Shown here: in pieces, positions 1 through 64,000 of the stretch | Layout of the letters: each line of letters begins with the position of its first letter | How positions within the stretch are numbered: the stretch's first letter is position 1 | Source: Xanthomonas vesicatoria ATCC 35937 | GTDB lineage: Bacteria > Pseudomonadota > Gammaproteobacteria > Xanthomonadales > Xanthomonadaceae | DNA length: 64,000 nt | NCBI RefSeq assembly: GCF_001908725.1 | Contig: NZ_CP018725.1 | Coordinates: 372,001 to 436,000, forward strand | Reading direction: 5' to 3' | The notes under the pieces: model-generated | What the model was told of the DNA's origin: nothing | The model's input: the letters and a program-made list of their open reading frames with translations, nothing else | Database searches by the model: none | Program-made: the position numbers and the translations under genes

Positions 1-179
1 CGCCAGCACGCCAATCGCCGGCCAAAAAAGCAGCAAAGGCCAGTTCGAAGCGCGGCGACAAAACGCCAGCGCGGCAAGCAGCGGCAAAGAAGAACGCCAC
101 GGGCGTGCCCGCTGCCAAAACCGCGAGCGCACGCAAGCGGACCGCCAAGAAAGACCCAAGTGCGGCTCGCGAGAAATAG
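1..179 (+). CDS. C-terminal end of a Lys/Ala-rich basic protein (5' truncated by the window)
   Basis: The frame with codons beginning at base 3 is open from the window edge to a TAG at 177-179. It encodes about 58 residues rich in lysine, alanine and arginine, with runs such as PAKKAAKASSKRG and ARKRTAKK. This composition is typical of flexible nucleic-acid-binding tails, such as histone H1-like proteins or the tails of some Ku and topoisomerase proteins. The body of the protein lies outside the window, so the family cannot be named. The frame, stop and composition are seen directly; DNA binding is inferred. Confidence 0.6.
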   Translation, partial: PARQSPAKKAAKASSKRGDKTPARQAAAKKNATGVPAAKTASARKRTAKKDPSAAREK

Positions 180-415
180 CCATGACGGGCTGATCGATGC
201 GCGGCTTATCAATGTTCGATACGGCTGCGGTCAGTAGGCAAGACCACGCCACAAGCCAATGTGGCCGCCGCCGTGCTCGTCGGTACACCGGGCCCAGCTG
301 ACAGACCGACTCGCAGACCGGTTGGCTAGGCGGACGCGAAGACACCATGCGCGCCTACGCCATCCTCGCCCAGGCGCGCTTGTCTGCCCAAGGTCCGATA
401 CCCCTAGCTCGTGCC

Positions 416-691
416 TCAGCCAACATCGCCCAAGCGACCGCGCTTAATCCGCTGTAGGACATACCCGGTAATGGCCGTCAGCAGAATCAATGCGTTGCTG
501 ACGACAAACACGGCATTGCCGACGAGATAGCTATAGAGGATGAACAGCAGCGATGCGCTGATTTGACCGATGAACAACCAGCGCGACACACCGTGCGCTT
601 CATCGGATGCCCACTGTTTGTAGATCTGGCGGATCAGGGTCGCGATCAGGATGGCACTGGCCATCCAGCCCAAAAGTTCGACTGAGTGCAT
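416..691 (-). CDS. Small three-helix membrane protein, SemiSWEET/PQ-loop-like
   Basis: This 91-residue protein has three predicted hydrophobic helices: residues about 5-20, 38-58 and 60-80. The length and helix count match SemiSWEET (MtN3/saliva) half-transporters, which dimerise in the inner membrane to move sugars. The usual PQ pair after helix 1 is not obvious; the position reads IRQIYKQW. It is transcribed divergently from moeA, and the shared 210-bp gap presumably holds both promoters. The fold assignment rests on size and helix pattern and is moderate. The substrate is unknown. Confidence 0.6.
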   Translation of the reverse strand: MHSVELLGWMASAILIATLIRQIYKQWASDEAHGVSRWLFIGQISASLLFILYSYLVGNAVFVVSNALILLTAITGYVLQRIKRGRLGDVG

Positions 692-902
692 GGGTCACGA
701 TATGAGGTGTGGCACGTCAGTCTGCGTCGGGCTCTGTAGGCAGTGTGTTCGAGCAGGGTCAAGCGATGTCGCGTTGATGCGAAGGGCATGGTTATGCGCC
801 GAGGCCAAGCGGCGTCGCGACGACGCTACGAGCGGCGCTGTACCGGCTCCGCTGCAGGCCGCTATCCTAGTCAGGTCATCATCAGTCGGCATCGCATTAC
901 TC

Positions 903-2159
903 ATGATCAGCTACGCCGAAGCCCTTGCCATCGTGCACCAGCAGGTTACTCCGCTGGCCAGCGAGTGGGTTGATAGCGCCGATGCCGAAGGGCGTGTGCT
1001 TGCACAACCGTTGCAGAGTCCTGCCGAGTTGCCGCCGTTCGATAACAGCGCCATGGATGGGTTCGCCATTGCTACATATGGACTAAGTGCGGTAGCAGGC
1101 AGCGAACATGAGGTAGCGGGCACAATCGCGGCAGGTGCAGATGCGGCGGCAGCGGAAGAGGGTGCTGCGTGGGAGATCATGACCGGTGCTGGCGTACCTG
1201 CGGGTGCCGATGCGGTAGTGCCGATCGAGCAGGTGGATGTCTTGCGTGCGCTGCATCACGCACAGCCCGGCCTTATCCGTCTACGTGCTGATGTGCGCGT
1301 GGGGCAGCATATTCGCCGCCGTGGAGACGACGTGCGTCTGGGTGATGTCGTGATGGATGCCGGTACCGTGCTGCGTGGCGCGCATTTGATGGTACTGGCC
1401 AGTCTGGGATGCGCGCAGGTCCAGGTCGTCCGGCGCCCACGGGTTGCGCTGATCGCGACGGGCCGCGAGTTGGTCAGCGATCCTGCGCAACCGCTGCAAC
1501 CTGGCCAGATCCGCGATGGCACCAGTCGCTACCTGCACAGTCAGTTGCATGCAGCGGGCGCCCATGTTGTGTGGCAAGGGCAGGTGGGCGACGACGATGC
1601 AGCCTTCGATACCGCACTCGCACAGGCGCGCAATGCCGGCGCCGACGTGATCTTGAGTACCGGTGCGGTGTCGCGCGGTCGCTATGACTTCGTGCCCGAC
1701 GCATTGGCGCGGCATGCGGCGCGCCTGCTGTTTCACAAGGTTGCCGTACGCCCGGGCAAGCCGGTGCTACTGGCCCGGTTTAGCGACGGCGTGTTGTATG
1801 TCGGCTTGCCGGGCAATCCCATGGCCAGCGCCGCCGGGCTGCGTTTTTTTGTCGAACCTGCCTTGCGCCGATTCTTAGGCATGCCGGCCGAGTGCGGCCT
1901 GCGCGTCGCCCTTGAGACACCGATGCAGGCGCGACCGATCTGGCGCCAGCATCTACGCGCACAGTTGTCCTGCAGAGCACTAGGCGCGCTGCGCGTGCAG
2001 ATGCTGCCGCAACAGGAGTCGTTTCGCCTGGCGCCCTTACTGCAGGCCAATGTCTGGGCGGTGCTGGAGCCGCAGGACGAGGCCGCGGCGCCGAGCATGA
2101 CGGCAGAGGTGTTCGGGTTGGGCCATCTGCATCCGGCAGCGCCGGTAGTGATTGCATGA
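903..2159 (+). CDS. moeA: Molybdopterin molybdenumtransferase MoeA
   Basis: MoeA inserts molybdate into adenylylated molybdopterin in the cytoplasm, completing the molybdenum cofactor needed by the nitrate reductase encoded downstream. The 418-residue length is normal for the family. The N-terminus has the family's PPFDNSAMDGFAI motif. The central MoCF-binding domain shows VALIATGREL, a STGAVSRGRYDFV segment (usually GGVSxGxxD) and KPGKPVLLARF-like and VGLPGNP motifs. The ATG at 903 starts the conserved MISYAEAL sequence; the frame stays open further upstream but has no similarity there. It is followed by mobA, consistent with a cofactor operon. One oddity is STGAVSRG where many homologues have TGGVSxG. 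Confidence 0.95.
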   Translation: MISYAEALAIVHQQVTPLASEWVDSADAEGRVLAQPLQSPAELPPFDNSAMDGFAIATYGLSAVAGSEHEVAGTIAAGADAAAAEEGAAWEIMTGAGVPAGADAVVPIEQVDVLRALHHAQPGLIRLRADVRVGQHIRRRGDDVRLGDVVMDAGTVLRGAHLMVLASLGCAQVQVVRRPRVALIATGRELVSDPAQPLQPGQIRDGTSRYLHSQLHAAGAHVVWQGQVGDDDAAFDTALAQARNAGADVILSTGAVSRGRYDFVPDALARHAARLLFHKVAVRPGKPVLLARFSDGVLYVGLPGNPMASAAGLRFFVEPALRRFLGMPAECGLRVALETPMQARPIWRQHLRAQLSCRALGALRVQMLPQQESFRLAPLLQANVWAVLEPQDEAAAPSMTAEVFGLGHLHPAAPVVIA

Positions 2160-2193
2160 GCCGCTACCCGCGCTACACAAGCGTGTTCACTAC

Positions 2194-2763
2194 ATGAGCG
2201 CTCCCTCTGCATGGACCGGCGTGGTGCTGGCCGGTGGCCGCTCGTCGCGGATGGGGCAGGACAAAGCCATGCTTCACTGGCGCGGGCGTCCATTGTTAGT
2301 GCAGATGCAGGCGGTGCTGCGCGACGCGGGCGCGCAGGATGTGCTTATCAGTGGCATTCGTCCAGGGTATGAGGGCATTGCCGACCTGCAGCCGGATCTG
2401 GGACCGTTGGGCGGGTTGGTCAGCGTGCTCGATCAGGTCGCCGATATGACCACGCTGGTGGTGGTGCCGGTGGACATGCCGCTGTTGACCACGCAGTTGA
2501 TCGCACGGTTGCTGGCGCCCGCACAGCAGCGTTGTGTCGCGTTTGACGAGCAGATGCTGCCGATGCGCCTATGCATCGACGCGACCGTGCGTGAGGCGTT
2601 ATCGACGTTGATGGCGGGTGAGGCATCGTCACGCTCGCTGCGCGCCTTGCAGCGTTCACTGCATTGCCATCGCGTGGCTGTGACCGACAGCGAACGCACC
2701 GCGTTCGTCAATTGCAATACGCCCGAGCAGTGGAGCCAGCTCATCCATGAAAATCCAGATTGA
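2194..2763 (+). CDS. mobA: Molybdenum cofactor guanylyltransferase MobA
   Basis: MobA transfers GMP from GTP to molybdopterin to give the bis-MGD cofactor used by NasC-type nitrate reductases. The protein has the nucleotidyltransferase signature GVVLAGGRSSRMGQDKA near the N-terminus, followed by the DLGPLGGL and PVDMPLL motifs that bind GTP and Mg2+. Its length of 189 residues is typical. The ATG at 2194 puts the LAGG loop close to the N-terminus, as in the family. A TTG at 2152 would overlap moeA and is the alternative start. It follows moeA by 34 bases and overlaps the next gene by 17 bases, so these three are probably one transcript. Confidence 0.93.
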   Translation: MSAPSAWTGVVLAGGRSSRMGQDKAMLHWRGRPLLVQMQAVLRDAGAQDVLISGIRPGYEGIADLQPDLGPLGGLVSVLDQVADMTTLVVVPVDMPLLTTQLIARLLAPAQQRCVAFDEQMLPMRLCIDATVREALSTLMAGEASSRSLRALQRSLHCHRVAVTDSERTAFVNCNTPEQWSQLIHENPD

Positions 2764-3109
2764 AGGCCAGCACCTGCGGTTCCGTATCGACGAAGCTGAA
2801 CTCGCCATCTTGCTCGCGGGGCGCAGCGTCGACAACCTCAGTCGCCTGCCAAGCGGGCAGGGCGCCCGCCTGGTGCGGCATAGCGTGAGCCTGACCGGTG
2901 GACATGCCGCCTGCAATTGCGCCACCGATCACTGGCAATTGCTGGTGCCGCGCGACGCGCTGGAAGAGCACGCACGCCAATTGCCTAGTCGCGAAGGATT
3001 GAGTTTCAACTTCGATGCGGGCGCCGGGCATGCAGAGCCCATGGCGCTGCGCGTGACCTTCGATATCGATGTGCGCGATAGTGCGCGCAAGCGGCTTCCG
3101 AAACAGTGA
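2747..3109 (+). CDS. Uncharacterised small protein in the molybdenum-cofactor operon
   Basis: This 120-residue protein starts inside the end of mobA, which indicates translational coupling. It has no signal peptide or membrane helix. It appears to be a compact beta-rich protein beginning MKIQIEGQHLRFRIDEAEL. Two cysteines lie close together in ACNCATDHW and could bind a metal. I do not recognise a characterised family; similar proteins are, to my recollection, labelled only with a DUF number. Its position suggests a role in cofactor delivery or nitrate assimilation, but this is only contextual. Confidence 0.75.
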   Translation: MKIQIEGQHLRFRIDEAELAILLAGRSVDNLSRLPSGQGARLVRHSVSLTGGHAACNCATDHWQLLVPRDALEEHARQLPSREGLSFNFDAGAGHAEPMALRVTFDIDVRDSARKRLPKQ

Positions 3110-3131
3110 GTTGACCGTTTGAGTAGGCCTG

Positions 3132-3164
3132 CGCTGCGTTCGTCCGGTTGGCGGACACGCAGCG
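3132..3164. terminator. Hairpin between convergent genes, possible terminator
   Basis: Bases 3132-3138 pair perfectly with 3158-3164, and 3142-3146 pair with 3152-3156 around a 5-base loop. It lies in the 143-bp gap between the small plus-strand gene and the convergent cysG-like gene. There is no T tract on either side, so it would be a weak or Rho-assisted terminator at best. Confidence 0.3.
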
Positions 3165-3252
3165 AAGTCATCAGTGGCAATAGTGCGCACGCAATAGCTG
3201 TTGCCCGCGGTTGCCCAGCGCGAGGGCGCCGAGCGTCGATGGCGCTAACTGC

Positions 3253-4257
3253 TCAGCCTGTGGCTTGCTTACAGCGCTCGGTGCAAATCCCCGGTATGCG
3301 CTCGCAGGCAAGTCCGCGTGCCTGCAGTGCGGCTTCGATCGAGGCCGCTGCGACTGCGCAGTAGCCGGTGCCGCTGCGCAGCGCGACCACATGCAGGCCT
3401 TCGCCTGCCAGTTCCAGCAGCAGCGCATGGTGTGCCTGCGGCTCGGGCGGCAGTGCGCGCCGTGAAGCATCGCGGCGTGCCAGCTCGAGGATCGTGTCCG
3501 GCACGTCTGCGCCAACAAGCAGCACATCGGCCAGATTCATCGCACGCAACGCTTTCAATGTCAGCAGTCCAGGGTCGCCGGGGCCGGTGCCGACCAATTG
3601 CACGCTGCCACGCGCCGGAACGGTGCCGGCGTCGTCCAATGCCGCGTTGAAGGCGGCTTCGGCCGCGACATCGTCGCCGGCTTGCAGCAGCAACGGCACT
3701 TGCCCATCGATCACGCGATCGAACCAACGCCTGCGCCGGTTCATATCGGGGAACTGGTTGCGGATTCGTTCGCGGTGGCGCGCGAACAAACCAGCGAAGC
3801 GACCTACCGATACGTCCAGCTCGCGCTCGAGCCGCTCGCGCAGGCGGCGCGCCAGCATCGGCGCCGCACCGGCCGATGAAATGGCAACGACCAGCGGATC
3901 GCGGTCTACGATCGCGGGCACCTGGTATGTGGACAGCTCGGCATCGTCCACCACGTTGACCAGCCGCTGGCGCGCACCCGCGGCAGCAGCAACGCGCTGG
4001 TTCAAGTCGGTGTCGTCGGTGGCTGCGACCACCAGCCAGACCGTGTCGATCCATGACGGGTCGAACTGCCCGACCAGCTGCTCGAAGCGGCCGGCGCGCA
4101 TCAGTTCCGCAAGCTCGGGCGAGAGCGCGTGCGCATACAGGCGGATCTGCGCGCCCGCCTTGAGCAGCGCGAGCACCTTGCGCGTGGCGACCTCGCCACC
4201 GCCAATCACCAGCACAGCGCGTCCCTGCAGGTTTGCGAACAACGGGAACAATGGCAT
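3253..4257 (-). CDS. cysG: Precorrin-2 dehydrogenase/sirohydrochlorin ferrochelatase with a degenerate C-terminal methyltransferase-like domain
   Basis: The N-terminal 210 residues match the CysG-B/Met8 enzyme, which oxidises precorrin-2 with NAD+ and inserts iron to make siroheme for nitrite and sulfite reductases. Visible motifs are VLVIGGGEVATRKV (NAD binding), the AATDD catalytic region and AIVDRDPLVVAISSAG. Residues about 222-334 begin like a uroporphyrinogen-III methyltransferase (VQLVGTGPGDPGLLTLKA) but are only about half length. The SAM/substrate motif that should read KGGDPF reads ALRSGTGYC. The tail is therefore probably not catalytic. The intact methyltransferase is encoded at 13718. 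The start at 4257 gives MPLFPLFANLQGR, the normal family N-terminus. The gene is divergent from nasT. Confidence 0.88.
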   Translation of the reverse strand: MPLFPLFANLQGRAVLVIGGGEVATRKVLALLKAGAQIRLYAHALSPELAELMRAGRFEQLVGQFDPSWIDTVWLVVAATDDTDLNQRVAAAAGARQRLVNVVDDAELSTYQVPAIVDRDPLVVAISSAGAAPMLARRLRERLERELDVSVGRFAGLFARHRERIRNQFPDMNRRRRWFDRVIDGQVPLLLQAGDDVAAEAAFNAALDDAGTVPARGSVQLVGTGPGDPGLLTLKALRAMNLADVLLVGADVPDTILELARRDASRRALPPEPQAHHALLLELAGEGLHVVALRSGTGYCAVAAASIEAALQARGLACERIPGICTERCKQATG

Positions 4258-4340
4258 CAGGCCTACTCCGAAAGATGACTCGCACCGACGGCATGTTGCA
4301 TGGCACCATCGGGCCACGTCCACACGCCTCGCAGCCGCCA

Positions 4341-4913
4341 ATGCGTGTTTTGCTGGTCAACGATACCGAAAAGCCCATTGGCGAACTGCGCCAGGCGCTG
4401 ACGCGCGCCGGCTACACGGTGCTCGACGATGTGGCATCGGTCGGCGCGTTGCTGCATGCGGTGCAGAGCCAGCAGCCGGATGTCGTGGTGATCGACGTGG
4501 ACTCGCCCTCGCGCGATACGCTGGAGCAGTTGTCGATGCTGCACGCCCATGCACCGCGCCCGGTGGTGATGTTCTCCGGCGATGGCGACGACGCCTTGAT
4601 CCACGCTGCAGTGGGTGCAGGCGTCACCGCGTACGTGGTGGATGGGCTATCACCGGCGCGATTGGCGCCAATCGTGCAGGTGGCGCTGGCCCGGTTTGCG
4701 CACGAGAGCAGCATGCGCAAACGCCTGGACGATGTGCAGCAGGCCTTGCACGACCGCAAGCAGATCGACCGTGCCAAGGGTCTGCTGATGGAAAAACGTG
4801 GCCTTAGCGAGGCCGATGCTTACGCCGCGCTGCGTCAGCAGGCGATGAAGCAGGGTGTCAAGCTGGCCGAAGTGGCGCGACGCATCGTGGCCATGGCCGA
4901 GTTGTTGGGATGA
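4341..4913 (+). CDS. nasT: NasT, ANTAR-domain response regulator/antiterminator
   Basis: This 190-residue protein has a receiver-like N-terminal domain with VVVIDVDSPS where the phospho-acceptor segment lies. Its C-terminal ANTAR domain contains RAKGLLMEKRGLSEADAYAALRQQAM, with the typical alternating Ala and aromatic residues. Known NasT proteins bind paired hexaloop RNA hairpins and prevent termination in nitrate-assimilation leaders when nitrate releases them from NasS. The matching RNA target lies upstream of nasA at 6688-6749. nasS starts five bases after this stop codon, so the two are co-translated. The ATG at 4341 places the receiver domain at the N-terminus; an upstream ATG in frame would add an unconserved extension. 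Confidence 0.92.
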   Translation: MRVLLVNDTEKPIGELRQALTRAGYTVLDDVASVGALLHAVQSQQPDVVVIDVDSPSRDTLEQLSMLHAHAPRPVVMFSGDGDDALIHAAVGAGVTAYVVDGLSPARLAPIVQVALARFAHESSMRKRLDDVQQALHDRKQIDRAKGLLMEKRGLSEADAYAALRQQAMKQGVKLAEVARRIVAMAELLG

Positions 4914-4917
4914 ACAC

Positions 4918-6003
4918 ATGAGCCAAGCCAACCTCCCCGTACTGCGCGTGGCCTACATGCCGCTGATCGACTGCGCCCCGTTGATCGCCGCGCAGCGGCT
5001 GGGCCTGGATCGCGCGCATGGCGTGCAACTTGACCTGCAACGGCAGGCCTCCTGGGCCGGCGTGCGCGATCGTCTGCTGGCGGGCGAGGTGGACGCGGCG
5101 CATACGCTCGCGAGCCTGGTGTATGCCATCGAGTTGGGCATTGCCGGGCCGCAATGCGCAATGGCGTTGCTGATGACGCTCAACCATAACGGCCAGGCGA
5201 TCACCATGGCTCCTGGGTTGGCGCAAGCGCTTGTGGATGGTCGGCGCCTGCCCCAAGTCCTGGAGGGGCTGGGGCGACGTGCTGTCTTCGCACAAACCTT
5301 TCCCACCGGCACGCATGCGTTGTGGCTGTATTACTGGCTAGCCGCGGGTGGCGTAGACCCGATGCGCGATGTCGATGTGCTCAGCATTCCACCGCCGCAG
5401 ATGCCCGAGGCACTGGCCAGCGGACTGATCGACGGCTACTGCTCCGGCGAACCTTGGGCGGCCGTGGCACAAGTCCAGGGCAGCGGGGCACGGGTGATCC
5501 GCAGTGGTCAGTTGTGGCCCGGTCATCCGGAAAAGGTGCTGGCCTGCCGGCGCGAATTTGCCGCCTTGCAGCCGGAGCTGGCCGAGCAACTGACGGCCTG
5601 CGTGCTGGAAGCATGTCGCTGGCTGGATGCCGCCGCGGACAACCGCGCGCAATGCGCACAGTGGCTGGCGGAGCCTCAACATATCGGCGTGTCGGCCTCG
5701 CATCTGGCAACGTGTCTGGATGCCGATGCCGATGCCGATGCCGCTGGTCAGGCAAATGATGCGACTTCGCTTGCGTTCCATCGCCACGGCATGGTGAACA
5801 TGCCGTGGCTATCGGATGGCGAGTGGTTCCTGAGCCAGTTCCAGCGCTGGGGATGGCACGATATCCAGGACAACGATATTGCGCGGCTGCGCGATATCCA
5901 TCGCTTGGACAACTATCGCAGCGCTGCGGCACGCGTGAATATCGCAGTGCCGGATAGCGATCATCGGCGCAATCTGTTGTTCGATGCACCTGGAAGCGAC
6001 TGA
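4918..6003 (+). CDS. nasS: NasS, cytoplasmic nitrate/nitrite sensor of the NrtA/CmpA family
   Basis: This 361-residue protein resembles the periplasmic nitrate-binding proteins NrtA and CmpA. Recognisable segments are LRVAYMPLIDCAPLIAAQRLGL and VDVLSIPPPQMPEAL followed by GYCSGEPW. It has no signal peptide: the N-terminus MSQANLPVLRVAYMP is polar and runs straight into the first strand. This is the hallmark of NasS, which holds NasT inactive in the cytoplasm until it binds nitrate or nitrite. The gene order nasT-nasS and the five-base spacing support the pairing. No ABC permease or ATPase genes accompany it, which argues against a transport role. Near residue 280 is a short Asp-Ala run (DADADADA) encoded by imperfect GATGCC repeats. 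Confidence 0.9.
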   Translation: MSQANLPVLRVAYMPLIDCAPLIAAQRLGLDRAHGVQLDLQRQASWAGVRDRLLAGEVDAAHTLASLVYAIELGIAGPQCAMALLMTLNHNGQAITMAPGLAQALVDGRRLPQVLEGLGRRAVFAQTFPTGTHALWLYYWLAAGGVDPMRDVDVLSIPPPQMPEALASGLIDGYCSGEPWAAVAQVQGSGARVIRSGQLWPGHPEKVLACRREFAALQPELAEQLTACVLEACRWLDAAADNRAQCAQWLAEPQHIGVSASHLATCLDADADADAAGQANDATSLAFHRHGMVNMPWLSDGEWFLSQFQRWGWHDIQDNDIARLRDIHRLDNYRSAAARVNIAVPDSDHRRNLLFDAPGSD

Positions 6004-6044
6004 CACGGTCTGCTTGCTTGGTTCTTGTCCACCTACCGTCGCAG

Positions 6045-6241
6045 GACATGCAGTGAATCCGTCCCTGGAGGCTCTTACGCGGCATCCCTGCCGCATAAGG
6101 TCCCACGATGGTGGGTGGGCAAGGACCAGTGAAGAGGGGACCGACCAACGTTCGGGTACGGTGTCTTTACCGCGTGCGCGTCCCTGTGGCGGCATGGATG
6201 CCGCCACGGAGCGGCGTCGATGGATGGATTGACAGCGTGTC
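6045..6241. repeat. 197-bp MITE-like or REP-like element with imperfect terminal inverted repeats
   Basis: Bases 6045-6064 and the reverse complement of 6222-6241 match at 16 of 20 positions. Inside are two smaller perfect hairpins: GCGGCA/TGCCGC near 6075-6090 and GTGGCGGCAT/ATGCCGCCAC near 6186-6207. No coding potential is evident. From memory, similar 'GTGAATCC ... GGAGGCTC' sequences recur in Xanthomonas intergenic regions; this is not verified here. It sits between nasS and the nasA promoter region, about 270 bp upstream of the NtrC-like site. Confidence 0.65.
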
Positions 6242-6514
6242 CCGCGAGCGGCAATGGCACCGTACCCTAGACGCGCCAGCGTCTGCCTGCATCCATAACG
6301 ACGCGACGGCTCGACACATCGTCTGCCTGGCTATGGTTGGAAACCGAGGCTGCGCCCGCCTGTATTGTTAACGACCCTACGAACCCACATACGGCCTGCT
6401 ACCTAGAGTCGGACAGTGCCGATGCATCTGTGACAGAGCTGCAGTCCATAGCTTCGCTGCGGTGTTTGAGATGCGTGCGACATGTGGATCTGGCATGGGC
6501 CCCAAATGATCGGC

Positions 6515-6529
6515 GCACGCTATTGGTGC
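6515..6529. promoter_or_regulatory. NtrC-like enhancer site upstream of nasA
   Basis: The sequence GCAC-N5-TGGTGC matches the palindromic NtrC consensus GCAC-N5-TGGTGC. It lies about 145 bp upstream of the sigma-54 promoter, a normal enhancer distance. An A/T-rich tract at 6609-6630 lies between them and could assist DNA bending. Nitrogen control of the nas operon by NtrC is established in other bacteria; here it is inferred from the motif. Confidence 0.6.
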
Positions 6530-6659
6530 ATGGCCGCACGAAGCAGGGGAGTGGCAAGCCTCATCTGCCACGCTGGTAGCCGCAAGACATCTTTTGAAGT
6601 GCGCTGAAAGATTTTATTTTTCAATGATTTGCAGCAACGTGACGCTCGGATGAAGGACT

Positions 6660-6674
6660 TGGCACGCTGATTGC
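6660..6674 (+). promoter_or_regulatory. Sigma-54 (-24/-12) promoter of nasA
   Basis: TGGCACG-CTGA-TTGC matches the RpoN consensus TGGCACG-N4-TTGC at every defined base. The GG and GC dinucleotides have the required spacing. Transcription would be expected about 12 bases past the GC, near 6686, so the leader RNA would begin at the base of the first hexaloop hairpin at 6688. No comparable sigma-70 promoter was seen here. Confidence 0.85.
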
Positions 6675-6687
6675 GTAGCACTCACTC

Positions 6688-6749
6688 GCGGGCGCAACGG
6701 CGTGCCTGCAACAACACGTACACGGTGCAGCGGTTCAACGGCGATCCGC
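6688..6749 (+). ncRNA. NasT (ANTAR) target: tandem hexaloop leader RNA of nasA
   Basis: Stem-loop 1 (6688-6709) has an 8-bp stem with two G-U pairs and the loop AACGGC. Stem-loop 2 (6730-6749) has a 7-bp stem with one U-U mismatch and the same loop, AACGGC. They are separated by 20 bases. ANTAR proteins are known to recognise two hexaloops with A at loop position 1 and G at position 4; both loops comply. An intrinsic terminator follows 14 bases later. The octamer CAACGGCG occurs in both loops and again in the 5' strand of the terminator, so mutually exclusive pairing is possible. Confidence 0.85.
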
Positions 6750-6763
6750 ACGCATCCAGGACA

Positions 6764-6806
6764 ACGGCGTCCTTCCGGTTTACCGGAGGGGCGCCGTTTT
6801 TTTTTT
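6764..6806 (+). terminator. Intrinsic terminator/attenuator in the nasA leader
   Basis: Bases 6764-6778 pair along 15 positions (including two G-U pairs) with 6783-6797 around a TTTA loop, followed by a run of T through 6806. It lies only 26 bases before the nasA start codon, with no gene between the sigma-54 promoter and the hairpin. It therefore acts as an attenuator, not as a gene-end terminator. NasT bound to the upstream hexaloops would allow read-through. Confidence 0.93.
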
Positions 6807-6831
6807 GACCATCGCATTCGAAGAGGTCTCT

Positions 6832-8040
6832 ATGCAGCGCTCGTTCTGGCGATCCGGGCACACGCCCACCTTGTTCGCTTCCTTCCTGTATTTCGACCTG
6901 AGCTTCATGGTGTGGTATCTGCTCGGTCCGTTGCAGGTGCCGATTGCGCGATCGCTGGGCCTGGATACACAGCAGCGCGCCCTGATGGTGGCCGTGCCGA
7001 TCCTGTGCGGTGCGGTGCTGCGCCTGGTGCTGGGCATGTTTGCCGATCGCATCGGTGCCAAGCGTGCCGGCGTGCTTGCCCAGCTTGCGGTCATTGCGGC
7101 GTTGTTCGGTGCCTGGCAACTGGGCGTCAGCAGCATGGGGCAGGTGTTGATGCTGGGCGTACTGCTGGGCATTGCCGGTGCTTCGTTTGCGGTTGCATTG
7201 CCGCTCGCATCGCGCTGGTATCCACCCGAGCACCAGGGCACCGCGATGGGCATTGCCGGTGCAGGCAATTCCGGCACGGTGCTGGCGGCGTTGTTCGCCC
7301 CGATGCTGGCGGCCGCCTTCGGCTATCAAAACGTGTTCGGGCTGGCGTGCATCCCGTTGGTGCTGACGCTGATCGTGTTTGCGTCGATTGCCAAGGAGGC
7401 GCCTGCGCCGGTCGCGCGCAAGCAATGGTCCGATTACGGCCGCGTCCTGGTGGGTAACCGCGATGCGTGGCGCTTCATGTTTTTCTATGCGATCACCTTT
7501 GGTGGATTTTCCGGCTTTGCCAGCGCGTTGCCGGGCTACTTCCACGACCAGTTCGATTTCGATGCACGCACTGCGGGCTGGGCCACGGCCGCCTGCGTGC
7601 TGGCCGGCTCGGTGATGCGTCCGCTGGGTGGCGTGCTCGCCGACCGCGTCGGTGGCACGCGTGCCTTGCTGGCGGTGTATCTGCTGGTGGCCGCGCTGGT
7701 GGGCATCGCCGGGTTCGGTGCCGGTGGCGCCACGCTGACGCTGGCGTTGTTCGTGCTGACGTTGCTGTGTCTGGGCGCTGGAAATGGCGCGGTGTTTCAG
7801 CTGGTGCCGCAGCGCTTCGGCCAGGACATCGGCGTCATGACCGGTTTGATCGGTATGGCCGGCGGCATCGGCGGATTCGCGCTGGCCGCCAGCCTGGGCG
7901 TGCTCAAGCAACACACCGGCAGTTATGCAGTGGGCATGTGGCTATTTGCCGCGTTCGCCCTTGGGGGCTGGGCACTGCTGGCCGGCGTCAAGGCTCAGTG
8001 GCGCAACGAATGGTCCACCGCCGGCGCGGCGCGCGTCTGA
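6832..8040 (+). CDS. nasA: NasA/NarK-type nitrate transporter (MFS)
   Basis: This 402-residue inner-membrane protein of the major facilitator superfamily has about 12 hydrophobic helices. Signature segments of the nitrate/nitrite porter family are present: FLYFDLSFMVWYLLGPL in helix 1, a glycine-rich segment with GIAGAGNSGTVLAALFAP in helix 5, and GMAGGIGGFALAASLG in helix 11. An AGAGG ribosome-binding site lies six bases before the ATG at 6832; the frame extends slightly further but into the terminator. It is the first gene of the nitrate operon and is controlled by the leader described upstream. It imports nitrate for assimilation. Confidence 0.93.
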   Translation: MQRSFWRSGHTPTLFASFLYFDLSFMVWYLLGPLQVPIARSLGLDTQQRALMVAVPILCGAVLRLVLGMFADRIGAKRAGVLAQLAVIAALFGAWQLGVSSMGQVLMLGVLLGIAGASFAVALPLASRWYPPEHQGTAMGIAGAGNSGTVLAALFAPMLAAAFGYQNVFGLACIPLVLTLIVFASIAKEAPAPVARKQWSDYGRVLVGNRDAWRFMFFYAITFGGFSGFASALPGYFHDQFDFDARTAGWATAACVLAGSVMRPLGGVLADRVGGTRALLAVYLLVAALVGIAGFGAGGATLTLALFVLTLLCLGAGNGAVFQLVPQRFGQDIGVMTGLIGMAGGIGGFALAASLGVLKQHTGSYAVGMWLFAAFALGGWALLAGVKAQWRNEWSTAGAARV

Positions 8041-8062
8041 CATGTCGACAGGAATCCAGGCA

Positions 8063-10516
8063 ATGAAGCAACCCAGACTCGTCATCATCGGTAACGGCAT
8101 GGCGGGCATCCGCACCGTGGAAGAACTGCTCAAGCTGATGCCGGGCATGTACCACATCACCGTGTTCGGGGCCGAGCCGCATCCCAACTACAACCGCATC
8201 CTGCTGTCGCCGGTGTTGGCCGGGGAGCAGGAGTTCGACGACATCGTGCTCAACTCGCTGCAGTGGTATCGCGACAACGGCATCCATCTGCACCTGAATA
8301 AGGAAGTCACACGCATCGACCGGGTACGTCGCCGCGTCATTGCCGCCGATGGCACCGAAGCCGAGTACGACCGCCTGCTGATCGCTACTGGCTCGGTGCC
8401 GTTCGTACTGCCGATCCCGGGCAACGAGCTGAAGGGCGTGATCGGGTACCGCGATATCCAGGACACCCGCACCATGATCGACACCGCGCGCAGCAAGCAG
8501 CATGCGGTGGTGATCGGCGGCGGCCTGCTTGGTCTGGAAGCGGCCAATGGCTTGAAGGCGCGCGGCATGGACGTGACCGTGGTGCACCTGGCCGGCTGGC
8601 TGCTGGAACGCCAGCTCGACCCGGTGGCGGGCAGTCTGCTGCAGCAGGCACTGCGCGCACGTGGCCTGGAATTTCGCTTGAACACCGCAACCAGCGCGCT
8701 GCTCGGCAATGCGCAGGGCGAGGTGATCGGGGCCAGATTCGCCGATGGCAGCGAAATCCCTGCTGATCTGGTGGTGATGGCCGCCGGCATCCGCCCCAAC
8801 ACGCGCCTTGCCGAAGAAGCCGGCATCCATTGCTCGCGCGGCATCGTGGTCAACGACAGCCTGCAGAGCTTCGATCCACGCGTGTATGCGGTGGGCGAGT
8901 GCGCAAACCATCGTGGGATCGCCTACGGCCTGGTAGCGCCGTTGTTCGAGCAGGCCAAGGTCTGCGCGAACCATCTGGCGCAATTCGGCATCGGCATCTA
9001 TCGCGGCTCGGTGGCGTCGACCAAGCTCAAGGTCACCGGCATCGATCTATTTTCCGCAGGTGATTTCATGGGCGGCGATGGCTGCGAGGAGATCGTGCTG
9101 TCCGACCCGGCCGGTGGTGTCTACAAGAAGCTGGTGATCCGCGACGATGTGCTGGTGGGGGCGTGCCTGTACGGCGACACCAGCGATGGCGGCTGGTACT
9201 TCAAGCTGCTCAAGGACGGCACGCCGATCCAGGCGCAGCGTGACCAGCTGATCTTTGGTGAAAGCGCGCTGGGAGACTCGGGCACCGGCGGTCAGGATCG
9301 TGCCAGCGCCATGTCAGACAGCGACGAGGTCTGCGGCTGCAACGGCGTGTGCAAGGGCACGATCGTCAAAGCCATCAGCGAGCAAGGGCTATTCACTGTC
9401 GACGAGGTGAAAAAGCACACCAAGGCCGCTAGTTCCTGCGGCTCTTGCACCGGCTTGGTCGAACAGATTCTGATGAACTGCCTGGGCTCCAACTTCCAGG
9501 AAACCCCGAAAACCAAGGCCGTCTGCGCGTGTACCGACCTCAGCCATGGCGAGGTGCGCCGCGCTATCCGCGAGCACAGGCTGCTCACCCATGCGCAGGC
9601 CTACGCGTTCATGGAATGGCGCACGCCCAACGGCTGCGCCACCTGCCGGCCGGCGATCAACTACTACATGCTCTCGACCTGGCCGCATGAGGCCATCGAC
9701 GATCCGCAGTCGCGTTTCATCAACGAACGCGCGCACGCCAACATCCAGAAGGACGGCACCTTCTCGGTGATTCCGCAGATGAAGGGTGGGGTGACCAATG
9801 CGGGCGAGCTGCGCCGCATCGCCGATGTGGCAGACAAGTACGCGGTGCCGATGGTCAAGGTGACCGGCGGCCAGCGCATCGATCTGCTCGGCGTCAAGAA
9901 AGAGGATCTGGTGGATGTGTGGCGCGATCTGGGCATGCCGTCCGGCCATGCGTACGGCAAGTCGATCCGCACGGTAAAAACCTGCGTGGGCAGCGAGTTC
10001 TGCCGCTTCGGCACCCAGAACAGCACCCAGATGGGCATCGACCTGGAAACCATGCTGGCCAATATGTGGAGCCCGCACAAGGTGAAGCTTGCGGTGTCCG
10101 GTTGCCCGCGGAATTGCGCCGAATCCGGTATCAAGGACGTGGGCATCATCGCGGTCGATTCGGGCTGGGAACTGCATATTGGCGGCAATGGCGGCATCAA
10201 GACCGAGGTGGCGCGCTTTTTGGTCAAGGTGACAACCGCTGAGGAAGTGCGCGAATACACCGGCGCATTCCTGCAGCTGTACCGCGAGCAGGCCTATTAC
10301 CTGGATCGCACCGTGCATTACATCGCACGGGTGGGGCTGGACTACATCCGCGCGCAGGTGGTGGACGACGCGGCCAACCGGCGTGCGCTGTACGAGCGCC
10401 TGCTGTATTCGCTCGAAGGCCTGGTCGACCCATGGAAAGCGCGCATCGCCGGCGAGCGCCGCCAGGAATATCTACCGCTGCGCATCGCAGCGCCTGCCGC
10501 AACCGTGGAGGGATGA
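8063..10516 (+). CDS. nirB: Assimilatory nitrite reductase [NAD(P)H], large subunit NirB
   Basis: This 817-residue cytoplasmic enzyme reduces nitrite to ammonium with NAD(P)H. From the N-terminus it has an FAD-binding fold (VIIGNGMAGIRTVEEL), an NAD-binding fold (VVIGGGLLGLEAANGL), and two BFD-like [2Fe-2S] segments, the first with cysteines 424, 426, 459 and 462. These are followed by ferredoxin-like and siroheme/[4Fe-4S] domains with cysteines 641, 647, 681 and 685 in the expected C-x5-C and C-x3-C patterns. The ATG at 8063 has AGGA nine bases upstream; an ATG at 8042 is an alternative. It is cotranscribed with nasA and overlaps nirD. Confidence 0.95.
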   Translation: MKQPRLVIIGNGMAGIRTVEELLKLMPGMYHITVFGAEPHPNYNRILLSPVLAGEQEFDDIVLNSLQWYRDNGIHLHLNKEVTRIDRVRRRVIAADGTEAEYDRLLIATGSVPFVLPIPGNELKGVIGYRDIQDTRTMIDTARSKQHAVVIGGGLLGLEAANGLKARGMDVTVVHLAGWLLERQLDPVAGSLLQQALRARGLEFRLNTATSALLGNAQGEVIGARFADGSEIPADLVVMAAGIRPNTRLAEEAGIHCSRGIVVNDSLQSFDPRVYAVGECANHRGIAYGLVAPLFEQAKVCANHLAQFGIGIYRGSVASTKLKVTGIDLFSAGDFMGGDGCEEIVLSDPAGGVYKKLVIRDDVLVGACLYGDTSDGGWYFKLLKDGTPIQAQRDQLIFGESALGDSGTGGQDRASAMSDSDEVCGCNGVCKGTIVKAISEQGLFTVDEVKKHTKAASSCGSCTGLVEQILMNCLGSNFQETPKTKAVCACTDLSHGEVRRAIREHRLLTHAQAYAFMEWRTPNGCATCRPAINYYMLSTWPHEAIDDPQSRFINERAHANIQKDGTFSVIPQMKGGVTNAGELRRIADVADKYAVPMVKVTGGQRIDLLGVKKEDLVDVWRDLGMPSGHAYGKSIRTVKTCVGSEFCRFGTQNSTQMGIDLETMLANMWSPHKVKLAVSGCPRNCAESGIKDVGIIAVDSGWELHIGGNGGIKTEVARFLVKVTTAEEVREYTGAFLQLYREQAYYLDRTVHYIARVGLDYIRAQVVDDAANRRALYERLLYSLEGLVDPWKARIAGERRQEYLPLRIAAPAATVEG

Positions 10517-10518
10517 GC

Positions 10519-10878
10519 ATGCACAACGACGCATGGGTGCACGTGTGCGCGCTGCAGGAGTTGCCGATGCTGGGTGCGCGCGTGCTGGAAGTGGATGGTC
10601 TACCGGCGATCGCCGTTTTCCGCACAGCCAGCGACCAGGTGTTTGCGTTGCAAGACCGTTGCCCGCACAAGGGCGGGCCGTTGTCGCAAGGCATCGTGGC
10701 CGGCGACACCGTGACTTGCCCGCTGCATGGCTGGGCGATCGGCTTGCAAAGCGGGCAGGCCTGCGCACCGGATGTAGGCTGCGCGCCGCGCTACCCGATC
10801 AAGGTGGAGGCCGGTGCGGTGTGGATCGTGTTGCAGCCGGTGGCGCAGCCGGATGCTGTGACTGAGCCGGCAACATGA
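10519..10878 (+). CDS. nirD: Nitrite reductase small subunit NirD (Rieske type)
   Basis: This 119-residue protein carries the Rieske-like motifs CPHKGGPLSQG and CPLHGW, giving C-x-H and C-x2-H ligand pairs for a [2Fe-2S] cluster. It partners NirB in nitrite reduction. A strong GGAGGG lies six bases before the ATG at 10519. An ATG at 10513 overlaps the nirB stop but sits directly against the ribosome-binding site, so 10519 is preferred. The gene end overlaps the nasC start in an ATGA arrangement. Confidence 0.9.
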   Translation: MHNDAWVHVCALQELPMLGARVLEVDGLPAIAVFRTASDQVFALQDRCPHKGGPLSQGIVAGDTVTCPLHGWAIGLQSGQACAPDVGCAPRYPIKVEAGAVWIVLQPVAQPDAVTEPAT

Positions 10879-13682
10879 GCCAAGCTCTGTCACCACTGTC
10901 ACCACTGTCGCCTGCCAGTCCAGCCCAGCCACGCATGGCAGGGCCGATGCATCGCATCACGCGCTCGACCTGTTGCTATTGCGGCGTGGGCTGCGGCGTA
11001 CTGATCCACAGTGAGCACGATGCCGATCGCGAACGTATTGTAGGCATCGAAGGCGACCCGCTGCATCCGGCCAATCACGGCCGTCTGTGCAGCAAGGGTC
11101 TGGCGTTGCCGCAGACTGTTGCAAGTACGCAAGGGCGGGTTCTTGCACCGGAATTGCGCCGGCATCGGCAGGCACCGCGTGCGCCGGTGAGCTGGGAGCA
11201 GGCACTTACCCACGTCACCAGCAAACTGGCGGCCATCGTCCAGGCGCATGGCCCGGATTCGGTGGCGTTCTATCTGTCGGGGCAGTTGCTCACTGAGGAC
11301 TATTACGTCTTCAACAAGTTGGCCAAGGGCCTGATCGGCACCAACAACATCGACACCAACTCGCGCCTGTGCATGTCCAGTGCGGTCACCGCTTACAAGC
11401 TTGCACTCGGCGCCGACGGCCCGCCGACCTGTTACGAAGATCTGGAGCTGGCGCACACGGTGGTGTTTGCGGGCAGCAACATGGCGTACGCGCATCCGGT
11501 GCTGTTTCGCAGGCTCGAAGAGGCGCGCGCTCGCAACCCGGACATTCGCTGGATCGTAATCGACCCTCGGCGTACCGATACCGCGGCCATGGCCGACCTG
11601 CACCTGGCAATCGAACCCGGCACCGACGTCGCTTTGTTCAACGGCATGCTGCATCACCTGATCTGGGAGGGTCTGGTGGATGCGCGCTTCGTTGCGGCGA
11701 GCACGCAGGAGTTCGATGCCCTCAAGCGGATGTTGCGCGAGTACACCCCGCGCATGAGCGCCGAGATCTGCGGAATCTCGCACGAGGACCTGGTGCAGGC
11801 GGCCGAGTGGTTCGGGCGTAGTCCAGCGGCGCTGTCGCTGTATTGCATGGGCTTGAATCAATCCGCGCACGGCACCGACAAGAACCTTGCGCTGATCAAT
11901 CTGCATCTGGCCACCGGTCAGATCGGCAAGCCGGGGGCAGGGCCGTTTTCGTTGACCGGCCAGCCCAATGCGATGGGCGGGCGGGAAGTGGGCGGCATGG
12001 CGACGATGCTGGCGGCACACCGGGAGATCGGTAATGCGGAGCATCGTGCCGAGGTCGAACGGCTGTGGGACGTGCCGGCGGGGCGCATTTCGCCAAACCC
12101 GGGCACGCCGGCGGTGGCGTTGTTCGAGCGGCTGCGCGCCGGCAGCTTGAAGGCGGTGTGGATCGTCTGCACCAACCCCGTGCATTCGATGCCGGACGTG
12201 GCCGGCATTCGCGCCGCGCTGGAACAGGCCGAACTGGTGATCGTGCAGGACGCCTTCTCCGGTACCGACACCGTGCCCTATGCCGACGTCTTGCTGCCGG
12301 CGGCCAGTTGGGGCGAGAAGGATGGCACGGTCACCAATTCCGAACGCCGCATCACCCGCGTCCGCAAGGCGGTAGAAGCGCCTGGACAGGCGCGTGCCGA
12401 TTGGTGGATCGCCAACGAAGTTGCCCGACGACTGGAGGCGCGGCTGGCACCGGCCACCGGTGCCGGCCTGTTCGCCTTCGACAGCACCGCACAGATCTTC
12501 GACGAGCATCGTGCGTTGACGGTAGGGCGCGACCTGGATATGGGGGGCGTGGATTACGCAGTGCTGGACCAGAGTCCGCAGCAATGGCCGTTTCCCGCAG
12601 GCGCCACGCAAGGGCAGGCGCGCCGCTATACCGATGGCGTGTTCGCCACTGCCGATGGCCGTGCGCGATTTCATGCAACGCCGTATCGCAAAGTGGCCGA
12701 AGCCACGTCGGCACGTTTTCCGATGCGCCTGCTCACCGGTCGCCTGCGCGACCAATGGCATGGCATGTCGCGTACCGGGCGCGTCGCCGCGGCCTACGCC
12801 CATAGCCCGGAACCGTCCTTGCGCATGCATCCGGACGATGCCACGCGTCGCGGGCTGGTGGCCGGCGAATTGGTGCAGGTCGCCAGCAAGCGCGGTGCGT
12901 TGGTGCTGCCGCTGGAACTATCCGACGAACTGCGCTCGGGGACCGTGTTTGCCGCAATGCACTGGAGCGGGCAGACACTGTCCAGTGGCGGCATCAACGA
13001 AGTCAGCACGCCGGCAGTGGATACGCGCTCGTACCAGCCCGAGCTCAAGCATGCGGCAGTACGCGTGGAGAAAGCCGTGTTCGGCTGGCATCTGCTGGCG
13101 GCACGTCGCGGCGATGCACTGGCGATGCAGCAGGCGCTGCAGCCGCTGCTACGTGAGTGCGGCTATGCCAGCCTGCGTTTGCATGCCGAACCGCTCGACG
13201 ATGGCGGCGGGCAGTGGGCGGTGCTGCAAGCGGCGTGCGAGCGCGCGCCCGATGCGGCGTGGATCGACCGTCTGATCGCCGCGTTGCAATTGCCGGCCGG
13301 GCCGGACGTTCTGGAATACCGCGATCTGCGCCGTGGATTGATGCGTCGCGTCGGCTGGCGCACGCAAGACGACCAGAGCCATATCGATGGCCTGCTGTTG
13401 ACCGCCGCACAGCCCAGCGACGCCGACCGGTCGCTGCTGACCCTCGCCCTGGCTGGCAAGCCCTGGCCGGGTGCCCGGCTGGCCGTATTTGCCCCCACAC
13501 GTGCCGCACCCAGCGACCCCATCGTGTGTACCTGCATGCATGTCACAGCCAGGGCGATTCATACGGCCATCAACGATGGCGCTGACGTCGCGCAGCTCAA
13601 GCAACGGCTGGGCTGCGGAACCATCTGCGGCTCCTGCATTCCGCAACTGACCCGGCTATGCCGCCAACCGCGGCTGGCCTGA
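10875..13682 (+). CDS. nasC: Assimilatory nitrate reductase catalytic subunit NasC
   Basis: This 935-residue bis-MGD molybdoenzyme reduces nitrate to nitrite in the cytoplasm. The N-terminal [4Fe-4S] motif has cysteines 33, 36, 40 and 72. The segment DTNSRLCMSSAV carries Cys166, the expected molybdenum ligand. The C-terminus holds a BFD-like [2Fe-2S] domain with CTCMH and CGTICGSC. There is no Tat signal, consistent with an assimilatory rather than periplasmic enzyme. A Ser/Pro-rich leader of about 20 residues precedes the cluster domain, encoded by three imperfect 'TCACCACTG' repeats. It depends on moeA/mobA products and overlaps nirD. Confidence 0.95.
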   Translation: MSQALSPLSPLSPASPAQPRMAGPMHRITRSTCCYCGVGCGVLIHSEHDADRERIVGIEGDPLHPANHGRLCSKGLALPQTVASTQGRVLAPELRRHRQAPRAPVSWEQALTHVTSKLAAIVQAHGPDSVAFYLSGQLLTEDYYVFNKLAKGLIGTNNIDTNSRLCMSSAVTAYKLALGADGPPTCYEDLELAHTVVFAGSNMAYAHPVLFRRLEEARARNPDIRWIVIDPRRTDTAAMADLHLAIEPGTDVALFNGMLHHLIWEGLVDARFVAASTQEFDALKRMLREYTPRMSAEICGISHEDLVQAAEWFGRSPAALSLYCMGLNQSAHGTDKNLALINLHLATGQIGKPGAGPFSLTGQPNAMGGREVGGMATMLAAHREIGNAEHRAEVERLWDVPAGRISPNPGTPAVALFERLRAGSLKAVWIVCTNPVHSMPDVAGIRAALEQAELVIVQDAFSGTDTVPYADVLLPAASWGEKDGTVTNSERRITRVRKAVEAPGQARADWWIANEVARRLEARLAPATGAGLFAFDSTAQIFDEHRALTVGRDLDMGGVDYAVLDQSPQQWPFPAGATQGQARRYTDGVFATADGRARFHATPYRKVAEATSARFPMRLLTGRLRDQWHGMSRTGRVAAAYAHSPEPSLRMHPDDATRRGLVAGELVQVASKRGALVLPLELSDELRSGTVFAAMHWSGQTLSSGGINEVSTPAVDTRSYQPELKHAAVRVEKAVFGWHLLAARRGDALAMQQALQPLLRECGYASLRLHAEPLDDGGGQWAVLQAACERAPDAAWIDRLIAALQLPAGPDVLEYRDLRRGLMRRVGWRTQDDQSHIDGLLLTAAQPSDADRSLLTLALAGKPWPGARLAVFAPTRAAPSDPIVCTCMHVTARAIHTAINDGADVAQLKQRLGCGTICGSCIPQLTRLCRQPRLA

Positions 13683-13717
13683 TGCACTTCATCCCTCCAC
13701 ACACTGCGAGATCTCTC

Positions 13718-14494
13718 ATGTCCGTCACCCCTTGCTGCGCGCGTGATGTGGTGCTGTTGTCCGCCGGCCCCGGCGATCTGGAACTGCTCACCATCAAGGC
13801 GGTAAGGGCGTTGGCAGTGGCGCAGGTGCTGTTGCTCGACGACCTGGCCAACCCCGACATCGTCGAGCTGGCACCACATGCGCGCGTGATCCGGGTCGGC
13901 AAACGCGGTGGTTGCCGCTCCACGCCGCAGGAATTCATCTGCCGGTTGATGCGGCGTTATGCGTTGCAGGGCCTGCGCGTGGTGCGGGTCAAGGGCGGCG
14001 ATGCCTTGTTATTTGGGCGCGCCGGCGAAGAGATCGCCTTTCTGCGCGCCGCCGGTGTCGGCGTGCAGGTGATCAATGGGGTCAGCGCGGCATTCGCGGC
14101 GGCGGCGGCGCTTGAGGTATCACTGACCCATCGCGCGCATTGTCACGGCATCACCTTCGTCACCGCGCATACGCACGACCACGGCGGGCCAAACTGGGGT
14201 GCGCTGGCGGCCAGCGGTACAACGCTGGGCATCTACATGGGCTTGCGCCGCGCAGATGCGTTGGCGACGGCGCTGCTGGCGTATCTGCCTGCCAGTACGC
14301 CAGCTGCCATTGTGCAGGCAGCCACCAGGCCGGAGCAGCAGCGCAGGCTGACCACGCTTGGCGAGCTGGGAACGACTGCCGCAGCGCTATTGCCGGGTCT
14401 GCCGACCCTGCTGCTGGTGGGCGACGCATTGTCTGAGGCATCACTGGCCTGCGACGACCGCTTCGGTGCGACATTGCAGCAGGCGGCTGGATGA
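13718..14494 (+). CDS. cobA: Uroporphyrinogen-III C-methyltransferase (siroheme branch)
   Basis: This 258-residue SAM-dependent enzyme converts uroporphyrinogen III to precorrin-2, the first committed step of siroheme synthesis. Motifs include LLSAGPGDLELLTIKAVRAL at the N-terminus and VVRVKGGDALLFGRAGEE for SAM binding. It is the last gene of the nas operon, 35 bases after nasC, and so supplies siroheme precursor when NirB is made. It complements the cysG-like gene at 3253, whose own methyltransferase domain is degenerate. The ATG at 13718 fits the family N-terminus; an in-frame ATG at 13658 inside nasC would add 20 unconserved residues. Confidence 0.93.
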   Translation: MSVTPCCARDVVLLSAGPGDLELLTIKAVRALAVAQVLLLDDLANPDIVELAPHARVIRVGKRGGCRSTPQEFICRLMRRYALQGLRVVRVKGGDALLFGRAGEEIAFLRAAGVGVQVINGVSAAFAAAAALEVSLTHRAHCHGITFVTAHTHDHGGPNWGALAASGTTLGIYMGLRRADALATALLAYLPASTPAAIVQAATRPEQQRRLTTLGELGTTAAALLPGLPTLLLVGDALSEASLACDDRFGATLQQAAG

Positions 14495-15106
14495 CCTGGA
14501 GGTGGGCCGTTGCCGCCGCTGACTCTTGTGGCCACTGAATGCGCTCGTTCCACCGAGCATCGGCACGCGCGTGGCATGCGAATCGCGATGTTCCTGGTTT
14601 AAGCGGGCCGCGAGATGTGTGCAGCGTCGATCCTTGAACGGTCGTGGTCCGAGCCTTTGTGCAAAACGCAGCCGCAGGCCGGGCACTTGCTGTGTGTGCC
14701 GGCATCCGGTCCCCTGCGCAAACCGTTCCCGCGCTCTCGGATGCAACTGGCGCCGCCCTCGCTCGACCGCCGAAGTGCGGCATCGCATCGTTTAGTACAT
14801 CTGGTGCAGGTGCGATCACGCTGGGCTTTCTGCTTTCTGCTTTCCACCGCGGACGCCGATCGATAGATGCACGGGTGCACATCGCCTCGGCAAGCAGCGA
14901 TCCTCATCCCGCATTGGTAGCACTACGCCATCTACACCCTCCCAGCGGTCCAGCATCGTCAGGTGTGCAAGATTTGCGCAGCGAGCGCAGCGGTTTCTTC
15001 CTGCATGGGCTCGTCTACCGCCACGCCGCCTGTATTTGCGGGTTGGCACGAATGTTGCGTCAAGCCCCTCACCGAATGACGTACCGATGCATCGAGAGGA
15101 GGCACA
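14495..15106. other. Intergenic region, no gene recognised
   Basis: About 610 bp between cobA and the KGG gene. It contains a short tandem TTTCTGC repeat (three imperfect copies, 14826-14845). The open frames crossing it are low-complexity and match nothing I recognise. A GAGGAGG ribosome-binding site at its right end belongs to the next gene. Confidence 0.5.
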
Positions 15107-15364
15107 GTGGAAGACGGACAAAACAGTACTCGTAGCCGGCGCGGTTTTGCCGCATTGGATCCGGAGAAGCGTCGCGTGCTGGCCAGCAGCGGTGGAAAGG
15201 CGGCGCACGCCAGCGGCAATGCACATGAATTCACCAGCGACGAAGCCCGCGAGGCAGGCCGTAAGGGTGGCCAGGCAGTGAGCCGCGACCGCGATCATAT
15301 GTCGCGTATCGGCAGCAAAGGCGGACGCTCCAAGCAGGCCAAGCCGCAGGAAGAATCCGCTTAA
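15107..15364 (+). CDS. KGG-motif general stress protein (YciG-like)
   Basis: This 85-residue hydrophilic protein has three KGG-type repeats of the stress-induced acidophilic family: SSGGKAAHASG, GRKGGQAVSRD and GSKGGRSK. It starts at GTG, preceded by an unusually strong GAGAGGAGG site five bases upstream. In Enterobacteria yciG is linked to yciF and yciE in an RpoS-controlled operon; here a DUF892 gene follows 590 bp later. The molecular role of the family is unknown. Confidence 0.88.
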   Translation: MEDGQNSTRSRRGFAALDPEKRRVLASSGGKAAHASGNAHEFTSDEAREAGRKGGQAVSRDRDHMSRIGSKGGRSKQAKPQEESA

Positions 15365-15956
15365 TCGACGGGCAAGCACGCAAACGCGTGCGGTATGATT
15401 TAGGGGACGCAGGCTCTGCGCTGTGACGGCGTGGAGCCTGTTGCTTTAGGCGCAAGCCTATGATTCCACACCACGTAAAAAAACAATCGATTTCACTCAA
15501 ACAGCCTTGGTGGATGTCGGTAAAACCGGTGTGGTCGTGCGTCGCTCATAACTGGTTGATGCGCAAAGCATTGCCAATGCGTCGGAAAATTTTGCAGCGT
15601 TGGGGACGCCCGCTAACGATTGCAGGGAAAATTTTCCAGCTCCTACAACTGGATGCGCATGCGTCGGCAGAATTTGCACACCTCACGGTAGGCGTATCTA
15701 GTCGCGCGTTCGGATCTCCGCCATCGAGCACACGCTAACTAACGAGCTCGACTGGTTGTCGCTGCGGCTCGCGAAGTATCCGAGCGCGACAACGTTGCGC
15801 CTTGTACATCGCGCGATAAGCGCAGGGCTCCCTGCTCTGACGGCCTGCTATATCAACGGCATGTGCACGACCAACACGGCGTCCACCCGAAGCAGCCATG
15901 ATTTTCATGCCAAGCCCGGCAGGCTTGAGCCATCGCAAACAAACAGGAGATGTCGC
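15365..15956. other. Intergenic region between the two stress genes
   Basis: About 590 bp without a convincing gene. A 6-bp hairpin GCACGC/GCGTGC (15376-15391) directly follows the KGG gene and could end its transcript. The region is richer in A+T than the surrounding genes around 15470-15660 and contains two GGAAAATTTT copies (near 15585 and 15627). The downstream gene's CAGGAGA ribosome-binding site lies at its right end. Confidence 0.45.
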
Positions 15957-16466
15957 ATGGCCGAACCCCGAGAAAACCTGATGGACTGGTTGCGCGATGC
16001 GCATGCAATGGAGCAGCAGGCAGAGCAGATGCTCAAGGCCCAGGCCGCGCGCATCGAGCACTATCCGAAACTCAAGGCACGCATCGAAGAACATCTTCAA
16101 GAAACCTTGGGCCAGCAACGCTTGGTGGAATCGTGCATCGAACGCCTGGGCGGGTCGCCTTCCGTCATCAAGGACGCCATGGGCAAGATGGCCGCGTTTG
16201 GTCAGGCCATGGGGGGAATGACCACCTCCGACGAGATCGTCAAGGGCGCGATGGCCAGCTATGTGTTCGAAAATCTCGAGATCGCTACCTACACCGCATT
16301 GCTAGGTGCAGCCAAGACGGTGGGCGACATCGAAACCCAGCGTGTCTGCGAGCAGATTTTGCCTCAGGAGCAGGCCATGGCCGACTGGCTGCTTGCCCAT
16401 TTGCCCGAGCTGACAGAAGAGTTTCTGGTGCGCGACGCTACACCGGGCGTGACCGCCAAAAAATAG
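15957..16466 (+). CDS. DUF892 ferritin-like protein (YciE/YciF family)
   Basis: This 169-residue, all-helical protein begins MAEPRENLMDWLRDAHAMEQ, the normal DUF892 start. It has helix-borne acidic and histidine residues (ExxH-type, for example RIEHYP and RIEEHL) that in the family form a di-metal site in a four-helix bundle. Members are induced by stress and are often next to KGG proteins, as here. CAGGAGA lies six bases upstream of the start. A strong terminator follows. The biochemical activity of the family is not settled. Confidence 0.88.
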   Translation: MAEPRENLMDWLRDAHAMEQQAEQMLKAQAARIEHYPKLKARIEEHLQETLGQQRLVESCIERLGGSPSVIKDAMGKMAAFGQAMGGMTTSDEIVKGAMASYVFENLEIATYTALLGAAKTVGDIETQRVCEQILPQEQAMADWLLAHLPELTEEFLVRDATPGVTAKK

Positions 16467-16495
16467 GCCGTGATCCGACGCCGTAGGTCGCTGAG

Positions 16496-16523
16496 AAGCC
16501 CCGCATGATTGCGGGGCTTTTTT
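16496..16523 (+). terminator. Rho-independent terminator after the DUF892 gene
   Basis: A perfect 9-bp stem (16496-16504 with 16511-16519), ATGATT loop, and a T-rich tail through 16523. Confidence 0.9.
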
Positions 16524-16577
16524 CTTTCTGCGCGGCGAGCGCTTACCCTTGATGCTTTCAAACAATGCAACGTGATC

Positions 16578-17498
16578 ATGACAACGCATCTCCACTATCC
16601 GATCGGTACTCCTGGCCAGCCGTGGGGCGATGACGAACGCATGGCCTGGCGTGCGCGTCAGGTGGTGCGACGCAGCTATGCAGCCGAGGTGGTACAGATC
16701 ATCGAGGCATTGGATGAGCGCTACCAACGCGTGCAATACGGCACCATCGCGGCGGACGCTGCACAGTACCCGCTGCTGGCATTGCGCAGTGCTGGCTGGG
16801 ACAGCGCGCTGCCCTGCGCACTGGTCACAGGTGGCGTGCATGGCTACGAGACCAGTGGCGTGCAAGGCGCGTTGCTGTTTTTACAGCACCAGGCGGCGGA
16901 CTATGTGGGTAGGATCAACCTGCTGGTTGCGCCATGCATCAATCCCTGGGGCTATGAGCGTATCCAGCGCTGGAATGCCAACGCGGTGGATCCAAACCGT
17001 TCGTTCCGTGACGACAGTCCGGCTGCAGAGTCGGCGGCTTTGATGCAACTGGTTGCTGCAACTGCTGGCAACATACTGGTGCATATCGACCTGCACGAGA
17101 CCACCGATAGCGACGAAAGCGAGTTCCGTCCAGCACTGGCGGCGCGCGATGGCAAGCCGTTCGTGCCTGGCAGCATCCCGGATGGGTTCTATCTGGTGGG
17201 CGATAGCGAAGACCCGCAGCCCGCGTTTCAGCAGGCGGTGATCGCGGCGGTGGAGCAGGTCACGCATATCGCACCGGCCGATGCACAGGGGCAGATCATC
17301 GGTGCGCCGGTCACCGGTCATGGCGTGATCAATTACCCGGTGCGACGCCTGGGCCTGTGTGCCGGCGTCACCGATGCGCGCTATCGCACCACCACCGAGG
17401 TATATCCGGATAGTCCGCGCGCCACGCCGGAGCAGTGCAACGCTGCACAGGTTGCGGCGATTTGTGCGGCGCTGGATTACGCGCTCTCGGAGGCGTGA
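16578..17498 (+). CDS. M14-family zinc metallopeptidase (carboxypeptidase-like)
   Basis: This 306-residue protein has the zinc-ligand pair HGYE in TGGVHGYETSG (H-x2-E) and a later HIDLHETTDSDE segment that can supply the third histidine. CINPWGYERIQRWNANAVDPNRSF is the substrate-binding Arg/Asn region of M14 carboxypeptidases and succinylglutamate-desuccinylase-like enzymes. No signal peptide is present, so a cytoplasmic role is likely. The ATG at 16578 gives MTTHLHYPIG; upstream residues would be encoded by the preceding terminator. It ends 115 bp from the convergent EAL gene. The natural substrate is unknown. Confidence 0.82.
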   Translation: MTTHLHYPIGTPGQPWGDDERMAWRARQVVRRSYAAEVVQIIEALDERYQRVQYGTIAADAAQYPLLALRSAGWDSALPCALVTGGVHGYETSGVQGALLFLQHQAADYVGRINLLVAPCINPWGYERIQRWNANAVDPNRSFRDDSPAAESAALMQLVAATAGNILVHIDLHETTDSDESEFRPALAARDGKPFVPGSIPDGFYLVGDSEDPQPAFQQAVIAAVEQVTHIAPADAQGQIIGAPVTGHGVINYPVRRLGLCAGVTDARYRTTTEVYPDSPRATPEQCNAAQVAAICAALDYALSEA

Positions 17499-17613
17499 AT
17501 CCACGCAAGCCACATGCCGAGCGCACGCTTGCGACGCGCCTCGGCAGCCTGTGTCCTGAAGGCGAGTAGGTGATGTCGACCGGCGTGACCCAGCGCAATC
17601 ACGCCGCGTTGGC

Positions 17614-19398
17614 TCAGGACAGGCGTTGCTGCGCCCTGGCGTCCTGCATATACGCCGCGACCAGTGGCGCTTCCATCGGCCTGGACAGCAGATACCCCTG
17701 TGCCTCGTCGCAGCCCCAGCTGCGCAGCAACGCAATTTCGTCGGCATGCTCGACACCTTCGGCAACGGTGCGATAGCCGAGTGCGCTGGCCATGCGCACC
17801 ACCGCTTCTGCACGCATCTGCATCCCGGTCTTGTTGGCAATGCCGGTCACCAGCGAGCGATCCAGCTTGAGCACATTGACGGGCAACTCGGTGAGGTAAC
17901 CGAAATTGCTGTAGCCGGTACCAAAATCGTCGATGGCCACGCTGACGCCAGCGTCGCGGAGCGCGCGCAGGCGCGGAACGGCTTCGACGTTGCTGCGCAA
18001 CCAGCGGCCTTCGGTGATTTCCAGCTCGATCCGGTGGGTGGGGATGGCCAGCTCCTTGCAGCGCTTGATCACATCGGCGGCAAGATTGATGTTGCCGAAA
18101 TCGCGGGAGGACAGATTGATCGAGATCGAAAAATCCAGGCCTTGCGCGCGCCATTGCGATAGCTGCACCAACGCACTTTCGATCACCCAGTTGGTGACCG
18201 TGCACATCAGCGCGGTCTTTTCGAACAATGGAATGAACTCGTCCGGGCCGATCGGCCCCAGGCTGGCATGCCGCCAGCGCAGCAGCGCTTCGAACCCGAT
18301 GACCGACAGATCCTGCAGGTTGATGCGTGGCTGGAACACCAAACGGAAATCGCCAGCGTCCAGTGCTTTTTCCGCATCCAGCGCCAATCGATACGAGCGC
18401 TGGATGGCGTCGTCCTGCGATGCGCTATACCAGCACACCACCGCGTTGTTGCTGATGGCATCGCCCAGCGATACCAGGCCCTTGCGCATTACATCGTTGG
18501 TGTCTGGCTGTTGCGGTGCAAAGCGCACCACGCCGGCATGGAAGGTCAGCGACATCGGCACCCCGGCGGCGTCCACCGGCTTGTGCAGCATGTCGCGCAA
18601 ATCCAGCAACAGGTCTTCCATTTCGTCGGGCGCGGAATTGAGCAGGAAAAACGCAAAGCGCATCGAGGCGACGTGATAGACGGTCGCCTTGCCGCGCAGT
18701 GCACGCGTCAGCACGCAGCTGGCATGACGGGTCAGTTCTTCCAGCGGCTGCATGCCCAGCGCCTGGCGGGCCTCATTGGCCGCCTGCGTATCGTAGACCT
18801 CGATAAACGCCGCGATGGTCGGCACGCTGTGGCTGCCGAAGGCCAGGGCGTCCAGATCCGCTTGCAGCTGGCGCGCGTTGAGCAGGCCGCTATGCGGCTC
18901 GCGCCTGCCCGCGCCGAACTGCAGCTCCAGCTGCGCAGCGGCCACGTTGGCAAACATCAGCAGCTGCTGATGTTCCTGGCTGGCAAGGCGGCGCTCGCGC
19001 GTGTCGATCACGCACAGCGTGCCGGTGATACCGGCTTGCGGCGCACCGACCGGGACGCAGGCAATAAACCGGGCAGGCAGCCCAGGGAAGGCGGCATCGC
19101 CCAGTTGAATCGGCGCGAGTGCCGCATGTTCGATCAACTCTGTCACGCCATTGGCGGCGGCAGGTGCGCGCCGACACAGCGCGATGGCGTGCTCGACCTG
19201 GTGGGTACTGATGCCACGCGATGCGAGCACCCGCATACGGCCGGCCTCGGTAATGGTCAGCGCAGCCGCGGGCGCGACCAGCGCATGGCAGAGCAGGCGG
19301 GCGATCTGTTCGAGCGGTTCCATCCCGCCGAGATCGATCGGCACGCCTGACCAATCGAATTGGCGTTCCGGCGATTTGTCTCCCGAAGCAAGCGTCAT
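17614..19398 (-). CDS. GAF / degenerate GGDEF / EAL cyclic-di-GMP phosphodiesterase
   Basis: This 594-residue cytoplasmic protein has a GAF domain (about 25-170), a GGDEF-like domain (about 175-330) and an EAL domain (about 345-590). The GGDEF signature is absent: the loop reads YHVASMRFAFFLL. The protein is therefore not a cyclase. The EAL domain keeps its metal and catalytic residues: FEALLRW, SINLSSRDF, EITEGRW, AIDDFGTGYSNF, LKLDRSLV and AEGVEHADE. It probably hydrolyses c-di-GMP under control of a ligand or redox signal sensed by GAF. The ATG at 19398 starts MTLASGDKSPE; sequence upstream in frame looks non-coding. In xanthomonads such proteins affect motility, adhesion and virulence. 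Confidence 0.9.
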   Translation of the reverse strand: MTLASGDKSPERQFDWSGVPIDLGGMEPLEQIARLLCHALVAPAAALTITEAGRMRVLASRGISTHQVEHAIALCRRAPAAANGVTELIEHAALAPIQLGDAAFPGLPARFIACVPVGAPQAGITGTLCVIDTRERRLASQEHQQLLMFANVAAAQLELQFGAGRREPHSGLLNARQLQADLDALAFGSHSVPTIAAFIEVYDTQAANEARQALGMQPLEELTRHASCVLTRALRGKATVYHVASMRFAFFLLNSAPDEMEDLLLDLRDMLHKPVDAAGVPMSLTFHAGVVRFAPQQPDTNDVMRKGLVSLGDAISNNAVVCWYSASQDDAIQRSYRLALDAEKALDAGDFRLVFQPRINLQDLSVIGFEALLRWRHASLGPIGPDEFIPLFEKTALMCTVTNWVIESALVQLSQWRAQGLDFSISINLSSRDFGNINLAADVIKRCKELAIPTHRIELEITEGRWLRSNVEAVPRLRALRDAGVSVAIDDFGTGYSNFGYLTELPVNVLKLDRSLVTGIANKTGMQMRAEAVVRMASALGYRTVAEGVEHADEIALLRSWGCDEAQGYLLSRPMEAPLVAAYMQDARAQQRLS

Positions 19399-20133
19399 GT
19401 CGTCAGGGTCCGTGTTGAAGATCACACACTGCAGGGCTACTAGAAACAAACCGAGGTCATCGACAAGTGACGAGCGGGGCCATGCTGCCACCGCAAGCGG
19501 TCGCGTCCGTAAGCAAAACAAAAAAATAATCGATAGGCGCTGTTCGTCTCGCTGTAAGCCGTGGCTGGTACAAATACCGCATTCCACCTGCTGGCGTCGA
19601 CCGCTAATTGGTTTTATCGATCCAAACGGACTCAGGCAGGCCGGTCTTAACCGCCACGTATTTTGCAGTGCGGAATAACCTTGTAGCGTCTGCTTATGTG
19701 GTTCGGCCAGCTATCATGCGGCTGGGCATGGACCGGTTCGCTCAAGTCTGCGAACTCAGTAAGTAAATCAGCTTCAGCGCACACAAATAAGCGCTGGATT
19801 CAGCCGTAGTGCCCGCTATAAAGCCCTATGGGCCATATCGAACGACCGTTTCATTTTTTTTAAAGCGGGCACAAGTAAACAAGTCGACAGTTTATGGTCG
19901 TGTAACGCAGGATTTTATGGTTAGTGATACTCCGCACAGTTCGGTCGAGTCGATTCGCCTATTAATTTGGCAGCGTGTTTACCAGGGATTGGTATTAATC
20001 GCTCTCATCCTTAAGTGGCCGATTTGAAGCGGGTCACGCTCTAAATCCACTAGGTCGCTACATCCACTTCCGTCTTTCGAAGGCGCGTACGCGTATGCGC
20101 GCTGGTCTATTGCGGGCAATCAGGGGAATCAGA
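19399..20133. other. AT-richer divergent upstream region of the adhesin and EAL genes
   Basis: About 735 bp with lower G+C than the flanking genes. It should contain the promoters of both divergent genes. An inverted repeat GTTCG-N10-CGAAC lies at 19736-19755. A small open frame at 19809-20027 has no ribosome-binding site or recognised product. I cannot place promoters with confidence. Confidence 0.45.
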
Positions 20134-23100
20134 ATGAATCGTGCATTTGCGCTGGTCTGGAACGCAGCGATTGGTAATTGGGTCGTCACGCATGAGCTGG
20201 TGCGACGTCGACGTAAGCCCGGAGCGACGCGTCGTGCATTGCCGAGTCTGGTGGTTCTGGCGGTGGGGGCCACCGCTCCTGGATTGGCCTGGGGGGCGTG
20301 TACGCCGGCATTGCCCGCCGCTGGCGCAACCGTCACCTGTAGCGGTCTGCCGGCGACCAGCAATGCCTTTTCCAGTAGCGCCAATAACCTGACCGTCAAC
20401 GTGGCGTCTGGTACGCAGATGACGGCTGGCCTGCTGGGCGGTACCGCCATCGCGCTTGGTGGCACCAATGCCACGCTCAACAACAATGGCACCATCGATC
20501 CATCCGTGCTTGGCCTGCTGTCGGTGTTGAGTACCGGCGTCACCATGGGCAACGCAAGTTCGACATCGGTGGTTGCCAACAATCTCGCCGGCGGCAGCAT
20601 CTACGGGACCGGCGGGTTACTCGGCGCCAATCTGCTCAATCTCGATGGAATGGCGTTGGGCATGACATCTGCCAGCAATGGCGTCGTGCAGATCAACAAT
20701 GCCGGGCTGATCAGCAGCCGGACGCTGCTCAATCTGTCGGTACTGGGTGCCGACACGCCGGTGATTGCCGTCAGTGGCGGTGGCACCGTCAATGCGGTCA
20801 ATTCCGGCACCATCGATGGACGCGTCGGGTTTCAGAGTTCGGCCACCGGCAACAGTTTCGTCAATTCCGGCACCATCAACGGCAGCGTGTCGATGGGTGC
20901 CAACAGCACCAATACCTTCACCGCAGTGACCGGCGGAAGCATCAACAGCGCTGGCGGACTCGGACTGGAATTGCTTGGTCCAGGCGGTTTGCTGAGCTTT
21001 GCACGCACCGGCGTGGTGGATGGCGGTGCGGGCGGAACCAACACGCTGATCCTGCAGAATTCAGCGACAGGAACCGGCAGCGGCGTGACCGGCGCTGGCG
21101 TGGCAAGCACCGATCAGTACATCAATTTCGGCAGCCTGCGCGTCAATAGTGGGACCTGGGCCTTGGGCGGCGCGAGCAACTTTGGCAACAGCGTACTCAA
21201 CGGCGGTGTGCTGCAATTTGCGTTACCTGCGCAGCTGGGCACCGCGATCACGGCCAATGGCGGCACGCTCGAAGCCACTGCTGCCGGGCTGACGCTGGCA
21301 CCGGCCGGTGGCATTACGCTTGCCACCGGCGGTTTGACGGTGCAGGGCGCCAATGCGCTAACCATCGGCAGCACGCTGACAGGGACGGGTGCATTGACCA
21401 AGGCCGGCACCGGTGGATTGAACCTCACTGGCAGCAATACCTTCAGCGGCGGCGTCAATTTGAGCGGGGGCACGCTGACCGCGGGCAACAACGCCGCGTT
21501 GGGAACAGGAACCGTCACCGCCTCCGGCGGGAGCCTGCTGGCCGGTACCGCACTTAATTTGACCAACGCCTTTGTATTGAACAGCAACTTGGGCATTGGC
21601 GGGACCAATACCGTGCGGCTCGGTGGTGTGGTCAGCGGAGTCGGTGCGCTCAACAAGACCGGCACCGGCACGCTCACGCTCGGCGGCGCCAATACCTATT
21701 CCGGCGGCACCACGCTGAGCGCGGGCACCACGGTGCTGGAAACGTCCGGCGCGCTCGGCACCGGCACCGTCACTGCAGCAGGCGGGCTGCTGGACACCAC
21801 CGCACCGTTGACCTTGAACAATGCGTTTGCACTCAATACCACCCTGGGGCTGGGCGCCAGTGGCAATGCACTCACCTTGACCGGTGCGCTTGCCGGAACC
21901 GGCGGCATCAACAAGACCGGCACCGGCACGCTGACGCTCAACGGTGCCAACACCTATGGCGGCGGCACAACGCTGGCAGCGGGCACCCTGCAATTGGGCA
22001 CTGCCACCGCGCTGGGCAATGGTGCGTTGAATGTCACCGGCGCCTCCAGTCTCAGCACCGGCGCATCGCTGGCGGTAACCAACGCCGTCAATCTTGCCGG
22101 GCCATTGACGTGGACCGGCGCGCAGGCACTGACCCTTGGCGGCGCCATCAATGGCAGTGGCAGCCTGATCAAGAGCGGCGCCGGCGATCTCACCTTGACC
22201 AATGTCAACGGCTATACCGGTGGCACCACGCTGAGCAACGGGCGCCTGGTGGTCGGCTCCAACGCCGCATTGGGCACCGGCACTCTGACCGCCAGCGGCG
22301 GTGTGCTCGATGCAAGCACAGCGGCAACGCTGGGCAATACGATTGCGCTCACCGGCATTCTGGGCGTGGCCAGCAATGGCACCGCACTGAATTTGAGTGG
22401 TTCGATCAGCGGCACCGGTGCGTTGAGCAAGCTCGGCACCGGTACGCTCACACTCGGCGGCTTGAACACCTACAGTGGCGGCACCACGCTTGCCGGCGGC
22501 ACCTTGCAGGTGACCAATAACGGTGCGCTTGGCAGCGGCGCACTCAGCCTCGGCGGCAACGCCAATCTGCAGGGCACCACGCCTACCACGCTAGCCAATG
22601 CCATCGCGTTGAATAGCAATACGTTGACGCTCAATGGCGCGCAGGCGCTGACGCTGGGCGGCGGTATCAGCGGTACCGGCAGCCTGGTGAAAACCGGTAG
22701 CGGCGATCTCACCCTCAGCGGCAACAATCTATATGCGGGCGGCACCTTGCTGAGCGCGGGCAAGCTTGTTGTTGGTAGCGACACGGCACTGGGCGCAGGC
22801 GCATTGACCGCAGCGGCCGGCACCACGCTGGATAACGTCGCGGTGAGCACGCTTGCTAATGCCATCGCGCTGACAGGTTTGGTCAGCATCGGCGGCAGCA
22901 ACGCGCTGACGCTCACTGGCGGCATCAGCGGTGTCGGAAGTCTGGACAAACTCGGCCCCGCCAGCTTGACCCTGTCAGGAAACAACACCTACACCGGTGG
23001 CACGCTGCTGACTGCGGGCAGCCTGGTGCTAGGCAGCGATGCCGCACTGGGTACAGGCAGCCTCACCGTTGCCGGCGGCCAGCTCGATAGCACCGCTGCA

Positions 23101-26100
23101 CGCGTGCTCGCCAACGACATCGTACTGAATGCCGATCTGTTGCTTGGCGGCAGCCAGGACCTTGTGCTCAATGGAGGCGTCAGCGGTGCCGGCGGCCTGG
23201 TAAAGAATGGCGGCGCTGCGCTGACGCTGACCGGCGCCAATACCTTTGCCGGCGGCGTAGATCTCAATGCAGGCGCCTTGCTGATCGACAGCGGTGCGGC
23301 CTTGGGAAGTGGCGCGTTGAGCGCTGCCAACGGCACGCAGTTGCAGGCAACCACTGCAGCCACGGTAGGCAACGACGTCGTGTTGAATGGTGCGCTATCG
23401 CTGACCGGCAACAACGCGCTCGACTTGACCGGCACGGTGAGCGGTGCCGGCAGCCTGATCAAGCAGGGCAGCGGCGCGTTGACGCTGACCGGCAACAATG
23501 GTTATGCCGGTGGCACGTTGTTGAACGCAGGTTCGCTGATCATTGGCAGTGATACAGCGCTGGGGAGCGGTGCGCTCATCGCGGCCGATGGCACGCTGCT
23601 CAGCGCCGCCATTGCTGCAACCTTGCAGAACGCCGTTACGGTGAATGGCGCGCTCGCTATCGACGGCCAAGCGCTCACGCTCAACGGCGTGATCGATGGT
23701 GCAGGAAGCTTGATCAAGACCGGCACGCAGACGCTCACGCTTGCTGGCAACAACACCTGGGGTGGCGGGTTGCAGCTGCAGGCAGGTGGCGTGGTAGTCG
23801 GCAACGATGCGGCATTGGGTACCGGCACGCTCACCGCTGCGGGCGGCACGACGCTCGATGCCACCACGGCCGTGGCGCTGGCCAATGCACTTGCCTTGAA
23901 CGGCGCATTGACGCTGCCCGGTACGCAGGACATCACGCTCGATGGCGTCGTCAGCGGAATCGGCAGTCTCGCTAAACAAGGGGCTGCAACACTGACTCTG
24001 GGCAACGCTAATACCTTCAGTGGCGGCGTCACCCTGGATGCCGGCCGCCTGGTGCTTGGCAACGCTGCAGCCTTGGGTGTGGGCGGCCTGGTGGTCAGTG
24101 GCGCAAGCGAACTGGATGCCAACACGGTGCTCGCTGTCGGCAATAGCGTGCAACTGAACAGCCAGCTCTCGCTGATCGGCAGCAACGACCTGGCCTTGAA
24201 CGGCGCCATCAGCGGCACCGGCAGCCTGGTCAAGAACGGCACCACCACGGTGTCGCTCAATGGCAGCAACACCTACAGCGGCGGCACCACGCTCAACGCC
24301 GGCACGATTGCGGTGGGGGCCGACAACGCGCTGGGCACCGGCAGCTTGTCGGTCACCGGCGATTCGGTGTTGAGCAACGCCATCGCGGTGGCCTTGAGCA
24401 ATGGCATCGATCTGTCTGCAGCGCTTACCGTCGACAACACGGCGGACATGCTGGCCAGCGGCACCATCAGCGGTGCGGGCGCGCTGACCAAGACCGGCCT
24501 CGGCACCTTGACGCTGAGCGGCAACAATACCAACACCGGCCCGCTGGCGATCCAGGCCGGCACCGTGGTGGCCAGCACGGCCGCATCGCTCGGCAACGCC
24601 AGTAACGTGGATGTGGCGGCCGGCGCGTCCTTGAACCTGACCAACGGCGGCCTGATCAACGCACTCACCGGTGCGGGCAGCGTCGATACCGATGCAGGCG
24701 CCACCTTGCAGCTGGGCAGCGGCAATTTCGCCGGCAGCCTGGGCGGTGGCGGCAATCTTGACAAGGTTGGCCCGGGCACCGTGAACCTGCTCGGCACCAG
24801 CGTGACCGGCGGCGCCACGCAGGTGAGCGGCGGCATCTTGGATGTGGTAGGCAGCCTGGGCACGAGCGCGTTGAATGTGGTCGCCGGCGGCACGCTCACC
24901 GGTACCGGCCCCAGCGGCAGCATCGGCAGCGATGTGACCATCGGCAATGGCGGCCGGCTGGCCTTGAGCAGCGGGTCCTCGCTGAGCATGGGTGGGCTGA
25001 CGTTGGCACCGGGCGCCGTGATGGACGTGTCGCTGGCGGCGCCAAGCACGACGCGCCTGCTTGCGGTCAACGGCAATCTCACCCTGGACGGCACGCTCAA
25101 TGTCATCGACATCGGCGGCTTTGGCACCGGTGTGTATCGGTTGATCGATTACACCGGTTTGCTCACCAATAACGGTGTGCTGTTCGGCAGCATTCCCGGC
25201 AGCGTCGATATCAGCCAGCTGGCATTGCAGACCGCGATCGGCCAGCAGATCAATCTGGTGGTCACCGCGCCCGGCAGCATCGTGCAGTTCTGGGATGGCG
25301 TGCAGACCACGGCCAATGGCACGGTCGATGGCGGCTCGGGTGTGTGGGGCGCTACCACCAACTGGACCGGCCAGGACGGCAGCGCCAACAGCACCTGGCA
25401 AGGCGATTTTGCAGTGTTTTCCGGCACTGCCGGCACCGTCGGCGTGCAAGGCGCGCAAAGCGTTGGCGGCCTGCAGTTCGCAACCGATGGCTACCTGTTG
25501 AACGATGCCGGCGCCGGTACGCTGGCGGTAGCCAATTCACTCACTGCGATACGCGTCGATCCTGGCGCCACCGCGACAATCGACGTCGCCATCTCCGGTC
25601 CCGGTGGTGTGCAAAAACTCGACACCGGTACCCTGGTGCTCGACGCGGCCAATAGCTATACCGGCGGCACCTCGCTCGCTGGTGGCACCTTGGTGCTGGG
25701 CGATGCGCAAGCACTCGGCACAGGCACGTTGACCGCTGCAGCAGGCACCAACCTCGATAGCAATCAGGTATTGGCGGTCGGCAATGCAGTGGTGCTGGAT
25801 GGCGCGCTGAACCTGCTCGGCAGCAACAATTTGACCTTGGCTGGTTCGGTCAGCGGCGCCGGCAGCCTGATCAAGAATGGCGCCACCACGCTCACGCTCG
25901 ACGGCAGCAACAGCTACGTCGGTGGCAGCGTGTTGAACGCGGGCACGTTGGCGGTCGGCAGCAATACGGCACTGGGTGTTGGCAGCCTGTCGGTGTTGGG
26001 CAACTCCACCTTGAGCAATGCGATTGCCTTGGCGCTGGGCAACAGTGTCAACCTCGGCGCAGACCTGACCATCGCCAGCGCCGCGGATCTGGCACTGACC

Positions 26101-29100
26101 AGCACGCTCAGTGGCACCGGCGCGCTCACCAAGACCGGGCTGGGCACCTTGACCCTGGCAGGTGCCAACAGCTTCAGCGGCCCTGTGGCGGTACAGGCCG
26201 GTGTGCTTGCCACCTCTGCCACCGGCAACCTGGGCGCCACCAGCACGGTGGATGTTGCGGCAGGTGCCGGGCTGTCGTTGGGCAGCAGTGCAGCGCTGGG
26301 CGCGGTGACCGGGCTGGGCGCGGTCGACATCCTCGGCGGCAACACGCTGCAGCTGGGCGTCAACAATGCCGGAGGTACGTTCGCCGGCAGTTTGAGCGGT
26401 GCCGGCAACCTGGACAAGGTGGGCACCGGCACGCTGCAGCTCACCGGCACCAGCGTGCTGGGCGGCATCACGCAGGTCCTTGGCGGCACGCTGGATGTGG
26501 ATGGCGCGCTGGCCAGCGCGGGCGGCCTGAACGTTGGCGCGGGCGGCAGCTTGAGCGGCAGCGGCGTGGTCGATGCGGCGGTGACCCTCAACGATGGCGG
26601 CCGTCTGGTGGTGAGCAGTGGCGCATTGCTGACCACCGGCAGTTTGAGCATGGCGTCCAACGCCACGCTCGATGCGTTCCTGGGCATCCCGAGCCAGACC
26701 GGTGTGCTGGCGGTCAACGGCGACCTCACGTTGGATGGCACGCTCAGCATCACCGACATCGGCGGCTTCGGCACCGGTGTGTATCGCCTGATCGACTACA
26801 GCGGTGCATTGACCGACAACGGCCTGGGTATTGGCACGCTGCCCGGCACCATCGACCCGACCCAGCTGACGCTGCAGACCGCGCTGGCCCAGCAGGTCAA
26901 CGTGGTGGTGCTGGCGCCGGGCAGCAACGTGCAGTTCTGGGATGGTGCGCAAACCGTCGCCAACGGCAGCATCGATGGCGGCAGCGCTGCATGGACGGCC
27001 GGCGGCACCAACTGGACATCGATCGACGGCCTGACCAACGACACCTGGCAGAACAGCTTTGCGGTGTTCGCCGGCACTGCCGGCACCGTCGGCGTGCAAG
27101 GCACCCAAGGCATCACCGGCATGCAGTTCGTCACCGATGGCTACGTGCTGAGCGACGGCGGGGCAGGTGGCTTGAGCGCCAATGCCGCCAACACCATCAT
27201 CCGTGTCGACCCCGGCGTGACCGGCACGATCGATGTCGCCATCGGCGGCGCAGGCGCACTGCAGAAACTCGACACCGGTACCCTGGTACTCGACGCAGCC
27301 AACAGCTACACCGGCGGCACCTCGCTCGGTGGCGGCACGCTCGTACTGGGCGATGCGCAGGCATTGGGCACTGGGGCGTTGACCGCCGCAGCAGGCACCA
27401 GCCTCGATAGCAATCAGGCCGTGGCGGTCGGCAATGCGGTGATCCTCGACGGCGCATTGAACCTGCTCGGCAGCAACGACCTGAGCTTGTCCGGGCCGGT
27501 CAGCGGCGCGGGCGGCTTGATCAAGAACGGCACCAGCACGCTCACGCTCACAGGCAACAACAGCTACGTGGGCGGCACCGTGTTGAACGCCGGCACGCTG
27601 GCAGTGGGCAGCAACACCGCCTTGGGCAGCGGTCCGTTGTCGGTGACAGGCGACTCGGTGCTCAGCAATGCAGTTGCCGCAGCGCTGGGCAACGCGGTCA
27701 ACCTGGGCGCGGCGCTGACCGTCGACAACCCGGCCGATCTGACATTGGCTGGGGCCATCGGTGGCAGCGGTGCGTTGATCAAGACCAATACCGGCACGCT
27801 GACGTTGGACGGCGGCAACACGTATACCGGCGGCACCACGGTCAATGCCGGCACGCTGGCAGGCAATAGCGCGAGCTTGCAAGGCGCGATCGTCGACAAC
27901 GCCACCGTGGTCTTCAATCAGGCAGCCGATGGCGTGTTCAGCGGTTCGATCACCGGCACCGGCAACGTGGTCAAGGACGGCGCGGGTGCGCTGTTGCTCA
28001 ACGGTGCGAATGGCTACAGTGGCGGCACGACGATCGCGGCGGGCAGCCTGATCGGCGACAGCACCAGCGTGCAGGGCGACATCGTCAACAATGCGGCACT
28101 GGTGTTCAACCAGACCACCGGCGGGGTCTATGCCGGCGTGGTCAGCGGGACCGGCTCGCTGGAGAAGGCCGGCAGCGGCACGCTGCAGCTGACCGGTGCC
28201 AATAGCTATACCGGCGGCACGTTGGTGAGTGCCGGCAGCTTGATCGGCACGACCGACAGTCTGCAGGGCGACGTGGTGGACAACGCCACGCTGGTGTTCG
28301 ACCAGGCGGCCGATGGCACATTTACCGGCGTCGTCAGCGGCACCGGCACTGTGGTGAAGCAGGGCGCCGGCGCACTCACGCTGGCCGCTGCCAACACCTA
28401 CAGCGGCGGCACCACCGTTGCCGCGGGCACGTTGCAGGGCACCACCACCAGCCTGCAAGGCAACATCCTCGACAACGCAGTGCTGGTCTTCGATCAGGCG
28501 GACGACGGTAGTTTTGCCGGCAGCGTCTCCGGCAGCGGTGCGCTGATCAAGAACGGCACCGGTGCGGTCACGCTGGATGGAGCCAATACTTATCTAGGCG
28601 GGACCACCATCAATGCCGGTACCTTGATCGGCAACACCGGCAGCTTGCAGGGCGATATCGTCAACAACAGCACGCTGACGTTCCTGCAGAACAGCAACGG
28701 GACCTACGCAGGCAGGCTGTTCGGGGTCGGCCGGTTCGTCAAGCTCGGCACGGGCACGTTGTTGCTCACCGCAAACAGCAGCAGCTTCACAGGACCGACC
28801 GAGGTCAACGCCGGTACCTTGAGCGTGGGCAATCCGGCCAATCCCGGCGCTGCCATCGGTGGGCCGGTGAGCGTCGGGCCGGGTGGCACGCTGACCGGCA
28901 GCGGCAGCATCGGCAGCCTCAGTACATCCGGCGGCACCGTGGCGATCGGCGGCGGCAACGGCACCATCGGCGTCGGCGGCGACGCGACGATCGGAACCGG
29001 CTCCACCTTGCAGGTCACTCCGGGCGCCGGTGGTGTGGTCGCCCCACTCGCCGTGGGCGGCGCTGCCACGGTGGCACCAGGCAGCACGTTGGTACTGGTG

Positions 29101-30333
29101 CGTGCAGCCGACCTGCCGCTGTTCACCGAGATTCCGGTGATCAACGCCGCCGGCGGGCTCACCGGGCAATTCACAAACGTCTTCTCCGATTATGCGTTTA
29201 TCGACCCCAACGTCAGCACCAGCGCAACCGGGTTGTCGGTGTCGCTGGGACGCAATACCGTCGGCATGGTGGATGCGGTGACCACGCCCAACCAGCAGTC
29301 CACTGCCGCTGCGGTCGATGGCCTGTCGATCAATAGCCCGGTGTATCAGGCCGTGGTGCGTCTGCCGGACGACCCGCAGGCCGTCGCCACCGCCTTCGCA
29401 TCGCTGTCGGGGGAAAGCCATGCCAGTACCGCAACCGCCATGCTGGACAGCCGCTTTCTCAACAGCGGCATCGGCAGCCATCTACGCGGTGACAGCCAGG
29501 ACACCCGCATCGGCGACACCACCGTGTGGATCACCGGGCGTAGCCTGCCCAACCGTGTCGACGGCGATGCCAATGCGATTTCGGTGCGCCGCGAAGACAA
29601 CGGCATCATGGCCGGTGCAGAGCGCCGCATCGGCGAGCGCAGCGTGTTCGGTGTGGCGGTGGGTAGCCAGGACATCGAAAGCTGGTCGCGCGAATGGGGC
29701 GATCGCGCCGATATCGATGGCACACATGTCGGTGTGTATGGGCAGGCCGATTGGTCCGCGTTTTCGCTACAGGGCGCTGTGGACTATGCGGACTACAGCG
29801 TGGACGGCACGCGTCGGGTGATGCTGCCCGGCGTGCTCGAAGAACGCCTCAGCAGCGAATACGATGCCACTGCCGTGACCGTGTCGTTGGAGGCGTCGTG
29901 GAATCTGCGCACCGCCAATGCGGTATATAGCCCCTTCATTGCCGCCGACTACACCCATCTGAAGACCGACGGATTCGTTGAGCGCGGCGGGATCGCCGGG
30001 CTGTCGGTGGACAGTGCCAAGGACGAGTTCACCACCAGTACCCTGGGTGTGCGCGGACGTTGGGAGCTTGGTCAGCAGGCCGCACTCTATGCTTCGGTGG
30101 GGTGGCGGCACGCGTTCGGTGATCGCGCGGTGCAGCGTTCGGCGGGCTTCATCGGCACCGACTCGGAGTTTTCGGTGCAAAGCGTCACGCTGGCCAAGAA
30201 TGCCGCCATCGGCGAGTTGGGCGTCAGCCTGATCACCTCGCCCAACAGCCGCATGTCGCTGTCGTTGCAGGGACTCGATGGCGATGGACAGACCGCGTAT
30301 GGCGGGCAGGTGACCTGGGGCTGGAGTTTCTGA
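20134..30333 (+). CDS. Giant autotransporter adhesin with PATR-type repeats
   Basis: This 3,399-residue type V secreted protein starts with an extended signal peptide (MNRAFALVWNAAIGNWVV, then an RRRRK stretch and a hydrophobic core ending near LAWGA). The start at 20134 is fixed by this ESPR and by GGGGAA upstream. The passenger (about 60-3100) is built of beta-helix repeats of the passenger-associated transport type, such as GTLTLGGANTYSGGTTL. There are about twelve ~85-residue units, then two ~550-residue duplicated blocks, then five 64-residue SLQG units. Residues about 3115-3399 form the autotransporter beta-barrel, ending in WSF with terminal Phe. Only a few cysteines are present. Probable role is surface adhesion or aggregation; the ligand is unknown. 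Confidence 0.93.
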   Translation: MNRAFALVWNAAIGNWVVTHELVRRRRKPGATRRALPSLVVLAVGATAPGLAWGACTPALPAAGATVTCSGLPATSNAFSSSANNLTVNVASGTQMTAGLLGGTAIALGGTNATLNNNGTIDPSVLGLLSVLSTGVTMGNASSTSVVANNLAGGSIYGTGGLLGANLLNLDGMALGMTSASNGVVQINNAGLISSRTLLNLSVLGADTPVIAVSGGGTVNAVNSGTIDGRVGFQSSATGNSFVNSGTINGSVSMGANSTNTFTAVTGGSINSAGGLGLELLGPGGLLSFARTGVVDGGAGGTNTLILQNSATGTGSGVTGAGVASTDQYINFGSLRVNSGTWALGGASNFGNSVLNGGVLQFALPAQLGTAITANGGTLEATAAGLTLAPAGGITLATGGLTVQGANALTIGSTLTGTGALTKAGTGGLNLTGSNTFSGGVNLSGGTLTAGNNAALGTGTVTASGGSLLAGTALNLTNAFVLNSNLGIGGTNTVRLGGVVSGVGALNKTGTGTLTLGGANTYSGGTTLSAGTTVLETSGALGTGTVTAAGGLLDTTAPLTLNNAFALNTTLGLGASGNALTLTGALAGTGGINKTGTGTLTLNGANTYGGGTTLAAGTLQLGTATALGNGALNVTGASSLSTGASLAVTNAVNLAGPLTWTGAQALTLGGAINGSGSLIKSGAGDLTLTNVNGYTGGTTLSNGRLVVGSNAALGTGTLTASGGVLDASTAATLGNTIALTGILGVASNGTALNLSGSISGTGALSKLGTGTLTLGGLNTYSGGTTLAGGTLQVTNNGALGSGALSLGGNANLQGTTPTTLANAIALNSNTLTLNGAQALTLGGGISGTGSLVKTGSGDLTLSGNNLYAGGTLLSAGKLVVGSDTALGAGALTAAAGTTLDNVAVSTLANAIALTGLVSIGGSNALTLTGGISGVGSLDKLGPASLTLSGNNTYTGGTLLTAGSLVLGSDAALGTGSLTVAGGQLDSTAARVLANDIVLNADLLLGGSQDLVLNGGVSGAGGLVKNGGAALTLTGANTFAGGVDLNAGALLIDSGAALGSGALSAANGTQLQATTAATVGNDVVLNGALSLTGNNALDLTGTVSGAGSLIKQGSGALTLTGNNGYAGGTLLNAGSLIIGSDTALGSGALIAADGTLLSAAIAATLQNAVTVNGALAIDGQALTLNGVIDGAGSLIKTGTQTLTLAGNNTWGGGLQLQAGGVVVGNDAALGTGTLTAAGGTTLDATTAVALANALALNGALTLPGTQDITLDGVVSGIGSLAKQGAATLTLGNANTFSGGVTLDAGRLVLGNAAALGVGGLVVSGASELDANTVLAVGNSVQLNSQLSLIGSNDLALNGAISGTGSLVKNGTTTVSLNGSNTYSGGTTLNAGTIAVGADNALGTGSLSVTGDSVLSNAIAVALSNGIDLSAALTVDNTADMLASGTISGAGALTKTGLGTLTLSGNNTNTGPLAIQAGTVVASTAASLGNASNVDVAAGASLNLTNGGLINALTGAGSVDTDAGATLQLGSGNFAGSLGGGGNLDKVGPGTVNLLGTSVTGGATQVSGGILDVVGSLGTSALNVVAGGTLTGTGPSGSIGSDVTIGNGGRLALSSGSSLSMGGLTLAPGAVMDVSLAAPSTTRLLAVNGNLTLDGTLNVIDIGGFGTGVYRLIDYTGLLTNNGVLFGSIPGSVDISQLALQTAIGQQINLVVTAPGSIVQFWDGVQTTANGTVDGGSGVWGATTNWTGQDGSANSTWQGDFAVFSGTAGTVGVQGAQSVGGLQFATDGYLLNDAGAGTLAVANSLTAIRVDPGATATIDVAISGPGGVQKLDTGTLVLDAANSYTGGTSLAGGTLVLGDAQALGTGTLTAAAGTNLDSNQVLAVGNAVVLDGALNLLGSNNLTLAGSVSGAGSLIKNGATTLTLDGSNSYVGGSVLNAGTLAVGSNTALGVGSLSVLGNSTLSNAIALALGNSVNLGADLTIASAADLALTSTLSGTGALTKTGLGTLTLAGANSFSGPVAVQAGVLATSATGNLGATSTVDVAAGAGLSLGSSAALGAVTGLGAVDILGGNTLQLGVNNAGGTFAGSLSGAGNLDKVGTGTLQLTGTSVLGGITQVLGGTLDVDGALASAGGLNVGAGGSLSGSGVVDAAVTLNDGGRLVVSSGALLTTGSLSMASNATLDAFLGIPSQTGVLAVNGDLTLDGTLSITDIGGFGTGVYRLIDYSGALTDNGLGIGTLPGTIDPTQLTLQTALAQQVNVVVLAPGSNVQFWDGAQTVANGSIDGGSAAWTAGGTNWTSIDGLTNDTWQNSFAVFAGTAGTVGVQGTQGITGMQFVTDGYVLSDGGAGGLSANAANTIIRVDPGVTGTIDVAIGGAGALQKLDTGTLVLDAANSYTGGTSLGGGTLVLGDAQALGTGALTAAAGTSLDSNQAVAVGNAVILDGALNLLGSNDLSLSGPVSGAGGLIKNGTSTLTLTGNNSYVGGTVLNAGTLAVGSNTALGSGPLSVTGDSVLSNAVAAALGNAVNLGAALTVDNPADLTLAGAIGGSGALIKTNTGTLTLDGGNTYTGGTTVNAGTLAGNSASLQGAIVDNATVVFNQAADGVFSGSITGTGNVVKDGAGALLLNGANGYSGGTTIAAGSLIGDSTSVQGDIVNNAALVFNQTTGGVYAGVVSGTGSLEKAGSGTLQLTGANSYTGGTLVSAGSLIGTTDSLQGDVVDNATLVFDQAADGTFTGVVSGTGTVVKQGAGALTLAAANTYSGGTTVAAGTLQGTTTSLQGNILDNAVLVFDQADDGSFAGSVSGSGALIKNGTGAVTLDGANTYLGGTTINAGTLIGNTGSLQGDIVNNSTLTFLQNSNGTYAGRLFGVGRFVKLGTGTLLLTANSSSFTGPTEVNAGTLSVGNPANPGAAIGGPVSVGPGGTLTGSGSIGSLSTSGGTVAIGGGNGTIGVGGDATIGTGSTLQVTPGAGGVVAPLAVGGAATVAPGSTLVLVRAADLPLFTEIPVINAAGGLTGQFTNVFSDYAFIDPNVSTSATGLSVSLGRNTVGMVDAVTTPNQQSTAAAVDGLSINSPVYQAVVRLPDDPQAVATAFASLSGESHASTATAMLDSRFLNSGIGSHLRGDSQDTRIGDTTVWITGRSLPNRVDGDANAISVRREDNGIMAGAERRIGERSVFGVAVGSQDIESWSREWGDRADIDGTHVGVYGQADWSAFSLQGAVDYADYSVDGTRRVMLPGVLEERLSSEYDATAVTVSLEASWNLRTANAVYSPFIAADYTHLKTDGFVERGGIAGLSVDSAKDEFTTSTLGVRGRWELGQQAALYASVGWRHAFGDRAVQRSAGFIGTDSEFSVQSVTLAKNAAIGELGVSLITSPNSRMSLSLQGLDGDGQTAYGGQVTWGWSF
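21430..24300 (+). repeat. Tandem ~255-260 bp repeats inside the adhesin gene
   Basis: Twelve copies of the anchor 'N-x-(Y/F)-x-GG-x-x-L-x-x-G ... ALG-x-G' occur near 21430, 21690, 21945, 22205, 22465, 22725, 22985, 23245, 23500, 23755, 24010 and 24268. Each unit encodes about 85 residues. Copies are diverged at the DNA level, so they are old or under selection for variation. Confidence 0.85.
24241..27531 (+). repeat. Two consecutive ~1.65-kb duplicated blocks inside the adhesin gene
   Basis: Shared landmarks recur at fixed offsets. GGFGTGVYRLIDY is at 25117 and 26764 (offset 1647). VQFWDG is near 25280 and 26930 (1647). LDTGTLVLDAANSYTGGTS is near 25618 and 27268 (1650). A partial third copy starts at about 27532. 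The period is 549-550 codons. Some stretches within the copies are close to identical, so this duplication is younger than the short repeats. Confidence 0.85.
27874..28833 (+). repeat. Five 192-bp in-phase repeats inside the adhesin gene
   Basis: Units begin with S-(L/V)-QG at 27874, 28066, 28258, 28450 and 28642, exactly 192 bp (64 codons) apart. Each has the pattern SLQGDIVDNATLVF, then a Q-rich turn, then GGTT-x-x-AGTL. This array is next to the beta-domain side of the passenger. Confidence 0.88.
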
Positions 30334-30355
30334 TCGGCTCTACGCAGTGAACGCC

Positions 30356-30380
30356 AAAGCCCCGGCATGCCGGGGCTTTT
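30356..30380 (+). terminator. Rho-independent terminator after the adhesin gene
   Basis: AAAGCCCCGG and CCGGGGCTTT flank a CATG centre, followed by T residues. It starts 23 bases after the stop codon. Confidence 0.88.
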
Positions 30381-30674
30381 GTTGTGTGCCGATCCGCCTG
30401 GTCAGGCGCGCACCAAGACGTCGTCGTCGACTAGCGCAAGCGTGTCCGTACCCACGAGCACGCAGGGGCGGGTGACCGTGGGGCGGGATCAACGATAGAT
30501 CACGGCGATAACCCGCATGGCAACATCGCGCATCGATCGGACGCAAAAGTTTTCAGGCGTTTTTCTGCATCCCGCTGCATCGCCCCGAGCAACTTCGTCG
30601 CATTGCAGCCGCATCGGGACACATGCACACAGGGGTGCCGGCCATGGGCTGCGCGCTTCGACAAGCCAGACGCA

Positions 30675-30702
30675 CGAAGGCCCCGGCGTGCCGGGGCCTT
30701 CG
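30675..30702 (-). terminator. Strong hairpin after the protease autotransporter
   Basis: A perfect 12-bp stem (30675-30686 with 30691-30702) around a 4-base loop lies 58 bases beyond the minus-strand stop codon. It lacks a clean U tract on that strand but is the only hairpin available for the gene. The 427-bp gap between the two autotransporter genes contains nothing else I recognise. Confidence 0.6.
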
Positions 30703-30760
30703 TCGTCGCCGGCGTTACACGGCCAGCGGATGCTGTCGCGTCACCGCCGCCATCGCTGGA

Positions 30761-33520
30761 TCAGAACTGCCAGCGCAGACCGACATTGGCGTTGATGCTG
30801 TTGGAATCGGAACGACCACGCTCGGCACCTACATTGCCGTACAGCGAGAACGCGTCGTTGACCTGATAACGCACGCCGACCGAGGCGCGCACGGCCTGCT
30901 TCGACACCGGCGTCCCGGCAACGTTGAAGCGCGCCTCCGGCAAGCCGGTGAACCAGGCGGTAAAGTCGGCGTTGGGGTTGCCCAGCAACGAGCGGTAGGC
31001 GACCAGACCATCGAAGCCCCACTTGCCGCGTGCCAGATGACCGCGCACGCCCACCTCGCCATATCCCGCGCGCAAGGTGTCGCTACCGGCGCTCAGGCCC
31101 AGACCGGTCAGCGATGCTTCGCTGAAGGCGTCCTGGGTCTGGCTGACCACGCCTGCAGCGACGAAAGGCGACAGCCCGGCATGCGGCAGCAGGCCGACTT
31201 CCGCACGCAGCGACCAGTTGGTGTCGTGGCGACGGTCCTGCAAGCGCTCGCCGACGCTGCCGGCCTGCACGTTGCGCTCGGTGTCCACATTGCTCATGCC
31301 ATACGAACCGATGCCCGACACATACGCCTGGCCGATGGGCTGATACAGATACGCGGTCATCGCATAACGGTCCGCGCGCAGACGGCTGGCCGATGCATCG
31401 ATGTGCGCGCGGTCCTGGCCAGAGGTCACCGCCGCGCCCACGACCGTGCCGGCATTGCCGACCGGCAGGTCCACGCCGAAGGTGGTGGCTTGCTGGGTGT
31501 AGTCGGCCGAGGCGAACCCGCTGCGGCTCAGATCGCCATCCAGGTAGCTGCCCTGCATCCAGGTGGTCAGCGTGGTGGTGTCGGCCAGGTAGGGCAGGCG
31601 GTCGGCAGCCACGCGTGCATCGTTGAGTGCCGACTGGAAGCCCAGCGTGCGCTCGATGCCATGCACCTGGCCGGCCAGGGTCGGCAGCGATGCGGCGACC
31701 TGTGCGTTGGATGCCGCCAGCAGCGAGCCGGTGGCGCTGATCAGACCACCCAGGTTTGCGGTGTCGCCGGAGGCCACGCGGGTGTCCAGCACCTTGACCA
31801 GCGCATCGGCCTGCGCGGCACCGTTGACCACGGCCTGCGGCGCACCGGCGGCTTGCGCGCTGGCGGCTGCCGCATTGCGGGTCAGGGTTGCGGTGACGGT
31901 GGTCGGATCGTAGGCAAGCGACGCGGTCCAGAAGAAATTGTTGGCGTACTGCACACGGTCGAACGTGCCTTGCAGGACCCCGGCGTTGACGATCCTCTCG
32001 CTACTGCCCACGGTGTAGCCCGCCGCTTCCGGCAGCAACAGCAGATTGCCTTTCAGGCTGGCCACACCGGTGACGGTCAGGCCCTTGCCCAACTCGATGG
32101 CGGTGGTGCCGGTGGTGTTGACCAGGCTGTAGCCGCCGTTGATCACGCCGCCGCGCGACTCGAAGGTGGCCGAGTTGGCGACCAGAAGATCCGAGCGCAG
32201 GCTGCCGGACAGCGCGAGCACACCATCAGCGACAGTGGTGCCGCCGGTATAGCTATTGTTCCCGCTCAGGGTGAGTTTGCCGCTGCCGTTCTTGGTCAGG
32301 CTGCCGCTGCCGGAAATATCGTTGCTGAAGGTGCTGTCGTAGCCCGCACCCACATTGGCCGCCCAGTTGCTGGCGAACTGGCCCGGACCCTTGATCGCCT
32401 TGGCCGCGTTGACCAGGCCCCAGCCATACAGCGCATCCACGCCCGGGTCGCCCAGGTCGGTAGCGGTGGTCAACAGGGTCTGCTGCAGGTTGGAGGCGCT
32501 CATCCACGGATACACGCCCAATACCTGCGCCGCGACGCCGCTGACCGCAGCGGTGGAGAACGAGGTGCCGGCGACCTGGCCCTGCAATTCGGTGCCGGCC
32601 AGCGCCGGCGCGGTGAAGCTGCCCGGTGCCACCAGGCACCATTGCGCAGCGGCGCCGCAATGATTGGAATAGCTGGTCAGGCCGGCCGGATTGCCGGCGC
32701 TGTCGATATTGATCGCGCCCACCGCCAGCCAGTTGTTGCGCACACTGGCTTCCTGCACCGGCGTTGCCGCCGGGTACGAGGCTTCGGCGGCGCCCTCGTT
32801 GCCTGTCGAGGCGACGATCAGCGCGTCTGCCTGCACCAGCGGTGTCAGCGCAAACCGCCAGGCCGCTGCCGCGTTCGCGCTGCCGGCGGCGTCGGCATAC
32901 GAGGCCCCCAGCGACAGGTTGGCGATGCGGACGCCGGAGGCGGCCAGATCCACCGCAGCGCGGCGGGCCTGCTGGGTGCCGCAGGAATTCTCGGCGCAGA
33001 TACGTGCATAGAACAGGTCCGCATCCGGAGCCACACCACCGGCAAAGCCGTCCTGCGCCGAGCCCAGCACCAGCGCCGAGACGATCGTGCCATGGCCGCG
33101 CAGCGCATTGGACGAGGACTCGGGCGTGCCCGGGCTGGCGGTGTAGTCGGTGAAGCCATCGACCTTGCCGGCAATCGGCGCGTAACTCGGCACCAGGTTG
33201 TCGTCCAGCACCGCCAGCTTCACGCCCTGGCCGCGGGCACCGGCCTGTTGCGCCAGATCGGCATTGATCGGCACCAGCAGATTGCTGCCAACGCCTTGAT
33301 AGCGGGTAGGCGCAGGCGTCGGAACCGGCGCGGTCTTGGGCAGCGGGTCGGAGGTGGTGCCTGGAGTGGTGGGGGTGGTGGGTGCGGTCGGCGTGGGTGC
33401 CGGCGCAATCACGGTGCTCTGCGGCGGATCATTGCGGACGTTGCCGCCGCCACCGCCGCCGCCACATGCGGTCAGGACGAGACAGGAGGCGATGGTGGTT
33501 GCAAGTAGCGAGCGATTCAT
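30761..33520 (-). CDS. Lipobox-bearing subtilisin-like autotransporter protease (NalP/SphB1-like)
   Basis: This 919-residue protein has a signal peptide ending in the lipobox LTAC (Cys19), then seven glycines and a Pro/Thr-rich linker of about 45 residues. An S8 protease domain follows with catalytic Asp106 or Asp107 (AVLDDN), His143 (RGHGT), oxyanion Asn241 (STGNEG) and Ser320 (AGTSFSTA). After about residue 380 there is one PATR unit (KLTLSGNNSYTGGTTV). The last 290 residues form an autotransporter barrel ending in WQF. Lipidated subtilisin autotransporters such as NalP and SphB1 mature other surface proteins. Here it lies convergent to a giant adhesin. A self-release or general protease role is also possible. 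Confidence 0.93.
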   Translation of the reverse strand: MNRSLLATTIASCLVLTACGGGGGGGNVRNDPPQSTVIAPAPTPTAPTTPTTPGTTSDPLPKTAPVPTPAPTRYQGVGSNLLVPINADLAQQAGARGQGVKLAVLDDNLVPSYAPIAGKVDGFTDYTASPGTPESSSNALRGHGTIVSALVLGSAQDGFAGGVAPDADLFYARICAENSCGTQQARRAAVDLAASGVRIANLSLGASYADAAGSANAAAAWRFALTPLVQADALIVASTGNEGAAEASYPAATPVQEASVRNNWLAVGAINIDSAGNPAGLTSYSNHCGAAAQWCLVAPGSFTAPALAGTELQGQVAGTSFSTAAVSGVAAQVLGVYPWMSASNLQQTLLTTATDLGDPGVDALYGWGLVNAAKAIKGPGQFASNWAANVGAGYDSTFSNDISGSGSLTKNGSGKLTLSGNNSYTGGTTVADGVLALSGSLRSDLLVANSATFESRGGVINGGYSLVNTTGTTAIELGKGLTVTGVASLKGNLLLLPEAAGYTVGSSERIVNAGVLQGTFDRVQYANNFFWTASLAYDPTTVTATLTRNAAAASAQAAGAPQAVVNGAAQADALVKVLDTRVASGDTANLGGLISATGSLLAASNAQVAASLPTLAGQVHGIERTLGFQSALNDARVAADRLPYLADTTTLTTWMQGSYLDGDLSRSGFASADYTQQATTFGVDLPVGNAGTVVGAAVTSGQDRAHIDASASRLRADRYAMTAYLYQPIGQAYVSGIGSYGMSNVDTERNVQAGSVGERLQDRRHDTNWSLRAEVGLLPHAGLSPFVAAGVVSQTQDAFSEASLTGLGLSAGSDTLRAGYGEVGVRGHLARGKWGFDGLVAYRSLLGNPNADFTAWFTGLPEARFNVAGTPVSKQAVRASVGVRYQVNDAFSLYGNVGAERGRSDSNSINANVGLRWQF

Positions 33521-35183
33521 AAGATGGGTCGATTCCGTTGGAGGCGCGCCGCTACTGCTGATTCTGGAATTTGGCGCAGAAGGTCCCAGCGCTGGTGGTC
33601 ACCAACGAAGGCGTTTAATTTCACGTGTTATTCACTTCAAACAGCAGCGGTCCGTCCCCTCGGAGTTGCGCTGGCAAAGCACTCGGCAACTCCGCTGATG
33701 CATTCGCCGTGTGCTTGCGGTTTGTTTAACGGCGCTATCCATTCACTCTAAAATCTGAATGGACAGTTGCTATTCAGAGAAAAACGCGTGCGATAGGCGG
33801 CGCCGATTTAATTCATAGCAGAACCGGATAAAGACCCGGCTAGCAGATCGGAATGCAGAAAACTGTCGGACCGAACTCGACAATACAGCGTCGCATTTCG
33901 CAGCGGGCGGCAATCCTAAATGCGATGAAGAACGCAGGTAATCGGGGAATCATGTCAAAGATGTGGGTGAGTTCCCCACATCGTGTAGCGAATTCAACCG
34001 CAAGTTAGTCACTCTAACGGACGCGGCCGTACGCGGGAAGATGTTGAATAATGTCGCTCGCAGCGATGGTTCAAAGCGTCTAGATGACAGTTATAGCCTG
34101 CCGTCGTCGCGATAAAAGTGTCGGAAAGTCGAGCCGGCCAGTCTGGTTCGATTGTGCAAAATTCGCTGTCTAAAGCGCATCGATTTCGCAATCGGTTGCA
34201 TTAAAACTGAATAATTTGAACAATTCCGTTTATTTTTGGAGTGGTTTTTAAATATTTTTCCCGGCGATCGGTGTGGGCTGGCTATTATTTAATGATCGAA
34301 TTTCAATAATCCGGTTGGTTTTCGGCACGAACGCAATAGCGATGACTTTCCTGGGCAAGCGATCGACATTCCCGCATTTAAAGCCTGCAAAGGTTCAGCC
34401 CGCTTGGTGCCGACGCCAGGGAACTCCGCTTCGGCCGTACCGCGACAGACGGCCGAGCCACGGCTGTGAACGTTTGAGCGATTTGCTCAGGCAAGGCCGT
34501 GCGGACTGGAGACCGGATCCATGTTTGCACGACCTGTACGCGCGGCCGTGGCCGATCCCGGCGGCAGCTGGGTAGTGCGTCGCAGGGTATCTGGAGGGCA
34601 CCGGAACACTCGCAAGATCGATCCACCACGCGCACGGGCTCCAAAGGGAGACGGCCACATGCACAAGGAAGCCCGCAGAGGCGCCCGAATGGCGCGTGGA
34701 GTGACCTGGCGCGGCGGGCGGTGGCGCATCGCGATAAGCGACGCGTTCGCAGCGCAAGCCACGCAGCGTCGGATCCCCGGTTCAAGCTGCGCTCTGGCCG
34801 TGCGCGGTGGCCGTCGCTGTTTCCAGGGCAGATGCGTACCGCAGCCTGCCAGCAGCCGATGGCGATGGATGGCGCCGCCAGGCGGCGCCTCGCCGCTTGC
34901 CTGCCAACTCGCTGATCTGCGGAGTATGTTGAGGTTGCCGCAGGCGAGCGGGCAACCGCAGGCGCTGGCGAGCGCCTGCAATCGTGGCAGTGCGGAGCGC
35001 GGCGCAGATCGGCAGCAACCCGACCGAGCGACACATCGGCCAAGGAATCAGAGCGCCGTCATTCCTGTGCCGCGCGCCGTGCCGCCTGCGTGCAGGTCGC
35101 TCTCGGCCACGCGACGGCACATCGGGCCAATCGCCTGCTTGGCGGCTGCGTCAGCCAGCGGCTGCATCACGTGGGTAGCACCC
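33521..35183. other. 1.66-kb gene-free region, AT-rich in its left half
   Basis: Bases about 33760-34350 are clearly AT-richer than the rest of the window and contain runs such as TTTATTTTTGG. This may be the promoter region of the protease gene or transferred DNA. The right half (34350-35180) is GC-rich with several overlapping open frames, none with a recognised product or a good start. A CTTC-containing stretch near 34530 (HVCTTC in one frame) recalls DUF1636 proteins but does not continue. Confidence 0.5.
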
Positions 35184-35936
35184 TCACTGCGTCTTGGCCA
35201 GGGCGGCCTTGGCGCGGGTGCCGGCAGCTGCACCGACCCGCGTATCCAGCACCTGCGCCAGCGCGTTGAGCTGCGCGCTGCTCACGCCAATGTTCATGCT
35301 GATCTTCAGATGCGACTGCAACTGCGAATCCACACCTTCCAGCGCTGCGAGCATGCTCACCGTTGCCAGTTCGCGGCTCACCCAATCGAGGTTGTCGCGC
35401 GCGAAAATGTCGCCGCACAGATGCGTCTTCAAATAGGTATCGATGGCCGGTGCGAACTCGAACAGGGGACCCGACACCGCTGCACCCACCAGCTGCGTCT
35501 GATTGGCGGTGCCCAATGCAAGCAGATCCTGCCCGGTCGGCACTGGGCCTGGCAGCGTGCCCTGCGCGTCGGCAAGGCCGCGCTGCTGCCGCGCCTGCAC
35601 GACCTGCATTAGTGCCGCCAGTGCGTTGAGGCTGCGCGGAAAGCCGGCATAGGCGTAGACCTGCACCAACACCTCCTTGCATTCGTTGATGGTCAGCCCG
35701 GCCTCCAGACCTGCCTCCAATGCAGTGTTCAAACGGTCGATATCGCCAGTCGCCGCAAACGCGGCAATCGGGGCGATGGCTTGCTGCCGGGGCGACAGAC
35801 TTTCTGAGATGGGCATACCGATGGACTCCGGGGAAGGTGTTGCCGCGGGGGAGGGGGCAACCAAACAAACAACGACCGCGCCGAGAGCGTAGGCCATCAA
35901 ACGAGCGAGCAACGAGGGCCGCTGCACCGACGTCAT
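35184..35936 (-). CDS. Secreted carboxymuconolactone decarboxylase-family protein
   Basis: From the ATG at 35936 the protein has 250 residues. Its N-terminal signal-like segment is LLARLMAYALGAVVVCLV, followed by SPAAT, so export to the periplasm is likely. Two CMD-type helical repeats follow: LEAGLTINECKEVLVQVYAYAGFPRSLNAL, which lacks the CxxC of AhpD, and a second repeat with SRELATVSMLAALEGVDSQLQSHL. A TTG at 35981 with AGGAG upstream is a possible longer start. Secreted CMD proteins are common near redox genes; the substrate is unknown. Confidence 0.82.
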   Translation of the reverse strand: MTSVQRPSLLARLMAYALGAVVVCLVAPSPAATPSPESIGMPISESLSPRQQAIAPIAAFAATGDIDRLNTALEAGLEAGLTINECKEVLVQVYAYAGFPRSLNALAALMQVVQARQQRGLADAQGTLPGPVPTGQDLLALGTANQTQLVGAAVSGPLFEFAPAIDTYLKTHLCGDIFARDNLDWVSRELATVSMLAALEGVDSQLQSHLKISMNIGVSSAQLNALAQVLDTRVGAAAGTRAKAALAKTQ

Positions 35937-36627
35937 CGCTCTCTTACATTCAGATTTAGGGATCGCTGTGCTGAAATCCAAGCGTCATCTCCTCATGGTC
36001 ATGCGATAGCCGCAGGCCTGCGCGGCTGCGCGATGCGCCATGGACACACGCTGCGAGGCGCGCCAAGGCATGGCGCCAGCATGCGGTATCGGTATCGTCG
36101 TTCCATCCGCGTGCGCTGCATGCAGTTATGAGATGCGCTCATTACCGCGTGGCGTTGAAGGCGTGATGCGGTGAGATCACGGAAGAGCGGTTAACAGATC
36201 CTTGCGAGCAGTCCTCAGCTGGATGCGGGCGGTGTAATCAGAACCGGTGTGTTCGAGTGGTCCACGCCACACCGAGCACCGGCCGTGCCTGCCTGGCAGG
36301 TGCACACTAGGCTGTTGTTCTCAATCGCAGCTGCCATCTGCACTCAGCACTCTATGACTTGTGGTCGGTGTGCCGGCCCAGTGGTCGTGTGGCGGGATCA
36401 GCGGCGAGGTGTCTGGTCGAACTGCGCTGGCGAGGACGGATGGATGCCAACCGCACGGCGGTGCCAGGCGGCCTTGCAGCATCGCCAAGCGCACCCGTGC
36501 ACGGCGGGCGCCTGCAACAATGCGTTCATGGCATGGGCAGAAACACCGCATCCGATATCGTCTTGCTCATCACACGCCAGCTGGCAGCATCGGGGCACGT
36601 TTCGCCATTGTCCCCAATGAGTCCGCC
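35937..36627. other. Intergenic region, no gene recognised
   Basis: About 690 bp between divergent genes. Several short open frames cross it but none has a credible start or similarity. It should contain the promoters of the CMD gene and of the DUF2231 operon. Confidence 0.45.
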
Positions 36628-37044
36628 ATGAATACAGCCGTCGTTCCGCCCCGTCGCTGGGCCATCCATCCATTCCATGCAGCCGTGCTCGGCGGTGTGT
36701 GGCCCTTGTTCCTTGGCGCGCTGTTGAGCGACTACGCCTATTGGAGCAGCTACCAGATCCAATGGAGCAACTTCGCGTCCTGGCTGCTGGTCGGCGCCAT
36801 GATCGTGACCACCCTCGCGCTTGTGGCCGCCATCGTCGGGCTGGTGCGCGGCAGCCGCAACGTCATCTATGTGATCGCATTGGTGGCAACCTGGATCGTC
36901 GGGTTCTTCGACGCGCTGCATCACGCACGCGATGCCTGGGCCATCATGCCCGCAGCACTGACGCTGTCGGCAATCGCCACGCTGTTCGCCTTGGTCGCCA
37001 CCTGGTCTGGGCTGTCGGGTCTGCGCATGGGAGGTGCACGATGA
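36628..37044 (+). CDS. DUF2231-type inner-membrane protein
   Basis: This 138-residue protein has four hydrophobic segments (about 18-38, 46-68, 78-94 and 104-125). It starts MNTAVVPPRRWAIHPFHAAV; the IHP motif near the N-terminus is typical of DUF2231. It overlaps the start of the sorbosone-dehydrogenase-like gene by four bases, so the two are translationally coupled. In other bacteria this pair is recurrent and a cytochrome or quinone link is suspected. No function is proven. Confidence 0.82.
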   Translation: MNTAVVPPRRWAIHPFHAAVLGGVWPLFLGALLSDYAYWSSYQIQWSNFASWLLVGAMIVTTLALVAAIVGLVRGSRNVIYVIALVATWIVGFFDALHHARDAWAIMPAALTLSAIATLFALVATWSGLSGLRMGGAR

Positions 37045-38375
37045 GCCGCTACATACATGTGCTTGCCGTCTCCGTTCTCGCGGCTGCGCTGGCCGCCTGC
37101 GGCAAGGCCCCCGAGCTCGACCAGCACGGCGCCATGCCGGAACTGCCGGCCCCGGATCGCGGGGTGCTGCCCGACATGACGATCGCCGAACCGACCGCAT
37201 GGGGCAAGCGCACCCCGACGGTGCCGGCGGGTTATCGCATCACCGCCATTGCGACCGACCTCGGCATTCCGCGCCAGACGCTGTTACTGCCGAATGGCGA
37301 CATCCTGGTCGCCGAGGGCCGCGGCGGGTCTGCGCCCAACCTCAAGCCCAAGGACATCATCGCCGGCCCGATCAAGGCCAAGGGCACATCCAAGGCCAAG
37401 AGCGGCAATCGCCTCACCCTGTTACGCGATGCCGATGGCGATGGCACCTATGAAATGAAGACGGTGTTCGCCGACAAACTCAATGCGCCCTACGGGCTTG
37501 CGCTGATCGGCAATGCGCTCTATGTCGCCAACCAGGATGCACTGGTACGTTTCGACTACCGCGACGGCCAGACCAAGGCCAGCGGCGCGCCGAATAAGGT
37601 GACCGACCTACCGTCGGCCATCAATCACCATTGGACCAAGGCGCTCACCGCCAGCGCGGATGGCCGCTATCTGTATGTGGCGATCGGCTCCAACAGCAAC
37701 ATCACCGAGCGCGGCATGGTGGCAGAGGTCGATCGCGCCCAAGTCTGGCAAGTAGACGCGGCAACCGGCGCACACAGGCCATATGCCACCGGTCTGCGTA
37801 ATCCCACCGCACTGGCGATTCAGCCAGGAACCGGTGCGCTGTGGGCCGTGGTCAACGAGCGCGACGAAATTGGCCCGAACCTGGTGCCCGACTATCTGAC
37901 CTCGGTACGCGAGGGCGGCTTCTACGGCTGGCCTTATAGCTATTGGGGCAAAAATGTCGATGAACGTGTGATGCCGCAAGATCCACAGAAAGTGGCTTCT
38001 GCCATCACGCCCGACTATGCGCTGGGCTCGCATGTTGCCGCGCTGGGCGTGGCGTTCTCGTCGCCGGTGATGGGCGCGAAGTTTGCCGAAGGCGCATTTG
38101 TCGGCGAGCACGGCAGCTGGAACCGCGACCCGCCAGTGGGCTACAAGGTGGTGTTCGTGCCGTTCCGCGACGGTCGCCCGGCAGGTCAGCCCATCGACTT
38201 CGTGTCCGGCTTCCATGGGGATGACGGCAAGACGCGCGGCCGCCCGGTGGGCGTCACTGTCGACCCGCGCGGAGCGTTGATCGTGGCCGACGACCTGGCC
38301 AACATCATCTGGCGCGTAACGCCACAGGCTGCTGCAGGAGCGCCCGCAGCTGCGGCTCCGGTGGCGCCGCAGTAA
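37041..38375 (+). CDS. Lipoprotein PQQ-type sugar/sorbosone dehydrogenase-like beta-propeller
   Basis: This 444-residue protein starts with the lipoprotein signal SVLAAALAAC. The rest is a soluble-glucose/L-sorbosone-dehydrogenase-type propeller. Typical blades are visible in LLLPNGDILVAEGRGGSAP, NAPYGLALIGNALYVAN, GLRNPTALAIQPGTGALWAVVNERDE and GEHGSWNR, and it ends with ALIVADDLANIIWRV. In related enzymes the central His/Arg residues bind PQQ and oxidise aldoses in the periplasm. Substrate and cofactor here are inferred. It is coupled to the DUF2231 membrane protein, which could accept electrons or anchor it. Confidence 0.88.
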   Translation: MSRYIHVLAVSVLAAALAACGKAPELDQHGAMPELPAPDRGVLPDMTIAEPTAWGKRTPTVPAGYRITAIATDLGIPRQTLLLPNGDILVAEGRGGSAPNLKPKDIIAGPIKAKGTSKAKSGNRLTLLRDADGDGTYEMKTVFADKLNAPYGLALIGNALYVANQDALVRFDYRDGQTKASGAPNKVTDLPSAINHHWTKALTASADGRYLYVAIGSNSNITERGMVAEVDRAQVWQVDAATGAHRPYATGLRNPTALAIQPGTGALWAVVNERDEIGPNLVPDYLTSVREGGFYGWPYSYWGKNVDERVMPQDPQKVASAITPDYALGSHVAALGVAFSSPVMGAKFAEGAFVGEHGSWNRDPPVGYKVVFVPFRDGRPAGQPIDFVSGFHGDDGKTRGRPVGVTVDPRGALIVADDLANIIWRVTPQAAAGAPAAAAPVAPQ

Positions 38376-38388
38376 GCAGCGGCTGAAG

Positions 38389-38429
38389 AGCCCGCCCGGT
38401 TGCATGATGCGCCGGGCGGGCTTTCTTTT
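38389..38429 (+). terminator. Rho-independent terminator after the dehydrogenase gene
   Basis: An 11-bp perfect stem (38389-38399 with 38412-38422) is followed by a T-rich tail. The remaining ~340 bp before the nuclease gene holds no recognised gene. Confidence 0.88.
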
Positions 38430-38773
38430 GCCGTTCTGATTACACGAGACGGCCGGTCAGCCAGCGACTCGGCAAGGCGCATGTAGAGCAGGGCAGATGC
38501 AGCAACGCGGTGCGGAGAATGCACGTGATGCCATCCCGTATCGCAATGGCTTGCATGTCGCCCAACTGCATCAGGCGCCCGCTGTTCTTCATGCAGAAGC
38601 TATAAGAGATAGCCATCCCCATCGCATTGGCATACAGTGCCGGCCCTGCGTCGGCACTGCCGCGTGGAAGTCGGGCATCAGGACAGCGCCGGACACTGCC
38701 ATCCGGCTGAGAGTGCACACACGGGAAGAACGCAGGGACGACGTCTACCCATCGTCAAGGGACGCTGTTGTCG

Positions 38774-39460
38774 ATGTTGTTCAGATGGTTGTTGGGGATT
38801 ATTGGTGTCGTGATCGTTTTGCCTGCCAACGCGGCAGAGCTTGTCGGCCGGGCTGCGGTGACGGATGGCGATACCATCACCTTGGCGCAGAAACGCATCC
38901 GCTTGTGGGGGATCGACGCGCCGGAAAGCGCACAGCTGTGCAACAGCGCTGATGGTCGTCCGTGGCCCTGTGGTCGTCGCTCCGCGGCCGCGCTGGACGG
39001 GTATCTCATGGACAAGACCGTGCGTTGTCAGCAAAAGGATACCGACCGTTATGGGCGCCTCGTTGCCGACTGTTTTGTTCAGGGGCAATCGGTCAACGGC
39101 TGGATGGTGCGCAATGGTTGGGCGGTGGCGTATCGCCAGTACGCCACTGCGTTTATTGCCGACGAGCGCATCGCGCAGCAGCAAAAACGCAATCTCTGGC
39201 AGGGAACCTTCCAGCAGCCCGCCGACTACCGACGCAATAAGCGCCATCAGCTTGCAGCGCATGCGCCCGCAACTGCGCCGTCGGTAGCGCCGGGCACGTG
39301 CGCCATCAAGGGCAATATTTCGGGCAAGGGCAGCAAGATCTTCCACATGCCTGGTCAACGCGATTACGCACGCACCCGCATCTCGGCCGAGAAGGGCGAA
39401 CGCTATTTCTGCTCGGCCCAGGATGCGCTCAATGCCGGTTGGCGGCGCGCAGCGCGCTAG
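38774..39460 (+). CDS. Secreted thermonuclease-family (SNase-like) protein
   Basis: This 228-residue protein has a signal peptide (LFRWLLGIIGVVIVLPANAA) and an SNase/OB-fold domain. DGDTI is the metal-binding loop, IRLWGIDAPES holds the first catalytic Arg and Asp, and DRYGRLVADCFVQG supplies the second Arg. The C-terminal 55 residues form a conserved extra module (CAIKGNISGKGSKIFHMPG ... YFCSAQDALNAGWRRA) found in many proteobacterial homologues. It probably degrades DNA or RNA outside the cytoplasm. The ATG at 38774 is preferred; a TTG two codons upstream is possible. No operon partner is obvious. Confidence 0.9.
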   Translation: MLFRWLLGIIGVVIVLPANAAELVGRAAVTDGDTITLAQKRIRLWGIDAPESAQLCNSADGRPWPCGRRSAAALDGYLMDKTVRCQQKDTDRYGRLVADCFVQGQSVNGWMVRNGWAVAYRQYATAFIADERIAQQQKRNLWQGTFQQPADYRRNKRHQLAAHAPATAPSVAPGTCAIKGNISGKGSKIFHMPGQRDYARTRISAEKGERYFCSAQDALNAGWRRAAR

Positions 39461-39627
39461 GCGGAGCAAGGGGGCAGCGGGCCAAGCACGAGGTGCAGGC
39501 CATGCAGCACGTGCACTGGCCGCGTCCGCTTCGCGCTGTTGCAGTCCTGCGCCAAAGCAGCCATGCCAAGGCGATCAATACGCGTGCTTTGCTAGCATCG
39601 ATCGCTCCACGACAACGCAGCGACCCC

Positions 39628-40689
39628 ATGCCAATGCTCCACATTCCCGAGCCCGATCTGTTCGCGCCTGGTCAAGGCGAGCCATCCCTACGCTGGGGCG
39701 TGTTGGGGCCTGGCGTGATTGCTTCCGCATTCGTGCGCGCGTTACGCAGCAACACCCGCCAGCGCCCGGTGGCCGTCGCCTCGCGCAGCGGGGAGCGTGC
39801 GGACGCATTCGCAAAGGCGTGGGCGATCGAGCGTGCGTACGATAGCTATCAGGCACTGGTCGACGACCCAAACGTCGACATCGTCTACATCGCCACGCCG
39901 CATAGCGAGCATCTGGAACACGGGCTGTTGGCATTACGCGCCGGCAAGCATGTGCTGATCGAAAAGCCCATCACCACCTGCGCCGACGATGCGCGCGTGC
40001 TGGTCCAAGAAGCACGTGCGCGCGGCCTGTTTTTGATGGAAGCGATGTGGAGTCGCTACCTGCCGCATACCTCGGTGATCCGCAAACTGCTTGCCGATGG
40101 TGCGCTTGGTGAGGTGCGCCATGTCTTTGCCGACCTGAGCCAGCGTGGACCAAGCGACCCCGCACATCGGCAACGCCGGCCCGAACTTGGCGGTGGTGCG
40201 CTGCTGGACCTGGGCGTCTATGCCGTGCAGTTTTCCTCGATGATCCTGTCCGCGCCGACCGCGGTCACCGCCGTCGGCGGACTCACCGACACTGGCGTGG
40301 ATGCCTTTTCTACCGTCGTGCTGTCGCATCGCGCGCAGGCGCAATCCACCTTGATCAGCTCCATCGTCGCGCGCAGCAGTTCAAGGGCCTACATCAGCGG
40401 CACCGAAGGCCGTATCGACCTGGCCGGCGACTTCCACAATCCGACCACGCTGCGGATCGGCAGCAACGATTACGCCAGCACACCGGTCGACTGGACGGAC
40501 CCGACCGGCATTCAGGGCTACGAAGGGCTGTCATGGCAGGCCAACGCCGCCGCGCGCTACATCGGAGAAGGCCGTCGCGAGTCGCCACTGCATCCGCTCG
40601 ACGAAGTGGTGCAGATCATGACAACGCTGGACCTGGCGCGCGCGCAGCTGCAGGCAGCGGCTAAGGCGGCCAGCGCCGCGTCGGCTTGA
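39628..40689 (+). CDS. Gfo/Idh/MocA-family NAD(P)-dependent oxidoreductase
   Basis: This 353-residue cytoplasmic protein has the Rossmann start WGVLGPGVIASAFVRAL and the family motif GKHVLIEKPITT with the catalytic Lys region. It has a C-terminal beta-sheet domain including GGGALLDLGVYAVQ. The family oxidises sugars, inositols or dihydrodiols; the closest recollection is dihydrodiol or glucose-fructose-type members. Substrate is unknown. The ATG at 39628 gives MPMLHIPEPDL; upstream residues in frame overlap the nuclease gene and are not conserved. Confidence 0.88.
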   Translation: MPMLHIPEPDLFAPGQGEPSLRWGVLGPGVIASAFVRALRSNTRQRPVAVASRSGERADAFAKAWAIERAYDSYQALVDDPNVDIVYIATPHSEHLEHGLLALRAGKHVLIEKPITTCADDARVLVQEARARGLFLMEAMWSRYLPHTSVIRKLLADGALGEVRHVFADLSQRGPSDPAHRQRRPELGGGALLDLGVYAVQFSSMILSAPTAVTAVGGLTDTGVDAFSTVVLSHRAQAQSTLISSIVARSSSRAYISGTEGRIDLAGDFHNPTTLRIGSNDYASTPVDWTDPTGIQGYEGLSWQANAAARYIGEGRRESPLHPLDEVVQIMTTLDLARAQLQAAAKAASAASA

Positions 40690-40837
40690 AACGCGTGCCC
40701 TTGGCCGCGACTGCGAAGCCGATACAGCATATGTCGCCAGGGTCCCGATGCTTGCGCTGCCCCCCAGAACACAGCGGCATCGTGTCAATCGGACGGTCTG
40801 CGTTCCAAGCAACCTTGGGCAACGCGAATGCCAGCAG

Positions 40838-41089
40838 TCAATCGCCCTCGCGTCGCACCCGTGTGCGGTACGCAGACACGTTGTCGCCGGCGATCTGCGT
40901 GGCGCGCGTGCCGATGATGGTATCGACCTTGATGTCGGTACCGGTGACCGGTTTGGCATCGACCTTGGTTTCGCGCTCGAACGCATGCGATTGATCGGTA
41001 TTGCGGTAGTACCGATACAACATCCAGTACAGCGCCGAGCCGCCGGCCGGGCCGGCAAGTAACAGAAACAGTATCCCCTCATCGCTCAT
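40838..41089 (-). CDS. Small membrane protein of the SPFH/zinc-ribbon operon
   Basis: This 83-residue protein begins MSDEGILFLLLAGPAGGSALYW, a single N-terminal transmembrane helix. A charged cytoplasmic tail with TKVDAKPVTGTDIKVDTI and a C-terminal RTRVRREGD follow. It overlaps the stop of the zinc-ribbon gene by four bases and is clearly co-translated. I do not recognise a named family. By context it is the third component of a membrane-associated complex with the two genes upstream. Confidence 0.8.
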   Translation of the reverse strand: MSDEGILFLLLAGPAGGSALYWMLYRYYRNTDQSHAFERETKVDAKPVTGTDIKVDTIIGTRATQIAGDNVSAYRTRVRREGD

Positions 41090-42435
41090 GAAACACCTGC
41101 CAGAAAAAACAGAACCGCCGCTTCGATCGCGCTGCCGGCGGTCAACGCAGCCAGCAACAGTTTCCACTGCTGGACCGGCACGCTGCCCATGGTTTCGCCG
41201 GTGCGGCCGTTGACCGCGATGTAGTGCAGCATGCCGCCGCCGCGACCTGGCTGATGATAGGAATACAGCCACACCGGCAGATACATCGACACCCAACGCG
41301 TGCCGTGCACGTCCAGGCGCTCCGACTCCCAGCGCACCCCACGGCCATAGCGCCTGACCGAGGGCGCGACCTGGGCACGTGCGATCGATAGCAATTGGTC
41401 CTCCAGCCGAGGACGCAGCTGCGCGATATCGCGGTCGCGCTTTTCCGAGCTGAAACCGGCCAGGTACGAGGCGTTCCAGCGCACCGCGTTCTTGATATCG
41501 AACGGCAGGATCGCATTGATGATGTTGTTGGTATTGACCCGGCTATCGAGATTGCCGCGCGCCGCCGACGACTCCAGCGGCAGGTCGTCCACCGTGAATT
41601 CGATTTGCCGACGCACTTGATACACGTCGGCGTCGTAGTAGGTCTGCTTGTTCTTTTCGGTGCCGCGCGTGTACTGCCGCAGCTTGACCTCGCCCATGCC
41701 CGACACGCTGGCGCTCACATTGCCGTCGACGATCATGTATGGCAGATACACACCCACCACGTTCTCGGGCGTGAACTGCTGCTTGAACGCCTTCAACGCA
41801 AACAACCGGCGCTTGTCCACGAACTGACGGATGCGCGCCACCGCATCCTGCTTGTCGATATGGAAGGGCAGCACCGCGTCGGGAACCGCGCCATTGGCCA
41901 CCTGTTCGTTGACGCCGAACACATGCCGGCACCAATGGCAGCGCGCCGTCATGGTGCTTTGCGTATTGATGGTGACCTCGGCCCCGCAACCGGCGCACTT
42001 GAAGCTCATCAGGCTGGCCGCATCCGCAGCGATGTCTTGCGCGCCGGAGGCGACGACCGTACCGCGTAACTCACCGATGCCTTGCCCAAAGCCGAATGCC
42101 TCTTCGACCCGCACCCCGGGCCACTCGGCGCGGCAGTACTGACAGACCAGAAGATCGGTGCCGAGCTTGGGGCGGATATCGCTGGAGCCGCACGCCGGGC
42201 AGCGGTTGAGGCCATCCTTGAGCTCGGCAGCGGCGGTGTCGATCGCCAGCGGATCGGGAGCCAGCACTTCGTCGCGGATCGGGCCGGGCAGGGTAGCCGG
42301 GTCGAGCGACAGACTGCCCGGCAACGGCGGCACGTCCTGCGGCGAGCCCGGGCCGGTGGGCGATGTCGCACCCAAGGGCGGAAGGGGCGGCGGCTGCACG
42401 GGCGGCAGCGGTGGCGGAAAGCGGGGGTCGGACAT
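41086..42435 (-). CDS. Membrane-anchored double zinc-ribbon protein (YdjG-like)
   Basis: This 449-residue protein starts with a Pro-rich segment of about 30 residues. Two zinc ribbons follow: CPACGSSD ... CQYC near residues 79-103 and CAGCG ... CHWC near 146-168. A large middle region with beta-rich character comes next, and the C-terminus has a hydrophobic helix (KLLLAALTAGSAIEAAVLFFLAGVS). In Bacillus subtilis the ydjFGHI operon encodes PspA, a zinc-ribbon protein, a small protein and an SPFH protein; the order and types here match YdjG with YdjI. It presumably anchors or recruits the SPFH protein to the membrane. No PspA gene is adjacent. Confidence 0.82.
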   Translation of the reverse strand: MSDPRFPPPLPPVQPPPLPPLGATSPTGPGSPQDVPPLPGSLSLDPATLPGPIRDEVLAPDPLAIDTAAAELKDGLNRCPACGSSDIRPKLGTDLLVCQYCRAEWPGVRVEEAFGFGQGIGELRGTVVASGAQDIAADAASLMSFKCAGCGAEVTINTQSTMTARCHWCRHVFGVNEQVANGAVPDAVLPFHIDKQDAVARIRQFVDKRRLFALKAFKQQFTPENVVGVYLPYMIVDGNVSASVSGMGEVKLRQYTRGTEKNKQTYYDADVYQVRRQIEFTVDDLPLESSAARGNLDSRVNTNNIINAILPFDIKNAVRWNASYLAGFSSEKRDRDIAQLRPRLEDQLLSIARAQVAPSVRRYGRGVRWESERLDVHGTRWVSMYLPVWLYSYHQPGRGGGMLHYIAVNGRTGETMGSVPVQQWKLLLAALTAGSAIEAAVLFFLAGVS

Positions 42436-42449
42436 GATGGCGAGCGCGC

Positions 42450-43601
42450 TTACAGGCCCAGGGCCCTGGCCTTCGCAGCGTCGTAATCGGCTTGCGTGAT
42501 CAAGCCCAGATCCAGCATCTCCTTGGCCTTTTTCAACTTGGCCACCGGATCGTCCGCCGCAGGCGTCGCGGCTGCAACAGGCTGCTGTAGCGTACCCACA
42601 CCGCCTGCCAGGCCTGTCGCCATGCCCACACCCACCAGGCCCGCCGCTCCGCCCTGTTCGCCTGCCGATTGCAGGCCCTGCGCAACGCTGGCCTGCAGAT
42701 TGGAGTTGCCGCGCGCACCGGCCAGCGCATCAGCGCGCTGCACGGTCTTGAGTAGGTCGCGCGTGTTGGCGTCGTACTCGATCGACACGATGGCGGTCTT
42801 GACGATCGCCAGGCCGCGCTCGGATTTCCACTGATACGCCTGCTCGACCGCATCGGACAGGCTGCGCGCAAACCCCAGCGAATCCTGCTGCAATTTGGTG
42901 ATGCGATTGCCCTTGGCCGGGTCGTTCGTATACAGGCTGAAAGCAGGCGCGAGCGAGCCCACCACTTCGTTGAACAGCTGACTGGCCGCAGCATTATCCA
43001 GGTCGGTGAAGTCGAAGATTTCTCCTGGCTGCAGATAGCGCGCCGGCACAAAATTCTTCACGAACACGATGGGGTCGACGACCTGCAAGGTGTACGTGCC
43101 GCGCGTGATCGCGCCGACCTGCGTGCCCAGGAAGCCGTCATCCCAATAGATTTCCGATTGGGTGCCGAAGCGGTTATCCGGCAGTTCCTTCAGCGAAACA
43201 AAAAACGCCGCCTGTTGAGATCCGGGCTGACCGCCGAACTTGAAGCGCTCCCAGCTCTGCCGGATCAACGGCGCCACCAGCCCGTCGCCCGCAAACAACG
43301 ATTGCGCATTCGCATCGTCCGAGCGCCATTCGTAGCCGCCCGTTTCGGCGACAAACCCGGTGATCGCCCCATCCTGCAAGAGCAACAATCCGTAGCCTTC
43401 GGGGACCACGATCTTCGAGCAGTTGCTGATGATGTTGGATGACGCGTTGGTGTTGGCGCCGCGCCCGGCGTTGCTACCGCGCGGAACCGCCGCAAACAGC
43501 GCCGCCGTGGCCGGCAGTTGCGCCGGTACGGTGTAGAAATCCTTCCACTGGTCGGCCACTACGCCGCTGACCGCACCCGCCACTGCCTGGATCAGACCCA
43601 T
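42450..43601 (-). CDS. SPFH-domain protein with C-terminal SHOCT (YdjI-like virion-core family)
   Basis: This 383-residue protein has an SPFH-type domain in the first about 280 residues, seen in IVVPEGYGLLLLQDGAITGF, GGYEWRSDD and GTYTLQVVDPIVFVKNFVPARY. A Gly/Ala-rich linker follows (about 305-350). The C-terminus is a SHOCT module: DPVAKLKKAKEMLDLGLITQ. It lacks an N-terminal membrane helix, unlike flotillins. Members of this 'virion core protein' family assemble at membranes through zinc-ribbon partners, here encoded 14 bases downstream. This is probably the first gene of the operon. Confidence 0.87.
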   Translation of the reverse strand: MGLIQAVAGAVSGVVADQWKDFYTVPAQLPATAALFAAVPRGSNAGRGANTNASSNIISNCSKIVVPEGYGLLLLQDGAITGFVAETGGYEWRSDDANAQSLFAGDGLVAPLIRQSWERFKFGGQPGSQQAAFFVSLKELPDNRFGTQSEIYWDDGFLGTQVGAITRGTYTLQVVDPIVFVKNFVPARYLQPGEIFDFTDLDNAAASQLFNEVVGSLAPAFSLYTNDPAKGNRITKLQQDSLGFARSLSDAVEQAYQWKSERGLAIVKTAIVSIEYDANTRDLLKTVQRADALAGARGNSNLQASVAQGLQSAGEQGGAAGLVGVGMATGLAGGVGTLQQPVAAATPAADDPVAKLKKAKEMLDLGLITQADYDAAKARALGL

Positions 43602-43754
43602 GACAACATCCTGTAATTGCTAGACCGGCAGCGTACCTGTCTTGCGCGCGCAACTCTATGCCCTGCCGCATGTGTAGCGCGGCGCTGATGGTGGCTGCAC
43701 GGCGACGAGCCGATCCATCGACGACGGCGACTGCAATGCGCCACCGCCATAAAT

Positions 43755-43782
43755 GCAAAGCCCCGCGTCTGCGGGGCCTTGC
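43755..43782 (-). terminator. Hairpin terminator for the small periplasmic gene
   Basis: CCCCGC/GCGGGG around a GTCT loop is extended by further pairs with one A-C mismatch. It lies 50 bases after the minus-strand stop at 43832 and 150 bases upstream of the SPFH gene start, so it separates the two transcripts. There is no strong U tract. Confidence 0.6.
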
Positions 43783-43831
43783 TGTCATCCATGCGGCGTC
43801 GCCAATGCAGGCCGCTACGCCGGTGCCGTGA

Positions 43832-44107
43832 TCACGGCAGATCGCACTTGATCTTGCCGTCCACGTAATACGGCTTGGGAACGTCGGGATTGGTGCTGGT
43901 CTTTTCGAACACCACTTCGAACGAAGCCATGTCCACCTTGCCCTGACGTGAGGTGCAGGCGTCCTGAAGCTTCTTCTTCACCGCCGCAATACCGGCTTCC
44001 CGGTTGGCGCCATCGGCGCTGTTGGTCAGGTTGGCCACTTCAGCCCAGGCCTGGGTGCTCAGGCCGAGCAGGCATCCGGCGAGCAGCATGCTGTGCAGCG
44101 TCTTCAT
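43832..44107 (-). CDS. Small secreted protein of unknown function
   Basis: This 91-residue protein has a clear signal peptide (MKTLHSMLLAGCLLGLSTQAWA) with cleavage expected after AWA. The mature part of about 69 residues contains two cysteines, DACTSRQGKV and the near-terminal IKCDLP, which could form a disulfide. AAAGGAG lies six bases upstream of the start. No domain is recognised. It is transcribed on its own between a hairpin and the next upstream gene. Confidence 0.82.
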   Translation of the reverse strand: MKTLHSMLLAGCLLGLSTQAWAEVANLTNSADGANREAGIAAVKKKLQDACTSRQGKVDMASFEVVFEKTSTNPDVPKPYYVDGKIKCDLP

Positions 44108-44276
44108 ACGATCTCCTTTGCAATGTCCATTGTGCAATGTCCCTGGATGCGCCGCAGGCAGGCTGCAGCGCGCCGACAGCATAGGCATGCCACGTTAAGA
44201 AGCCGTGCGCGGTCACCTGCGTCATTGGTGCGCTGTGTCATGCGCACTCCAGGTCCCGCAGGTTCCACGCCCCACG

Positions 44277-44723
44277 TTACCGGGCAAGCGCCAGTGTTGC
44301 CCATGCAAGCACGCCGTAGCGCGTGACCTTGGCAATCGCCACCAACGGCAGGAAGACCCGCAGCGGCTCCCGCATGACCCCGGCCGCCAGCGTCAGCGGG
44401 TCGCCAATGATCGGCATCCAACTCAAGAGCAGCGACCATTTGCCGTAGCTGCCGTACCAGACCTGCGCACGCGCCAAGGCCTGCGGCCTTACCGGAAACC
44501 AGTGCCGTCCCTGGAAGCGCACCAGCTCGTGCCCGATCCACCAATTGATCAGCGAGCCCAGCACGTTTCCCAAGCTCGCAGCGACCACCAGCCCCGCTAC
44601 CGAACCGCCATCCAGCAACAACGCCACCAATGCCGCCTCCGACTGCGCAGGGAGCAGGGTAGCGGCAATCAACGACAGCGCGAACAGCGAGAGATAGGTC
44701 AAAGGCAGCCCAGGGGTGGTCAT
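44277..44723 (-). CDS. YqaA/DedA-like inner-membrane protein
   Basis: This 148-residue protein has four hydrophobic segments. The family motif ASLGNVLGSLINWWIGHEL is followed by WYGSYGKWSLLLSWMPIIGDPLTLAAG. The G-x-W-S-L-L-x-S-W-x-P-x-x-G-D pattern is shared by YqaA and DedA/SNARE-associated membrane proteins, which are linked to membrane homeostasis and possibly lipid or proton transport. It begins close to its family's usual N-terminus. No operon partner is evident. Confidence 0.87.
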   Translation of the reverse strand: MTTPGLPLTYLSLFALSLIAATLLPAQSEAALVALLLDGGSVAGLVVAASLGNVLGSLINWWIGHELVRFQGRHWFPVRPQALARAQVWYGSYGKWSLLLSWMPIIGDPLTLAAGVMREPLRVFLPLVAIAKVTRYGVLAWATLALAR

Positions 44724-45042
44724 GACGTCTTAAGAGCGACTAACAAACCTACTGCGCAGCCGTGAGGCGGGCGCGGTCGGTGCGCGGAATCCTCTTGTAC
44801 CACTCGTCCACTCCGGTTCCTCCGCGCCGCCCACACCCACCTGGCGACTGCTCGCTACGTTCTGTCAGCCGCTCTCGGTTCCAGCGCAAGATGCTTGCCT
44901 TCGACTCACACATGCGTTGGGGTAAGTACAAGAACGACATCCGCAAAATCGCGCCCGATCACGTGGTTTGCAGCCATCAATCCCTCGTCGAGCAGTGGAT
45001 GCGCGGTATACGTGTCGCGAATCGCGCATTGCCTGGCATGCG
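44724..45042. repeat. Gene-free segment containing a probable dispersed intergenic repeat
   Basis: Bases about 44760-44880 read as non-coding GC-rich DNA with the phrase CACCTGGCGACTGCTCGCT. A diverged relative of part of it is seen at 49456-49480 (20 of 25 bases). I recall similar text between genes in other Xanthomonas genomes, but this cannot be checked here. It lies downstream of the TetR gene and upstream of the YqaA-like gene, both on the minus strand. Confidence 0.4.
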
Positions 45043-45585
45043 TTACAGCAAGGCCAGCTGCCCCACCGCATTGCGTACGTGTTTCTTGGTCATCCGCACC
45101 ACCGAGCGATGGATCGTCATGCCTTCGATCAAGGCATCGATGGCACTGGCAGCGGGTTTGGAAAAATGCAACTCCAGCGCCGCGCGGCTGCGTGCCATCC
45201 ACTGTTCCATGATCGCCGTCATCTCCGGGTGGCGCCGGGCAAACGCGTACAGCTCGTAGCTCAGCAGCAGGATCCGCGGCGAGGCGGTGCTGTCGGCAAA
45301 GATGATGTTCACCACAGCATCGCACGCCTGGTCGCGGGTCTTCGCTGCGCGGATCTCGGCGGCGAAATTCTTCGAGACATCCTGCGAGAAGCGGGTGAAT
45401 GCCGCGATCAGCAACTCATGCATGGAGCCGAAGTAGTACGTGGTCGCGCTCAGCGATACCTGCGCCTGTTCGGCCACCTTGCGAAAGGTCGTCCCCGCCA
45501 CGCCGTGGTCGAGAACCACCTGCAAGGTGGCCTGCTCGATATGTTCTTTTCGATGTGGGTCTTGCTGCCAAGTCCTGCCGCTCAT
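45043..45585 (-). CDS. TetR-family transcriptional repressor
   Basis: This 180-residue protein has an N-terminal helix-turn-helix domain: EHIEQATLQVVLDHGVAGTTF, then FRKVAEQAQVSLSATTYYFGS, where the recognition helix ends in the usual YYxF. The C-terminal ligand domain is all helical. It is divergent from the DUF1349 gene, with a 24-bp palindrome between them that should be its operator. The ATG at 45585 gives MSGRTWQQD; upstream in-frame residues would run across the operator. The inducer is unknown. Confidence 0.9.
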   Translation of the reverse strand: MSGRTWQQDPHRKEHIEQATLQVVLDHGVAGTTFRKVAEQAQVSLSATTYYFGSMHELLIAAFTRFSQDVSKNFAAEIRAAKTRDQACDAVVNIIFADSTASPRILLLSYELYAFARRHPEMTAIMEQWMARSRAALELHFSKPAASAIDALIEGMTIHRSVVRMTKKHVRNAVGQLALL

Positions 45586-45628
45586 CTGTCTTCGCGCACG
45601 TGTCGACCGGAGCGATGGTAATCCAGAG

Positions 45629-45658
45629 TTGACTTGCCAATTGGTACAGATGTACAAA
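45629..45658 (+). promoter_or_regulatory. Probable sigma-70 promoter of the DUF1349 gene
   Basis: TTGACT at 45629-45634 (5 of 6 to the -35 consensus) and TACAAA at 45653-45658 (4 of 6 to the -10) are 18 bases apart. The -10 lies within the TetR palindrome, so repressor binding would block it. Confidence 0.5.
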
Positions 45659-45661
45659 TTG
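45638..45661. promoter_or_regulatory. 24-bp palindromic operator, probably for the adjacent TetR
   Basis: The half-sites CAATT-n-GTACA and TGTAC-n-AATTG are perfect inverted copies around a two-base centre, with one variable base in each arm. It sits midway between the divergent tetR and DUF1349 genes, so it can control both. Confidence 0.75.
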
Positions 45662-45730
45662 ACGCAATCAGCTTTGCGCCGGCCGCAAAAAGGCAGCGAG
45701 AAGCATCGCTTTTTGTCACGAGGACTAGGT

Positions 45731-46420
45731 ATGACGGATTCCGAAAAACACCAGGTCGACGTCGGCCGCAGGGCGACGCTGGGCGGTCTGGCCGCTGGCG
45801 GCGTGGTCATGGCAACCGGTGCAGGCGCCACGCCATCAGGCAACTGGCAACAGGGCAAATGGCTGAACGAGCCCAGATCGCACCGCATCGTGGGCGGCGA
45901 TGTGTTGGAGGTCGTGACCGACAAGGGCACCGACTTCTGGCGCGAGACCCACTACGGCTTTACCCGCGATAGTGGGCATTTTCTCGGCATCGCGGCGCCG
46001 GCAGCGTTTACCTGCCAGCTGCGCGTCCGCGCCAAGTTCGAGCAGCTCTACGATCAGGCTGGTCTCATGATTCGCGTCAACGAGCGCCAGTGGGTCAAGG
46101 CGGGCATCGAGCTCAGCGACGGTCGGGCGATGCTCAGCAGCGTGCTTACCGATGGCAAATCGGATTGGGCTACCGGTCCGTACGAAGCCGATCCATCGGA
46201 CTTCTGGATCCGCGCCACCGTCGACAAGGGCGTACTGCGCTTGCAGGTGTCCAAGGACGGCAGGTATTGGCCGCTGGTGCGGCTGTGCCCATTCCCGCTG
46301 GCCACCACGTATCTGGTAGGCCCGATGACCTGCACGCCAGAACGCGAGGGCTTGAAGGTTCACTTTTCCGACTGGACGTTGGGCCCAGTGCTAGGCAAGG
46401 ATCTGCACGATCTTTCCTGA
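45731..46420 (+). CDS. DUF1349-family protein with a Tat-like signal
   Basis: This 229-residue protein has a twin-arginine motif (GRRATLGGLAAGGVVMA) near the N-terminus, suggesting folded export. The body matches DUF1349, a concanavalin/laminin-G-like beta-sandwich: FLGIAAPAAFTCQLRVRAKFEQLYDQAGLMIR, then WVKAGIELSDGRAMLSSVLT and YLVGPMTCTPEREGL. Such domains may bind carbohydrate, but no activity is established. The ATG at 45731 is preceded by AGGA. It is regulated by the divergent TetR through the shared palindrome. Confidence 0.85.
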   Translation: MTDSEKHQVDVGRRATLGGLAAGGVVMATGAGATPSGNWQQGKWLNEPRSHRIVGGDVLEVVTDKGTDFWRETHYGFTRDSGHFLGIAAPAAFTCQLRVRAKFEQLYDQAGLMIRVNERQWVKAGIELSDGRAMLSSVLTDGKSDWATGPYEADPSDFWIRATVDKGVLRLQVSKDGRYWPLVRLCPFPLATTYLVGPMTCTPEREGLKVHFSDWTLGPVLGKDLHDLS

Positions 46421-46426
46421 TGGCAT

Positions 46427-46450
46427 AGCGCAGCCAAAAACGGCTGCGCT
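46427..46450 (+). terminator. Hairpin after the DUF1349 gene
   Basis: AGCGCAGCC and GGCTGCGCT form a perfect 9-bp stem around AAAAAC, seven bases after the stop. There is no T tract, so it is a probable rather than certain terminator. Confidence 0.55.
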
Positions 46451-46622
46451 CACCGTAAAACGGGGCGTGGCCGGTGCTCGACGGTCTCTGCGACAGATGC
46501 CGTGCCTATACTGAGTTGCTGAGTGTGCAGCCCATGCTCGCATGGCTAGCGCCTCTGTGTTTGGAGCCGCCCTTTGTGCCGGCTGTCGCCCAGCGGGCGA
46601 TGGATTTGCAGTTGGATCATCG

Positions 46623-47768
46623 ATGACATCTCGTACATCACCCCGCGCGGAACAGCACGCAACCCGCGCCGCGTTCTTCATTCCCGGATTCGCCGTATCG
46701 ATCTGGGCGCCGCTGGTTCCCTTCGCCAAGCAACAATCGGCGTTGGATGAGGCGAGGCTTGGACTGGTACTGCTGTGCTTGGGTGCCGGGTCACTGATGG
46801 CAATGCCTGTCGCCGGGGCATGGGCATCACGTGCGGGCTTCAGGCGCGTGATGTTGGCCACCGTTGCCCTGATGTGTGTGGCATTGCCGTGTTTGAGCGC
46901 AATGCAATCGGCATTGGCGTTGGGTGCGATGTTGTTCGTGTTCGGTGCTGGCGTTGGCGCAATGGACTGCACGATGAACATGCAGGCGGTGGCGGTCGAA
47001 CGCGACAGTGGAAAGGTGATGATGTCCGGCTTCCACGCCTTCTACAGCATCGGCGGCTTTGCCGGCGCCTTGCTGATGACGGTCCTGCTCAGCCTCGGCA
47101 TCGCACCGACAACCGCTTCGACGTTCGGGGCGCTCACCGGTCTGATCGTCGCCGCGCTGGCCGCCCCGCATTGGAGAGCGGAGCAGGGCGCGCAGCAAGG
47201 GCCGCTGCTGGCCTGGCCGCGGGGCAGTGTGTTGTTTATCGGCATTCTGGCGTTCGTCGTGTTTCTCGCCGAAGGCACCATCCTGGACTGGAGCGCGGTC
47301 TTCCTGACGCAGGTTCGCAGTGCCGATGCCACCAAGGCGGGCGCAGGCTATGTGATCTTTGCCTTGACCATGACCGCCACGCGGCTGTTTGGCGACGCGC
47401 TGGTGGAACGCATGGGCCGCATCCGATCCATCATGCTCGGTGGACTGGGCGCCTGCGCGGGCTTCCTGATTGCAGTGCTGACGCCGTGGTGGCAGTTCTC
47501 GCTACTGGGCTATGCGCTGATCGGGCTGGGATGCGCCAACATCGCCCCGGCGTTGTTTTCGATGGCCGGACAACAGCGCGCCATGCCCGAGGGCATGGCC
47601 ATCACCGCAATGACAACGCTGGGTTACGCAGGTGTCCTGGCCGGCCCAGCCTTGATCGGCTTCGCCGCTCAAGGCTGGGGACTGACCGGCGCGCTGATGC
47701 TGGTTGCTGCCGCCATGTGTGCGGTCGCGATTTCTGCCCGCTGGTTGCAATCGGAGCACGCTACGTAG
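46623..47768 (+). CDS. MFS transporter, YbjJ-like
   Basis: This 381-residue inner-membrane protein has about 12 hydrophobic helices. The first helix reads AAFFIPGFAVSIWAPLVPFAK, typical of the YbjJ/fucose-permease-related group. GAGVGAMDCTMNMQAVAVER is the conserved helix-4/5 segment with the N-x-Q pattern found in that group. The start at 46623 gives MTSRTSPRAEQH; the frame continues upstream without similarity. No neighbour suggests a substrate. Confidence 0.88.
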   Translation: MTSRTSPRAEQHATRAAFFIPGFAVSIWAPLVPFAKQQSALDEARLGLVLLCLGAGSLMAMPVAGAWASRAGFRRVMLATVALMCVALPCLSAMQSALALGAMLFVFGAGVGAMDCTMNMQAVAVERDSGKVMMSGFHAFYSIGGFAGALLMTVLLSLGIAPTTASTFGALTGLIVAALAAPHWRAEQGAQQGPLLAWPRGSVLFIGILAFVVFLAEGTILDWSAVFLTQVRSADATKAGAGYVIFALTMTATRLFGDALVERMGRIRSIMLGGLGACAGFLIAVLTPWWQFSLLGYALIGLGCANIAPALFSMAGQQRAMPEGMAITAMTTLGYAGVLAGPALIGFAAQGWGLTGALMLVAAAMCAVAISARWLQSEHAT

Positions 47769-48253
47769 GGTGGGGGTAGTGATAAAGATAGGCCAGAGCC
47801 TCGGTCGTCATGGAAGAGGCGGTCATGCGCGCGGCAATTCGCATCGACAACACGATCTGGACTATCGGGTTCAACGATGCGTTCTCGGTTTTGCAGAGGC
47901 GCTGGGTGCGCGATGCAAGCACGCAAGACATTGCAGCACCCGGTAATCGGCTTGGGCTGCCTTGTCGCGCTGCATTGGTGCATCGTCAGTCTGCAATTTG
48001 CGCGACGCGCAAATGTGCCGCAATTGCCAGGGCTGCCGGAAGGGCTTTGGTCAGGATCGTCAGGAACGCTGTCGCGGCTAACGCCAACAGGCCCCCAATG
48101 GCAAACGTGCCACTTGCCTAGTCTCTCATGCGCAGCCAGCGTTGCGTCCAACGATTGGCGCTTCGTGGCAAGCCGGCCGGCTTGCCACTGCCTCTCCAGG
48201 TGCAACAGTCGACTACCTGAGGCATGTCGCGCGGGAGGCGTGCGACCGCTCAC
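47769..48253. other. Gap between convergent genes
   Basis: About 485 bp. The only notable structure is the palindrome at 48165-48188. No coding sequence is recognised. Confidence 0.45.
48165..48188. repeat. Perfect 24-bp palindrome
   Basis: Bases 48165-48176 (GTGGCAAGCCGG) are exactly the reverse complement of 48177-48188, without a spacer. It lies 66 bases downstream of the minus-strand SDR stop and 397 bases after the MFS stop. It may fold as a terminator for either gene or bind a dimeric protein. Confidence 0.6.
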
Positions 48254-49000
48254 TCAAAGTGTTTGGGCAGTGGGACGGAAGATGATTTCATTGACGTCGA
48301 CATCATCCGGCTGGCCGATGGCAAACGTCGCCATGCGCGCATAACTGTCAGCCGGAATGCCGACCTGCGCGACATAATCGCTGTTGGCGGATTTGACCGC
48401 TTCGTCCGAGATATGGTCGAGCAGTTCGGTCTTCACCGCACCTGGACTCAGGATCGTGGTGCGGATGTTGTAGGCCTTCACTTCCTGTCGTAGGCCCTCG
48501 CAAATCGCACGCACGGCAAACTTCGTTCCGGAATAGACAGAAGACGCGGGGAACACAAGATGCCCGGCAACCGAGGCGGTGGTGATGATCTGACCCGACT
48601 TCTGCCGCTTCATATGTGGAAGTGCTGCCGCAATGCCATGCAGTACGCCCTTGATATTCACATTAATCATCTGATCCCACTCTGCCACCTTGAGACTTTC
48701 GAGGTTCGAGAGCGGCATGACACCTGCGTTGTTGATCAACACGTCGACCCGGCCGAATTTTTCGGCAGCGGTGTCGACCAAGCGGGTTACATCTTCGGCG
48801 CGAGTGACGTCCGTTGCGATTGCGACCGCATCACCGCCGGCACCGACGATCTCGGCGACAAGGGAGTTGAGGCGTTCCGCCCGCCGCGCCCCGAGAACCA
48901 CCTTGGCGCCCTGCGCAGCCAGATGACGCGCGGTGGCCTCACCAATGCCGCTGGACGCGCCGGTGATAACGACAACTTTGCCTTGGATACCATTACTCAT
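48254..49000 (-). CDS. Short-chain dehydrogenase/reductase (classical SDR)
   Basis: This 248-residue enzyme has the nucleotide-binding TGASSGIG motif, NNAG ([10 protein letters not shown]), catalytic Ser in TASVAGH and YSGTK for the Tyr/Lys pair. Length and motif spacing match classical SDRs of the YdfG/serine-dehydrogenase type. ARR after the second strand ([11 protein letters not shown]) suggests NADP(H) preference. It stands alone on the minus strand. Substrate unknown. Confidence 0.92.
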
Positions 49001-49701
49001 GCGCTTTCTCCGATGAACAGACCGACACGGCGACACCATCGCCGAGTCCATTCCCAACGTTAGCCCAGAAATGCAGGCGGATTAGTATCCGCGGATTGGA
49101 TGGGCTCATGCAGATGCTTCATCAATATCCAGTGGCGTTCAATGCTCCGATGACGCGACATCCTGCGATTTTGGGTCTTGAGCCAGCCTGGAGCCCAACT
49201 CCCTGCTCGGAGTACATTTGGCAGCAACGGGCGTCAGGATCACGCATCAATGCGCGCGTGTCTGGCTAGATCACACAGCCCGTTGCCGGATGCTGGTGCT
49301 GGTGTCGGAGGGACCAATCCATCCGGCGGGTCCGTTACCATCGTGACCGCTCAGGTGGAAGCCGGCATGGGTGCAAAGGCGGCGCATCGCCTCTGCTTGA
49401 TCAAGTGTCGATTCGCCTGCACCACGGCTCATGCGTTTGCCTGCTGCGCGCTCATGACTGCTCGCTGCATTCTGCTGGCCGCGCTATATCACCGGCCAAT
49501 CATGCGGCCGACACGCTGCTAAAACTCTGCCGCGCAAGGCACGGCGCTATCGGCATGCGGGCATCAACTTATTCGGAGCGCTCCGCGTATGCATTCATCT
49601 GTCAATCAACGCAAAGGGGGTTCCCTAGCATGCGCGCATTCGTTCGCCATGCATCCCTGTCATCAGCAAGTTCATCGCTGCTGCCGCCGATGCGAGGCCA
49701 C
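49001..49701. other. Gene-free region between two minus-strand genes
   Basis: About 700 bp. It includes a diverged copy of the 44846-44870 sequence at 49456-49480. Otherwise no gene, terminator or promoter is recognised with confidence. Confidence 0.4.
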
Positions 49702-51099
49702 TTACCACATGAACTTCATTTCACAGCCAACGTAGTTGCTGTCGTGACCGCCGGCGGCACGCACAGTGTCGCCGGCCTGGTAATGGACTGCTTCGATGGC
49801 GGTCTGCAGGGAGGTGGTGAGCTTCCAGTCACCGCGGAGCTGCAGATAGCGGCCGGTCCAGTGACTGCCGGTGCCCGCGGTGCCTGCCAACGGAATGTCC
49901 GGCTGCGCATAAACAGCGTCGGCGGTGCTCTGCCGCCATAACAGGCCAAGCGAGGCAGTGACGCTCAGATGCGTGGTGGGCCTCAGGGTGAGCATCGGTT
50001 TGACTTGCAGCAAGTTGCTGTAACCGGTGTAGCCGGCCAAATTGATGTACGCACCGTTCGGGAACAGTGGATTGAAGGTTTCAAGCTGTCCGTCGTCTGG
50101 ATGTCGATCCCCGGAGGCGGTATCGATCTGCAGCCCCAGACGCGGCATCAGCGAAATGTCCTGCAAGGTGTAGCCGGCCTTGAGGCCCAACGCCCAGGCG
50201 CGCGCGCGGCTGTTGCCGACCTTTCCACGTTGCCCCATCGCCTCGATGTCCCAGTCGAAGGCAGTGCGCACACCTGCGAAGCGGGCATCGATAATATCGC
50301 GTCGCTCGTTGCCGGCCGCATCGAGAAAGCTAGCGTCATCCTGCCGATAGCGTGCGTAATACAGCGACAGTTCGTCGCTGCCCAGCACGTGGCGTTCGAC
50401 GCGCACGGTATCAAGGCGCAGGTGTCGGTTGGAGACGTCGTCGAAGCTGCGTACATCGGCGTACTGCACCGGCTGGCTGACAAACGCAATCCAGCGCCAC
50501 GGGCCGGTCTCGTAGTTGACCCATACAGCGTCGAACGATTGGCGCACATTCGGGCCATCGCGCAGCGAGACGAATCGCTGCAGGTCGAAGGCAAACTCCT
50601 GCCGGCCCACGCGCAGTTTCATCTCGCCAGCGGCCAGTGGCGTGGTGTAGGCGACGAAGGCCATGCGCAGGTCGGCGCGATTGGCATCGGCCGGGCCGAC
50701 GCGGCGTTTGTCCACTGCGCGTACGTCTTCCAGTTGGGTAAAGAGCTGCAAGTGCTCGCCAATCCGCACGTCCAGATGCGCCTGCAGCCGATGCAACAGA
50801 TAGCTATCGCTCTCGCGGCCGATACCCAGCGCAGGCGTGTGGTTGCTTTCGAAGCGTTCGCGCAGGTTGATGCCGAACGATGCATAGCCCGCGTCGCCCA
50901 GCGGCACATACTTCAGGCGATCGAACGGGTGCGTGCGTAGCGCCGGGTCAGCAAGCGGCGACCAGTCTTCCTGCCAGCGGTTCGACTTGACGGCAGGGCG
51001 TACTGGTGTCGCGACAGCGGCATCGGTCGAAGACTGTGCCGATGCATCGGCACACGGGCACAGGAGCAACATCAAGGGCAGCGCAAGGCGTAACGACAT
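49702..51099 (-). CDS. Alginate-export-type outer-membrane porin
   Basis: This 465-residue protein has a signal peptide (LRLALPLMLLLCPCADASA). The remainder is an AlgE-type beta-barrel: YASFGINLRERFESNHTPALG, then LQLFTQLEDVRAVDKRRVGPADANRADLR with the conserved RVGRQEF and DGPNVRQSFDAV segments, ending with EMKFMW. Proteins of this domain form channels for anionic polysaccharides or aromatic acids. It starts six bases after the VOC gene, so both are one operon. The window has no alginate synthesis genes, so another substrate is likely. Confidence 0.86.
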   Translation of the reverse strand: MSLRLALPLMLLLCPCADASAQSSTDAAVATPVRPAVKSNRWQEDWSPLADPALRTHPFDRLKYVPLGDAGYASFGINLRERFESNHTPALGIGRESDSYLLHRLQAHLDVRIGEHLQLFTQLEDVRAVDKRRVGPADANRADLRMAFVAYTTPLAAGEMKLRVGRQEFAFDLQRFVSLRDGPNVRQSFDAVWVNYETGPWRWIAFVSQPVQYADVRSFDDVSNRHLRLDTVRVERHVLGSDELSLYYARYRQDDASFLDAAGNERRDIIDARFAGVRTAFDWDIEAMGQRGKVGNSRARAWALGLKAGYTLQDISLMPRLGLQIDTASGDRHPDDGQLETFNPLFPNGAYINLAGYTGYSNLLQVKPMLTLRPTTHLSVTASLGLLWRQSTADAVYAQPDIPLAGTAGTGSHWTGRYLQLRGDWKLTTSLQTAIEAVHYQAGDTVRAAGGHDSNYVGCEMKFMW

Positions 51100-51105
51100 G
51101 TGCGA

Positions 51106-51996
51106 TCAGGAGTGGAGATCGGCGTGCAGCTCGGCGACATAGCCACCGGGGAATTCCACCATCGCCGACTGTCGACCCGACGCAGCCACCGCAGGCACCA
51201 ACACTTTTGCGCCGGATGCGGTGGCGCGTGCAAGCGTTGCCGCCAGGTCGTCCACTGCGTATCCGGTGAGCTCGTGCCCGTACGGATAGGGCAGGTGGCC
51301 GTCAGTCACCAGCACCTGCAGTGCACCGAAGCCGGAGCTGATGGCGACGCTGCGGTAGGTTGCTCCAGGCCGGCCGATCAGCGTTGCGTCCGCATGGCGG
51401 TCGTCGTGCAGCACCTTGCCGTGCGAAAACTTTAGCCAGGCTTTGACAAACGCATCGGCGCGATCGGGCGAGACGTAGACGCGGTTCTCCGGAATCGTCG
51501 CAAGGGGTGCATAGTGCGGCGCGGTGTCGTGCCAGTACAGCTGCATGTTGACGCCGCCCGGCCAGGCGATGACCGCATCCATGCCGATCGGATCCTTGAA
51601 CGGCGCAACCAGCACCTCCGCCCCGGCAGCACGCGCGGCGGCGATTGCCTGCTGCATGTCGGTCACCAGATAGCCGGTACGTTCGCTACCGAATGGGTGG
51701 GGCACCGGCGTGCGGAATCCGAACAGCGACACCGTGCCCGCCGGCGTCTGCACCAGTTGCGAGTTGGTACTGCTGGGCGTTGGCGTCACCGTGGCGATGA
51801 CCTGACGCGTGCTTTGTCCGCCGAAGGTCGCAGCGAAGCTTTGGGCAAACGCATCCACGTCGGCTGGTGCCACATAGACGTGCGTGGTGTCGTACTGCGG
51901 GCCGACCGACACCGCTGCTGCGGCATCGGCAAGGACCGGCAGGGCCGCGCTCAGCATCAGTGCGGCGGACAGGCTCAGAGAAAATAGCGGACGCAT
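51106..51996 (-). CDS. Exported double-VOC (glyoxalase-like) protein
   Basis: This 296-residue protein has a signal peptide (LFSLSLSAALMLSAALPVLADA) and two vicinal-oxygen-chelate modules. The first is about residues 37-155 (YDTTHVYVAPADVDAF ... WPGGVNMQLYWH) and the second about 165-290 (NRVYVSPDRADAF ... FPGGYVAELH). Export of a VOC protein is uncommon. It is the first gene of an operon with an outer-membrane porin. A metal-dependent or binding role for an imported compound is possible but unproven. Confidence 0.85.
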   Translation of the reverse strand: MRPLFSLSLSAALMLSAALPVLADAAAAVSVGPQYDTTHVYVAPADVDAFAQSFAATFGGQSTRQVIATVTPTPSSTNSQLVQTPAGTVSLFGFRTPVPHPFGSERTGYLVTDMQQAIAAARAAGAEVLVAPFKDPIGMDAVIAWPGGVNMQLYWHDTAPHYAPLATIPENRVYVSPDRADAFVKAWLKFSHGKVLHDDRHADATLIGRPGATYRSVAISSGFGALQVLVTDGHLPYPYGHELTGYAVDDLAATLARATASGAKVLVPAVAASGRQSAMVEFPGGYVAELHADLHS

Positions 51997-52292
51997 GGAC
52001 GTTCCTTCAGGAAAGAGGGCAGCGATGGCAGCACCGGCGATGGGCAGCGCCGCCGTTGCGACGGGGAGAGATGGACGCGAAGCGTTCGTGCAGGCCGGTC
52101 GGCAGATGGCGCCTTCCGCTTCAAGCTTTTTTTGTCAGGGTTCTTGATCGAGCGAGCGATCCGTTTTGGAGCGATGCATTGCCACGGAGACAACTCGTCT
52201 GATCGACCAGCCGTCTTGCCAGGGCGCTGGCCGGCGACTTTCTCCGCCTCGCGCAGGCGGCATGCACCATCAGTTTGGATGCGCGGGCGCGC

Positions 52293-52598
52293 CTACGCAT
52301 CGCCTTCTTCGGTTCGCGCAGATGGCGGTGCTGGCGCATGCGGCGGCTTGGTCGGAGCGCGTTTTCCCTCGGGCAACTGCCCGAACATATGCGGCTTGAC
52401 CTGGTGGCCGATCCACGAGGCCTCGGTGTGGCTGCGCGTTGTCAGCTGGCGCACAAGTGGCGGCAGTTGCTCACCGACCAGGATGCCAAGCAAACCGACC
52501 AACGCAATGACCGGCGGCGCCGGCGAGCGCACATTGAGCAGGCTGTAGATCACACCGACCAGCAGCCCGGCGCCAAGCGAGAGCAAATAAGGCTTCAT
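52293..52598 (-). CDS. XapX (DUF1427) membrane protein
   Basis: This 101-residue protein starts MKPYLLSLGAGLLVGVIYSLL and continues with VRSPAPPVIALVGLLGILVG, which is the XapX domain of two helices. The C-terminal 50 residues are polar and Pro-rich (KRAPTKPPHAPAPPSART), longer than most XapX proteins. The function of the family is unknown. The start at 52598 is set by the domain. No partner is immediately adjacent. Confidence 0.82.
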   Translation of the reverse strand: MKPYLLSLGAGLLVGVIYSLLNVRSPAPPVIALVGLLGILVGEQLPPLVRQLTTRSHTEASWIGHQVKPHMFGQLPEGKRAPTKPPHAPAPPSARTEEGDA

Positions 52599-53086
52599 GG
52601 TGCGCCCCACTGTTGTGAAGCGCGGTGCGCATAGGTCGGCGGCGCATGCCGTCCACGGGCCACTGCCAGCCAACCTACCCGGTCGCGGGGCCAGGGGAGT
52701 GCACTGCCGGCAAGCGCGTGGCGCAGGCCCGACAAATCAGACATCGTCATGGACGCGATCTCTCTGGATGGGGACTCGCTGGGTCATGGCGTCGAGCGAC
52801 GCCAGCGGTGACGTCCATGCTGGACGCCTGGCCTCCAATCCAGAACACCGCGTTGGGGCAGGGTCCGATGACTCGATCGGGGGATGCATGTGCACACGTC
52901 GTACCGCGTGCCTCCGCCATGCGTCTTGGACGGCAAGCTGGGTCAGGCGACACCAGCCAGCACGTCAGAGCAGCAGCGACGCTCGGCATGCCCGATTCTT
53001 CTCATTGCGTCACGTCGTGCTGCTCGCCCACGACCAGACCAATGTGCTCCGAGGAGACTGCGCTATGCGATTTCCGTCGCCCAGCG
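52599..53086. other. Gap upstream of the decayed regulator
   Basis: About 490 bp with no intact gene. It may hold the eroded 5' part of the AraC-type regulator whose end is recognisable at 53087-53291, but I see no convincing domain here. Confidence 0.4.
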
Positions 53087-53291
53087 CACGGCGGTCTGGT
53101 GACCACCAGCGCCGGGCTGCAGGTCATCTCCTTGGTGATGGCGAGCCTGGACGGTGCTGAAGTCCGGCACGTCGTCGATCAAGCGCATTGCGCCGCTGAC
53201 CGGTCTGTGCGAGGAACAGATCCTGCGTCGTGCCTTCCTGCGCGTGCTGTGTATGGCACCAAGCGATTACCGTAAACGCCTCCGCAGCAGC
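53087..53291 (+). pseudogene. Remnant of an AraC-family (GlxA-type) regulator
   Basis: Bases 53187-53291 encode IAPLTGLCEEQILRRAFLRV and continue with LCMAPSDYRKRLRSS. This matches the second helix-turn-helix of AraC proteins (A-GLSE-x-x-LxRxFxxxLGxSPxxYRxRxR). In another frame just upstream, VTTSAGLQVISLVMASLDG resembles the 'TSAGVTAGIDLALAL' segment of GlxA-type regulators. No continuous frame with a start joins them, so the gene is broken by a frameshift and erosion. It may once have controlled the cluster downstream. Confidence 0.5.
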
Positions 53292-53423
53292 AGACCGTTT
53301 GACCGTCCTGATTGCGGAAGGCAGCGGTGTACGTGGCTTACACGCTCGATGCAACGTGCTCTGCATGGGGGGAACGGGCGTCTGGCTCACTTGAGGTTGA
53401 CGAGCCATCGCCTAAGTTGGTCT

Positions 53424-54425
53424 ATGCACCAATCAGCCTTCTCCCGGGATAATCTGCCCCGCACGTCTTCGACACCATCAAATCCAGCGCTGGCGCAACG
53501 CGCGCGTGAGTACTTGCGCGTGACGCCGCAGCTTCCAAATCCTGGCAAAGGACACACGAGTGCACGTTGGCAGGCGCTGAGCAAGCTGGGCGCTGAGAGC
53601 TTGCCACTGGCCAAGGTGCTGGAAGCGCATTACGACGCGTTGTCCATCTTTTCCGAAGCCGGCCAGCCTTTGCCGTCCAATGACGCTGTCTGGGCAGTCT
53701 GGGCAGCGGGGGGGCCACACGACACCGCTACGTACGAACCGGACTCATGCACTGTGTCTGGTCTCAAACCGTGGTGCAGCGCTGCGTTGGACGTCGTGAC
53801 GCACGCACTGGTGACTGTCAGCAGCGGCGATCAGACTCCGCTTGCCATAGTGACACTCACACAGGACCACTTTACGCTCGACGCAAGTCAGTGGCACGGC
53901 CCTGGCATGGCCGGTATTCCCACCGGTAGCGGCCATTTCATGCGTGCTCCCGCAGTCTTGCTAGGTAAGCCTACGTTCTATCTAGAGCGTCCGGGCTTTT
54001 GGCATGGTGGAGCAGGCATTGCCGCCTGTTGGTATGGGGCCGCCACGGCCATTGCTGAGCAGGTGCGCCGTTCGCCAAGAGTGGCGCACAACCCATTTTC
54101 TGCAGCGCACCTCGGTGCCATCGATGAACAGCTGACGGGTGCGCGGCTGATGCTGCATCACCTGGCAGATGCGATCGACAATGCGCCAGCCGAAAGCCAT
54201 CAGCTCGCCGTTATTCGGTTGCGCAGCATGATGGACCGCGTCTGCCGGGATGTGCTCGAACGCGCTGCATTGGCGTTGGGACCTGTCTCGCTGTGCTGCG
54301 ATGCCGAGCATGCGCAGCGATGTGCAGACCTGGCTGCCTTCATTCGCCAATCCCATGGCGAAAAGGACGAGCAATGGCTGGGTGAACAACTGCATGTGAG
54401 CGAGGTCAATCCATGGGTGCTCTGA
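53424..54425 (+). CDS. Acyl-CoA dehydrogenase-like protein
   Basis: This 333-residue cytoplasmic protein resembles acyl-CoA dehydrogenases. AVWAVWAAGGPHDTATYEPDS corresponds to the central region and LSGLKPWCSAALDVVTHALV (here VSGLKPWCSAA) to the FAD/strand segment. The C-terminal helices run from PGFWHGGAGIAACWYGAA. It is shorter than standard members (about 380) and the usual catalytic Glu is not obvious, so activity may differ. The ATG at 53424 is the first with a family-like N-terminus. It overlaps the PIG-L gene by 13 bases. Confidence 0.82.
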   Translation: MHQSAFSRDNLPRTSSTPSNPALAQRAREYLRVTPQLPNPGKGHTSARWQALSKLGAESLPLAKVLEAHYDALSIFSEAGQPLPSNDAVWAVWAAGGPHDTATYEPDSCTVSGLKPWCSAALDVVTHALVTVSSGDQTPLAIVTLTQDHFTLDASQWHGPGMAGIPTGSGHFMRAPAVLLGKPTFYLERPGFWHGGAGIAACWYGAATAIAEQVRRSPRVAHNPFSAAHLGAIDEQLTGARLMLHHLADAIDNAPAESHQLAVIRLRSMMDRVCRDVLERAALALGPVSLCCDAEHAQRCADLAAFIRQSHGEKDEQWLGEQLHVSEVNPWVL

Positions 54426-55171
54426 GAGGCGAGCACATCGACGGGCAGGGCGTCACTGAGTCGCGCTGGAGCACGTCGCGGCAATTGACTGAGCTGCCCA
54501 TTACCAGCGTCGAGCAACTCCTCGGAAACACTACCCGTGTGGTCGTGGTCTCTCCGCATCCTGATGACGAGGTACTGGGGTGTGGCGGGCTGCTTGCGAT
54601 GGCAGTGGCCTCGGGACGACCGGTGCTGATCGTCTCGGTCACCGACGGCGAAGCGGCCTATCCGCAGGAAGACGCGTGGCCCCCGGCACGTCTGGCCGCC
54701 GCGCGTCGTGGTGAATTGCGCGATGCGTTGGCATGCCTGGGAATCGATCCCGCCCATGTGGTCAGGCTGGACGCGGGCGATGGCCAGGTCCGCGCGGGCG
54801 TGGGCGCACTGAGCGCGCGGCTTTCTGAACTGCTGCAGCCGACCGACGCAGTGCTGGTGACATACGCACGCGATGGCCACCCCGACCACGAAGCATGTGC
54901 CGATGCCGCGCTCAATGCCGCTGCCCACTGCGGCGCGCGTTTACTCCAGTTTCCGGTGTGGGCGTGGCACTGGGACGACCCAGATCACAGCCAGATGCTC
55001 GCATTGGCCGTACGTCTTGCGCTTCCGCCCCTTGCCCACGCCGCAAAGATGCGGGCCATGGCAGCATTCAAGACGCAGACCGGCCATGTCACGCCCGCGC
55101 TGCGTAATCCCATCCTCCCCGACTGGGCACTTGCACGCTTTCGGCGCCACTTTGAGGTCTATTTGCCATGA
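54413..55171 (+). CDS. PIG-L family deacetylase
   Basis: This 252-residue protein has the zinc-binding SPHPDDEVLGCGG motif and the later GHPDHEACADAAL, giving His-x-x-Asp-Asp and His-x-x-His ligands. PIG-L/LmbE enzymes remove the acetyl group from N-acetylglucosamine linked to lipids, mycothiol or antibiotics. It overlaps genes on both sides (13 bases with the dehydrogenase, ATGA with the methyltransferase), so its product acts with theirs. No signal peptide is present. The acceptor is unknown. Confidence 0.92.
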   Translation: MGALRGEHIDGQGVTESRWSTSRQLTELPITSVEQLLGNTTRVVVVSPHPDDEVLGCGGLLAMAVASGRPVLIVSVTDGEAAYPQEDAWPPARLAAARRGELRDALACLGIDPAHVVRLDAGDGQVRAGVGALSARLSELLQPTDAVLVTYARDGHPDHEACADAALNAAAHCGARLLQFPVWAWHWDDPDHSQMLALAVRLALPPLAHAAKMRAMAAFKTQTGHVTPALRNPILPDWALARFRRHFEVYLP

Positions 55172-55770
55172 ACGCCCAGGCCAACGCCGAGTACTTCGAT
55201 AGCATCTACCAGCAGCAGGATCCCTTTGGCTATGGAACGCGGTGGTACGAGACACGCAAACGCGACATCCTGCTGGCAACCTTGCCTCGCATGGGCTTCG
55301 CACGCGGTTGGGAACTGGGATGTTCCAACGGTGAGGCGACGCGCGGGCTGGCAGCCCGCTGTGATCACCTGCTGGCGACCGACATGTCTGCCGCTGCCGT
55401 GGAACAAGCCAAACAGCGTGTAGGAGAGCGCAGCAACGTCGATATCGTGCAGGCTTGCCATCCACAGCAATGGCCGGCCGGTAATTTCGATCTGATCGTG
55501 CTGAGCGAGATCGGTTACTACCTTGCTGCCGCCGAACTTGATGACCTGATCGTGCGTCTGCAGGCAGCGCTCACGCCGGACGGACTGCTGGTGGCCTGTC
55601 ATTGGAAGCATCCATTTGATCAGGCGCAGCAGGATGGCGTCGCGGTCCATGCCTGCATTGCCGGATTGCTCACCTTGCCGCTGAGTTATCGCTACGAAGA
55701 CAGCGATTTTTTGCTTGAAGCGTGGACAGCGCAATCGCTCTCGGTGGCACAACAGGAAGGCTTGCGATGA
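55168..55770 (+). CDS. NodS-like SAM-dependent methyltransferase
   Basis: This 200-residue class I methyltransferase starts with MNAQANAEYFDSIYQQQDPF and GYGTRWYETRKRDILLATLP, a pattern seen in NodS-type enzymes. Motif I is WELGCSNGEATRGL, followed by LLATDMSAAAVEQA and FDLIVLSEIGYYL. NodS N-methylates a deacetylated glucosamine in Nod factor synthesis. Here it follows a PIG-L deacetylase and precedes a glycosyltransferase, each by an ATGA overlap. N-methylation of a deacetylated amino sugar is therefore the obvious hypothesis. Confidence 0.9.
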   Translation: MNAQANAEYFDSIYQQQDPFGYGTRWYETRKRDILLATLPRMGFARGWELGCSNGEATRGLAARCDHLLATDMSAAAVEQAKQRVGERSNVDIVQACHPQQWPAGNFDLIVLSEIGYYLAAAELDDLIVRLQAALTPDGLLVACHWKHPFDQAQQDGVAVHACIAGLLTLPLSYRYEDSDFLLEAWTAQSLSVAQQEGLR

Positions 55771-56435
55771 TTGCGGTCATCATCCCGGCACATAACGAAG
55801 CCGAGTGCATCGCCGCGTGTCTCAGATCGGTTTTCCGCGCTGCATCGCATCCCGAGCTGCATGAGGCGGTAGAAGTGATCGTCGCGGCGGACCGCTGCAC
55901 GGATGCCACCGCCGAACTGGCACTGGCGCTTGGCGCGCGCGTGGTCAAAGTCCCCTCACCTGGGGGTGTAGGCACTGCGCGCGCCGCAGCCGCATCCCAC
56001 GCCATTGCGATGGGTGCTGACTGGCTGGCCGTCACTGATGCCGACTCACGCGTTCCCGCCGATTGGCTGCTGGAACAACGCCGTGCAGGCACCGAAGTGT
56101 TCTGCGGCATCGTGGAGGTCGATGATTGGCTGGACTATTCGGATGAGGTGCAGCGCAGGTTCGCGCAGACCCAGGCAATCGGCGAAGGCCACCAACGCAT
56201 TCACGGCGCCAATCTAGGGGTGAGCACCCATCTGTATCAACAATGTGGCGGATTCTCTGCATTGACCTGCAGCGAGGATGTCGCGTTGGTGCACGCGCTA
56301 CAGGCGATCAAGGCATCGATCGCGTGGTCGCCACGCTCGGTGGTGCAGACCAGTGCCCGCAGACATGCACGCGCACTTGGCGGCTTCTCGGATTTTTTAA
56401 AGCAGCTAGAAGTCTTGCCTTATATGCCTGCATAG
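55767..56435 (+). CDS. GT2-family glycosyltransferase
   Basis: This 222-residue GT-A enzyme starts MIAVIIPAHNEAECIAACLR. The nucleotide-sugar site has ADRCTDATA and the metal-binding DxD in VTDADSRVP. The acceptor region holds HGANLGVS and LTCSEDVALVHAL, an ED pair typical of inverting GT2. It is short and has no membrane helices. It is the fourth gene of the coupled set; a 291-bp gap follows. Donor and acceptor are unknown. Confidence 0.9.
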   Translation: MIAVIIPAHNEAECIAACLRSVFRAASHPELHEAVEVIVAADRCTDATAELALALGARVVKVPSPGGVGTARAAAASHAIAMGADWLAVTDADSRVPADWLLEQRRAGTEVFCGIVEVDDWLDYSDEVQRRFAQTQAIGEGHQRIHGANLGVSTHLYQQCGGFSALTCSEDVALVHALQAIKASIAWSPRSVVQTSARRHARALGGFSDFLKQLEVLPYMPA

Positions 56436-56726
56436 CTACTGTCGTCCTGCGGTGGCGTCAGCTTGAAAACGGTGTGGTCGATACCGGCGCCTGTTGCCGC
56501 ACTGCTTTCGCAGCGATTGTTTTTCGAGCCGAATTCACTAGCGCCGCCATCGCTGCCCCAAATCTGGGCCAGGCAGCTGGGTTAATGCGCATCTGCGCCC
56601 CTTTCCGCGCGTAGGGCGACGGCCTGGCATGGCACGCCATTGTCACCGGCTGACTTTCGAGCTCATCTGCACGAGGCGTGGACGAAGCGTGCGGCAGCAT
56701 GCCCGACTCGTAGACCAAGGTGTGAC

Positions 56727-58091
56727 ATGGCCAAGCCAATGCTGTTTTTCCTGCATGCCCTCGGAGGCAGCCGGCATGCGTGGAGCCGCGTCGTCGCGCA
56801 GTTCGATGATCGCTTCGACTGTGTTGCCCTGGACATCCCCGGATTCGGCGATGCGGCTCCGCTGGAGCACGTTGGCACGGCAGCGCTGGTTGACTGGTTT
56901 AGCGCTGAAGTCGTCGCTCGGCAGCCAGCCTGTTGGTTTGCAATCGGGCACAGCATGGGTGGAAAGATCGCCACGTTGACGGCAGCGCGGGCGCGCGATG
57001 GTGTGGCAGGACTTGCCGGTCTGGCGGGCGTGGTGCTCGTTGCCGCATCGCCACCGGCACCCGAACCCATGAAAGAGTCGCGACGGCGCACGATGCTTGC
57101 CTGGTTCCAAACAGGGCAGCCTACGCGCGCCGAGGCGGGGCAGTTCGTGGATGCCAACTGCGCCTCTGTGCTGCCGGACGACTGCAGGAATGCTGCGATC
57201 AATGACGTCCTGCGTACCGCCCCCAGTGCATGGAATGCATGGCTCACGCGCGGCAGCCGCGAAGACTGCACCACGCAGGTCGGGCGCATCGGCGTACCGG
57301 CAATGATCGTGGCCGGTCGCCAGGATGGCGATCTGGGCGAGGCTGCGCAACGGCGCTTGAATGCACCGCATTATGCGCAAGCGCAGCTCGCCATCGTGAC
57401 CGATGCCGCGCATCTGATTCCCTACGAGCAGTCGCAGGAACTGGCAAGGTTGATCGCCGCACATGTAGACCGCTGCAGGGAGCATTGCCTGCCTGAGGAC
57501 TTCATTGCCTTGCTGAACTCAGAGCGCGTGGCGCCGCGCATGCGGATGACGCTACTTGCGCGGCACGTGGGCCCGCCCGCTGTGGGCGAGGGCGTGTTGA
57601 GCCGGCGCCAGTTGGACGTGCTCGCCGCCGTGGTCGCACGCGTGCTGGATGGCGCGGGAGATGCACAGCAGATTGCACGACGGATCGACCTGGCGCTCGC
57701 AGAAGGCACAGGAGATGGCTGGCGGCACGCTGACTTGCCGGAAGATCACCTGGCGCTACCGCTGGGGCTGGATGCGCTCGATGCGCTGGCCGGCGGCTTT
57801 GCCGAACAATCCGCGGACCGCCAGGACCGCTGGCTGCAGGACATCGCGCACGCAAGAGTGGGCAACACCTCAGCGCATGGCCTGGATGCCACACAGCTGG
57901 CGCATTGGTTCGAGGACGTGGGCGCCGACGCGGTGCGCACCTGGACCAGCCTGCCCGCCACCATGGCCGCGCTGGGCTACGACGGTTTCGCTGTCGGCAA
58001 CGACGCCGGCACTGGTCGCCTGGGCTATGCAGAAACGGCGGCAGATCGGCATGAGCACTGGCAGCTGCGTGCCCCTGGGGCTGTGCGATGA
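56727..58091 (+). CDS. Alpha/beta hydrolase fused to a gluconate 2-dehydrogenase subunit 3-like domain
   Basis: Residues 1-255 are an alpha/beta hydrolase: LFFLHALGGSRHAWSRVV (oxyanion), IGHSMGGKIA (nucleophile Ser), GRQDGDLG (acid) and DAAHLIPYE (His). Residues about 290-454 resemble the small, usually separate, subunit 3 of membrane GMC-type dehydrogenases, with LSRRQLDVLAAVVARVLDG near the start and LPATMAALGYDGFAVGNDAG near the end. The fusion overlaps the GMC oxidoreductase by four bases, which supports this reading. The hydrolase may release a substrate for oxidation. The ATG at 56727 starts MAKPMLFF. Confidence 0.8.
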   Translation: MAKPMLFFLHALGGSRHAWSRVVAQFDDRFDCVALDIPGFGDAAPLEHVGTAALVDWFSAEVVARQPACWFAIGHSMGGKIATLTAARARDGVAGLAGLAGVVLVAASPPAPEPMKESRRRTMLAWFQTGQPTRAEAGQFVDANCASVLPDDCRNAAINDVLRTAPSAWNAWLTRGSREDCTTQVGRIGVPAMIVAGRQDGDLGEAAQRRLNAPHYAQAQLAIVTDAAHLIPYEQSQELARLIAAHVDRCREHCLPEDFIALLNSERVAPRMRMTLLARHVGPPAVGEGVLSRRQLDVLAAVVARVLDGAGDAQQIARRIDLALAEGTGDGWRHADLPEDHLALPLGLDALDALAGGFAEQSADRQDRWLQDIAHARVGNTSAHGLDATQLAHWFEDVGADAVRTWTSLPATMAALGYDGFAVGNDAGTGRLGYAETAADRHEHWQLRAPGAVR

Positions 58092-59614
58092 CCGTCGCTG
58101 GCAACCGGGACGATGTCGATGTGGTGGTGGTCGGCAGCGGAGCGGGGGGCGGGCCTCTTGCGGCTCGGCTTGCGCAAGCCGGCGTCTCGGTGGTGGTGCT
58201 CGAAGCGGGCGCAGCATTTACGCCGGAGTCTCACATTCCCGATGAGCTCAGCACCGGCATCTACTGGATGGACGAGCGTCTGAGCGGTGGGCAAACGCCT
58301 ACCGCGTTTGGGCCGAACAATTCGGGCTCGGGGCTTGGCGGTTCCACGCTGCATTGGGGCGCCTTCTGCCCGCGGCCGGACAAGCGCGATCTCAGCCTTC
58401 TGACCCAAACCGGCCATGGCGCCGATTGGCCCATCCCTTATGAGGAGTTGCTGTCTTACATTCGTCGTGTGGAGACTTTTATTGGCGTTTCCGGCCCTGC
58501 GCATTATCCCTGGGACCCCGAGCGCAGCTATGCGTATCCGCCACCCCAACGCAATGCCTCGGCCGCAGCCATGGAGCGCGGTTGCCGTGCCCTCGGCATC
58601 CGGGCCACCGATGCACCGGCGGCGTTGGTCACCAGGCCCCATCAGCAGCCGCATTGGGGCCAACGCGCAGCGTGCAACAACTGCGGTGCATGTCACCAGG
58701 GCTGCAGCAATGCCGCCAAGGTGAGTGTGGATACCACATGGCTTCCTCTGGCAAGGGCGCATGGTGCGCAGCTGCGGACCGACAGCCGGGTAATCGATCT
58801 TGAACGCGATGGCCGCGGTGCGCTGACCGCAGTGATCTACAGCCAGCATGGGCATGAGTACCGCCAGCGGTGCGGCAACGTGTTCCTGTGCGCGGGCGGG
58901 GTGGAAACGCCGCGCTTGTTGCTCAATCTGGGGCTGGCCAACTCCAGCGGTCAAGTGGGGCGCAATTTCATGGCGCACGTGGCCACTCAGGTGTGGGGCG
59001 AGTTCGACGCAGACATACGCATGAATCGCGGCTACCCATCCTCGCTCATCACAGAGGACATGGTGCGCCCGGCCGATGCCGACTTCGTTGGCGGTTATCT
59101 GGTGCAAAGCCTAGGGGTGCAGCCGATCACGCTGGCCAATACGCTGGCGCGCGGTGCTGGCCTGTGGGGCAGGGAACTCGTGTCCACTATGTTGCGTTAT
59201 AACCGTCTGGCCGGTATCGGCATCAATGGAGAGTGCCTGCCGCACGCTGCCAATCGTCTGATTTTGTCGGACGAACGGGACGCTTTCGGGCAGCGCAAGG
59301 CGCGTATCGATTTCAGTTACGGACCGAACGAACAGGCCATCGACGCGCATGCGCGTGCACTGCTGCAGGCGATCTGGCGAGCCGCTGGCGCCCACAATAT
59401 CTTTGCGGCTGCGCGTTCGGCACACACGCTCGGTACCTGCCGAATGGGCACTGACCCCGAACGGGCCGTCGTCGATCCTGATGGCCGTGCCTTCGATGTG
59501 CCGAACCTCTACATCTGCGACAACTCGGTGTTCCCCAGTGCACTGGCGGCGAATCCGGCGCTGACGCAGATGGCGCTCGGCCTGCGTGCCGCAGAACGTT
59601 TTCTCGCGCGCTAG
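58088..59614 (+). CDS. GMC-family FAD oxidoreductase with a cysteine cluster
   Basis: This 508-residue protein has the FAD-binding VVVVGSGAGGGPLAARLAQ motif, SGSGLGGSTLHWGAF, and the C-terminal VDPDGRAFDVPNLYICDNSVFP and NPALTQMALGLRAAE segments. A cysteine-rich insert CNNCGACHQGC (near residue 197) recalls the iron-sulfur site of FAD glucose dehydrogenases and gluconate dehydrogenases. No signal peptide is seen; in related complexes the partner subunit carries the export signal, but the fused partner here lacks one. Substrate is unknown; likely an alcohol or sugar group. Confidence 0.9.
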   Translation: MTVAGNRDDVDVVVVGSGAGGGPLAARLAQAGVSVVVLEAGAAFTPESHIPDELSTGIYWMDERLSGGQTPTAFGPNNSGSGLGGSTLHWGAFCPRPDKRDLSLLTQTGHGADWPIPYEELLSYIRRVETFIGVSGPAHYPWDPERSYAYPPPQRNASAAAMERGCRALGIRATDAPAALVTRPHQQPHWGQRAACNNCGACHQGCSNAAKVSVDTTWLPLARAHGAQLRTDSRVIDLERDGRGALTAVIYSQHGHEYRQRCGNVFLCAGGVETPRLLLNLGLANSSGQVGRNFMAHVATQVWGEFDADIRMNRGYPSSLITEDMVRPADADFVGGYLVQSLGVQPITLANTLARGAGLWGRELVSTMLRYNRLAGIGINGECLPHAANRLILSDERDAFGQRKARIDFSYGPNEQAIDAHARALLQAIWRAAGAHNIFAAARSAHTLGTCRMGTDPERAVVDPDGRAFDVPNLYICDNSVFPSALAANPALTQMALGLRAAERFLAR

Positions 59615-59657
59615 CGGTAGCTGCGCCGCCACGTTATTCAACCACCAGGAGCTCAAT

Positions 59658-60461
59658 ATGGATCTCGGAATCAACCAGCGCATTGCCCTCATCAGCGGCG
59701 GCGACTCAGGCATGGGCAAGGAGACCGCACGCCAGCTACTCGAAGCAGGCGTCCGCGTGGCGATCACCGATCTTCCCGACGGCACACTCGACCAGGCACT
59801 GGCTGAGTTATCCGACTTGGGTGAGATCATCGCCATCGAAGGCGACGTGACGCGCGGACAGGATGTCAACGCCATCTGGGCGCAGGTGCGCGAACAACTG
59901 GGTGAGCCGGACATCTACATCAATGCAGCCGGCGTCACTGGCGCCACCGGCGATTTCCTCGAGGTCAGCGATGCCGGCTGGCTCGAAACGCTGGACATCA
60001 ACCTGATGGGCGCGGTGCGCATGTGCCGCCAGGCCATTCCCGCCATGCGTCGCAAACAGTGGGGGCGGATCGTGTTGTTCGCATCCGAAGATGCGGTGCA
60101 GCCGTACGTCGATGAGCTGGCCTACTGCGCTTCCAAGGCCGGCATCCTCAGCTTGGCCAAGGGGCTCTCTAAAGCTTATGGCGCTGACAATGTGTTGGTA
60201 AACACCGTGTCGCCTGCCTTCATCGCAACGCCAATGACAGACAAGATGATGCAAAAACGCGCGCAGGAAAACGGAACCAGTGTCGAAGAAGCGATCTCTT
60301 CGTTCTTGGACGAGGAGCGACCCGGCATGGTGCTCAAGCGACGTGGCCGGCCAGAGGAAGTGGCGTCGGTGGTCGCGTTCCTGTGCTCCGAGCGCGCCAG
60401 CTTCATCAACGGGGCCGGCGTGCGCGTAGATTCGGGCTCTGTGTTTACCATCGCTGGCTGA
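59658..60461 (+). CDS. Short-chain dehydrogenase/reductase at the end of the oxidoreductase cluster
   Basis: This 267-residue SDR has a Rossmann motif ISGGDSGMGKETARQLLE (GGDSGMG instead of the classic GASSGIG), NAAG (INAAGVTG), catalytic Ser in FASEDA, and YCASKAG for Tyr and Lys. An Asp at the end of strand 2 (ITDLPDG) favours NAD. CCAGGAG lies seven bases upstream of the start. It is 43 bases from the GMC gene, so it is probably the last gene of that transcript. Confidence 0.9.
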   Translation: MDLGINQRIALISGGDSGMGKETARQLLEAGVRVAITDLPDGTLDQALAELSDLGEIIAIEGDVTRGQDVNAIWAQVREQLGEPDIYINAAGVTGATGDFLEVSDAGWLETLDINLMGAVRMCRQAIPAMRRKQWGRIVLFASEDAVQPYVDELAYCASKAGILSLAKGLSKAYGADNVLVNTVSPAFIATPMTDKMMQKRAQENGTSVEEAISSFLDEERPGMVLKRRGRPEEVASVVAFLCSERASFINGAGVRVDSGSVFTIAG

Positions 60462-60470
60462 GCCGGGCGG

Positions 60471-60490
60471 CGCTGCGCAAACGCGCAGCG
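60471..60490. terminator. Hairpin between convergent genes
   Basis: CGCTGCGC and GCGCAGCG pair around AAAC, nine bases past the SDR stop and 63 bases past the minus-strand CPBP stop. No T tract is present; it could serve both directions. Confidence 0.5.
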
Positions 60491-60553
60491 TCGCATCAGA
60501 CACTCATAGTTTCCGGGCGACAGCGCCGCTTTTTCTAAAAATTTTGAGCGTGT

Positions 60554-61240
60554 TCAATACCATCCAAGGTAGAGCGTCGTGACGCCCCACGTATCTACCA
60601 ATCCGTGCGCCACGATGAGCGCCCCCAAGTTTCGGTTTGAGCGCAGGTATGCGTAGCCGAATCCTGCGCCAACAAACCCCGTCAGTAGAACCCCGGAAAT
60701 GCCTTGATTGGCATGCATGACACCAAACAAGACTCCGCCCGCGACGGCCGCACTGACGCGACCCAGGCCGATGCGGTCGAACAGTGCTTCGAGCTGGTGC
60801 ATCAGAAAAGCCCGGAACACCAGCTCTTCCCCAAAGGCGGCGCTGATCCATGCATATCCGATCAGGTGCATCGCTGCCGGAGCGTTATTGCGCAGCGCGC
60901 CGTAGGCGCTGTAGTCGGTCTTGGTGCCTGTGAGGTCGTCGAGCAGCGGCTGGAGAAGCGGTGTGATAATCGCAGTGACGACGAGCACCAGCAGCGCTGC
61001 CCAACCAAGCGTGGGACCCAACCCTCGCCATATCAGGCCGCACGCGCGCCAATCGCGAGTTTCCAGCCACACCCAGACAACCCCTATCAAACCGACGACC
61101 GGCATCCGCCAAGGAAGGGGCAGCCAGGAAAAGTGGGCGAGTGCCATGATCGCGCAGATCGTCACAAGCCTAGTGAGCGGGTGGCTGAAGGTGCAAAAAC
61201 TGTTGCGAGCTGCAGGCGTCGATTGATCAGGGTGAGGCAT
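60554..61240 (-). CDS. CPBP-family intramembrane metalloprotease
   Basis: This 228-residue membrane protein has about six hydrophobic segments. The CPBP/Abi signatures are present: FGEELVFRAF (EE-x3-R), LFGVMHANQG (F-x3-H) and IVAHGLVDTWG (H-x3-D). These residues form the metal and catalytic site in Rce1-like proteases. Family members process prenylated or other small membrane proteins, or protect against bacteriocins; none is adjacent here. The start at 61240 gives MPHPDQST; a later Met (MALAHFSW) is possible. Confidence 0.86.
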   Translation of the reverse strand: MPHPDQSTPAARNSFCTFSHPLTRLVTICAIMALAHFSWLPLPWRMPVVGLIGVVWVWLETRDWRACGLIWRGLGPTLGWAALLVLVVTAIITPLLQPLLDDLTGTKTDYSAYGALRNNAPAAMHLIGYAWISAAFGEELVFRAFLMHQLEALFDRIGLGRVSAAVAGGVLFGVMHANQGISGVLLTGFVGAGFGYAYLRSNRNLGALIVAHGLVDTWGVTTLYLGWY

Positions 61241-61523
61241 GCCGAACAATTGTGTCGTGGGCACACGATGGTATCGGGCGGTCGACGGGCAGCACCATGC
61301 CAGAAGACACGGCCACGTTCCATCTTCTAACGGGCTGCTTCGCCACTGTCGACGCGATTCAAGCTTCACGGCGTCGGATATCGCAGGCCTGCGCCGCTTG
61401 CTCGGAAGCACGCGCCCATGTCTTCAGGATGGTTCTAAGTACTTCATTTAACGAATCAAGAGAGCGACACGGGTGGAATGCAAGGCTATGCCTCAACCGC
61501 GACCTTGGCCAGGTGGCCAGTCT

Positions 61524-62153
61524 TCAGCTGCCGGTTGCGCCGTTCACGCCACCGGCAGCTGCCAGGAGTTCGCCAGCAGGCATGCGAATCCGGCTGCCAA
61601 CGTCATAACAACGGCCTTCCATCATGACTTCGCCGGCCAACACCAGAAGTTCAGCGCCTTTCACAGACTCATTCTGCAGAGTTTCTCCAGCCCCGAGCCG
61701 CCGCAGACAGACCTGTTCCGCCGCTGACTCGAAGAGGGGACAGATCGTGCGACCGCCTTGCGTGCGCCATGCAGTCTGATCGTTTGTGTCGATGCGCACG
61801 TGGGCGCGCTCGCTCTCGGGCATCTGCTGGAGCTTCACGAAAATTACGGCTCCCTCCTTGCTGGAGGGCCGGTGGCTTGAACCGGGCGGATTGCGCAGGT
61901 AAGAGCCGGCCGGAAAATGCTTGTTTCCTTCGGAGAACTTACCTGCCAGCACCAGGATTTCCTCACCGCCTGGGTGCAGATGGCGGGGGAAATGGGAATC
62001 GGGTGCATACCGCACGATGCTGGTGGCGCGGGCTTTCTCACCGCCCACACGGTCCAGCATCACGCCCTCAACTCCCCCCTGGGGCGATGCGGCCCACTGG
62101 TGCTGCTGGGACTCGACGATGGCACGGCGGGAAAAGTCGGCATTGATGCGCAT
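61524..62153 (-). CDS. ChrR-like double-cupin protein
   Basis: This 209-residue protein has two cupin modules. The first holds the metal ligands in FPRHLHPGGEEILVLAGKF (H-x-H and E). The second is shorter and less complete (LLVLAGEVMMEGRCYDVG). The organisation recalls the C-terminal domain of ChrR anti-sigma factors, but the zinc-binding N-terminal domain is missing, so it is probably an enzyme or sensor. It lies downstream of AhpD-like and SDR genes on the same strand. Confidence 0.85.
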   Translation of the reverse strand: MRINADFSRRAIVESQQHQWAASPQGGVEGVMLDRVGGEKARATSIVRYAPDSHFPRHLHPGGEEILVLAGKFSEGNKHFPAGSYLRNPPGSSHRPSSKEGAVIFVKLQQMPESERAHVRIDTNDQTAWRTQGGRTICPLFESAAEQVCLRRLGAGETLQNESVKGAELLVLAGEVMMEGRCYDVGSRIRMPAGELLAAAGGVNGATGS

Positions 62154-62222
62154 GTGCGTCTTCCAAGCTTGAACGGGTGTGCCGCTGGCGCCCGATGGGC
62201 AACTGCGGCACTTTGTTGCGAC

Positions 62223-62567
62223 TTACTTGTTCGGCAGCTGCTGGTAGGTCTCGATGACGCGTGCCGAATAGGTCAGCGCGGCACCAGCGTTCAGGGCGAT
62301 GGCCACGCCCAATGCCTCGGAGATTTCCTCCAGCGTGGCGCCTGCTTCCACAGCCTTCTGGGTGTGCACGGAAATGCAGCCGTCGCAACGCGTGGTGACA
62401 GCGACCGCCAGGGCGATCAGTTCGTGCATCTTCGGTTGCAGATGGCCCGTCTTGACGGCGGCATTGTCGATCGTCATCAGGCCGCGCATCACGTCAGGGC
62501 TCTGCTTGGCGTAATCGCCTACTCGCGCGAGCAGGTCATCCCGGTAGGCGTTCCAATCTTGCATCAT
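62223..62567 (-). CDS. AhpD-like carboxymuconolactone decarboxylase-family protein
   Basis: This 114-residue protein has the CMD helical fold with the redox CxxC: TTRCDGCISVHTQKAVEAGA. The Cys-x2-Cys-x2-His arrangement with a preceding Glu (MHELIALAVAV) is that of AhpD-type peroxidase or disulfide reductases. It is located between the cupin gene and a broken small gene, all on the minus strand. A role in peroxide or organic-radical detoxification is possible. Confidence 0.92.
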   Translation of the reverse strand: MMQDWNAYRDDLLARVGDYAKQSPDVMRGLMTIDNAAVKTGHLQPKMHELIALAVAVTTRCDGCISVHTQKAVEAGATLEEISEALGVAIALNAGAALTYSARVIETYQQLPNK

Positions 62568-62628
62568 GGCGATCTACTCTTATTGAGTGTTGGCTGCCGG
62601 ACGCTTGAAGGCGCCCGGGGATGAGGGA

Positions 62629-62933
62629 TCAGGCGGGTTGATAGACGCGCATGTACGGAGCTACGTCGAGCAGCGGCGTGAGGCCACCGACCACATCTGC
62701 GGTGAACAGCTCGCTCTGCAGGTACGCGTTCGCGTTTTCGGAGGTATCCAAGCCGTGCAGGACTGGATGTCTTCATTCCGCACCAGCATTTCCTTGGACT
62801 TCGCACCCTTGACGGTGTCCAGGAACGGCCCTTTTAGTTCTGGTAAATCCCAGTGCGGGGTGGCGCGGTTTGCGTCCGCGATCTTGAGGGTGATTGCAGA
62901 TGGACCATTTGCAGTTCTTCCTGCGCGGTGCAT
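62629..62933 (-). pseudogene. Frameshifted small gene, possibly an antibiotic-biosynthesis-monooxygenase-like protein
   Basis: Reading from 62933, one frame gives TPHWDLPELKGPFLDTVKGA, then KSKEMLVRNEDI. After about 62770 the similarity continues only in another frame: PVLHGLDTSENANAYLQSEL, then FTADVVGGLTPLLDV and a stop at 62629. Adding one C after GACATC restores a single frame (D-I-P-V-L-H-G-L-D). The original protein was about 100 residues; I suspect an ABM/YdhR-like fold but am not sure. It may also be a sequencing error. Confidence 0.6.
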
Positions 62934-62973
62934 GAATCAGCGCGGGCAGGGACAAGACCCTGCCCGACGCGTA

Positions 62974-63747
62974 TCAGTTGCGGCCGGCCATGACGCCGCC
63001 ATCGACGTCCCAGATGGCGCCAGTGACCCAGCCCGCCTTCTCCGAAAGCAGGAACGCCACGACTTCCGCGACGTCTTGCGGCGTGCCCACACGACCGATC
63101 GGGTGGAAGCTGTTGAAGCCCTGCAGCGCACTGTGCACTTCAGCCTTCGGGATGAAGCCTTCGTAGATCGGGGTCTGCACGACCGCCGGCGAGACCGCGT
63201 TGACGCGGATGTGCTTGGGCGCAAGCTCCATGGCCAGATGCTGGGTCAGCGAGTGCAGACCTGCTTTTGCCATCGAGTACGCAGACGACGGGGTCGCTGC
63301 GATGGCCTGCTTGGCCCACATCGAGCCGATGTTCACGATCGCGCCCGGATGGTCATTGGCGACCAGGTTGGCGGCGACCTTCTGCGTAATGAAGAAGAAC
63401 GCCTTGTTCAGCTTCATATACTGATCGTAGTCGGCGTCGGTGTGGTCCAGGAACGGCTTGGGGAAGAACACGCCGGCGGCATTGACCAGCAGGTCGATGT
63501 CCGGATGCTGTTCATCGATGACCTTCAGCAGTGCAGCAAGGCCTTCGTCGCTGGAAAGGTTGGCCGCCAGTGCCCCGACCTGACCCAGCTCGGCCAGCTC
63601 CTTGCGGGCTTCTTCGGTCTTCTCCGGCCGGTTGCCGACAATGACGGCGCTGCCACCTTCGGCAAGCACCATACGCGCCGACTGCATGCCCATGCCGCTG
63701 GTGCCACCGACGACCAGCAATTTCTTGCCCTTGAATTGGTTGCTCAT
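62974..63747 (-). CDS. Short-chain dehydrogenase/reductase
   Basis: This 257-residue SDR has GGTSGMG in [18 protein letters not shown] (LVNAAGVFF), catalytic Ser in [17 protein letters not shown] and the C-terminal [10 protein letters not shown]. The second strand ends in GNRPEK, which suggests NADPH. It starts at 63747 ([11 protein letters not shown]) with GAGAGG upstream. It is first in a probable operon with the broken gene, the AhpD-like gene and the cupin gene. The 250 bp upstream should hold the promoter and lie towards an unseen regulator. Confidence 0.92.
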
Positions 63748-64000
63748 CTTGAAAGCCTCTCTGTTCGCCTGCCGCTCGGCAGGACATGGATGGTTGAAGG
63801 CCGCACGGCGGGCCTGGCTCGGGCCAGGGATCACCCTTTCGTTCAGCAGGCTGCGCTCCCTGCCCACGGGGTCACCGCATCATGTCGGTGGCAGAAAATC
63901 TATTGCTCCACTCAGCGCTACCTCTCGAACTTGTCCAGACGTCCTTGCTTAATTCCTTGGCGTGGAGGAATTCTTTGCCCAATTGCATCCGGTCGCAAAC

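Follow-up and report, generated by a model that had tools for sequence, protein, structure and literature searches.

A conserved four-gene unit of Xanthomonas vesicatoria that may form a tailoring pathway for an amino-sugar glycoside

Do four overlapping genes in Xanthomonas vesicatoria ATCC 35937 encode a single pathway, and does that pathway follow the logic of Nod factor synthesis? The original prediction, made for a window of 64,000 nucleotides (the whole stretch of DNA that was analysed), had proposed both, with an acyl-CoA dehydrogenase, a PIG-L deacetylase, a NodS-like methyltransferase (MT) and a family 2 glycosyltransferase (GT2) as the parts. The gene layout itself was borne out (Table 1). 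All four genes are complete, running from a start codon to a single terminal stop, and they overlap by 13 bases (ACAD-like/PIG-L), 4 bases (PIG-L/MT) and 4 bases (MT/GT2). All products score above the cut-off of a Pfam family, with 93.8 bits for PIG-L (cut-off 28.2), 44.9 for the MT (24) and 59.4 for the GT2 (23.3; scored on a frame with a start 45 bases upstream). The first protein reached 25.1 bits (22.4), through its C-terminal ACAD domain only. We therefore kept three of the four proposed classes but not the name "dehydrogenase", the match being barely above its cut-off. A sigma-70 promoter scan gave no useful outcome.

Table 1. The four genes of the unit, with positions in the window.
Feature	Position	Strand	Length	Assignment
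ACAD-like	53424-54425	+	333 aa	ACAD-fold flavoprotein-like enzyme, PF00441
PIG-L	54413-55171	+	252 aa	PIG-L / LmbE-type N-deacetylase, PF02585
MT	55168-55770	+	200 aa	NodS-like SAM-dependent methyltransferase, PF05401
GT2	55767-56435	+	222 aa	small GT2 glycosyltransferase, PF00535

That the proteins work together had been argued from the overlapping junctions, which is weak evidence when taken alone, but the claim is backed by a survey of gene neighbourhoods. The survey comprised 113 loci: 80 named ones (mostly Lysobacteraceae, and not independent), L002, L003 and L005, and 30 that were sampled evenly across the phylum. Because L144 and L073 are one locus, 112 distinct loci remain, 29 of them in the even-sample part; L018 and G028 are one record and form a single case. 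Genes were considered linked when they lay on the same strand and within 5 kb of the ACAD-like gene. By this measure the MT adjoins the ACAD-like gene in all 112 distinct loci, making this pair the constant part of the module, while PIG-L is linked in 102 (absent in 10) and GT2 in 101 (absent in 11). The complete set occurs in 94 of the 112 loci, and 87 of these keep the strict order. The 29 distinct loci of the even sample, which represent 13 families, gave 29 with the MT, 24 with PIG-L and 21 with a same-strand GT2. By comparison, 59 random 16-kb regions from 23 of the 30 genomes yielded zero matches to any of the four profiles. The linkage of the four genes is thus far beyond chance, and a lack of co-conservation, which the original prediction had named as one of two refuting outcomes, was looked for in this survey and not found.

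A strong ACAD-like match was present in at least 32 of the 398 genomes of the even sample (about 1 in 12), a lower bound because few candidates were scored per genome and G426 was missed. In the reciprocal survey of the 398 genomes, all 32 also carried the MT at E <= 1e-15. The four genes are an old and widely shared pathway unit, made up of diverged enzymes of its own. It is apparently unstudied: we found no open-access paper treating the gene set, as judged by title or opening of the abstract.

In our judgement there is about an even chance that the unit is one tailoring pathway for an amino-sugar glycoside. The GT2 would transfer an N-acetylated amino sugar (GlcNAc or a related one) to a small acceptor, PIG-L would take the acetyl group off the sugar, and the NodS-like MT would place a methyl group on the freed amine. 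The ACAD-fold flavoprotein would then oxidise the methylated product, its likeliest role being that of a flavin-dependent (mono)oxygenase, not that of an acyl-CoA dehydrogenase. These steps would probably take place in the cytoplasm and lead to a small soluble compound for use in drying, osmotic or oxidative stress. A more specific version is a long shot, namely that the product is a new class of stress protectant, a small and often non-reducing glycoside whose amino sugar is N-methylated and also N-oxygenated (of the N-methyl-hydroxylamine or nitrone type), with an ACAD-fold amine oxygenase acting after PIG-L and the MT, and which would scavenge radicals or stabilise dried cells beside trehalose and catalases.

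For the two enzymes that would build and deacetylate the glycoside, the characteristic motifs are intact. Two metal-site motifs are present in PIG-L: PHPDDE, which starts at residue 48 and is invariant in 12 of 12 aligned rows, and HPDH, which starts at residue 156 and is likewise invariant except for the Pro in one row. Together with the Pfam score, these motifs assign the protein to the PIG-L / LmbE (CE14) deacetylases. Its closest solved relatives are diacetylchitobiose deacetylases (E 5e-18), and it was the sole PF02585 protein found on searching this genome. The GT2 carries DAD at residues 91-93 and ED at 170-171, both invariant in 15 aligned rows. Its AF2 model (pLDDT 92.7) has WrtF, GalNAc-T2 and TarS as fold neighbours, and the Pfam score, the DxD motif and the GT-A fold place it in glycosyltransferase family 2. 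No donor specificity emerged for the GT2, nor did its model point to a donor; arsenosugar and mycofactocin glycosyltransferase names were rejected, with scores far below their cut-offs.

For the assignment of the methyl group to an amine, another reading was weighed. The MT has an intact SAM motif (ELGCSNG from residue 49). Its best profile match is 4ISC (2.6e-69), followed by NodS 3OFJ (7e-24); NodS is the nearest named relative, and phosphoethanolamine and gentamicin N-methyltransferases are also among the nearest. In an unlikely but serious alternative, the four genes would still form one pathway, with the MT acting on an oxygen, a carboxyl or some other non-amine group, PIG-L cleaving another amide or an ester, and the ACAD-MT pair modifying an aglycone that is glycosylated afterwards. 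The closest solved relative, 4ISC, is indeed named only "Methyltransferase", and the ACAD-like and MT genes are inseparable, while PIG-L and GT2 are sometimes lost or moved elsewhere. Seven genomes with loci lacking PIG-L were searched, and three had a module-type PIG-L elsewhere, in two cases together with GT2, GT4 and GT28-like genes, which speaks for the amino-sugar pathway. Because four genomes (two of Burkholderia/Paraburkholderia, two of family f19) keep the ACAD-like, MT and GT2 genes although all their PIG-L proteins are distant (22-30 bits), the MT may not always need the module PIG-L. Conversely, a module-type PIG-L occurs in 32 genomes, 3 of which have no ACAD-like gene, and in G362 the MT was present, with no ACAD-like, PIG-L or GT2 gene found in the 16 kb fetched. 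Against a non-amine substrate, NodS-like domains recur as partners of sugar N-deacetylases, which belong to two unrelated families, and the pairing includes fusions. One genome encodes PIG-L and MT in a single frame of 462 aa adjoining an ACAD-like gene. Among six long proteins, five (L255, L256, L257, L259 and L260) fuse a GT2, a NodS-like MT and a NodB-type deacetylase, and the sixth, L261, joins the MT to the NodB-type deacetylase with no GT2 part.

The surroundings of the unit bear on the use of the product. Stress genes (catalases, ferritin-like proteins, trehalose synthases) were found near 13 of 29 loci versus 3 of 57 control regions (p = 2.2e-5), which suggests a role in stress survival; 11 of the 29 test loci had no stress marker of any kind, post hoc markers included. 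The flanks of the X. vesicatoria genes have no stress marker nearby, the only match in the window being to DUF892 at 15972-16463, about 37 kb away. Ku and LigD matches occurred only in L083 (a locus of a Pseudomonas putida strain), L146 and L166; as neighbours in Stenotrophomonas they were rejected, the genes there encoding other proteins. Given the stress-island setting, the role of the product is directly testable. The same enrichment could arise if the four genes were stress-regulated neighbours with no common product, but shared regulation alone seems improbable to us in view of the tight junctions throughout the phylum, the PIG-L-MT fusion and the joint presence of the genes even when they are split over two loci. 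The pairwise distances of the four proteins also correlate (0.79 to 0.87 over 95 loci, with L073/L144 counted twice), as would be expected from common descent alone.

The ACAD-like protein had been predicted to shape an acyl group. As a true acyl-CoA dehydrogenase, it would serve the acyl chain of an N-methylated amino-sugar lipid, in agreement with its overall ACAD fold and the PF00441 score slightly above the cut-off. We consider this very improbable, and membership in the genuine acyl-CoA dehydrogenases was rejected. The catalytic Glu of these enzymes (IYEGT motif) is replaced by Gln309 in every one of the 112 aligned rows, with one gap (L073/L144 counted twice). At the alternative isovaleryl-type Glu site, which is less surely aligned, all 103 beta and gamma rows have Arg189, and the ten alpha rows have E in five and Q in five. 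The window protein had no NCBIfam match. In a fold search, true ACADs and monooxygenases tied in Z, and the top Foldseek ranks were mainly monooxygenases. Up to E 10, a profile search returned 12 PDB sequences, headed by 5GJ7/5Z8T, a molecule named as an ACAD type 2 domain protein, although the title of 5Z8T refers to a flavin-containing monooxygenase. TdsC came next and DszC, MsuC and nitrososynthases further down, with ColB1 (7XP7) and 6U1V, both named dehydrogenases, in between; FadE3 ranked last (E 0.38). The motifs K-x-(W/F)-C-S and W...GM are common to the family, TdsC and DszC, and two alpha members tested had SfnB as best match. The acyl idea is unsupported, because the Glu is lost throughout, the kinship is to monooxygenases and none of the four genes encodes an acyltransferase. 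Instead, the protein probably belongs to the DszC/MsuC/nitrososynthase branch and acts as an oxygenase or oxidase. With the class D flavin monooxygenases (TdsC/DszC, MsuC, SfnB, KijD3, DnmZ and the Micromonospora enzyme 3MXL, the last three being amino-sugar nitrososynthases) it has fold and profile kinship in common, but it is shorter and has a family-specific RQ C-terminus.

In mycothiol and bacillithiol synthesis (MshA/MshB, BshA/BshB), a glycosyltransferase followed by a PIG-L deacetylase leaves a small acceptor that bears glucosamine with a free amine. The module would have this succession in common, with a different GT family and an added methyltransferase and flavoprotein. A low-molecular-weight thiol route of this type is scarcely credible here: MshB and BshB are among the PIG-L relatives and oxidative-stress genes are linked, but PIG-L falls far under the NCBIfam equivalog cut-offs (BshB2 47.4 of 195, BshB1 44.7 of 182.5 and MshB 32.1 of 224 bits), no cysteine ligase was found among nine scanned window proteins or the partially annotated neighbours, and the beta/gamma module has a GT2 rather than a GT4 glycosyltransferase.

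The Nod factor system (NodC, NodB, NodS) and the module have in common a GT2, a sugar N-deacetylase and a NodS-family methyltransferase. They differ in that PIG-L takes the place of the NodB family (PF01522), to which it has no match, that the GT2 is short (222 aa) and matches NodC in neither Pfam nor NCBIfam, NodC being a larger membrane chitin synthase, and that the module has an additional ACAD-fold flavoprotein. The MT missed the cut-off of the NodS equivalog NF041650 (57.8 of 300 bits), and no NodA acyltransferase was found among the nine window proteins scanned with Pfam and NCBIfam. Membership in Nod factor synthesis was rejected on the PF01522, NF041650 and NodC results. What stands of the Nod-like logic, as supported by sequence comparison, is a putative core of GT2, deacetylase and N-methyltransferase that recurs, also in fusions; its enzymes are related to those of the Nod pathway in part. 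The GT2-NodS-like-polysaccharide deacetylase fusions have a deacetylase of a different family from that of the module, further GT2-like genes beside most of them and no ACAD-like gene found in their loci (16 kb each), but they unite the same three reaction classes in one polypeptide. If our reading is true, this chemistry would not be peculiar to symbiosis signals and would represent a general route to N-methyl amino-sugar compounds, served by at least two unrelated deacetylase families.

The original prediction grouped four genes, for an acyl-CoA dehydrogenase-like (ACAD-like) protein, a PIG-L deacetylase, a NodS-like methyltransferase and a family 2 glycosyltransferase (GT2), into a single set, and this grouping holds. 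Successive genes overlap by 13, 4 and 4 bases, each has one terminal stop, and the GC content of the region is unremarkable compared with its surroundings. The GT2 shares 98% identity with one recorded under the name X. vesicatoria. In the 5.35-Mb host genome, of which the window covers 372001-436000, the PIG-L protein is the sole PF02585 protein found, and the ACAD-like gene scores lowest among seven PF00441 matches. The PIG-L protein retains its metal motifs, with diacetylchitobiose deacetylases as closest solved structures. Against solved structures, the methyltransferase profile matched 4ISC first (2.6e-69; our literature search found nothing on this structure) and NodS second (7e-24), followed by phosphoethanolamine N-methyltransferases and, lower down, gentamicin N-methyltransferases. 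The GT2 has intact motifs and a GT-A fold; its structural neighbours were uninformative. The enzymes would act in the order glycosyl transfer, deacetylation, methylation, oxidation.

Features of the window, with Pfam or small RNA scores where available
Feature	Position	Strand	Match
ACAD-like gene	53424-54425	+	Pfam Acyl-CoA_dh_1, 25.1 bits (cut-off 22.4)
PIG-L gene	54413-55171	+	Pfam PIG-L, 93.8 bits (cut-off 28.2)
NodS-like methyltransferase gene	55168-55770	+	Pfam NodS, 44.9 bits (cut-off 24)
GT2 gene	55767-56435	+	Pfam GT2, 59.4 bits (cut-off 23.3)
GlxA remnant	53049-53291		~80% identical in DNA to a segment of a GlxA-family regulator gene from X. campestris plasmids
Alpha/beta hydrolase, GMC oxidoreductase, SDR	56640-60461		3' of the module
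DUF892-type match	15972-16463		48% over 164 residues, ~37 kb from the module
Small RNA sX9, copy 1	44795-44870	+	82.9 bits
Small RNA sX9, copy 2	36189-36265	-	48.4 bits

The module is flanked by the GlxA remnant on one side, with no intact GlxA-family regulator seen immediately 5', and by the hydrolase, GMC oxidoreductase and SDR genes on the other. Judged by sequence cluster and gene order, this trio lies downstream of the module in loci L006-L009 and upstream in X. cannabis (L013), and may therefore be mobile as one block in the module's vicinity. The Xanthomonas small RNA sX9 occurs twice in the window.

Co-conservation was assessed with A1, a profile of the ACAD-like protein. Within Xanthomonas, 23 of 35 genomes gave a strong whole match, 11 gave none, and in G028 (X. 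phaseoli; L018 comes from this record too) the match was in two pieces. This split ACAD-like gene is a sign of module decay in part of the genus. In a sample of 398 genomes spread evenly across the phylum, at least 40 matched at 1e-3, at least 32 of them at E < 1e-13; these are lower bounds, as only about five candidates were scored per genome. Surroundings of up to 16 kb were taken for 30 of the 32 strong genomes (all except the window's own and G344). Together with 80 named loci (the best 80 of 301) and three loci from plasmid records, this gave 113 loci, or 112 distinct ones, as L144 repeats L073.

A methyltransferase gene lay within 5 kb of the ACAD-like gene, on the same strand, in all 112. 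PIG-L was nearby in 102 and absent in 10, and a GT2 was found on the same strand in 101 (L059 is cut off at a contig end, and L166 and L172 carry the GT2 on the opposite strand). All four genes were together at 94 loci, in strict order at 87 of these. Junctions were tight, with gaps between profile envelopes of -80 to +30 bp in 92/102, 94/102 and 92/101 cases. None of the four profiles matched in any of 59 regions picked at random in 23 of the 30 genomes.

The 398 genomes were also searched reciprocally. At E <= 1e-15 the methyltransferase profile matched 43 genomes, among them every one of the 32 that are ACAD-positive. Of the additional 11, G362 has an orphan methyltransferase, G426 has a module overlooked by the A1 search, and G234 has a strong NodS match (263.7 bits). 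Five of the remaining eight were followed up (G069, G077, G105, G287 and G308), and all five have the NodS-like domain embedded in a long protein; this check set aside G085, G157 and G205, and second, shorter matches in G069, G077, G234 and G287. The PIG-L profile matched 49 genomes, 32 of them at E <= 1e-30, and 29 of these 32 (G426 included) have an ACAD-like gene. G164, G311 and G127 have a strong PIG-L and no ACAD-like gene by the A1 search, with about five candidates scored per genome.

For the loci lacking PIG-L, we searched seven of the ten genomes for PF02585 (all except those of L003, L078 and L081). All seven encode some such protein, but so do 7 of 14 controls. Scored with the profile of the module's PIG-L, a module-type protein was encoded elsewhere in G062 (163 bits), G185 (153) and G172 (125), and only distant ones (22-30 bits) in G356, G289, G432 and G433. 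The last two are a Burkholderia sp. and a Paraburkholderia (L076, L082); G356 and G289 are of family f19, which is probably that of the other two as well. These losses in Burkholderiaceae argue against PIG-L being strictly required. The second locus of G062 and of G185 combines PIG-L with GT2, GT4 and GT28-like genes, and in G185 also GT61; the set is here split into ACAD-like plus methyltransferase and PIG-L plus glycosyltransferases. Both halves occur at one locus in L166, L171 and L173. The GT4, GT28-like and second GT2 families were found in 6, 6 and 7 of 14 loci from G172 and the alpha group (ten sample genomes of another class of the phylum; class labels are inferred), query loci included, versus 0 of 22 control regions and 0 of 19 module loci of the window's own beta/gamma class. 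A second PIG-L (225-236 bits by the module's profile) follows the module in L148, L149 and L153.

Module loci are enriched in stress genes. The marker families, selected on the named loci, were KatE catalase, Mn-catalase, two DUF892 proteins, DUF2383, DUF421, OtsA and OtsB. DUF892 and DUF2383 are ferritin-like; the Mn-catalase and both DUF892 queries were named from sequence, and the DUF892 Pfam match belongs to another member. Of the 29 phylum-sample loci, 13 had markers inside the region taken, versus 3 of the 57 controls (Fisher p = 2.2e-5). Counting L144 and its genome's two control regions as well gave 14/30 versus 3/59 (p = 6.6e-6). Adding Ku, LigD, TreY and GlgX, picked after viewing the test loci, gave 18/29 versus 3/57. 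Among the 80 named loci plus L002, L003 and L005, 32 of 83 had at least one marker of the full set. OtsA is immediately 5' of the module in L002, L072, L151 and L156; in L002 (a Comamonas record), OtsA and the ACAD-like gene share 4 bases, and OtsB starts 4 bases after the GT2. TreY matches occur in L146, L148, L149, L153 and L162, and the module of L258 has a protein close by that carries both GT4 and sucrose-phosphate phosphatase domains. In the window, the distant DUF892-type match was the only one to the tested markers and the flanks carry none of them, so that the stress link is invisible there.

Fusions also join deacetylase and methyltransferase. In L258 (G426), PIG-L (Pfam at 41-168, 81.6 bits) and a NodS-like methyltransferase (Pfam NodS at 272-399, 27 bits, cut-off 24) share a single 462-residue open frame directly downstream of an ACAD-like gene. 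In all six long proteins examined, the NodS-like domain is joined to a polysaccharide deacetylase, PF01522, the family of NodB. The fusion includes a GT2 in five (L255, L256, L257, L259 and L260); in the sixth, L261, the frame analysed shows no GT2 match. Proteins combining GT2, NodS-like and NodB-type domains have ~1000-1200 residues (for example L255:6379-9381). L256 comes from G363, a genome that has a module as well as this second NodS-like locus.

Our searches of the open-access literature found no description of the gene set, and the acyl-lipid part of the original prediction is unsupported. The two kinds of fusion thus connect NodS-family methyltransferases with sugar N-deacetylases from two families that are unrelated to each other. 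These ties are the best support for the central idea of the original prediction, a Nod-like scheme that runs through GT2, deacetylase and N-methyltransferase and is supported at the comparative-genomic level. The unit is a widespread pathway whose enzyme classes are known and whose combination is new to us.
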